A DNA stretch of 32,902 nt from the NCBI GenBank assembly GCA_030603565.1, contig JAUVXM010000027.1, positions 1 through 32,902 on the forward strand, in the 5' to 3' direction. Below are positions 1-32,902 of the stretch, piece by piece (positions within the stretch are counted from its first letter, which is position 1; every line of letters begins with the position of its first letter). The translations under genes were made by a program, and so were the position numbers. The DNA is from Candidatus Aminicenantota bacterium (lineage in GTDB: Bacteria > Acidobacteriota > Aminicenantia > Aminicenantales > Aminicenantaceae). The notes under the pieces were generated by a model. It was not told where the DNA came from, searched no databases, and worked only from the letters and a program-made list of their open reading frames with translations.

Positions 1-216
1 AGGCACAGGGTATGAAGCTGTGGTCCTTCACCGCGAATACCCTGTAACGAAGCAGATGCGGTGAGATCGGCTCGCTCGGAGAGTAAAAAAATGGCGATTA
101 AAATTAAAAATAAAAACAAGAAAAAAGTTTCAATAATCATTTTTAATAAAAGCTTGCATGTCATTGAAAAGAAAAAAATAATAAAAAAGTCGCCATTTTT
201 TTATGAATAGGTCAGG
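1..216 (+). mobile_element. Repeat copy A: structured MITE-like element (left end cut by window edge)
   Basis: This is one of five long copies of a dispersed element. Its right end is TATGAATAGGTCAGG at 202-216; the left about 39 bp lie outside the window. An inner 9-bp stem is perfect: ACAGGGTAT (5-13) with ATACCCTGT (37-45). The apical stem is GTGGT/ACCGC around 20-34. A second perfect 13-bp stem joins AAAAAAATGGCGA (85-97) with TCGCCATTTTTTT (190-202) around an AT-rich spacer. No transposase is encoded. The copy ends 26 nt before the start codon of the DUF1177 gene, in the same orientation. The target duplication cannot be tested because the left flank is missing. Confidence 0.85.
154..182 (+). 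promoter_or_regulatory. Candidate outward promoter inside repeat copy A
   Basis: TTGCAT (154-159) and AATAAT (177-182) are separated by 17 nt, which fits a sigma70-type promoter pointing at the DUF1177 gene. The same TTGCAT-17-AATAAT arrangement is kept in copy F and, with 16 nt, in copy E. The predicted transcript start would lie only about 13 nt before the element's own ATG at 203. This is an inference from motif match in AT-rich DNA, where chance matches are common. Confidence 0.35.
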
Positions 217-238
217 TCAAATATATCTTAAGGAGTAA
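203..238 (+). CDS. Candidate 11-residue leader peptide spanning the repeat A / DUF1177 junction
   Basis: The right end of repeat A supplies ATG AAT AGG TCA GG, which reads on into host DNA as MNRSGQIYLKE and stops at TAA (236-238). The stop is 4 nt before the DUF1177 ATG, and the DUF1177 ribosome-binding site (AGGAG, 231-235) lies inside this small frame. That layout is typical of translational coupling. No ribosome-binding site precedes the ATG at 203, so expression would need a short-leader or leaderless transcript. Whether it is translated is unknown. Confidence 0.25.
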   Translation: MNRSGQIYLKE

Positions 239-242
239 TACT

Positions 243-1184
243 ATGTCATTAAAACAGACTATGGAAGTAATGGAATTATTGGAAGGCCCAAAGATAGAAT
301 CTTCAGGGATAATAAATTTTTTTTCAGATAGGGGGATTAAAGAAACAGAGATCAGCATCCGGAAAGTAAAAGGAGAGGCTGGAGAAACAAAATTCATTAA
401 GATCCATATCCCCGGAAAAAATGGAAAAACAAAAAAAGGATCAGCTCCAACTCTTGGTATTATCGGGCGCTTAGGCGGTATCGGAGCAAGGCCTCATAAA
501 ACCGGTTTTGTATCCGATGCTGATGGCGCTATAACCGCTCTGGCTAGTGCCGCAAAAACAGCAGTAATGAGGAAAATTGGAGATAATCTCTCCGGCGATG
601 TGATCTTCTCCACTCATCTCTGCCCTCACTCACCTATAATACCTCACGACCCCGTACCATTCATGGGCTCACCTGTTTCAATCACAACAATGAACAAATA
701 CGAGGTCGATGATCAAATGGATGCTATCCTTTCCTTAGATGCGACTAAGGGAAATCGGGTCATTAACCGCAGAGGATTCGCTATCTCCCCTCCTGTTAAA
801 GACGGATATATTTTACGAATAAGCGAGGACATGTTGGATATTCAACAAAATGTAACAGGCAGGCTCCCAGTAGTTTTTCCCATCACAACCCAGGACATAA
901 CTCCCTACGGCAATGATATCTTTCACCTCAACAGTATTTTACAGCCGGCCACAGCAACCTCTGCTCCGGTCGTGGGGGTCGCGCTTACAGCCGAAATAGC
1001 AGTGCCGGGATGTGCCACCGGCGCCAACCAGTTCCAGGATATTGAAATGGCAGTGAGGTTCGCTGTTGAGATCGCTAAGGCTTTCGGCGAGAAGAGGTGC
1101 TCTTTTTATGATGAAGAAGAATTTCAAAAAATACTCTCACTCTATGGTTCATCAGAGCATTTAAAAACGCCGGGAAAACGCTGA
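243..1184 (+). CDS. DUF1177 family protein
   Basis: This 313-residue cytoplasmic protein matches my recollection of the DUF1177 family along its whole length. Marker segments are APTLGIIGRLGGIGARP (about 78-95), SDADGAITALASA, GDVIFSTHLCPHSP, PVPFMGSPV, SLDATKGNRVINRRGFAISP, TTQDITPYGND and AEIAVPGCATGANQFQDIE near the C-terminus. The family's biochemical role is not established as far as I know; conserved His, Asp and Cys residues (THLCPH, PGCATG) hint at an enzyme. The start is supported by AGGAG at 231-235, 7 nt upstream. The gene stands alone, behind repeat copy A and convergent with the AGCS symporter gene. There is no signal peptide or membrane segment. Confidence 0.75.
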   Translation: MSLKQTMEVMELLEGPKIESSGIINFFSDRGIKETEISIRKVKGEAGETKFIKIHIPGKNGKTKKGSAPTLGIIGRLGGIGARPHKTGFVSDADGAITALASAAKTAVMRKIGDNLSGDVIFSTHLCPHSPIIPHDPVPFMGSPVSITTMNKYEVDDQMDAILSLDATKGNRVINRRGFAISPPVKDGYILRISEDMLDIQQNVTGRLPVVFPITTQDITPYGNDIFHLNSILQPATATSAPVVGVALTAEIAVPGCATGANQFQDIEMAVRFAVEIAKAFGEKRCSFYDEEEFQKILSLYGSSEHLKTPGKR

Positions 1185-1270
1185 GCTCTATCCACCTTTG
1201 ACTGGCACAAGGTTGGGCAGTTTAACTTTTTTTTTATAATTTTATTTAAAGGTTCCATTATGAAAATGAT

Positions 1271-2665
1271 TTAGCGTGATTCCCTGTCTTTTAGATAAAA
1301 TTCTTGAGATGTGAAAAACTCTTTTGTTGCTTTTACTACTTTGGAGGATAGGCTTAGTACTCCTATTAGATTTGGGATTACTACAAAAAACAGAAGCAGG
1401 TCAAGAAAGAGCCACAGCATCTTAAGCCCGCCTATTGCCCCTATAAAACAAGCTGCTATATAAACGATACGTATTACTACGGAAAACTTACTCCCAAACA
1501 GAAATGCCGCCTGTTTTTCTCCATAAAATGCAATCACATAGATTGTGGAGATAACAAAAAGCAGAATAGAAAAACTGACAATAACTCCCCCGATTGATCC
1601 ATAAAAATCGGAAAAGGCACAAGCCGGCATAGCTGCAGCTTCAATCTCGGCATTCTTCCATATTCCGGTTGTCAGAAGAACCAGGGCTGTAATACTGCCG
1701 ATCACAACTGTATCAAAAAAGACGCTGACAACCCCCCAAAAACCCTGACGAGCAGGATGATCTGTGATTGCCGCAGCATGAGCGATAGGCGCACTTCCCA
1801 TGCCGGCTTCATTGGAATACAACCCGCGCGCCATACCCCAACGCAAAGCCATCAAAATCGAGCCCCCGGCTGCGCCCCCAGCTACTGCTTTCCCGGAAAA
1901 AGCATCTTTTACAACCAGGATAACAACTCCAGGGACAGCCCCAATATGGGCTATTATGATAATAATACAGCCCAATAAATAAAGCCCTGACATAAAAGGG
2001 ACAAATTTTTCCGAAACCTTACCCACCCGTTTTACTCCCCCAAAAATAATAAGTCCTAGGAAAAAAGCGATGACAGAGCCGGAAATAATGGGATCAATTC
2101 CAATGGAACTAGCGGAACCGGCTGCGGAATTAGCCTGGACCATGATACTAGAAAATATCTCAAACATGAAGAAAAAGGAAAAGCACACAGCCAGAAAAGG
2201 AGATTTAAGCCCTTTGCGGAGATAATACATAGGTCCGCCAACATACTCTCCTTTATCATTTTTTTCCCGGTAGAGCAGGCTTAAGACTACTTCAGAATAT
2301 TTGGTCGCCATTCCGACAAAGGCTGTGGCCAGCATCCAGAATACAGCCCCCGGGCCTCCAAAAAATATGGCGACCGATACCCCGATTATATTAGACGCTC
2401 CTACTGTAGATCCCAGCTCGGCTGTTACCGCCTGAAAAGGAGTGATAGTCCCTACACTTTTCTCTTCTTTTTTCCGCTTTTTAAAAAGAGATCCGAAAGT
2501 CTGAGACCATATATAACCGAATTTACGGAACTGAAGAAACCTGAGCCTTATTGTTAAATAGAGTCCTCCCCCTATCAGGATAATCAGCAGGGGCGGCCCC
2601 CACAGCACCCCGGTTACTGCATTGATCACTCTTTCTAAGAATTCCAAATAGCCTGAACTATTCAT
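1271..2665 (-). CDS. Sodium:alanine/glycine symporter, AGCS family
   Basis: This inner-membrane symporter couples Na+ or H+ entry to uptake of small neutral amino acids. Family signatures are clear: WGPPLLIILIGGGLYLTIRL near the N-terminus, STVGASNIIGVSVAIFFGGPGAVFWM, GMATKYSEV, GGPMYYLRKGL and GLYSNEAGMGSAPIAHA. About ten hydrophobic segments are visible. I start it at the ATG at 2665, giving 464 residues, but that ATG belongs to repeat B, and an in-frame ATG at 2707 deeper in the repeat is also possible. The host gene probably began at TTG 2647 (M)EFLERVINAV, the usual N-terminus for this family, with its ribosome-binding site now stranded on the far side of the repeat (2915-2920). It lies downstream of the M14 carboxypeptidase gene, which suggests peptide breakdown followed by amino-acid uptake. 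Confidence 0.9.
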   Translation of the reverse strand: MNSSGYLEFLERVINAVTGVLWGPPLLIILIGGGLYLTIRLRFLQFRKFGYIWSQTFGSLFKKRKKEEKSVGTITPFQAVTAELGSTVGASNIIGVSVAIFFGGPGAVFWMLATAFVGMATKYSEVVLSLLYREKNDKGEYVGGPMYYLRKGLKSPFLAVCFSFFFMFEIFSSIMVQANSAAGSASSIGIDPIISGSVIAFFLGLIIFGGVKRVGKVSEKFVPFMSGLYLLGCIIIIIAHIGAVPGVVILVVKDAFSGKAVAGGAAGGSILMALRWGMARGLYSNEAGMGSAPIAHAAAITDHPARQGFWGVVSVFFDTVVIGSITALVLLTTGIWKNAEIEAAAMPACAFSDFYGSIGGVIVSFSILLFVISTIYVIAFYGEKQAAFLFGSKFSVVIRIVYIAACFIGAIGGLKMLWLFLDLLLFFVVIPNLIGVLSLSSKVVKATKEFFTSQEFYLKDRESR

Positions 2666-2906
2666 AAAAAACGTCGATATGTATGATAGATTTTGCCAGA
2701 TCAACATTTTACACTGATTCCTTTAGTAATTTAATTAACCGCTTCGTTTTCGAAAAGAAATTTATATTTTTAATCAACATTTCTTACCTTTCAGGCGAGC
2801 CGATCTTACCGCATCTGCTTCGTTACAATGGATTTGCGGTGAAATACCACAGCTGCATCCATTGTGCCTTGCATCTACGGCAACCTCGACTCGTGAAGAA
2901 TTCAGG
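2652..2906 (-). mobile_element. Repeat copy B: 255-bp structured MITE-like element with 4-bp target duplication
   Basis: The full-length element is flanked by a perfect target duplication ATAG (2648-2651 and 2907-2910). On the minus strand it runs from CCTGAATTCTTCAC to TATGAATAGTTCAGG. Its inner 9-bp stem is perfect but differs in sequence from copy A: ACAATGGAT with ATCCATTGT (plus-strand positions 2857-2865 and 2825-2833). The outer stem is GAGTCGA/TCGGCTC. The right-end stem, AAATGTTGAT with ATCGACGTTT, keeps pairing only through two G-U wobbles, which favours structure in RNA read from the minus strand. It sits between the M14 gene and the AGCS gene and separates the AGCS coding frame from its original ribosome-binding site. 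Confidence 0.9.
2797..2892 (-). ncRNA. Candidate structured RNA domain of repeat copy B
   Basis: Read on the minus strand, a closing stem (GAGTCGA 2892-2886 with UCGGCUC 2803-2797) encloses a short GCC/GGC hairpin and a long hairpin. The long hairpin is built from ACAAUGGAU/AUCCAUUGU and an apical GUGGU-AUUUC-ACCGC. The same architecture is found in copies C and E with different bases in the stems. I do not recognise it as a known RNA family. Transcription is inferred, not shown. Confidence 0.45.
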
Positions 2907-2918
2907 ATAGATGTCTCC

Positions 2919-5900
2919 TTACTTCGACTTATCAGGGAGGACCGGTTTTTTTCGGAAGACTCTGCGGATAATATAATCACCATGATCTTTATATTCACGA
3001 GTTATCTTATTTATACCGTCATTTAAATAGCGAAGCAAAGCAGTGCTATGAGCAAGCCCAGCTTTACATACCATTTTCAGCCAGTCCCCGCGAGCGGTTT
3101 CATCCGCTGCCTCAGTCACTATAGAATAGTAGGTCACATTAGGGCCTGTTATGCCGGTATCTGTTTTTTTGATCTTCCTTCCTTTCATCCTTGCTTCAAA
3201 CTGAATGCCTTTGTAGAAATATTCCCGGTATGTTTCCTTATCCTGTTTTCCATATTTGATATAGCGCTCATAAATCCTGCGGTTCATAGCCTCCACCTCT
3301 GGTTGAGATGTCACCGCATTAACCACAGCATCGGTTATCGCCTTTTGCGCTTTCATTAGGTCAGAGTGTTTTTCATCTTCTATCCAGCTGAATCCCGGGA
3401 TATACCAGCCCCTCGGCAGCCAGTAGTTTCTCGCTCCGCCCTTCCGGCTGTTTACCCAGGCGCTGTATCCGGCAAAATACTGCACCCATTCGTGCGACGG
3501 GACTCCATGCATATCAATAACTATATCCGGCAGCCAGGCCTCCTGCAGCCTGTACACCTGCCCGGCCTCAGGATAGCGGTTGTCCTGATTTCCTCCTCTT
3601 GACCTGACATCTGTTCCCAATGCTCCGTAGCGGCCGGCATGAAGCATAAAATCAGGATTGACTTTCTGCATCTCATAGGCCAGCTGGGCCCCATCAGGAT
3701 TCGTAACCGGATAAATAACAAGATTTACATTTTTCAGATAGTCACGATAAGCAGGCTCTGTCGCACACAACTCAGCCAACCGGAGTAGATGGCTTGTGCT
3801 TGACACTTCATTCCCATGTACACGTCCATACAACAACAAAGTAGGTTTCAGGGCATTGTGCTTGGCCTGAGAGATAAACTTTGCCTCTACCGGCAAATAA
3901 AGGTCAGCCGCAAACACATCGTTACCTAAAAATGAAGTCTCCATATAATAGGAATTTACTTCCGCAAAAGTGTTCAATCTGGCAAGATTTGCAGCAGCCT
4001 CGGCAGGATTCATAGGAGTATCCCACTGGATTATACGCTGCCCCTCATATTTAAAATCTTTAGCCGCTGGAACCGGATTTTGGGTATTAAGCGGTTTTAA
4101 ACTCTGTTTCAAAGACACAATGTTTGAAAACTCATCATCATCCTCAACTATAATATGAAAAAATACTTCTCCTACCCGATCGTAACATAGAGTTTCCTCG
4201 AATATACCTTTGTTTTGGAGCTCTCCCAGGATATTTATCATATCATTAAGTTTCTCTGCGGAAATAAAACTGCTGTCAATGGCAGCTTCAGTGCCCCGCA
4301 GCTTAAACTCTTCAAACCGGTCAGCCATATCTGTAGCCTCAAGCTCAAAAAGAAGCCTTGAGACTCTGTCTTCAGCGGATTTCACCTCTATCCCTCTCAG
4401 CTTGGGTGGTTTGACATCAAGAGTAAGCAGAGGATATCGCTGTTTAACCGGTTCCTGCCCCTTTTCTTTGTAAGTCATAATTAACTCTGGGAAACCTTTT
4501 TCCTTTCCTGTTAACACAATTTTTGCTTTCCCCGGCTTACCGTCTTCCGGCGGCTGAATAAAAGGGAGTATACGCCCGGGATACCGGAGGGAACCGGCAT
4601 CATATCTGCCGCCAATGCGGTTAAAAAATGCCAGGGTGTGAAACAAAATGTCCTCATGCAAAGCTTCAGTCGAAGAGATCACTTCTTCATCTATCCCAAG
4701 CCTATAATTCGGCTCGCTCAGCGTCAAATCTATCAGAAACTTATCAAAATAAGGAGCATTGTCTGCCAAAGGTTTACCATCCTGGATATCCATAACATAA
4801 TCGATCATCTTACGGAAAGTCTCAGTCTGCAGGTGGTCCCAGAATCTCTCCGGGTCTGTTTTTATGCGTCTATCCAGGAGTTTCTCTCCTTTTATTTCAA
4901 CAGATACCCAACCGGTAGTAACTCTCACTGACTCATATTCCGGAAAAAGGTCAAAGAAAGGGCGGACTACATATTTCGGGTCAAAGGAATCTTCCAGCAC
5001 CAGCCTGCCTTTTTTATCCGTAACTTTTACCGAATATATGGGATCATTTTCCCGGGTCCCGCTGAATGTCACAACAGAAGCCGGGATATCAAGCTCCCTG
5101 GCAAAAACCGTATCGATAGGAAAAATCTCCTGAAGCCATCTGGTATTGGCATTGACCGTTTGCCAGCGAATTTCCTCAGAATCCTTTAAGGAGTGATATT
5201 TAATATCGACCGCTCCGATTTTTTTATTCTTTATTTTTGGAAGTATTTCATCATTAAGCCAGCTGAATCCCTGTTTGTAGGCACATAGGACCACAACCTC
5301 CACTGCCCCGGTTTTTACTCCTTTATCCTTAAGCGCTTCTTTGATCTGGGCCTTAAGCCTAGCCCGCACCTCAGGGGATTCACTCACTCGCACAATTATT
5401 TTCCCAACAGCTGTAGCAGATATTTTAGGCATAGCTTCCTTACGAAAAAGCTGCCAGAACTCGTCGACTTCCCAGGGAATCTCCAACTGTTCCTCAAAGA
5501 TCATCCTGTTCGCTCCAAATCCGGTCCTATAAGCTTTGACTGCAGTTCCTACCTGAGGAAATTCGCTTAAAATAATTTCATCTGCAAATCCTTCCAAACC
5601 TTCAGGCACCTCTTTTAAAGATAATCCCACATCTACTGCTTCAATATCCTTATCCTTGATCCGCCTGAGCCAGGTTTTGAGCTTTCTTAAAGCAACCACA
5701 CTTTGGGCTGAAGCCTCTTTTACCTGGAAGAATCTTCTTACGTCATTTTCAATATCAAAGAGGCGATAATTTCCTTTGCCGTATTCCCACAAATAAGGCA
5801 TCCGCTTTGACACATAATCAGAAACAGCCTCAAGTCCGGCAGCATCTTTTCCGCTGATCACAAGCGCATTTTTCTGGTTTATCCCCTCAGGGACAAATTG

Positions 5901-7166
5901 GATATACCCGGTCCCTGGACTGCCGGAAATACCTTGCAATTTTTTATCCCGTGTAAGTCTTTCTATCCATAAGTGCCCGCTTCCGAATATTATAGGAAAT
6001 CCGGCTTTTTCCGGTAGGAATTCTTCCCCTCCGACCCGAACAAATGGCAGCCGCATACCCGCGGTCTCAAGTCCTGTCCGAGCAGCGATATTTACTATTC
6101 CATCAGGGGAATCCGTGCCTTTTAAAGAAACATAAGACACTACGTTATCAGGCACATAATCCTTATTTGTGTCCCTAAATATTCCTTTAATCGTATATAA
6201 TTCTGAAAGTGTAAAATCAGGATAATCTGAAGAGGGCCGGGAGCTTGCCGCTTTAAAAACCCAAGGTTTTTGCGGCAGCAGGTCGATACACCTGTTTAAG
6301 TCCGGACCCATAAGATTTACTTCCAGGCGGTAAAGACCTTCAAATTCAAGGTCTTTAAGCTCTAGTTTATCTTTGCCGTTTTCTTCTTTATCCTCATCAT
6401 TCCTCTTATCAGCTTTTTCTTTTTTACTTTCCAATGTTTTTAAGGCCGCATCAAAGACTTTTTTATCCGGAACTCTAATATCCACTCTCAAGCTCACAGG
6501 GCCTGCCCGCCTTGAATCTAAAACTATTCTGGAGGGCAATAATTCGTCTATCTTTACACTTTGCTGCTTAAAATACTTAAAAAACCGGCTGACCAAATCT
6601 GCATAGGTTTTCCCTTCAGGCTTCCAGATGTTCGGATATCGGCCTGAAAAATAATTCGACGCAGCCAGCAGTCCGGAGGCATCATATCCGGTCAGAACAA
6701 TTCCTCCCTTACGGAACTTAGCGTTTTCTTTAAAAAAAGAAACATCCCCCTGTCCGGGGCCCAAATTTCCTGCCGCTTCCTGATTCTTAACAGCGGCAAA
6801 GCTTAATAATTTATTCCCTTTGCCAATAAGAATTACCGGCATATCGTAATATTCCCACTCCTCAGAATCATATCCGCTAAAATCCAGGTCCAAAGCGGAA
6901 GTCTCATATCCCAGGCGCGCACCTATATTCGCTGCACTTACTATCTCCGCTTCCGAGGGAGTATCCGGGAGGATGATCCTTACATTGATAAAATCCGAAA
7001 CTTCGTCTTTATTCCGGTCCTGGACAATATATCCGGTATCAAAAACATTCCCCACATGCCTGATCTCTTTTTTTTCCTGGCAAAAAAGCGATCCGGCAAC
7101 AGGTACCGTTGATGCCCCTAAAAATAACACTATTACTATAAAAGCCGGTATACGGTATTTACTCAT
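2919..7166 (-). CDS. Giant secreted M14-family zinc carboxypeptidase with duplicated N-terminal domains
   Basis: A 1415-residue exported protein whose C-terminal third is an M14 (zinc carboxypeptidase) domain. Zinc ligands are visible as HGNE (about 1117-1120, in GRVHGNEVS) and the His of IDMHG (about 1217). NPDGA and the late acidic stretch VTEAADE (about 1350) fit the substrate-binding and catalytic Glu regions. Residues 1-25 form a signal peptide. The first 500 residues contain a duplicated module: DRNKDEVSDF (about 50) and DTNKDYVPDN (about 335), each followed after roughly 130 residues by GY/SG-DASGL- or DAAGL-type segments ending YPNIW or MPYLW. The middle 500 residues are unrecognised. 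The start is backed by AAAGGAG upstream. Its stop codon overlaps the former AGCS ribosome-binding site, so the two were an operon. Confidence 0.88.
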   Translation of the reverse strand: MSKYRIPAFIVIVLFLGASTVPVAGSLFCQEKKEIRHVGNVFDTGYIVQDRNKDEVSDFINVRIILPDTPSEAEIVSAANIGARLGYETSALDLDFSGYDSEEWEYYDMPVILIGKGNKLLSFAAVKNQEAAGNLGPGQGDVSFFKENAKFRKGGIVLTGYDASGLLAASNYFSGRYPNIWKPEGKTYADLVSRFFKYFKQQSVKIDELLPSRIVLDSRRAGPVSLRVDIRVPDKKVFDAALKTLESKKEKADKRNDEDKEENGKDKLELKDLEFEGLYRLEVNLMGPDLNRCIDLLPQKPWVFKAASSRPSSDYPDFTLSELYTIKGIFRDTNKDYVPDNVVSYVSLKGTDSPDGIVNIAARTGLETAGMRLPFVRVGGEEFLPEKAGFPIIFGSGHLWIERLTRDKKLQGISGSPGTGYIQFVPEGINQKNALVISGKDAAGLEAVSDYVSKRMPYLWEYGKGNYRLFDIENDVRRFFQVKEASAQSVVALRKLKTWLRRIKDKDIEAVDVGLSLKEVPEGLEGFADEIILSEFPQVGTAVKAYRTGFGANRMIFEEQLEIPWEVDEFWQLFRKEAMPKISATAVGKIIVRVSESPEVRARLKAQIKEALKDKGVKTGAVEVVVLCAYKQGFSWLNDEILPKIKNKKIGAVDIKYHSLKDSEEIRWQTVNANTRWLQEIFPIDTVFARELDIPASVVTFSGTRENDPIYSVKVTDKKGRLVLEDSFDPKYVVRPFFDLFPEYESVRVTTGWVSVEIKGEKLLDRRIKTDPERFWDHLQTETFRKMIDYVMDIQDGKPLADNAPYFDKFLIDLTLSEPNYRLGIDEEVISSTEALHEDILFHTLAFFNRIGGRYDAGSLRYPGRILPFIQPPEDGKPGKAKIVLTGKEKGFPELIMTYKEKGQEPVKQRYPLLTLDVKPPKLRGIEVKSAEDRVSRLLFELEATDMADRFEEFKLRGTEAAIDSSFISAEKLNDMINILGELQNKGIFEETLCYDRVGEVFFHIIVEDDDEFSNIVSLKQSLKPLNTQNPVPAAKDFKYEGQRIIQWDTPMNPAEAAANLARLNTFAEVNSYYMETSFLGNDVFAADLYLPVEAKFISQAKHNALKPTLLLYGRVHGNEVSSTSHLLRLAELCATEPAYRDYLKNVNLVIYPVTNPDGAQLAYEMQKVNPDFMLHAGRYGALGTDVRSRGGNQDNRYPEAGQVYRLQEAWLPDIVIDMHGVPSHEWVQYFAGYSAWVNSRKGGARNYWLPRGWYIPGFSWIEDEKHSDLMKAQKAITDAVVNAVTSQPEVEAMNRRIYERYIKYGKQDKETYREYFYKGIQFEARMKGRKIKKTDTGITGPNVTYYSIVTEAADETARGDWLKMVCKAGLAHSTALLRYLNDGINKITREYKDHGDYIIRRVFRKKPVLPDKSK

Positions 7167-7199
7167 TATTATGACTCCTTTATAGTCTGAAGCTGAAAA

Positions 7200-7232
7200 G
7201 GGACAGTCCCTTTAAGAGAGAGCATATGTCCC
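7200..7232. repeat. Palindromic hairpin of the GGGACAG family
   Basis: GGGACA (7200-7205) pairs with TGTCCC (7227-7232), followed on the plus strand by seven T. The arm also contains the self-complementary GGGACAGTCCC. The segment GGGACAGTCCCTTTAAGAGAG recurs with one change at 14968, so it belongs to a dispersed repeat family. It lies between the esterase and M14 genes (both minus) and could act as an intercistronic hairpin or partial terminator. Confidence 0.6.
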
Positions 7233-7240
7233 TTTTTTTA

Positions 7241-8881
7241 TTATTTGTTTTTCTCTATATAGGCGGCCATCAGCTTGATAAGCTCTCTTCCTCCCGGTCC
7301 CCAGCAGTGTGGTTTGCCGTCTCCGTATTCCACCACCCCGGAATAATAGGGGTTTTTTGTGTTTTCCAAGAATTCTTCCATATATTTGACTGCATTATTG
7401 AGATAATAGGAATCCATATCCCCGACATATATGTGCAGTTTTCCTTTAAGTTTGGGGCCGAGTTCGGACCAGTTTTCCTCTAAATAATAACGCAGGTCAA
7501 AATTTTCCTTCCAGTACTGAGCCACTTCAGGGTCGATCTCTCCGGTAAGCTTATTCCACAACTGCTTGGGATAGCCATCTTCCCCCACCGGGCCGTAGCA
7601 AGCCATATAGATCTCCCACTGGCCCCCGGAGCGGCATCTGTCACCTACGGCAAGCTCATAGAAGTTTTCATCTTTCATCATTTCGACAATATCGCCGTTA
7701 GGGCGCCTGAGGTCAGGGCGTTCCACTCTCAGCCAGTCATAATCCTTGTAATAAGCATTTTTATCTTCATATATATTTACGATCTGGTGGGCCCGGAAAT
7801 CCAATGCATCCGGGCAAAGGGAAAAGGTCCCCCCAAAAAAATCAGGATGGAATATCTGCAACGCCATAGATATCCAGCCGCCGGTAGAACCCCCTGAAAG
7901 CACGCGCGCATAGGGCTTGCGGATCACCCGAAAGTTTTCCTCAATATAGGGAATAAGTTCCTGCATAATGGCATCTCCATAAGGCCCTAAATTGGGAGAA
8001 TTCATGGCATGAGCATCATCATAAAACGGGCAGGGATGCTGGAATGTCACCGCGATCATCCGGGGGCAATCAGCCGAGGCCCAGAATTTATAGAACTCAT
8101 ACCCACGCCTTCGCCAGGGATTTTTTCCCCCGGGATCATCTTCCCTGAAACCATAAGGAGCACGGAGAGAGAAATGTCCCTGAATATAATTTACTGGATA
8201 AGATTTGTCCGGGTTTTGCTCAAAACCCTCAGGTAGAAGGATTGTAGCTCCAAGATACATAGGCTGCCCCCAGAAATCAGAAAGCAGTTTGCTCTGAAAC
8301 TTTATATGTTTTACCCATTTTGTATCAGCAGGAACAGTTACAGGCGGAATGACATTTTTACAACTCAGCTCAATAGTTTCATTCTTTTCCGGGTTAATCC
8401 TGATTTTTTGCACATCACTGTATAAATTCCCCGGCGATCGCAGCCAGTTCTGTCCTTCCCACTGGTCCTGATGCATCCAAATAGTATGGCCGTCAGCGCG
8501 CTTAAATTCTGTGTAAATATTAATAAATCCCTGAATAAAGTATACTCCGGGAGGGATTTCACTTATACTTCTCAGCGGGAATCCGAAAGAATTTTCATCA
8601 ATGATTCCGGCATCTCCCGGCTTTAGCCCCGCGACATTCTGTCCCCAGAAGGGTATTCCCAAAGCCCTCCGCACCTGAAACCTGGGTTCCTGTTTATTAT
8701 TATGTGAAAGCATAAGATAAATCCTTCCCGTTAAGGCTTCTGAATGGGCATCTTCCGTAAACGATACAGAGAATTTTAGCCCTGTAGCTATCTGCCCGGA
8801 AATCTTTTCAGCAGAGATCCCGAAAGTAAAAAAATTAAATAAAACACAGAAAAACAAGGCTGCATACCATATTTTTTTCAT
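7241..8881 (-). CDS. Exported esterase-family alpha/beta hydrolase
   Basis: This 546-residue protein carries a signal peptide (first 24 residues, ending GISA) and an esterase-D-like alpha/beta hydrolase domain. The nucleophile elbow is SGGSTGGW, with Ser near 332. The likely catalytic His is in KPHCWGPGG near 524. YPVNYIQGHF and the segment ELIPYIEENFRVI match the usual start of the fold and the segment before the nucleophile in this family. The N-terminal 180 residues look like a separate beta-rich domain. The substrate cannot be read from the sequence; acyl or feruloyl esters, or peptides, are all possible. It lies upstream of the M14 gene on the same strand, 74 nt away with a hairpin between. 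AGAGGA precedes the ATG. Confidence 0.82.
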   Translation of the reverse strand: MKKIWYAALFFCVLFNFFTFGISAEKISGQIATGLKFSVSFTEDAHSEALTGRIYLMLSHNNKQEPRFQVRRALGIPFWGQNVAGLKPGDAGIIDENSFGFPLRSISEIPPGVYFIQGFINIYTEFKRADGHTIWMHQDQWEGQNWLRSPGNLYSDVQKIRINPEKNETIELSCKNVIPPVTVPADTKWVKHIKFQSKLLSDFWGQPMYLGATILLPEGFEQNPDKSYPVNYIQGHFSLRAPYGFREDDPGGKNPWRRRGYEFYKFWASADCPRMIAVTFQHPCPFYDDAHAMNSPNLGPYGDAIMQELIPYIEENFRVIRKPYARVLSGGSTGGWISMALQIFHPDFFGGTFSLCPDALDFRAHQIVNIYEDKNAYYKDYDWLRVERPDLRRPNGDIVEMMKDENFYELAVGDRCRSGGQWEIYMACYGPVGEDGYPKQLWNKLTGEIDPEVAQYWKENFDLRYYLEENWSELGPKLKGKLHIYVGDMDSYYLNNAVKYMEEFLENTKNPYYSGVVEYGDGKPHCWGPGGRELIKLMAAYIEKNK

Positions 8882-9044
8882 TCCAATATCCTCTCTTTTA
8901 TATCATTAGTTGATAATATTTAATTGAGCAATAAGTTGCAAGTATTACCGCCAACAAATCTAACAGAAATCCTCTCCAATTTCTTGCTTTATTTGACAAG
9001 GCCTTCCAGCTTATTTAAAATCACTTTCTAACCGGATATAAAAT

Positions 9045-9503
9045 ATGGCGGAAAAATTAACTTTAAAAACACTTAAACAATACAAAGGCCGGGAGATAAG
9101 CCTGTCAGATTGGGTGGAGATCACTCAGGATAGAATCAATGCCTTTGCTGAATGTACAGAAGACAAGCAGTGGATCCATATAGATAAAAAACGCGCAAAA
9201 AAAGGCCCCCTGAGTTCAACTGTAGCTCACGGATTTCTCCTGCTTTCGCTTCTCCCCCATTTAAACCTAAAGAATGATATCTTTTCCTTCCGCTATAAAA
9301 TGGCGGTTAATTACGGTTTAAACCGGGTAAGATTCATCAATCCTGTTAAGCCCGGGAATTATATCCGCAACCGGGCTGTACTCAAAGATATCACAAAAAA
9401 AGGCTTCCGAAAGGTCCTTATTTCAGTAGAAAACACAATCGAGATCAAAGATCAGGAAAAACCCGCCCTTGCAGCCGAAACCCTCGCCCTCTTTTTTTTA
9501 TAA
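9045..9503 (+). CDS. MaoC-like (hot-dog fold) hydratase
   Basis: This 152-residue cytoplasmic protein belongs to the MaoC/R-specific enoyl-CoA hydratase group, closest by eye to the NodN-like members. The catalytic region AECTEDKQWIHIDKKRA (about 36-52) holds the Asp and His of the hydratase motif, and the second landmark STVAHGFLLLSLLPHL follows. NYGLNRVRFINPVKPG matches the segment lining the active site in the family. It would hydrate trans-2-enoyl-CoA, or act on a related thioester. It has no operon partner: the esterase gene diverges from it, and repeat C with the TonB receptor follow 144 nt later. No strong ribosome-binding site is seen before the ATG. Confidence 0.82.
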   Translation: MAEKLTLKTLKQYKGREISLSDWVEITQDRINAFAECTEDKQWIHIDKKRAKKGPLSSTVAHGFLLLSLLPHLNLKNDIFSFRYKMAVNYGLNRVRFINPVKPGNYIRNRAVLKDITKKGFRKVLISVENTIEIKDQEKPALAAETLALFFL

Positions 9504-9647
9504 AACAAGGGATTAATTCTTCATCAGGACATCCTCCATAAATTTATTACTTTTCATTTAGACATGATCTTTTCAGTATTTTTTATTAAATAATAATTGG
9601 AAAGCCATTTTTTCCAAAAGATCAGTAAAAAGAATCAGGTTAGCTTA
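9504..9647. other. Intergenic stretch between MaoC gene and repeat C
   Basis: AT-rich, non-coding on both strands as far as I can see. It holds one short inverted repeat, TTGGAAA (9597-9603) with TTTCCAA (9611-9617), without a clean T-tract. Nothing else is recognisable. Confidence 0.4.
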
Positions 9648-9900
9648 CCTGGATTATTCACGAGTCGAGGTTGCTGCAGATACGAGGCGCAGGGGATGAA
9701 GCTGTGGTATTTCACCGCGAATCCGCTGCAACAAAGTAGATGTAGTAAGATCGGCTCGCCTGAAAGGTAAAAAATGTCGATTATAAATATAGATTACATC
9801 AAAAACGAAATTATTAATTGACTACCGGCAGCAAACGATGTAAAATGTTGATTTAAAAAGAACTACAAAACATATCGACATTTTTTATGAATAGTTCAGG
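9648..9900 (+). mobile_element. Repeat copy C: 253-bp structured MITE-like element
   Basis: The element runs from CCTGGATTATTCAC (9648) to TATGAATAGTTCAGG (9900). Stems are an outer GAGTCGA (9662-9668) with TCGGCTC (9751-9757), an inner GCAGGGGAT (9689-9697) with ATCCGCTGC (9721-9729, one mismatch), and a right-end 13-bp perfect stem AAAAAATGTCGAT (9769-9781) with ATCGACATTTTTT (9874-9886). Compared with copies A and E, the right-end stem changes GGC/GCC to GTC/GAC on both sides. Flanks share TTA (9645-9647, 9901-9903), so a 4-bp duplication is only partly preserved. The copy ends 6 nt before the TonB receptor ATG. Confidence 0.88.
9662..9757 (+). ncRNA. Candidate structured RNA domain of repeat copy C
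   Basis: A three-way-junction-like fold is predicted by eye: a closing 7-bp stem, a short GCU/GGC hairpin with an AGAUACGA-type loop, a long hairpin with the apical GUGGU-AUUUC-ACCGC, and a conserved joining strand AACAAAGUAGAUGUAG. Stem bases differ from copies B and E while pairing is kept except for one mismatch. Transcription is inferred only. Confidence 0.45.
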
Positions 9901-9906
9901 TTAATT

Positions 9907-12132
9907 ATGAAAAAGATATTTGCTTTATTAGCCGCCTTTTTCCTGTTCACAACCATCTCCTTTGCCCAAAATAAATTAACTATCAATGGTAAAGTCTCAA
10001 ACGAAAAAGGAGACCCGCTTTCCGGAGTAAAAGTTGAAGTATTTGAGACTCAGATAAAAACCACTACCGGTTCTAATGGCAGTTTTTCTATCACAGGCCT
10101 TAATCCCGGAAAATACCGCATTCTCTTTACTCACCCTGATTATATGCCAGGAGTTCTGGAAATAACCATTAGGGAAGGTAAAAAAAATCATATCGAAATT
10201 GATCTATCCCGGCAAAACTCCCGTCTGCTAAATCTAAAAAATGAGATCACGGTCACAGCCGAGGCAGACTCATTTCTTGACGTAAGCCTTCCTTCCCACA
10301 GGACTATTATCACTGACAATACTTTATCTAAATTAGCCACATCCAATATTGCTGAGACCGTAGCAAAGACTCCGGGAGTGACTATAGTCGGAAAAGGCGG
10401 TTATTCCATGGTCCCTGCCATCAGGGGCCTTGCTGAACACCGCATTTTGATATTAGTGGATGGGGTCAGAATAAGATCAGAGAGACGGGTGGGAGCAAGT
10501 GCTTCTTTTGTTAATGTTAATAATATAGCTCGCCTGGAAGTAAACCGCGGCCCTTATTCCGTCTTCTACGGCTCAGGCGCTATTGGCGGGATTATCAATA
10601 TTTTGACTAAATCTCCTTCTTCCCAAGCTCCTGTAAGAGGAAATTTCCAATTCGGATACAATACGGTAAGAGATGAAAAAGCAGCTTCAGTGAATTTAAG
10701 CGGATCAAAAGGAAAATTCGGTTTTATGCTCTCAGCTAATGGGAAAAAAGCCTCCGATTATTCCTCCCCCTCATCAACCATCAAACAGTCCCGCTATGCC
10801 GATTATGACATAATGTTTAAGATCAACCGGGAGGAGAAAAATTCCCGGTTTTATTTTAATTTTTTTACTTATCAGGGAATTGATATCGGCAAGCCCAGCC
10901 CCACATCAGAATTTAAACCACGCTGGTATCCCAAAGAAAAAAACACCCTCCTCACCCTGGGTTGTCAGATAAAAAATGTATTATTTCTGGATAACATCAA
11001 TGCCGGCTTCTATTTTTTTCCCTCCCTACTGGAAACTAAAAAGGAAAACCTGCGGGAGACTTATTCTGTAGAAAAACGCAACCTGGCCAAGATCGAAGCC
11101 TCAAATTTTGGATTTAAGCTCCGCGGGGGAAAATCTCTGGGAGAACTGCATACCTTTAATTTCGGGATAGATTTTTTCGGCCGCGCTGGAATAAATGACA
11201 AAAATACGGAATGGCAGTTTGATGAAACCGGCAATATTACAGAAACAACAGAAGAATCATCACTCCTCAATTCCCGGAGAAATAATATCGGGATCTATAT
11301 AGACGATAAATTTCAAATAAGCTCACATTCAATCCTCAATTTCGGAATCAGAGGAGATTATATCAATACAAGTAACCAGACAGTGGAAGGAAAGCGGATG
11401 TCAAGAGACGACAGGTCTATTTCAGGTTATATAGGCTCTGTATTTCAATTGACCCCTCATTTTTCCTTTTTGGCAAATATTGGCAGCTCTTTTCGTTTTC
11501 CTGCGATAAGCGAATTGTTTTATTCCGGTTTGACTGGGAGAGGAACCATATCCTCAAATACCGACCTTTCTCCGGAAAGAAGTGTCAACCTGGATTTTGG
11601 CATACGCTACCTTCATGACAGGCTTTATGCCTCCATTTATGCTTTCAACAATACAATAAGTGACATTATCCAAAAATACAAAACTCCTGAAACGGATGCT
11701 TATTTTTATAAGAATCTTACCCAAGGACGAATTTATGGTTTTGAAGGTGAATTTTATTTCTGGTTGTTTAAAGAACTTGACTTACAGCTAAGCTTCCATC
11801 ACTTACTCGGCAAAAATACCGCAGACAGCACACCTCTCAATTATATACCCCAAACCCGCTTAACTCTCGGAGCTAAATATGACCGGAATAATTTTTGGTT
11901 CGAACCCAAAATAGTTTTTTCCTCTGCCAAAAAAAATCCAGGGCCTTTAGAGATAGAAATTGACGGATATACTTTGGTAGACACAGTCATGGGTTACAAA
12001 GTAAATAAGAACATCCAACTGATAGGAGCTGTAAGTAATATTTTAAACACCACCTATCGAGCTTCCGCCGATGAACAAGGAGTCGATGCCCCCGGTAGAA
12101 GCTTTATCTTCAAAGCCTCTTATTCTTTTTAA
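9907..12132 (+). CDS. TonB-dependent outer-membrane receptor
   Basis: This 741-residue outer-membrane transporter has a signal peptide (1-20, ending SFA-Q), a carboxypeptidase-regulatory-like beta domain (about 24-95, GKVSNEKGDPLSGVKVEV), a possible TonB-box region around NEITVTAEA (112-120), a plug domain (about 130-230, including RGLAEHRILILVDGVRI and RGPYSVFYGSGAIGGIINI), and a barrel ending in a C-terminal Phe (KASYSF). It would import a substrate using TonB energy; the ligand cannot be told from sequence. The regulatory-like domain is usual in receptors of Bacteroidetes and Acidobacteria-related groups. The start is the ATG at 9907, 6 nt behind repeat C, whose terminal CAGG is the only ribosome-binding-like sequence nearby. 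Confidence 0.93.
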   Translation: MKKIFALLAAFFLFTTISFAQNKLTINGKVSNEKGDPLSGVKVEVFETQIKTTTGSNGSFSITGLNPGKYRILFTHPDYMPGVLEITIREGKKNHIEIDLSRQNSRLLNLKNEITVTAEADSFLDVSLPSHRTIITDNTLSKLATSNIAETVAKTPGVTIVGKGGYSMVPAIRGLAEHRILILVDGVRIRSERRVGASASFVNVNNIARLEVNRGPYSVFYGSGAIGGIINILTKSPSSQAPVRGNFQFGYNTVRDEKAASVNLSGSKGKFGFMLSANGKKASDYSSPSSTIKQSRYADYDIMFKINREEKNSRFYFNFFTYQGIDIGKPSPTSEFKPRWYPKEKNTLLTLGCQIKNVLFLDNINAGFYFFPSLLETKKENLRETYSVEKRNLAKIEASNFGFKLRGGKSLGELHTFNFGIDFFGRAGINDKNTEWQFDETGNITETTEESSLLNSRRNNIGIYIDDKFQISSHSILNFGIRGDYINTSNQTVEGKRMSRDDRSISGYIGSVFQLTPHFSFLANIGSSFRFPAISELFYSGLTGRGTISSNTDLSPERSVNLDFGIRYLHDRLYASIYAFNNTISDIIQKYKTPETDAYFYKNLTQGRIYGFEGEFYFWLFKELDLQLSFHHLLGKNTADSTPLNYIPQTRLTLGAKYDRNNFWFEPKIVFSSAKKNPGPLEIEIDGYTLVDTVMGYKVNKNIQLIGAVSNILNTTYRASADEQGVDAPGRSFIFKASYSF

Positions 12133-12153
12133 AAAATACTGCTTAGTGTTTTC

Positions 12154-12182
12154 TTGACCTGAAGTAAATCCTATGTTAAATA
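12154..12182 (+). promoter_or_regulatory. Candidate sigma70-type promoter before the BNR-repeat gene
   Basis: TTGACC (12154-12159) and TAAATA (12177-12182) are 17 nt apart, about 48 nt upstream of the ATG. A strong AAGGAGG follows near 12213. The motif match is decent but unsupported by other evidence. Confidence 0.4.
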
Positions 12183-12229
12183 TGTAAAATATGAAAAATT
12201 TCTATATATATACAAGGAGGCCTTAAATT

Positions 12230-14956
12230 ATGTTTAAAGCTTACACAAAATGTTTTTTTGCCCTGCTGCTTCTCTGCTGCCTGCTAATAGCAGCGCCAAG
12301 CATGTCTGGGCAACAGCTTGACAAAAATGTTTTAAACAGCATCCATTACCGTGAGATCGGCCCTACCCGCCAAAGCGGACGGTTTGTTGATTTCGCCTGG
12401 AACGAGAAAGAACCCAACACTTTTTATGCTGCAACCGGATCTGGCGGACTCTGGAAAACCGTCAATAACGGCATCACCTTTGAACCCCTTTTTACAAATC
12501 AGAAGGTCTTTTCTATCGGAGATGTAGCTGTCGCCCCCTCAGACCCGAATATCGTCTGGATAGGGAGCGGGGAATCCAATAACTCCCGCAGCACCTACTG
12601 GGGAGACGGCATGTACAAGTCAACCGATGCCGGAAAAACCTGGAAGCATATGGGCCTTAAGGAATCCCATCACATAGGCGCCATAGAGATCCATCCCGAA
12701 AACCCGGACATCCTCTACGTAGCTGCTCTCGGTCATCTATATTCGGACAATCCGGAAAGAGGCCTTTACAAGACTATAGACGGAGGAAAGACTTGGAATA
12801 AAGTACTGGATGTAGTGGTTAAAGGCAAAAATATCGGAGTAGTCGACTGTGTTATGCACCCGGAAAACCCGGACATCCTCTATGCTGCTACATTTGACAA
12901 GGTCCGTAAGCCCCACACCTACAACCTGGGAGGACCGGGAAGCCGTATATACAAAACCACTGATAGTGGCAAGACCTGGAATAAACTCGGCGGCGGGCTG
13001 CCAGAAGGTATGCTTGGCCGTATCGGCATCGATATTTATAAGAAAAACCCGAGCGTGCTGTATACAACAATTGAAAATGCCAATAAAAAGAGTATGTCGG
13101 ATGAGGAACGCTATCAGGAACTTATCGCTGACAAATCCAGCCGCGGCATGATCGGAGGAGAAGTATACCGTTCGGATGATGACGGTCAGACCTGGAAAAA
13201 AGTATCCCCGGACGGCGAGAGTATAGGCGGCGCTCCTGCTTATTATTATGGACAGATCATTATCGATCCAAATGATGACAAAGTAGTACATGTATTAAGC
13301 GCTGCCTCCTGGGGCACGTATGACGGCGGCGAAACCTGGAAAAGGCGGCCTCTTGGCTTTGGAGGCGACGACCACACAGTCTGGATCGACCCCAGAGATT
13401 CCCAGCATATCTGGGTAGGATATGACCATGGACTTGGCATCACATATGACGGCGGTAAAAACTGGTATCACCCAGATAATCTACCGCTGGCCCAACTCTA
13501 TGCAGTAGGGATCGATAATTCCTATCCCTACCGGGTAGCCGGCGGATTACAAGACAACGGCTCCTTAATGGGACCCAGCACCAAACGCAGCGGAGATCCC
13601 ATACACCTCGAGGACTGGAATGGGGTAGGCGGCGGAGACGGTATGTATAATGTCTTTGACTGGAAGACCAACCGCTACCTCTACAACGAATCCCAATTCG
13701 GCCCCATATCAAGAGTCGACCTTAAAACAGGCGAGAGAAAATCCATCGCCTACAGCCGAAAGGACCCCAAAATGCGCTGGAATTGGAATGCGCCCATTCT
13801 GGTATCCCCCCATAACAGCGATGTTATTTACCACTGCGGCAACAAAGTAGTCAAATCCCCGTTCCGGGGCGAATACTGGGAAGTCATCAGCCAAGACCTA
13901 ACAACCAACAATCCGAAATTCCTCACCACCGGAAAAGGCGGAGACGGAAACATCCAGTACTGTACAATCACCAGCTTTGATGAGTCACCCCTGGTAGAAG
14001 GGCTGCTCTGGGTAGGAACCGACGACGGCAATGTGCAGATGACACGTGACAGCGGCAAAAAATGGACAAAACTCAATGCCAATATCACCGGAAATCCGGA
14101 ATACTGGGTAAGCAGAGTAACTGCTTCTAATTTTGACCCAGGCACAGCTTATGTTTCTTATACAGGCTTTCGCAGGGATGATTTCAGGCCGTTTGTATAT
14201 AAAACTACAGACTATGGAAAGACCTGGGCCTCCATTGCAGCAAATCTACCCCATGAACCCATTAATGTTATCCGGGAACACCAAACAAATCCCAACCTGC
14301 TTTTTGTAGGAACTGAATTCGCCGTTTATGTCTCAATAGATGGTGGAAAAAGCTGGTCGCAAATGAAAAACAACATGCCCACTCAGCCCGTGCAGGACTT
14401 AAAGATCCATCCGCGCGAAAATGACGTGATAGTAGCTACCCACGGACGCGGGATCTGGATTGCAGACATCTTCCCCTTAGCCGAACTCTGCAGCAAAGTT
14501 TTGGACCAGGACATCTATCTTTTTAACATAGAACCAAAGATCAAATGGGTAAACAACGACTTCTCAAATTCAAGCTCCGCCAATTTTGCCGGCGAAAGTG
14601 AATCAAACGATGTAACCGTTTATTATTATCTGAAAAACAAGGCTGCCACAGATGTTAAAGTTTCTGTTTTTCAGGGCGGTATGCTCATAAATGAGATCAA
14701 AGGCTCTAAGGATGCAGGTATCAATAAAGTACTCTGGAACATGAGTATCCGTAAAGAACGTTCAGAAGCTGAAAAGAAACGGATGAAAGCCATGCTGAAA
14801 CGCTATGCTGATATGGGATATAGGCCCAGAGGTGGACAATATGATGCAAACTTCGAATTCACCCCAGCGCTTGAAGGCACCTACACTGTAATATTGACAA
14901 TAGGAGATAAAAAACTAAAAAGGAAAGCAACAATCCTGAAAGATAACTGGTACTAA
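12230..14956 (+). CDS. Exported BNR/Asp-box (VPS10/sortilin-like) beta-propeller protein
   Basis: A 908-residue secreted or periplasmic protein with a signal peptide (about 1-27) and at least nine Asp-box motifs of the S/T-x-D-x-G-x-T-W type. Examples are STDAGKTW (about 129), TIDGGKTW (180), TTDSGKTW (241), SDDDGQTW (313), TYDGGETW (363), TTDYGKTW (658) and SIDGGKSW (700). These mark one large or two tandem beta-propellers as in sortilin/VPS10 and BNR glycosidase-like proteins. The C-terminal 170 residues look like a separate beta-sandwich. No sialidase Arg triad is evident, so enzyme activity should not be assumed. Such proteins are abundant beside peptidases in Aminicenantes-like genomes. 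The start has an ideal AAGGAGG. It follows the TonB receptor on the same strand, but with its own candidate promoter. Confidence 0.85.
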   Translation: MFKAYTKCFFALLLLCCLLIAAPSMSGQQLDKNVLNSIHYREIGPTRQSGRFVDFAWNEKEPNTFYAATGSGGLWKTVNNGITFEPLFTNQKVFSIGDVAVAPSDPNIVWIGSGESNNSRSTYWGDGMYKSTDAGKTWKHMGLKESHHIGAIEIHPENPDILYVAALGHLYSDNPERGLYKTIDGGKTWNKVLDVVVKGKNIGVVDCVMHPENPDILYAATFDKVRKPHTYNLGGPGSRIYKTTDSGKTWNKLGGGLPEGMLGRIGIDIYKKNPSVLYTTIENANKKSMSDEERYQELIADKSSRGMIGGEVYRSDDDGQTWKKVSPDGESIGGAPAYYYGQIIIDPNDDKVVHVLSAASWGTYDGGETWKRRPLGFGGDDHTVWIDPRDSQHIWVGYDHGLGITYDGGKNWYHPDNLPLAQLYAVGIDNSYPYRVAGGLQDNGSLMGPSTKRSGDPIHLEDWNGVGGGDGMYNVFDWKTNRYLYNESQFGPISRVDLKTGERKSIAYSRKDPKMRWNWNAPILVSPHNSDVIYHCGNKVVKSPFRGEYWEVISQDLTTNNPKFLTTGKGGDGNIQYCTITSFDESPLVEGLLWVGTDDGNVQMTRDSGKKWTKLNANITGNPEYWVSRVTASNFDPGTAYVSYTGFRRDDFRPFVYKTTDYGKTWASIAANLPHEPINVIREHQTNPNLLFVGTEFAVYVSIDGGKSWSQMKNNMPTQPVQDLKIHPRENDVIVATHGRGIWIADIFPLAELCSKVLDQDIYLFNIEPKIKWVNNDFSNSSSANFAGESESNDVTVYYYLKNKAATDVKVSVFQGGMLINEIKGSKDAGINKVLWNMSIRKERSEAEKKRMKAMLKRYADMGYRPRGGQYDANFEFTPALEGTYTVILTIGDKKLKRKATILKDNWY

Positions 14957-14966
14957 TACTAATAAA

Positions 14967-15001
14967 GGGGACAGTCTCTTTAAGAGAGAGGGGCTGTCCC
15001 C
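14967..15001. terminator. Bidirectional hairpin between convergent genes (GGGACAG family)
   Basis: GGGGACAG (14967-14974) pairs perfectly with CTGTCCCC (14994-15001), with an inner TCTCTT/GAGAGA stem. It lies in the 60-bp gap between the stops of the BNR-repeat gene and the S9 peptidase gene, the expected place for a shared terminator. There is no long T-run. It shares GGGACAGTCYCTTTAAGAGA with the hairpin at 7200, so it is also a repeat-family member. Confidence 0.65.
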
Positions 15002-15016
15002 CGAATATAATGCTCT

Positions 15017-17038
15017 TTACTTTTTATATTTATCAAACCAGGCCATAAGATACAGCTGCTGCAGGAGTCTATGTGAGGGGCGGCGCCAGCCGTGGAACTC
15101 ATTCGGCATGCGGACCAAGAGGGTCTCTTTTTTCAACTTCTTTAAGGCTCGATAGTATTCCTCGCTTTGGGGCATCGGAGTCCTAAGGTCCGCCTCCCCT
15201 GTCATTACCATGGTGGGAGTAGTAACATTTTTTACATAGTGTAAAGGAGAACGCAGAGCATATTCCAGGGGGTCTTCCCAGGGATATTTTTTAAACTGCC
15301 TGTACCAGCTTGCTCCATCTGTATTGCCCACAAAGGAATGCCAATTTATTACCGGGCGCATAGAGACTGCTGCTGTGAACCTATCGGTATGACCTACAAT
15401 CCAGGCGGTAAGCACTCCTCCGCCGCTGCCGCCGCAGACAAATAGGTTGTCTGTGTCAATGAAACCTTTGGCTATAGCAGTATCAACACCTGCCATCAGG
15501 TCATCCAGGTCTTTTCCCGGGTAGGAATACTGGATCCCATTGACAAAGTCCTGTCCATACCCGGTGCTGCCCCGTGGGTTCATAAAAAGAACTGCAACAC
15601 CTTTAGCGGCAAAATTCTGCCAGGCCCAGTTAAAACGCACAGAATACATGGCCCAGGGTCCGCCGTGGATCCAGAGCAGCAGGGGATACTTTTTGCCGGT
15701 TTCGAATTCAGCCGGTTTAATAAGCCATCCCTGCAGGTCAAGTCCGTCCGGAGATTTAAACCACATCTCCTCAGCCTCACCCAGTTTGACTCCGGCTAAA
15801 ATGTCAGAATTTACATCAACCAGTTCTTTTATCTCTTCAGGATTTTTCAGGTTAAAGGTCACCAGATAGGCGGGCCGGTAAAAAGTTGAAAGTGTGGTGG
15901 CTACCTGGCCGCTGGCTGCGATCGAGAGTCCGGACAGATAATGGTTGCCTTTGGTTATTTTTGATATTTTTCCTTTTAAGGGCACAAAATACAGGTTGGA
16001 CATTCCCTTTTCCTGCATCAGGTAATAGACGCCTGAGTTGTCTGCAGCCCAAGTAATACCTGAGGGAGAGTTAGGGAGCTTGCTGGCCAGAAGGCGTTTT
16101 CCTCCTCCGTTTGAGTTCATAAGATAGAGGCTTGAGAGGGTGCTGGTAAAGTTTTTATCATCATATCCGGTATAAGCGATCCATTTTCCGTTGGGAGAGA
16201 TTCGGGCGCCCCGATCCGGCCCCATGCGCTCAGTCAGAGTCTTGATCTCTAAGGTATCAAGGTCAATAGAATATATTTCGGAATCACCTCTTAAATATTC
16301 GGCCTCAGGTTTACGGATAGCACTAAAATAGATCTTTTTACCATCCGCCGACCACTGGGGATCTGAGTGGGAATAATCACCTGATGTTAACTGCCGGGGA
16401 GTCCCGCCTAACTCAGCATCGATCACATAGATATGACTGTATCCCTTAGGCACCGGGCCTCGGCCGTCTCTTGCCCAGCTTAAGCGGTCAACTATAACAG
16501 CTCCTTTTGCCCACTTGGCGCCTTTGGGCTGCTTGACCATTTTAACGGGTAAAATCGGATTGGTATCCGGAACAAACGAGGTAAATGCCAGCCATTTTCC
16601 CTCCGGCGACCATTTTAATCCTCCCGGAGTACGCTCTACGTGGGTAAGTTGGGCTACTTCCCGGGTGTCCAGCCACATCACATGAACCTGAGTGGTTTCG
16701 TCACGGTCTGAGAGAAAAGCTATCTTTTTTCCTTCAGGGGACCAGACTGGAGAAGAATCCTTCCAATTGCCGTGAGTAAGCTCACGGGCGCGGGTGCCGT
16801 CGATATCTACAAGCCAGAGGTTGCTGCGGTAATGGTCATTTATCTTGTCAACCCAGGTGCGGGAAAACAGTATGTGCTTGCCATCGGGAGAAATATCTGC
16901 ACTGCTGATCGACTCCATCTCCATAAAAGTTTCCTTGCACAGAAGTTTTGGGTTATCTTCAGCAAAGGTAGGGGGAGCAAGTCCGGCAAATAGGATCAGA
17001 AAAAATACCAGTAATAAGGAAACATATACTTTTTTCAT
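15017..17038 (-). CDS. Exported S9-family prolyl oligopeptidase / acylaminoacyl peptidase
   Basis: This 673-residue serine peptidase has a signal peptide (first 26 residues, ending TFA-E), a TolB/WD40-like propeller (about 40-400, repeated SPDGK, SPEGK, SADGK and SPNGK segments) and a C-terminal alpha/beta hydrolase domain. The catalytic triad is readable: Ser in CGGSGGGVLT (about 536), Asp in TGEADLRTPMPQSEE (about 617) and His in PNEFHGWRRPSHR (about 647). The HGGPW segment forms the usual oxyanion region. The propeller restricts access to short peptides, so the role is final digestion of peptides outside the cytoplasm. AAGGAGG lies 5 nt before the ATG. It is separated from glpK by 218 bp and is probably transcribed on its own. 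Confidence 0.92.
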   Translation of the reverse strand: MKKVYVSLLLVFFLILFAGLAPPTFAEDNPKLLCKETFMEMESISSADISPDGKHILFSRTWVDKINDHYRSNLWLVDIDGTRARELTHGNWKDSSPVWSPEGKKIAFLSDRDETTQVHVMWLDTREVAQLTHVERTPGGLKWSPEGKWLAFTSFVPDTNPILPVKMVKQPKGAKWAKGAVIVDRLSWARDGRGPVPKGYSHIYVIDAELGGTPRQLTSGDYSHSDPQWSADGKKIYFSAIRKPEAEYLRGDSEIYSIDLDTLEIKTLTERMGPDRGARISPNGKWIAYTGYDDKNFTSTLSSLYLMNSNGGGKRLLASKLPNSPSGITWAADNSGVYYLMQEKGMSNLYFVPLKGKISKITKGNHYLSGLSIAASGQVATTLSTFYRPAYLVTFNLKNPEEIKELVDVNSDILAGVKLGEAEEMWFKSPDGLDLQGWLIKPAEFETGKKYPLLLWIHGGPWAMYSVRFNWAWQNFAAKGVAVLFMNPRGSTGYGQDFVNGIQYSYPGKDLDDLMAGVDTAIAKGFIDTDNLFVCGGSGGGVLTAWIVGHTDRFTAAVSMRPVINWHSFVGNTDGASWYRQFKKYPWEDPLEYALRSPLHYVKNVTTPTMVMTGEADLRTPMPQSEEYYRALKKLKKETLLVRMPNEFHGWRRPSHRLLQQLYLMAWFDKYKK

Positions 17039-17256
17039 GCTTTCCTCCTTTTAGGAATAATTCAATTTAAGATACATTGACTTTAATTTATAAAATTAAT
17101 GACTTAAAAACAAATGATTTTTTTTGGTGCAGATAAATCCGAGGGTATGAATACGCTTACGTGACCGTCTTTTCTTTGCCTAATTATCTGTAAAATGAGA
17201 AAATAAAATAAATATTGAATCCTGTTTAAAGGGAAAGGATAGAAAAAATAGGGGAA

Positions 17257-18723
17257 CTACATTTTAACTAAAGCTTGCCGCAGGGCTTTTCGCCACCCTG
17301 CCAGAAAAGAGCTGCGGGTATATTCGGCCATAGCAGGAGTGAATTCTTTTTCTATTGATCTAATCCCCTCCAGCTCTTTCCTGTCTTTCCAGAATCCGGT
17401 TTTTAGCCCGGCCATATAAGCTACACCCAAGGAAGTCGACTCTATATTTTTGGGACGGGTCACTGAGCTATCGAGGATGTCAGCCTGGAACTGCATGAGA
17501 AAATCATTAGCTGCGGCTCCCCCATCTACAGCCAGATTCTTGATACTGAAACCCGACTCTTCCTCCATAGCCTTAAGCACATCATATGTCTGATACACCA
17601 TTGCTTCCAGGGAGGCCCGGATAATGTGGTTGCGGTTTGCTCCACGGGTAAGACCAGTTATTATCCCCCTAGCCTCCATATTCCAGTAGGGAGCTCCCAA
17701 TCCTACAAAGGCAGGAACTAGGTAAACTCCGGCATTATCCTTCACTGCTAGGGCTGCTGCTTCACTATCAGATGATTCTTCTAAAAGCCCAAGTTCATCT
17801 CTAAGCCACTGAATGGCTGCCCCCCCTATAAAGATGGAGCCTTCCAGAGCATAACACGGATGTCCTCGGCCGTTTACAGCTAGAGTGGTCACCAGGCCTT
17901 TCTCGGAAAATATCGCTTTTTCGCCTGTGTTTAAAAGCAAAAAACAGCCTGTTCCATAAGTATTTTTTACATCTCCGGAAGAGAAGCAGGCCTGACCGAA
18001 AAGGGCTGCCTGCTGGTCACCGGCCACACCGGATATAGGAATCCCCTTTAATCCCGGGAGGGAATTGACTCGGCCGAAATCATCAATAGAACTCTTAACT
18101 TCCGGTAGCAATGTCTCAGGTATATCGAGCAGTTTGCATAATTCGGGGTCCCACTTTTTTTCCGTAATATTGAATATCAGAGTCCGGGAGGCATTTGTGT
18201 AATCAGTGGCATGGACCTTTCCGCCGGTCAATTTCCAGATAAGCCACGTATCGATCGTTCCAAAAAGCAGGTCTTCTACATCTAGGGCAGGATAATTATT
18301 GAGGATCCACTTAAGCTTTGTCCCGCTAAAATATGCATCTACAGGTAATCCTGTCTTTTTCCGGAATAAGGCCTCATGTGATTTTAGTTTCTCACACTCC
18401 CCCACTGTTCTCCGGCACTGCCAAACGATTGCATTACAAACTGGGATCCCGCTTTTTCTATTCCACACTACTGTTGTTTCACGCTGGTTGGTAATGCCTA
18501 CAGCTGCAATTTTTGCTTGGCAATGCGAACATAGCTCTTTTACTACAACTTCAACTGTGTGCCAGATCTCCATAGGGTCGTGCTCCACCCAACCCGGTTG
18601 AGGATATATCTGAGCGATCTCCCGGTAGGCTTTAGCGGCTATCCGGCCTTGCCTGTTGTAAAGGACAGCATAGGTCCCTGTGGTACCCTGATCTATCGCT
18701 AATACGTATTCAGGTGGGATCAT
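17257..18723 (-). CDS. glpK: Glycerol kinase
   Basis: This 488-residue FGGY-family kinase phosphorylates glycerol with ATP to glycerol-3-phosphate in the cytoplasm. Features: the phosphate-binding DQGTTGTYAV at the N-terminus, GITNQRETTVVWN (glycerol-contacting Arg-Glu near 80), DAYFSGTKLKW (the conserved Tyr), GVAGDQQAALFGQ (catalytic Asp), YGTGCFLLLNTG and GGAAANDFLMQFQADI. The length is normal for the family and all key residues are present. It lies 34 nt downstream of a monoacylglycerol-lipase-like gene on the same strand, which makes a glyceride-using pair: the lipase frees glycerol and this enzyme traps it. ACAGGAAA precedes the ATG. Confidence 0.95.
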   Translation of the reverse strand: MIPPEYVLAIDQGTTGTYAVLYNRQGRIAAKAYREIAQIYPQPGWVEHDPMEIWHTVEVVVKELCSHCQAKIAAVGITNQRETTVVWNRKSGIPVCNAIVWQCRRTVGECEKLKSHEALFRKKTGLPVDAYFSGTKLKWILNNYPALDVEDLLFGTIDTWLIWKLTGGKVHATDYTNASRTLIFNITEKKWDPELCKLLDIPETLLPEVKSSIDDFGRVNSLPGLKGIPISGVAGDQQAALFGQACFSSGDVKNTYGTGCFLLLNTGEKAIFSEKGLVTTLAVNGRGHPCYALEGSIFIGGAAIQWLRDELGLLEESSDSEAAALAVKDNAGVYLVPAFVGLGAPYWNMEARGIITGLTRGANRNHIIRASLEAMVYQTYDVLKAMEEESGFSIKNLAVDGGAAANDFLMQFQADILDSSVTRPKNIESTSLGVAYMAGLKTGFWKDRKELEGIRSIEKEFTPAMAEYTRSSFLAGWRKALRQALVKM

Positions 18724-18757
18724 AACTGTTTCCTGTCTTAAAGGCTCCTATGTTCTT

Positions 18758-19618
18758 TTAGCCTCGCGTGTGGTCATTCATCCAGGTAACGATATCATGT
18801 AATACCTGCTCCTTTTCCGGCTCATTCATTATCTCATGAAAAAGACCGTTGTAGAGTTTCAGAGTTTTGTCTCTTTCTTTGACACCATCATACAACATCT
18901 TGCTTCCTTCCACATCAGCCAAACGGTCTTCTGTTCCATGTAAAATAAGCAGCGGCTGTGATATTCTTTCCATCTGCGCTTGTATCAGCCTGGTCGCCTG
19001 GAGGATCTCTGCCCCTGTTCGGGCTAAGATCTTGCCTTGATAAACAAGAGGGTCATTATCCCGTCTTTTTAAGACTTCAGGGTCCCGTGATAAATCCGCA
19101 GTTTCCAGTTTGATGGCAGGTAGCTTTGGAAAAAGCTTACTCAGCACAGAGGATATTTTCTGAAGAAAAGGAGAAATATCTTCACTGATTTTAACAGAGG
19201 GCGCACTTAGGATCACTCCCCGTATATCCGGCTGCCTGGTTATGCAGTACATTGAACATATCCCTCCTCCCATACTGTGGCCAAGCAGAAAAACCGGTAT
19301 ATCAGGAAGCCTCAGCCGTACTCTGTCCAGAAATACATCAAGGTCCTTTAAGTAATTATCAAAAGATTCGACATAAACCTTTATTCCTTCAGATTTTCCG
19401 TGACCTCTCAGGTCAAATGTATCAACCGCATATCCTTGGGCAGTTAAAAATTCAGCTGCCTCATTATATCGACCGCTGTGCTCGCATATTCCATGTAAAA
19501 TCACAACTGATGCCCTGGGTTTACTTTGCAGCCGCCACCATTGATCATACAGCTTAAGACCATCAAAACTTGTAAAATTCCCAGACTCTCTCTGGATAAG
19601 AGCTTCCTTTCCCTCCAT
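18758..19618 (-). CDS. Monoacylglycerol lipase / lysophospholipase-like alpha/beta hydrolase
   Basis: This 286-residue hydrolase of the monoglyceride-lipase (Hydrolase_4) group has no signal peptide, so it is likely cytoplasmic. The family pattern is clear: VVILHGICEHSGRYNEAAEFL with the oxyanion HG, FDLRGHGKSEG, nucleophile elbow LLGHSMGGGI (Ser about 114), Asp in LHGTEDRLADVEG (about 228) and His in LFHEIMNEPEKEQVL (about 260). Expected activity is release of fatty acid and glycerol from monoacylglycerol or lysophospholipid. The adjacent glycerol kinase gene, 34 nt downstream, supports glyceride use. Confidence 0.88.
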   Translation of the reverse strand: MEGKEALIQRESGNFTSFDGLKLYDQWWRLQSKPRASVVILHGICEHSGRYNEAAEFLTAQGYAVDTFDLRGHGKSEGIKVYVESFDNYLKDLDVFLDRVRLRLPDIPVFLLGHSMGGGICSMYCITRQPDIRGVILSAPSVKISEDISPFLQKISSVLSKLFPKLPAIKLETADLSRDPEVLKRRDNDPLVYQGKILARTGAEILQATRLIQAQMERISQPLLILHGTEDRLADVEGSKMLYDGVKERDKTLKLYNGLFHEIMNEPEKEQVLHDIVTWMNDHTRG

Positions 19619-19753
19619 CCTTATCTCCTGATAATGCTGATCAAGATAAATCCAAGTGAAATAAGGTTATATCACCTCAAAAATAAATGCAAGAATATAA
19701 TCCAATTCAGGATTTCCCCCACTTTTTCTAAGCTTCTGAGCCTTAAGTAAGAA

Positions 19754-19874
19754 TCAGGTCAGTTGCTACGAAAACACGCAATAAATCTGACACACTTTCA
19801 ATTAACAATCTATGTTCCCATCATTGCGATGAAATGATTAATATTTTATCTGTGAAGCAAAAAACAAGACCTGA
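19754..19874. repeat. Short inverted-repeat-bounded relic (GGTCAGG family)
   Basis: TCAGGTC (19754-19760) and GACCTGA (19868-19874) bound about 120 bp of AT-rich non-coding DNA that contains a small ATCATT/AATGAT hairpin near 19820. The end CTGACCCC matches the arm at 29779. It lies between the gamma-glutamyltransferase stop and the lipase start. It resembles non-coding relics associated with REP-type transposition, but no transposase is nearby. Confidence 0.4.
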
Positions 19875-19885
19875 CCCCAATACGG

Positions 19886-21757
19886 TCACCAGGCGATTCC
19901 GTAGTCCTCACCGTAATTACTGGCTCCTCCCCATAAAGTGCCGTGTTTCCAATCAAAATAAATAGCCGTTATCGGCCCTGATGTCCGTTCACTCACCCCG
20001 ACCTTATATCCAATTCCCTCCAGCATCTCTCTGACCTTCTCCGGAACTCGCTCATTTAGAGTCAACCGCCCGGGCGTAGCCACATGCTCACCAAATGAGC
20101 TTTGCATCTGAAAACTTACAATATTTGCAGCCTCGCAGGCCTGTTGGACATTCATGTCAAATTCCACCATGTTGAGAAAAAACTGCAAAAGGTTCTGGTC
20201 TTGGGTATCTCCGCCCTGAACAGCAAATGAGAGATAAGGTTTTCCGTCTTTAAGTGCCATACCTGGAGTTAAGGTAGCCCGGGGTCTTTTTCCGGGCTCT
20301 ACTAAATTAAAGGGATTCTTGCCTTCATCCAGGACAAAACTCTGCATACGCTGGCTCATACCGATCCCGGTTTTCCCGGCAATACAAGCTGGAATCCATC
20401 CTCCGCTGGGAGTCACAGAGACCACCCATCCTTCTTTGTCAGCAGCCTGGATGGAAGTAGTGCCTGTAAAAAAATCCTCATCATGGGCAGCCAGTTCCTC
20501 CCGGCTCATCTTTTCCACTTCCTTCTCTCCCGTATTTGTCCATTTTTCCAAAAGATGCAGATAAGGATTTTTCTTTCCCTCAAAAGGATAAGGGTCGCCC
20601 GGTTTAACGTCCGGGTCATTTACATTCCAGTTAATCTGTTTTAAGCGCTCTTTTGCATATTCTTTTGACAGCAGCCCGGTTATTGGTTCTGCAGGCGGAT
20701 AATAGGGGTCGCCATAATAAAAATCCCGGTCCGCATAAACAAGATTCATGACCTGATAAAGAGTATGGATGTAATTGACACTGTTATATGCCATAGATTT
20801 CAGGTCGATATCCTCCAGTATATTAAGAGCCTGCAGCATGACCGGCCCCTGCACCCAGCTTGTCAGTTTATAGACTTTTATACCCTTATAATCAGTGGTC
20901 ACCGGTTCTTCGATATAGACCTGCCAGTCGGCTAGATCTTTTTTAGTGATAAGCCCGCCCTGTTCCTGACATCCGCGCACAAATTCCTCTGCAATATCTC
21001 CTTTGTAAAAGCGGTCATATGCTGCATATATCGCTTCCTTACGGCTTTTTCCCTCTTCCAGGGCTTTTTGTTCCGCTTCCACCATTTTTTTAAGCGTATC
21101 CAACAGATCTCCCTGACGGAAAATTTCCCCCGCATGAGGAGCTTCATATTCCTCTCCCAGATGAGGCAGGAGGATTTTCTTGGAATAAGGCCACTTCTTT
21201 ATCCTCTCTTTTCCCCGCTCAATACTCCGGCAGAGGGCCTCTTCTATCGGATAACCCTCGGCCATCTGCATGGCCGGCTCCAAAACTTGCTTTAGGCTCA
21301 TGCTCCCGAACTCAGCCAACATGGTCAGCAGACCGCCCGGTGTTCCTGGTGTTACTGCAGCAAGCGGGCCATAAGCGGGCGGGTATTCCAGGCCTTTTTG
21401 CTTAAAAAACTCGAGTGTAGCTCCTGTAGGTGCTGCTCCCAAGGCATTAATCCCATAAACTTTTTTTGTATGGGGATTGTATATAAGCGCCTGCGTTTCC
21501 CCACCCCAGCTTAAAACATCATACATGGTAGAGACCGCCGCCAGCATAGCACAGGTGGCATCGACCGCATTTCCACCTCGCTCAAATATCTTTGCACCAG
21601 CTGTCGCCCCCAAAGGCTTTCCCGTTATAGCAACCCAGTGATGGCCATGCAGGACCGGCTTTTGCGTGCGCTGCGCAGTCATACCGATATTGGCCAGAAG
21701 CAGAATAAGCAAGACTGTAAAAATCTTGCATAGATTAAATATGCTATTTTTTGACAT
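19886..21757 (-). CDS. ggt: Exported gamma-glutamyltransferase
   Basis: This 623-residue N-terminal-nucleophile hydrolase cleaves gamma-glutamyl bonds (glutathione and other gamma-glutamyl peptides) in the periplasm. Signal peptide: about 1-28. The large-subunit landmark GATAGAKIFERGGNAVDATCA is near the mature N-terminus. The autoprocessing site is DFFTG|TTSIQAAD, with the nucleophile Thr near 432. The family Arg and Gly-Gly segments appear as RPRATLTPGMALKDG and AVQGGDTQDQ. The segment after the nucleophile (VTPSGGW rather than the usual SLN-type) is divergent, so it may belong to the broader GGT-like acylase group. GAGGAG precedes the ATG. An AbgB-like amidohydrolase lies upstream on the same strand, with mini-repeat D between. 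Confidence 0.9.
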   Translation of the reverse strand: MSKNSIFNLCKIFTVLLILLLANIGMTAQRTQKPVLHGHHWVAITGKPLGATAGAKIFERGGNAVDATCAMLAAVSTMYDVLSWGGETQALIYNPHTKKVYGINALGAAPTGATLEFFKQKGLEYPPAYGPLAAVTPGTPGGLLTMLAEFGSMSLKQVLEPAMQMAEGYPIEEALCRSIERGKERIKKWPYSKKILLPHLGEEYEAPHAGEIFRQGDLLDTLKKMVEAEQKALEEGKSRKEAIYAAYDRFYKGDIAEEFVRGCQEQGGLITKKDLADWQVYIEEPVTTDYKGIKVYKLTSWVQGPVMLQALNILEDIDLKSMAYNSVNYIHTLYQVMNLVYADRDFYYGDPYYPPAEPITGLLSKEYAKERLKQINWNVNDPDVKPGDPYPFEGKKNPYLHLLEKWTNTGEKEVEKMSREELAAHDEDFFTGTTSIQAADKEGWVVSVTPSGGWIPACIAGKTGIGMSQRMQSFVLDEGKNPFNLVEPGKRPRATLTPGMALKDGKPYLSFAVQGGDTQDQNLLQFFLNMVEFDMNVQQACEAANIVSFQMQSSFGEHVATPGRLTLNERVPEKVREMLEGIGYKVGVSERTSGPITAIYFDWKHGTLWGGASNYGEDYGIAW

Positions 21758-21815
21758 TTCTTTCTCCTCATATGAGAAGCACTTTGGGATTGCTTCATCA
21801 TTTCTTTCTTTCTAT

Positions 21816-21881
21816 CCTGACCTATTCATAAAAAAATGTTAATGTTCTTATTATTAATTTATCTTCTGTGAATAATCCAGG
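21816..21881 (-). mobile_element. Mini-repeat D: 66-bp deletion form of the element, with perfect 4-bp target duplication
   Basis: Read on the minus strand it starts CCTGGATTATTCAC and ends TATGAATAGGTCAGG, the same termini as the 255-bp copies, with the RNA domain and the left arm of the right-end stem missing. The flanks are CTAT at 21812-21815 and 21882-21885. It touches the stop codon of the AbgB-like gene: the TAG stop (21884-21882) is inside the target duplication. Its right end lies 58 nt before the gamma-glutamyltransferase start. This is the shortest copy with both ends. Confidence 0.88.
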
Positions 21882-23417
21882 CTATTTATTTTCTAAATAA
21901 TATTTCTTCATTAAGGGAAGATATTTCTCCATCAGCTCTTTGTTCAAATCCAAAGGAGGCTTGGCATCCTCCGGTAAAAATGATTTGTAAGGATGTTCCT
22001 TCTCATAAGCATCAAATTCTTCTTTGATTTTTTTAAGTTCTTTCGGATTTTTGAATAGATCAATAACTGTGGCAGCCATTACTTTAGCCCCTGCATTCAG
22101 GCCCTTCCAGGCAGTAGAGCCGTAATTTGAAGCAACGGCAGACCAGTGATGGCTTATTCCTCCTGGTACCCTACCCGGGAAGACAACCGTAGTAGTCGGC
22201 ACTACCCGCGTCACCTCGCCTACATCAGATGAGCCGCCTCCTACAAATACCGGGGAAGGCCCTCTGAGCTTTCCTGTTTTTGTGGGCATCCCTTTTTCCG
22301 GCTTGCCCAATTCTTTTTGCAGAGCTTTAGCATAAGCATTCTCTTCTTCCGTCCATTCCGGCATTCCTACTATCTCTATATTCTGTTGTAAAAGCTCAGC
22401 CAGCCCTTTATTGGCATTACGCTGATGTATTGCGGATAAAATTTTCACCTCGGCCAGCTCGGTTCCAGTCGCTAAAGCTCCTGCTTTAGCACAGTTGATC
22501 ACTTTCTCATACATCTCTTCGACTCTCTCATCACTGTTGCGGACAAAATACCAGACACTAGCCTTATCCGGTACTACATTGGGGGCCTCTCCTCCCTCAA
22601 TTATCACGTAATGCATGCGGTAGGTATAAAAAAGATGCTCCCTTAAGAAATTTGTTGCCACATTCATAATATCCACTGCATCCAGAGCGCTTCTTGCCGA
22701 CCAGGGGGAAGCACCGTGTGAAGTCCTTCCCTTGAATGTAAAAATAACAGAGTACATGGCATTTCCGCCTTTGCCGTATCCTGTCCCCAGAGTACTACTG
22801 CTGTGATTATCTATTACAGCATCCACCTCATCAAACAAACCTGCTCTTACCATATAGGGACGACTGATCAGAGTTTCTTCAGCCGGGGAGCCAAATACTT
22901 TAACCGTTCCCTCCAGGTTATATTTATCTATCGCTTCTTTTACTGCAAATGCTGCCGCTGCTGCTGCTGTACACATGGTATTGTGACCGCAGCCGTGACC
23001 AGGGGCACCTTCCACTACCGGGTCCTGTTTGGGCACACGTCCTTTCTGTGAAAGCATGGGCAGGGCGTCATATTCACCCAATATCCCGATCACAGGTTTT
23101 CCTGAGCCATATGAAGCGACAAAACAAGTAGGCATACCTGCTGCCCCCCGTTCTACAGTAAATCCAGCCTCCTCCAATGTGTCTGCCAGTAGTTTTGAAG
23201 ATTTAAACTCCTGCATCCCCAACTCTGCATAGGACCAGATAGTGTCTGATATCTTACCGAATTTTTCTACAACCTGAGGCTGGCTCAACCATTCCAGCAC
23301 CAGTTTTTTCTCCTTGGCAACCTTTGAACCGGCAAAAACTTGCACGTTTAATCCCCAAAATAGGACAGAAGCTGCCATAAAATACAATATGCTGTTTTTA
23401 AATATTTTGGATTTCAT
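21882..23417 (-). CDS. Exported M20D amidohydrolase, AbgB-like
   Basis: This 511-residue metallopeptidase resembles the p-aminobenzoyl-glutamate utilization protein B group. The signal peptide covers about the first 30 residues (ending VFAG). Landmarks: ISDTIWSYAELGMQEFKSS, IGILGEYDALPMLSQ, GAPGHGCGHNTMC (metal-binding Cys-His near 141), GSPAEETL, NHSSSTLGTGYG, GRTSHGASPW and GGSSDVGEVTRVVP. It would release glutamate or another amino acid from an N-acyl or aryl amide; AbgB proper cleaves aminobenzoyl-glutamate, a folate breakdown product. The signal peptide is unlike cytoplasmic AbgB. Its neighbour gamma-glutamyltransferase suggests joint use of glutamyl conjugates. AAGGAGG precedes the ATG. 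Confidence 0.88.
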   Translation of the reverse strand: MKSKIFKNSILYFMAASVLFWGLNVQVFAGSKVAKEKKLVLEWLSQPQVVEKFGKISDTIWSYAELGMQEFKSSKLLADTLEEAGFTVERGAAGMPTCFVASYGSGKPVIGILGEYDALPMLSQKGRVPKQDPVVEGAPGHGCGHNTMCTAAAAAAFAVKEAIDKYNLEGTVKVFGSPAEETLISRPYMVRAGLFDEVDAVIDNHSSSTLGTGYGKGGNAMYSVIFTFKGRTSHGASPWSARSALDAVDIMNVATNFLREHLFYTYRMHYVIIEGGEAPNVVPDKASVWYFVRNSDERVEEMYEKVINCAKAGALATGTELAEVKILSAIHQRNANKGLAELLQQNIEIVGMPEWTEEENAYAKALQKELGKPEKGMPTKTGKLRGPSPVFVGGGSSDVGEVTRVVPTTTVVFPGRVPGGISHHWSAVASNYGSTAWKGLNAGAKVMAATVIDLFKNPKELKKIKEEFDAYEKEHPYKSFLPEDAKPPLDLNKELMEKYLPLMKKYYLENK

Positions 23418-23428
23418 AAAGCCTCCTT

Positions 23429-23457
23429 AATAATCCAGGTACTCCTGAATAATTCAT
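23429..23457 (-). repeat. Abutting right end and left end of the element, 4 nt apart
   Basis: On the minus strand ATGAATTATTCAGG, then AGTA, then CCTGGATTATT. The first part matches the element's right end at 12 of 14 positions and the second matches its left end at 11 of 11, as in a right-end/left-end junction or two deleted copies side by side. It lies just upstream of the AAGGAGG of the AbgB-like gene. An imperfect palindromic operator is the alternative reading. Confidence 0.4.
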
Positions 23458-23546
23458 ATTATTTCAAAACAAGGTTATATCAGCAGTATCTATGAAGTCA
23501 AGATTGAAAAGTATGTTGATGATAATATATAATCAAACTCTACGCG

Positions 23547-24821
23547 ATGAAGAAAAAAAAGGATACCCCCATAAAAAGTATCGCCATGCTCAGCACTCAC
23601 GGGTATTTTGACCCTGTTCCCCAGCTGGGTAGAACCGATACCGGCGGGCAGGTAGTCTATGTTCTAAAACTGGCCGAAGCGCTTTCTAAACTGGATATCA
23701 AAGTAGATATCTACACGCGCTGGTTCAACCCCTCCCTGCCCCAAGTAGACCCGGTCCCCAAAAATCCCGGGGTCAGGGTCATAAGGATAAAAGCCGGCCC
23801 CTGGGAATTTATCCCAAAAGAAACTATCTACGATGTACTTCCTGAGCTTTCAAAAAATATGGCAGCATTTATCCGCAAAAACAAGCTGGAATATGACCTC
23901 TACCATGGGCATTATGTGGATGCCGGGATAGTTACTATTGCCCTAGCTAAAGAGATGAGAAAGCCGGCTTTTTTTACAGCCCACTCCCTCGGCGCCTGGA
24001 AAAAGGAAGAAATGGGCGGAGACCCTAAAAAGATGGAAGAAAAATTCAATTTTAAGCTTCGCATCAAAGAGGAGATGCGGATTTTCAAATCAGTCAATGC
24101 TCAATCAGTCACATCCCGATTGCAGCAGGAAAAACTGGACAAATTATATGGATTCAAAGCCGATAATATAACAGTAATTCCGCCGGGCACTGATATACAC
24201 CGCTTCCGGCCGCTTAAACCGGGAGAAAAAAAGCAAAAAACCGGTCTTCCGGACAAATACATTTTTTGCCTCAGCCGCATTGACACCAATAAAGGCCACG
24301 ACCTTCTTCTTAAGGCTTTTGCTAAGCTTGTACCCAAAGTCCCTGACATACATTTGGTGATAGGCGGAGGATCCCCCCAGCCTCAGGCTCGCGAGAGAGA
24401 AGTCGTTGCCATGATGGAAAAAATCACCCGGAAGAGGAATCTCCAGGACAAGGTCTTGATCATCGGATATGTCCCGGATGAATTCATGGTGCCATATTAC
24501 AGACAGGCTGAGATCTTTGCCCTGCCTTCACTTTTTGAACCATTTGGAATGACTTCCACCGAAGCTATGGCATGCGCGGTGCCGGTAATTGCTTCAAAAT
24601 TTGGAGGAATTAAAAATGTTATTTCCTCAGGCAAAAACGGCATCCTGGTCGATCCTTCTGACCCGGACAAGTTCGCCGAGGCTATTATCGAGCTTATAAA
24701 AAACAAAGACAAAGCTCAAACTCTGGGCCATAATGGCTATGAAACAATAAAAAACCATTACAGCTGGGAAGCTATTGCCCAGAAGTATATTGATTTCTAC
24801 TGCAAATTCCGCTATTTATAG
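23547..24821 (+). CDS. GT4-family glycosyltransferase, sucrose-phosphate-synthase-like
   Basis: This 424-residue GT-B glycosyltransferase transfers a sugar from a nucleotide donor. The N-terminal signature GRTDTGGQVVYVLKLAEALS, with preceding STHGYFDPVPQ, is characteristic of the sucrose synthase, sucrose-phosphate synthase and mannosylfructose-phosphate synthase branch. The acceptor-domain segment YDLYHGHYVDAG and the donor-domain PPGTDIHRFRP, SRIDTNKGHDLLLKAFA and EPFGMTSTEAMACAVPVIAS (the E-x7-E motif) are complete. Length is typical of stand-alone synthases. It may make a sucrose-like compatible solute or a surface glycan; the neighbours (epimerase, aminotransferase) favour a glycan. Its last 10 nt overlap the convergent epimerase gene. 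No ribosome-binding site is evident before the ATG. Confidence 0.88.
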   Translation: MKKKKDTPIKSIAMLSTHGYFDPVPQLGRTDTGGQVVYVLKLAEALSKLDIKVDIYTRWFNPSLPQVDPVPKNPGVRVIRIKAGPWEFIPKETIYDVLPELSKNMAAFIRKNKLEYDLYHGHYVDAGIVTIALAKEMRKPAFFTAHSLGAWKKEEMGGDPKKMEEKFNFKLRIKEEMRIFKSVNAQSVTSRLQQEKLDKLYGFKADNITVIPPGTDIHRFRPLKPGEKKQKTGLPDKYIFCLSRIDTNKGHDLLLKAFAKLVPKVPDIHLVIGGGSPQPQAREREVVAMMEKITRKRNLQDKVLIIGYVPDEFMVPYYRQAEIFALPSLFEPFGMTSTEAMACAVPVIASKFGGIKNVISSGKNGILVDPSDPDKFAEAIIELIKNKDKAQTLGHNGYETIKNHYSWEAIAQKYIDFYCKFRYL

Positions 24822-25915
24822 AGCGGCGAAGACAGTGTTCCAACGATTCTTTTAGCGGTTTTGCCGTCCCATAATTTTATTTTACATTTTTCTCTTTTTT
24901 TAGTAAGGATGGCTTCTACTTGTTTATTTAAATCTTCGGGCTTAGTCAGCGTGTTTGTACCTTGAGTTATGGTTATGGGCCTTTCTGTATGAGGGCGAAC
25001 GGTTAGGCAGGGTATCCCCAGATAGGTCGTCTCTTCCTGGATCCCTCCGGAATCAGTTATAACAAAACGGCAGTTAAAGACAAGGTTCATAAAGGGTATA
25101 TAGCTTAGAGGGCTTATCATTAAAATATCGGGAGATGATTTTATTAGATTTAGAAGCTTGAATTTTTTTAGGTTTTTCATAGTACGAGGGTGGGCTGGAA
25201 AGACAACTGGGGCCTTTTCCGCTATTTGAAGCAAGGCCTTACAGAGTATCTTTAACTTATCTACAGTGTCGACATTGGAAGGACGGTGGAGGGTTACAAG
25301 GCCGTAGCTGTTGCGCTTCATTTTTAGCTTCTGCCATTCCGGTTCTTTTTCTATGCGAGGGCGGAGCATCTCAATAGAATCGATCATAATGTTGCCTACT
25401 CTTTGGATTTTATCAGGAGATATTCCCTCTTTTTTAAGATTCTCATCCGCATCGGGGGAAGGAGTCCAGAGAATATCAGCCAGGCTGTCTGTGACTACCC
25501 GGTTTATCTCTTCTGGCATGCTCCGGTCATAAGCACGGAGGCCTGCTTCAAGGTGAGCTACTTTAACTCCCAATTTGGTGGCAGCTAAGGTGGCGGCAAG
25601 AGTGGAGTTCACATCGCCTACTACTATTGTAAGGTTTGGCCTTTTGTTGAGTAGGATTTTTTCGTAGGCTATCATGACACGGCCTGTCTGTTCGGCGTGA
25701 GTGCCGCTGCCAATACCGAGATGGATGTGGGGTTCTGGGAGATTTAGGTCATTGAAAAAATCATCCGACATATTTAAGTCATAGTGCTGACCGGTGTGGA
25801 TTATTTCCGGTTCAGCCCAGTCTTTTTTGCGGAGGGCGTGATAGAGAGGGGCAATTTTCATAAAATTGGGGCGGGCGGCGGCGATGAGGTGAATCGTTTT
25901 TTTGTTTTTTTTCAT
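24812..25915 (-). CDS. wecB: Non-hydrolysing UDP-GlcNAc 2-epimerase
   Basis: This 367-residue cytoplasmic enzyme interconverts UDP-GlcNAc and UDP-ManNAc, or related UDP-amino sugars as in WbpI/WlbD. Diagnostic segments: AARPNFMKIAPLYHAL, HTGQHYDLNMSDDFF, VVGDVNSTLAATLAA, VAHLEAGLRAYDRSMPEEINR (catalytic Glu), TLHRPSNVD (catalytic His) and TDSGGIQEETTYLGIPCLTVR (UDP-binding). Length is normal. It follows the DegT-type aminotransferase gene on the same strand by 29 nt, so the two are likely co-transcribed. Together they fit synthesis of a 2,3-diamino or N-acetylmannosamine-type surface sugar. Its 3' end overlaps the glycosyltransferase gene. Confidence 0.93.
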   Translation of the reverse strand: MKKNKKTIHLIAAARPNFMKIAPLYHALRKKDWAEPEIIHTGQHYDLNMSDDFFNDLNLPEPHIHLGIGSGTHAEQTGRVMIAYEKILLNKRPNLTIVVGDVNSTLAATLAATKLGVKVAHLEAGLRAYDRSMPEEINRVVTDSLADILWTPSPDADENLKKEGISPDKIQRVGNIMIDSIEMLRPRIEKEPEWQKLKMKRNSYGLVTLHRPSNVDTVDKLKILCKALLQIAEKAPVVFPAHPRTMKNLKKFKLLNLIKSSPDILMISPLSYIPFMNLVFNCRFVITDSGGIQEETTYLGIPCLTVRPHTERPITITQGTNTLTKPEDLNKQVEAILTKKREKCKIKLWDGKTAKRIVGTLSSPLYK

Positions 25916-25944
25916 GGTTTTAGCTTTCTTTTTATTGATATTAG

Positions 25945-27078
25945 TTAATAAAATTCTAATATTTTCTGGATTATATGCTCTTGCTGAAGGGTAGTGATCT
26001 CAGGATAGATTGGGATTGATATTACTTGGTGTGAGGCTTTTTCTGCTTCAGGCAGGTCTCCCTGTTTATATCCCAGGTCAGTAAAACATTCCTGCAGGTG
26101 AAGCGGGAGGGGATAGTATATTTCAGCCCCTATATCCTTTTCTTTTAGAAATTGGCGGAGTTTATCACGGAAAGGAACACGTAAGGTATATTGATTATAG
26201 ATGTGATAATTTTTATCATCCGAGTCTTTATAAACCGGGACAGGGGTTTTGATATCGGTTTTTTCGAAAAGACCGGATGACTTAAAGTTTTTATCATAAA
26301 AATCAGCGTTCTGACGGCGCTTTTCTGACCAGGAGTCGAGGTAAGATAACTTTACAAGCAGTACTGCTGCCTGAATTGCGTCAAGGCGGAAATTTCCACC
26401 TACAGTCTTGTGAAAGTATTTGGGTTTAGAGCCGTGAACTCGGAGTATTTTTAGTTTTTCATAAAGGGACTGGTCATTTGTCACAACCATACCACCGTCC
26501 CCTACTCCTCCTAAATTTTTTGAGGGGAAAAAAGAGAATATACCCAGATCTCCCATAGTGCCTGCGCTGCGGCCTTTGTACAGTGCTCCTATGGACTGGG
26601 CGGCATCTTCTACCACTACCAGATCGTATTTTCGGGCTATTTTAAGGATGGGATCCATATCAGCGCACTGGCCGTAGAGGTGTACCGGAATTATAGCCCG
26701 GGTCTTTTCGGTTATGGCTGCTTCTATTTTTGCAGGGTCTATGTTGTAGGTTACAGGGTCGATATCTACAAACACAGGTATAGCGTTAAGACGGGATATG
26801 ACCCCTGCTGTTGAAAAAAAAGTAAAGGGTGTTGTTATCACTTCATCTACAGGGCGGATGTCAAGGGCCATAAGAGAGATAAGCAGGGCATCTGAGCCTG
26901 AGGAGACTCCTACAGCGTAACGGGAGTTGGAATAAGCAGCGACCTTTTCTTCTAATTCCGCGACTTTAGGTCCGAGGATAAAATACTGTGATTCCAGCAC
27001 TTCGTTTATGGCGGTAGCGACTTCGGTTTTGATACTTGCGTATTGGGCTTTAAGGTCAAGAAGCGGTATTTTCATCAT
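25945..27078 (-). CDS. DegT/DnrJ/EryC1/StrS-family sugar aminotransferase
   Basis: This 377-residue PLP enzyme transaminates a keto-sugar nucleotide. Features: IPLLDLKAQYASIK at the N-terminus, GVSSGSDALLISLMAL (cofactor phosphate), VHLYGQCADMDPI, VVEDAAQSIGALYKG (PLP Asp), FSFFPSKNLGGVGDGGMV (Schiff-base Lys near 185) and the substrate-specificity segment GGNFRLDAIQAAVL. It looks closest to the WbpE/WlbC type that acts on UDP-3-keto-GlcNAcA; the neighbouring 2-epimerase is consistent with that pathway. AAGGA lies only a few nt from the first ATG, so the second ATG (27075) may be the true start. Repeat fragment G sits 18 nt upstream. Confidence 0.92.
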   Translation of the reverse strand: MMKIPLLDLKAQYASIKTEVATAINEVLESQYFILGPKVAELEEKVAAYSNSRYAVGVSSGSDALLISLMALDIRPVDEVITTPFTFFSTAGVISRLNAIPVFVDIDPVTYNIDPAKIEAAITEKTRAIIPVHLYGQCADMDPILKIARKYDLVVVEDAAQSIGALYKGRSAGTMGDLGIFSFFPSKNLGGVGDGGMVVTNDQSLYEKLKILRVHGSKPKYFHKTVGGNFRLDAIQAAVLLVKLSYLDSWSEKRRQNADFYDKNFKSSGLFEKTDIKTPVPVYKDSDDKNYHIYNQYTLRVPFRDKLRQFLKEKDIGAEIYYPLPLHLQECFTDLGYKQGDLPEAEKASHQVISIPIYPEITTLQQEHIIQKILEFY

Positions 27079-27096
27079 TTTTCCTTTTTGTTTTAA

Positions 27097-27145
27097 CCCG
27101 AACTATTCATAAAAAATGTCGATATGTATAATATAAACTAAAATG
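27097..27145 (-). repeat. Repeat fragment G: right end of the element only
   Basis: On the minus strand the segment ends ATATCGACATTTTTTATGAA then TAGTTCGGG, which matches the right end of copies B and C with one change in the terminal motif (CGGG for CAGG). The match fades beyond about 27145, and no left end or RNA domain is recognisable. It points into the aminotransferase gene, 18 nt from its ATG. A degenerate left end near 27162-27170 is possible but unconvincing. Confidence 0.7.
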
Positions 27146-27161
27146 CAAATTATAAATTGCT

Positions 27162-28529
27162 TCATTTCAGAAAAAATAAAATCACTTTGGCTACTGCAGT
27201 GTTATCAAGGTATTTTCCCCTGACCTGGTCAAATTTATCTGCGTATTTATTAAACCGTTTGCTGCCTAAGCCTTTAGCATAAAAGGGAACCAGCAAATTG
27301 GTATGCTTGTCGGAATACCATACCATACCCGGTACATTTCCCTTTCCGTTATTGACCAGAGGTTTCCAGACTTGCCGGATATCCAAGCTGGCTGAAGGCT
27401 TTTTACTCCCGGAATCAGGGCCGTAAAGATACCCTGCCTCATGATCTGAAGTAACGATCATCAGAGTTTCCTTCCAGCTGCTCTGCTTATTCACCCAGTC
27501 AACAACCGCTTCAACAGTTTTATTGAAATCGACCTGCTCTTCTATCATCCGTCCTGATTGATTATCATGAGCAGCCCAATCTACTGCTCCTCCTTCTATC
27601 ATTAAAACAAAACCCTCAGAGTTTTCATCCAGGACATTTATTGCACCCAGAGCCATCTCTTTTAAATTTGGAACATTTTCAATAAACGGCACCTCAAAAG
27701 GAGCTGCATTTTCTTCACCTGCCCTCTCCTGCTGTAAAGTATGATACACTTGGGGGACGCCTAATACTCGTAATGGGGTCTCCCCTGTCATCAATTCCTG
27801 AAATTCCGTCCTGTTCTGAATAAGCGTCCATAGATCAGCATCACCATCGTTATCGGCATCACAACCAATAGCGCCATCCCCTAACATCCGCCATATTTCC
27901 TGGCCGCCGATATATTTGAAGCTGGAATTTAAAGTCAGTTTCCCTGCTTTATCAAAATATGGATGTCCGCAGCCCATGATCACATCCACTGGGCTGGCAA
28001 GGAGCATCTCCTGAGCGATCTCTTTATAATTACTGCGATTTTCATTATGAGCTACAAAACAAGCAGGGGTGGCATGGGAAAATTGAACACTTGTCACAAC
28101 TCCGGTAGCCCTTCCTTTTTTTTCAGCCTGGTCGAATATCGTGGTCAGCTTGACTTTACCGGTGTTTACACAAACAGCGCCATTATAGGTTTTGACTCCA
28201 GTCGCCAAAGCTGTAGCAGAAGCTGCAGAATCAGTTGGGCCTTTTAATACACAATCAAACGATCTCCAGGCTGAGGCGGGGTCATATCGATTTCCTGTAG
28301 CGGACCATGTAGTCATAGCAAATCTAATTGGAAATTTTTCATAGACCTGGGAGCCTGTTTTTCCATATTGATACATAGAAGCTGCATCCACATGATTAAA
28401 CCCGCAACCATCTGATATAAAAATAATGATATTCTTGGGTACACGACTTTTTCTTGCACATACAGAGTGGAGGAATAAAATGGAAACAATGACCAAACAC
28501 GTACTTAAAAATCTTAAAAGATTCCTCAT
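27162..28529 (-). CDS. Exported alkaline phosphatase (PhoA-type)
   Basis: This 455-residue periplasmic phosphomonoesterase has an N-terminal signal sequence (about 1-26). Two-metal-site residues are visible: Asp in IFISDGCGFNH (about 38), phosphorylated Ser in GPTDSAASATALATG (about 100), His and Thr in FSHATPACFVAH, Glu, Asp and His in MIEGGAVDWAAHDNQ (about 313), Asp-His in TSDHEAGYLYG (about 362) and a late His in SDKHTNLLVPFYAKG. Length matches the family. It frees phosphate from organic esters. It is the first of a possible minus-strand series with the aminotransferase and epimerase, but repeat fragment G separates them. An inverted repeat lies directly before its start codon. Confidence 0.92.
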   Translation of the reverse strand: MRNLLRFLSTCLVIVSILFLHSVCARKSRVPKNIIIFISDGCGFNHVDAASMYQYGKTGSQVYEKFPIRFAMTTWSATGNRYDPASAWRSFDCVLKGPTDSAASATALATGVKTYNGAVCVNTGKVKLTTIFDQAEKKGRATGVVTSVQFSHATPACFVAHNENRSNYKEIAQEMLLASPVDVIMGCGHPYFDKAGKLTLNSSFKYIGGQEIWRMLGDGAIGCDADNDGDADLWTLIQNRTEFQELMTGETPLRVLGVPQVYHTLQQERAGEENAAPFEVPFIENVPNLKEMALGAINVLDENSEGFVLMIEGGAVDWAAHDNQSGRMIEEQVDFNKTVEAVVDWVNKQSSWKETLMIVTSDHEAGYLYGPDSGSKKPSASLDIRQVWKPLVNNGKGNVPGMVWYSDKHTNLLVPFYAKGLGSKRFNKYADKFDQVRGKYLDNTAVAKVILFFLK

Positions 28530-28533
28530 AAGC

Positions 28534-28553
28534 TACTATACTGCCATATAGTA
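28534..28553. promoter_or_regulatory. Inverted repeat just upstream of alkaline phosphatase
   Basis: TACTATA (28534-28540) and TATAGTA (28547-28553) are perfect 7-bp arms around CTGCCA, starting 4 nt from the start codon. The position suits an operator or a hairpin affecting translation. I do not recognise it as a known regulator's site; it does not look like a standard Pho box. Confidence 0.3.
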
Positions 28554-28666
28554 ACTGCAAAATCAATAAACCTTATTTTTGCAGTAAAAACAGTGAAAGC
28601 AGAGTAATTTACAGTAATTAAAGTTATTTTATAGTTATTCATAGTTATTATAGTTATTTAAATAAC

Positions 28667-28714
28667 GCGGACGTTAGTCCGCAAATTACTCTGAATAACG
28701 CAGGCTAAGCCTGC
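28667..28714. repeat. Two tandem GC-rich hairpins with matching flanks
   Basis: GCGGAC-GTTA-GTCCGC (28667-28682) and GCAGGC-TAA-GCCTGC (28700-28714) are each preceded by AATAAC and followed by AAATTACT or AAATAACT. The flanks are shared, and the two stems differ by paired changes on both sides. They lie in the roughly 250-bp divergent gap between alkaline phosphatase and the TauE/SafE gene. They look like REP-type units. Confidence 0.6.
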
Positions 28715-28784
28715 AAATAACTAAGCATTTTCATTCTGATCGACTTTTATAACCGGATAAGGTATCCTTTGCAGCTTGGCTGAT

Positions 28785-29513
28785 ATGGATATTCCGGTAG
28801 AATTTATCAATGTAATAATCGCATTTTTTATCACCACTATTGGGGCAACCCTGCAGGGCTCTATCGGGTTCGGCCTGGGCCTTATCGGAGTTCCTCTGCT
28901 GGTTCTACTCGACCCTGTATTTGTCCCCGGCCCTTTGCTGCTGGCAGCACTCTGTCTTACCCTGCTTATCGCTTTACGGGAACATCACGCAGTCAAGGCC
29001 CAGGAACTTAAATGGGCTATTACCGGCCGGATTGCAGGTACTGTAATCGGCGCCGGGATACTGACTATCGTACCCAGGGAGGAGATCTCGCTTCTTTTTG
29101 GCAGCATGGTACTACTTGCCATCGCCATAACTCTTTCCGGATTCAATCTTTCCCTGAAGCCGGCCAACCTGTTCGGGGCCGGTACATTCTCCGGTCTTAT
29201 GGGGACGACTTCTGCTATAGGAGGTGCTCCTATGGCTCTTGTTTACCAGCGCCAGAAAGGCGCAAAAATACGGGGTTCATTATCCAGCATCTTTGTTGCC
29301 GGAACGATCATTTCTATAACTTCCCTGGCAATAATCGGCAGATTCGGTCAAACAGAGCTTAAAGCTACGCTGGTACTTATTCCAGGAATGATCCTGGGGT
29401 TTTTTCTCTCAAAACACACCAGCAAGATTCTTGACCGAGGCTTCATCCGCCCGGCCGTGATCATAGCTTCCGCTATTTCCGGAATCGTGGTAATACTTCA
29501 GAATGTCCTTTGA
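28785..29513 (+). CDS. TauE/SafE-family membrane permease
   Basis: This inner-membrane protein of about 242 residues has some eight hydrophobic segments and the duplicated TauE/SafE pattern: IGATLQGSIGFGLGLIGVPLL in the first half and FSGLMGTTSAIGGAPMALVYQ in the second. The family exports sulfite, sulfoacetate and related organosulfur anions, or imports others; the substrate here is unknown. An in-frame TTG at 28776 would add three residues; I prefer the ATG because neither has a convincing ribosome-binding site. No sulfur-metabolism gene is nearby. It runs convergent to the GH2 gene. Confidence 0.85.
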   Translation: MDIPVEFINVIIAFFITTIGATLQGSIGFGLGLIGVPLLVLLDPVFVPGPLLLAALCLTLLIALREHHAVKAQELKWAITGRIAGTVIGAGILTIVPREEISLLFGSMVLLAIAITLSGFNLSLKPANLFGAGTFSGLMGTTSAIGGAPMALVYQRQKGAKIRGSLSSIFVAGTIISITSLAIIGRFGQTELKATLVLIPGMILGFFLSKHTSKILDRGFIRPAVIIASAISGIVVILQNVL

Positions 29514-29735
29514 AACCAGGGGGCAGTCGTCAGTGTGCAGGAAAACCTTTACATGTAAATATTTTTTACACATGTAAACTTTATATATCTTATTGCCTCT
29601 TTACTGATTATCTATCTTCTTTATTTTCTATGGCTTATAACTTTGTCACTTTTGGCATTAATCCTGCATATGTATTAAGTGAGTGTGTTAGATGGAAAGA
29701 ATAAGTTCAGCTACCAAAAGCAAGACAATATATAT
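29514..29735. other. Intergenic stretch after TauE/SafE gene
   Basis: AT-rich with no supported gene. The 12-bp perfect palindrome TTTACATGTAAA (29548-29559) is followed by a near copy TTTACACATGTAAA ending at 29578. The pair could be a weak hairpin or protein-binding site. Confidence 0.35.
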
Positions 29736-29786
29736 GGGGTCGGGAGATTTTCCCTCCTTTTTCCCCCTGACAAATTTCCTGACCCC
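29736..29786. repeat. GGGGTC/GACCCC inverted repeat
   Basis: GGGGTCGGG (29736-29744) pairs with CCTGACCCC (29778-29786) with one mismatch. The right arm matches the relic ending near 19876 (CCTGACCCC). It sits between convergent genes, directly before a second large hairpin. Confidence 0.55.
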
Positions 29787-29790
29787 AAAA

Positions 29791-29856
29791 AAGAAGCCTG
29801 TCCCTCTTTTTTTTGCTAAAATCTCCAATTCCCTATAAAAAGAGGGCAGTCTTCTT
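29791..29856. terminator. Long hairpin, probable bidirectional terminator
   Basis: AAGAAGCCTGTCCCTCTTTTT (29791-29811, written from the plus strand as about 21 nt) is the near-perfect complement of 29837-29856, whose core is AAAAAGAGGGCAGTCTTC. T-runs occur on both sides. It ends 2 nt from the GH2 stop codon and serves both the TauE/SafE and GH2 genes by position. Confidence 0.6.
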
Positions 29857-29858
29857 TC

Positions 29859-31697
29859 CTAGTTTTTTCTTCTCTTAACCAATTTCCTATTAGCTTCTGC
29901 TACCTTATCCATTTTTATGAGCTCACGGTCATAAGTCATCAGACCGTTTACCTCTATCTCTACATCTGTCGTTTGAGTATAAACTGCTGCAGACAGCCCT
30001 TTTTCTATCATCGGCTCAAGCTCGGCCATCAGTTCAAGGTAAGCTGCAGTCAGTTCCTCAACACTTTTAAAGCTGCGGTATCCCCAGTTTTTCTCTTCCT
30101 GCCAGGTGTGACCGGGTACGGGAAGACCTAAACCGCCGAACTCACCCAATACAGCAGCCCTAAGTTCTTCATTTGGGGGCGCCGCAGGTCCGGGATAGGC
30201 ATGGATATCGTGTACGTCTCCGACTTGACGGTCTTTCCATCCACTAGCATTATCCACAAGGCGGGAAGGGTCATACCCTTTTATCCAGCCTGAAATCCAG
30301 GCAGTTTTATATTGCCCCCAGCCTTCGTTAAAGGGCACCCACATTACGATCGCAGGATGGTTGTAGCGTGTATCTATTAAGCGCTGCAGCTCAAACTGGA
30401 ACTGTTTGTCTGATTCCCGAGAACGCGTTATGTCTTCATCTTTTCTGCCGATATACTTATCCCCGCTCGGCATATCCTGCCACACCATAACTCCAAGTTT
30501 GTCACACCAATAGTAGAAACGCCGCGGCTCGATCTTAACATGCTTCCGCAGCATATTCATGCCCAGCTCCTTTGTCACTTCAATATCATATCGTAAGGCA
30601 GCATCCGTAGGAGCAGTGTACAGCCCGTCCGGCCACCAGCCCTGGTCAAGCGGTCCAAATTGGAATAAGGCACGGTTATTGAGAAGCAACCGGGTTACTC
30701 CGGCATCATCTTTTCCTAAACTTATTTTTCGCATTCCAAAATAGCTTTCCATTTCATCCACAACCCTGCCATTTGAGTCCTTAAGCCTGACCTTTAATGT
30801 ATAAAGAAACGGCGAATCCGGAGACCACAGTTTTGCATTTCTTATAGGAACACCTACATCCATTCCAGCTTCGCCTCCTGATATTGCCAAAGACTTATTC
30901 TCATCTAAAACCTCAAGCTCGACCCCCCAGGCCGGTACTTTATCCGAACATATGGTTTTAACCCACACTTCTTCTCTGTCAATATTAGGGATAATCCTTA
31001 AGGCGGATATATGGGTCTCAGGTGCAGGTTCCAGCCAGACAGTCTGCCATATTCCTGTGACTGCCGTATACCAAATGCCACGGGGTTTCATAACCTGTTT
31101 ACCTCGGGGCTGAGTTCCCTCATCTGTCGGGTCCCAGACTGACACTACAAGCTGCTGGGGGCCACGTTTTTTTAAAGCACTGGTAATATCAAAAGAAAAA
31201 GGATCATAACCGCCCTTGTGAGTCCCCATTATTTTCCCGTTTACCCATACGTTGGTCTCCCAGTCGACCGCTTCAAAATTAAGAAGAATATGCCGGCGCT
31301 TCCACTTGCGGGGAACTTCAAAAAAACGCCTGTACCATAAGCGCTTTTCCTTTCCGACTGGCCTTCCCACCCCGGAAAGCGCAGATTCAACCGGAAAAGG
31401 AACCAGAATTCCTCCTTCATATTCATGCGGCTGCTTGTTGGAAACCGGACATAGAGCATATTCCCACAGGCCGTTTAAATTAAGCCATTCCTTGCGTTTC
31501 ATCTGAGGCCGGGGGTATTCCTGCAAGACATTATCCGGAGTTATTTTCCCGGCCCAGCGTGTTTTTAAGCGGCCTTCTACCGGCTGCCAGGAAAGCTCCG
31601 ACTTTACCTGCTTATCTCTGCTGCATCCTGTAGTAAGGCATAAAGCCAGAATAATCCCTATCAAACCCAAACCAAATAAAATCGAGCTTTTTTTCAT
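29859..31697 (-). CDS. GH2-family glycoside hydrolase lipoprotein
   Basis: This 612-residue member of the beta-galactosidase/beta-glucuronidase/mannosidase family has a lipoprotein signal peptide with lipobox LTTGC (Cys near 25), so it is anchored to a membrane. It shows the family order: sugar-binding jelly roll (YRRFFEVPRKWKRR, VWVNGKIMGTHKGGYDPFSFD), an Ig-like domain, and a TIM barrel. The acid/base Glu is in MWVPFNEGWGQYKT (about 457) and the nucleophile Glu in AAVLGEFGGLG (about 518). GVMVWQDMPSGD is the usual barrel segment. Which beta-glycoside it cuts cannot be decided. AGAGGA precedes the ATG. Repeat E starts 21 nt upstream in opposite orientation. Confidence 0.9.
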   Translation of the reverse strand: MKKSSILFGLGLIGIILALCLTTGCSRDKQVKSELSWQPVEGRLKTRWAGKITPDNVLQEYPRPQMKRKEWLNLNGLWEYALCPVSNKQPHEYEGGILVPFPVESALSGVGRPVGKEKRLWYRRFFEVPRKWKRRHILLNFEAVDWETNVWVNGKIMGTHKGGYDPFSFDITSALKKRGPQQLVVSVWDPTDEGTQPRGKQVMKPRGIWYTAVTGIWQTVWLEPAPETHISALRIIPNIDREEVWVKTICSDKVPAWGVELEVLDENKSLAISGGEAGMDVGVPIRNAKLWSPDSPFLYTLKVRLKDSNGRVVDEMESYFGMRKISLGKDDAGVTRLLLNNRALFQFGPLDQGWWPDGLYTAPTDAALRYDIEVTKELGMNMLRKHVKIEPRRFYYWCDKLGVMVWQDMPSGDKYIGRKDEDITRSRESDKQFQFELQRLIDTRYNHPAIVMWVPFNEGWGQYKTAWISGWIKGYDPSRLVDNASGWKDRQVGDVHDIHAYPGPAAPPNEELRAAVLGEFGGLGLPVPGHTWQEEKNWGYRSFKSVEELTAAYLELMAELEPMIEKGLSAAVYTQTTDVEIEVNGLMTYDRELIKMDKVAEANRKLVKRRKN

Positions 31698-31718
31698 TGT
31701 AATCCTCTCATTTCCTAA

Positions 31719-31973
31719 CCTGGATTATTCACGAGTCGAGGTTGCCGCAGATGCGAGGCATAGGGTGCGGCAGCTGTGGTACTTCACCGCAAGTGCCCTG
31801 TAACGAAGCAGATGTAGTGAGATCGGTTCGCCTGGAAGGTAAATAAAATGGCGATTAAAATTAAAAACAAAAACGAGAAAAGAGATAAAATTACCATTTT
31901 CGAAAGAATCTTGCATATTACTGAAAATAAATAATAATAAAAACATCGCCATTTTTTTTATGAATAGTTCAGG
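31719..31973 (+). mobile_element. Repeat copy E: 255-bp structured MITE-like element with perfect 4-bp target duplication
   Basis: The element spans CCTGGATTATTCAC (31719) to TATGAATAGTTCAGG (31973), flanked by CTAA at 31715-31718 and 31974-31977. Stems: outer GAGTCGA (31733-31739) with TCGGTTC (31823-31829); inner ATAGGGTGC (31760-31768) with GTGCCCTGT (31793-31801), pairing throughout with three G-U wobbles; right-end AAAATGGCGAT (31845-31855) with ATCGCCATTTT (31945-31955), perfect. A TTGCAT...AATAAT promoter-like pair is present with 16-nt spacing. It is the only copy whose right end does not face a recognisable gene start; its left end is 21 nt from the GH2 start. Confidence 0.92.
31733..31829 (+). 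ncRNA. Candidate structured RNA domain of repeat copy E
   Basis: The fold is the same as in copies B and C: closing stem GAGUCGA/UCGGUUC, hairpin UGCC/GGCA with loop GCAGAUGCGA, long hairpin with apical GUGGU-ACUUC-ACCGC. The joining strand AACGAAGCAGAUGUAG repeats the loop motif GCAGAUG. All stem differences from other copies are wobble or paired changes. Transcription is not shown. Confidence 0.45.
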
Positions 31974-31977
31974 CTAA

Positions 31978-32234
31978 ATAATACTAAGTAAATGGAAAAA
32001 TGCAAGAGGATAAAATCAATATTTTACGCTGAGATCGCGGTGGACACAGATAAAAGCAATAAAGCATTAGACACGGATCTACACAGATTTTTGCGGATTG
32101 AAGACGCTTTTTCTTTTTTGGCTTGCATCCAAAAAATAAAAAGCAGTTTTCAGTTTTGGGCAAGGCCCAAAATGTAAACCTTTAGTTCAAATTACTTCGC
32201 GGAGCGAAGTGATAACCTGATTCTGGCTTAAGAC
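31978..32234. other. Non-coding relic region downstream of repeat E
   Basis: I see no gene. The stretch has low-complexity segments with GGACACAGAT and ACACGGATCTACACAGAT, similar to degraded intergenic repeats common in environmental genomes. A perfect hairpin ACTTCGC-GGA-GCGAAGT lies at 32194-32210 next to the 3' end of the thioredoxin-like gene. A 61-codon open frame at 31992-32177 has repeat-like composition and no homology I recognise. Confidence 0.4.
32194..32210. repeat. Short perfect hairpin after the thioredoxin-like gene
   Basis: ACTTCGC (32194-32200) and GCGAAGT (32204-32210) form a 7-bp stem with a 3-nt loop, 24 nt past the stop of the thioredoxin-like gene. No T-run follows on the minus strand, so it looks more like a REP-type palindrome than a standard terminator. 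Confidence 0.45.
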
Positions 32235-32717
32235 TCATATGCCAATCGTTTTATGGATTTCTGCAATCTGTTCGCGGCTGAGAGGAAAAGTATACCGTTC
32301 AACTTCCTGAGCTTCTCCTTTTAAAATCAATACGGTCGTTCCTTTATCAGCCAGAGAACTAAATATATGAGAACGGTCAACCAGGATCGGAAACCTTACT
32401 CTATTGGCTTTTCTGAAACCGCGGATTTTTTTCTCCACGATCTTAACTGCAATATCTTCAGATTCAGATCCTATATTTCCGTCAAATATAACCACACCCC
32501 ACACATACCGGTCTTGAAATTGATGAGGAAGTGAATAGCAGAACTGCAGAAATGATTCAAGACAAGAAAAACACATAAAATCTCCAAAATCAATTATTAA
32601 AAGCAATTGGACTTTTACAGGCTCCTCCTGCCTGGCCACCGCATGATCTGAAAAGGAAGTCGTGGCTTGAAAAAGGATCATCAAAAGGATCAAACTTGTA
32701 GCCCTAAAGTATTTCAA
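32235..32717 (-). CDS. Exported thioredoxin-fold-like protein with CFSC motif
   Basis: A 160-residue protein with a signal peptide (first 23 residues, ending TSFSD) and a thioredoxin-like layout: a beta strand VQLLLIIDFGDFMCFSCLESFLQFC carrying the C-x-x-C motif CFSC (about 49-52), then VWGVVIFDGN, RFPILVDRSHIFSSLADKGTTVLILKG (the strand region where a cis-Pro is expected is replaced by GTTVLIL) and a C-terminal helix. It may be a periplasmic thiol-disulfide or redox protein, or a binding fold without activity. The start codon is TTG (32717) with AAAGGAG upstream. Repeat F ends 29 nt before it, in the same orientation. The family assignment is moderate. Confidence 0.65.
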   Translation of the reverse strand: MKYFRATSLILLMILFQATTSFSDHAVARQEEPVKVQLLLIIDFGDFMCFSCLESFLQFCYSLPHQFQDRYVWGVVIFDGNIGSESEDIAVKIVEKKIRGFRKANRVRFPILVDRSHIFSSLADKGTTVLILKGEAQEVERYTFPLSREQIAEIHKTIGI

Positions 32718-32746
32718 AATTATCGCTCCTTTTATTGTACCTTTAG

Positions 32747-32902
32747 CCTGACCTATTCATAAAAAAAATGGCGATGTTTTTATTATTATTTTCTTTTCAA
32801 TGATATGCAAGATTTTTTCAAGAATGATTATTGTAACTTTTTTCTTGTTTTTATTTTTAATTTTAATCGCCATTTTTTTACTCTCCGAGCGAGCCGATCT
32901 CA
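32747..32902 (-). mobile_element. Repeat copy F: structured MITE-like element (left part cut by window edge)
   Basis: Read on the minus strand it ends TATGAATAGGTCAGG at 32747 and is close to identical with copy A; about 67 nt next to the window edge match exactly, the remainder differs at roughly ten positions. The right-end stem is AAAAAATGGCGAT with ATCGCCATTTTTT. The flank after the right end is CTAA on the minus strand, the same tetranucleotide as the target duplication of copy E. Most of the RNA domain is beyond the window. The right end points into the thioredoxin-like gene. Confidence 0.87.
32782..32810 (-). promoter_or_regulatory. Candidate outward promoter inside repeat copy F
   Basis: On the minus strand TTGCAT (32810-32805) and AATAAT (32787-32782) are 17 nt apart, as in copy A. 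The predicted start of transcription would be close to the element's own ATG at 32760 and would read into the thioredoxin-like gene. Motif match only. Confidence 0.35.

Follow-up and report, generated by a model that had tools for sequence, protein, structure and literature searches.

The window, by which we mean the whole stretch of DNA analysed, is the 32,902-nt contig JAUVXM010000027.1 of a Candidatus Aminicenantota bacterium (GenBank assembly GCA_030603565.1), in which we delimited several copies of a repeat. Element C, a whole MITE of 253 bp, occupies positions 9648-9900 of the forward strand, with ends defined by comparison of 104-114 copies and with CTTA (9644-9647) and TTAA (9901-9904) as its flanks. 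Its terminal inverted repeats, CCTGGATTATTCA on the left (9648-9660) and TGAATAGTTCAGG on the right (9888-9900), both given for the forward strand, are the 5' and 3' sides of helix P1, and the AGG of the right repeat lies about 7 nt upstream of an ATG at 9907. Perfect duplications border element B (255 bp, 2652-2906, reverse strand; CTAT at 2907-2910 and 2648-2651), which the sister genome G001 lacks at that site, and element E (31719-31973, forward strand; CTAA at 31715-31718 and 31974-31977). Element A (1-216, forward strand) has lost its 5' end at the contig start and element F (32747-32902, reverse strand) is truncated by the contig end. Two solitary right ends were also found on the reverse strand, one without a core (27092-27133) and one degenerate (21813-21871). 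Using R1, a covariance model of the core with 115 positions and 35 pairs, we obtained matches in the window at 1-85 (forward, cut by the contig start), 2785-2899 (reverse), 9655-9769 (forward), 31726-31841 (forward) and, as a cut end, 32879-32902 (reverse).

Most copies are 253 bp long, and the element holds no internal ORF. A search of the 3.14-Mb genome for the apical core yielded 204 matches versus 7 for the reversed control pattern, this being a pattern count in which a few copies may be missed or added. The element fragments assemblies, as several contigs of this genome, the window included, end within copies. A second short repeat, AAAAGGGACAGTCCCTTTAAGAGAGAG...TGTCCC, is present in the window as two copies that are 84% alike (7196-7232 and 14964-15000).

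To characterise insertion, we compared the flanks of 113 copies and found identical 4-bp flanks in 36, versus 9.4 expected and at most 18 in 200 shuffles; flank lengths of 3 and 5, at the same position, gave no excess of identity. Targets follow the consensus YTAR, most commonly TTAA, and G001 provides an empty site for element B in which CTAT is seen to have been duplicated. Duplications in the piggyBac superfamily are reported to be TTAA and variants such as CTAA and TTAG (PMC10813416), so that these targets are in keeping with an assignment to IS1380/piggyBac. In G022, which belongs to a related genus of the same family, we identified an IS1380-family transposase gene (NCBIfam NF033539; Pfam PF13701) whose halves lie on two contigs and are bounded by MITE-type ends, CCTGGATAATTCATAAAAAA on the left (L285) and TTTATGAATAGTTCAAG on the right (L280), with no core. 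Its size, terminal repeats, target duplication and copy number mark the repeat as an abundant MITE belonging to the IS1380/piggyBac type. We found no intact autonomous element with MITE ends; the source genome is an incomplete MAG, and its sole IS1380-like gene has ends that differ from those of the MITE.

Other origins were considered and set aside. A RAYT/REP origin is ruled out by the 4-bp duplications together with the IS1380 ends, and IS5, which the YTAR target had led us to guess, gave way to IS1380 since PF01609 loci were never bounded by paired MITE ends. ORFs lying between distant inverted ends resembled host genes such as CinA when their sequences were judged by eye. At L280 (G022:C304), the IS1380 left end runs straight into the transposase gene's C-terminal half, making this an internally deleted copy and perhaps a nascent MITE. 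The site of element C (window 9641-9900) holds in the sister genome G002 (G002:C41) an unrelated insert of about 251 nt.

The structured core of element C (9655-9769, forward strand, matched by R1 with 132.4 bits) consists of P2 and a mini-hairpin, and all positions that follow are on the same strand. P2 is closed by P2a, in which the 5' arm CGAGTCGA (9661-9668) pairs with TCGGCTCG (9751-9758), and this contains the closing stem quoted in the preliminary description, GAGTCGA (9662-9668) with TCGGCTC (9751-9757). The 5' arms of P2b (9673-9683) form two helices, one of 6 bp (9673-9678/9741-9746) and one of 3 bp (9681-9683/9736-9738), which flank a conserved GA/GA mismatch pair. An internal loop follows with unpaired AGGC (9685-9688) opposite AAC (9730-9732), and then P2c, the inner 9-bp stem (9689-9697/9721-9729), which has one G.G mismatch in C and which, in A, B, C and E, matches the sequences originally quoted. 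The apical hairpin (9701-9718) reads GC-U-GTGG-TATT-TCAC-C-GC in a corrected pairing. Next come the mini-hairpin CCTGAAAGG (9759-9767), with about 10 compensatory changes in each of two of its three pairs, and P3 (9768-9887), whose arms TAAAAAATGTCGAT (9768-9781) and ATCGACATTTTTTA (9874-9887) enclose an AT-rich variable loop and in which 12.93 of 16 pairs were formed versus 11.09 after shuffling of partners. The sense fold is thus predicted to be a four-way junction of P1 (the transposon ends), the P2 core, the mini-hairpin and P3, with P1 left out as evidence for RNA because transposon ends are complementary anyway. The four-way layout recurs with unrelated stem sequences in L236 (z -13.1), a locus from a different Acidobacteriota family, and in one copy from Desulfobacterota (z -6.8).

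Some copies depart from this arrangement. At L233, L240 and L245 (G008) a separate hairpin, GGGGTCAGAC...GCTGACCCC, replaces the apex of the core and the 3' part of the inner stem while the outer stems are kept, and in isolate BS750m-G29 (L063, L080, L084, L092 and L093) the insert CGTCGTTGCGAGGAGCGAAGCGACGTGGCAATC, which resembles a CGTC-type REP palindrome, splits the 3' half of the core.

Most of the 36 relatives from the same genus or family carry the element, the order's other families mostly lack it, and elsewhere in the phylum we found only weak relatives, L236 among them. Further cores were detected in Desulfobacterales and Deltaproteobacteria MAGs; when 117 genomes were sampled from the class to which a Desulfobacteraceae MAG belongs, 51 had matches, the richest of them at least 31. 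Desulfobacteria copies have other ends, for example AACCCGGATATTTCACGA or ACCCTAATGTTGCAAAA, and an unchanged layout; they are often about 255-270 bp long, and short forms of 108-165 bp consist of P1 and P2 only. In the short forms L181, L214, L227 and L278, which lack P3, the transposon ends run straight into P2. The core copies L275 and L277, from a Desulfobacteria genome, directly adjoin a tRNA gene. The Rfam search suggested by the preliminary description returned no family above the gathering threshold for the element, tRNAs being the only hits of Rfam 15 in the window and 20 related loci. Plasmids and viral contigs gave no matches at the sensitivity used, and a literature search of open-licence papers retrieved no description of the element.

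In order to assess covariation, we aligned 29 diverse copies with MAFFT, blind to structure (alignment A2), and saw at least one double change in 24 of the 35 pairs, so that both arms change with pairing kept, as had been proposed. Double changes affected 4 of 8 pairs in P2a (96.6% of cells paired), 7 of 9 in P2b and 9 of 9 in P2c. Standard pairs made up 95.9% of pair cells, a value reached in 0 of 500 shuffles, versus 85.7% with partners shuffled; when the 3' partner was slid by 1-3 columns, 31-40% of cells paired. RNAalifold independently gave the same fold with three more pairs. Our main test was the counting of events on a tree (FastTree/Fitch reconstruction, 174 copies), yielding a mean of 5.1 branches with compensatory double changes per structure pair versus 0.155 for the 6181 other column pairs; the 12 column pairs richest in such changes all belong to the structure. 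Under a stricter, self-written R-scape-style null, four pairs, all in P2c, reached E<0.05 over all 6216 column pairs, a low number that is probably due to the copies forming deep clades. When the E-values were rescaled by hand so as to cover just the 35 pairs of the structure, 16 passed, a count that is partly circular because part of the structure was derived from the same copies; P2a and P2c had been put forward before covariation testing.

Covariation extends beyond the stems first quoted, to a 3-bp helix TRC/GYA beside the GA/GA mismatch, to the mini-hairpin CCYGAARGG and to the distal P3. One pairing had to be given up, as the apical GTGGT/ACCGC pairing of the preliminary description showed zero compensatory changes and several breaks. 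The apex supported by the alignment is GC, a U-C mismatch and GTGN-loop-NCAC, that is, GC-U-GTGG(loop)YCAC-C-GC, with GTGG/CCAC, GTAG/CTAC, GTAT/ATAC, GTGC/GCAC and GTAC/GTAC as variants of its stem. Across 265 copies from two lineages, AGGC, AAC, G44, A46 and A66 are unpaired and at least 93% conserved. The covariation is confirmed and is stronger than first described, and the pattern of substitutions in the wider alignment of up to 265 copies from two phyla supports the claim of selection for a fold.

We then compared the two kinds of imperfect pair that distinguish the strands, leaving out pairs where most copies have G-U. In the remainder, G-U cells outnumbered A-C cells by 269 to 77 in Aminicenantes and by 181 to 38 in Desulfobacteria (about 3.5-5 to 1), which points to one strand as the folded one. 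Changes from A-U pairs led to G-U in 49 cases and to A-C in 8 in Aminicenantes, so that the excess is not a mere C-to-T mutation bias; the Desulfobacteria counts, 10 versus 9, are small. For the full element C, the sense RNA folds at -84.3 kcal/mol (z -8.0) and the antisense at -56.7 (z -2.7), a clear difference that likewise points to a single folded strand. In their substitutions, copies from two phyla thus show a strand-specific constraint on the fold. In an account free of selection on structure, the two arms of an imperfect palindrome would correct each other through template switching or gene conversion and so maintain the pairing, and the element is indeed a long quasi-palindrome within a mobile repeat, where such correction could yield double changes on one branch. 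Mismatches would vanish under this process, yet the AGGC/AAC, G44-A46/A66 and GA/GA loops persist in both phyla, G-U predominates at three pairs, and A-C is several times rarer than G-U, making this account highly improbable.

The same constraint could act on single-stranded DNA, if the top strand extruded a hairpin during replication or transposition that a transposase or a host protein recognised. Several observations agree with this: the element is conserved across phyla despite differing neighbour genes, its stems end exactly at the transposon ends, its preference for sense orientation relative to genes does not hold everywhere, and single-stranded DNA could likewise favour G.T over A.C. 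The mini-hairpin moreover frequently has a GNA loop, and GNA loops are very stable in DNA. On the other side, the 4-bp duplications and the IS1380 partner point to double-strand cut-and-paste rather than to a single-strand Y1 enzyme, the IS1380 copies have no core, and no orientation bias relative to replication was present in two complete genomes (14/21 and 12/17 copies at the best possible origin). A role as single-stranded DNA remains the serious one among the rivals, albeit an unlikely one, and we favour RNA as the folded molecule.

To place the element relative to genes, we retrieved copies lying between co-directional genes, counting 55 sense versus 19 antisense in Aminicenantes (p=3e-5) and 13 versus 25 in Desulfobacteria (p=0.07), with orientations from simple ORF calling and with p-values that are optimistic as the copies are related. 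Copies A, B and C of the window precede genes in sense, the genes downstream of copies being unrelated (DUF1177, a Na:Ala symporter, a TonB receptor). Element B, present in G000 and G002, sits between two co-directional genes whose gap measures about 12 nt. It parts the ribosome-binding site AAGGAG (about 2915-2920), which overlaps the stop codon of the upstream gene, from the TTG (2645-2647) at which the Na:Ala symporter gene is likely to start; in G001 this ribosome-binding site and start are about 8 nt apart. Given this position, element B very probably belongs to an operon transcript. The ATG at 2707, the listed ORF start, falls within element B. Insertion between a ribosome-binding site and a start is clear at B and rare elsewhere, so we do not propose it as a general mechanism.

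The sense orientation of A, B and C before genes and the Aminicenantes preference for sense insertions would suit a cis-regulatory RNA, a riboswitch-like leader of particular genes. We nevertheless consider such a leader very unlikely, given the unrelated downstream genes, some 200 copies in one genome and a presence that differs between sister species; the lack of sense bias in Desulfobacteria also means that a role as a 5' leader is not general. Least probable of all is that transposition has spread a gene for a small or guide-like RNA acting in trans; the complex conserved fold and invariant unpaired residues could speak for it, but no effector gene lies beside the copies examined and Rfam offers no match.

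The reading that we prefer, with a probability of roughly 0.6, is that of a high-copy IS1380/piggyBac MITE that carries a conserved domain of about 115 nt and that, as a four-way RNA fold, would act in cis. An IS1380-like transposase would move the DNA of the element in trans, and the folded molecule would be RNA made mostly by read-through from neighbour genes. This RNA would act on the host mRNA by folding the insertion away as a closed domain, and the AGGC/AAC loop may offer a site for protein binding or processing. Transcripts of NEMIS are reported targets of RNase III (PMC2229807), and their processing may serve as a model for the AGGC/AAC loop as a processing mark. Insertions could thereby be tolerable or useful, so that copies persist. 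Against this reading stand the IS1380 partner, known only as two broken halves in a related genus, and again the absence of sense bias in Desulfobacteria. More tentatively, the element could represent a new class of mobile structured RNA, a two-phylum domain hitchhiking in IS1380-type MITEs with changing ends, whose fold would bridge the host mRNA, for example at B, with near-neutral or regulatory insertions and the fold itself selected.

Bacterial MITEs are usually viewed as decayed transposons in which the ends alone matter. Here, Acidobacteriota and Desulfobacterota both keep an inner fold with invariant loops and many compensatory changes while their transposon ends differ by lineage, so that why a non-coding transposon needs a structured RNA becomes a testable question. 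The near-constancy of the fold across two phyla suggests a widespread, unnamed structured RNA travelling inside transposons, and an abundant unannotated element is added to the genomes of common anaerobes.

Among bacterial MITEs with RNA hairpins, Correia/NEMIS, ERIC and YPAL (PMC2229807, PMC10969869) resemble the element in being short, non-coding, gene-adjacent and high in copy number, with terminal inverted repeats and transcripts expected to fold. They are mostly long stem-loops formed by their ends and restricted to single genera or related groups, whereas here two phyla share an internal domain of several helices with invariant loops; Correia/NEMIS also differ by their TA target and Neisseria-type ends, compared with a 4-bp YTAR duplication and IS1380-type ends here. 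With IS1380/piggyBac transposons the element shares ends starting with CCY, 4-bp TTAA-like duplications and the ends of the G022 IS1380 gene; unlike them, it has no internal transposase gene, and its structured core is missing from the IS. The GTAG and CGTC REP elements (PMC3733652) are likewise very abundant intergenic palindromes, present in many phyla and probably transcribed, but they measure 20-40 bp and are tagged at one end, versus 253 bp with terminal inverted repeats and a duplication. The CIR elements of Caulobacter and Brucella (PMC2229807) similarly unite two arms in one repeat, and differ by an exposed GANTC site and in sequence and lineages. A MITE with IS1380-type ends is thus of a known kind, and what is unusual is its inner, RNA-like multi-helix domain, absent from Rfam and found in two phyla.
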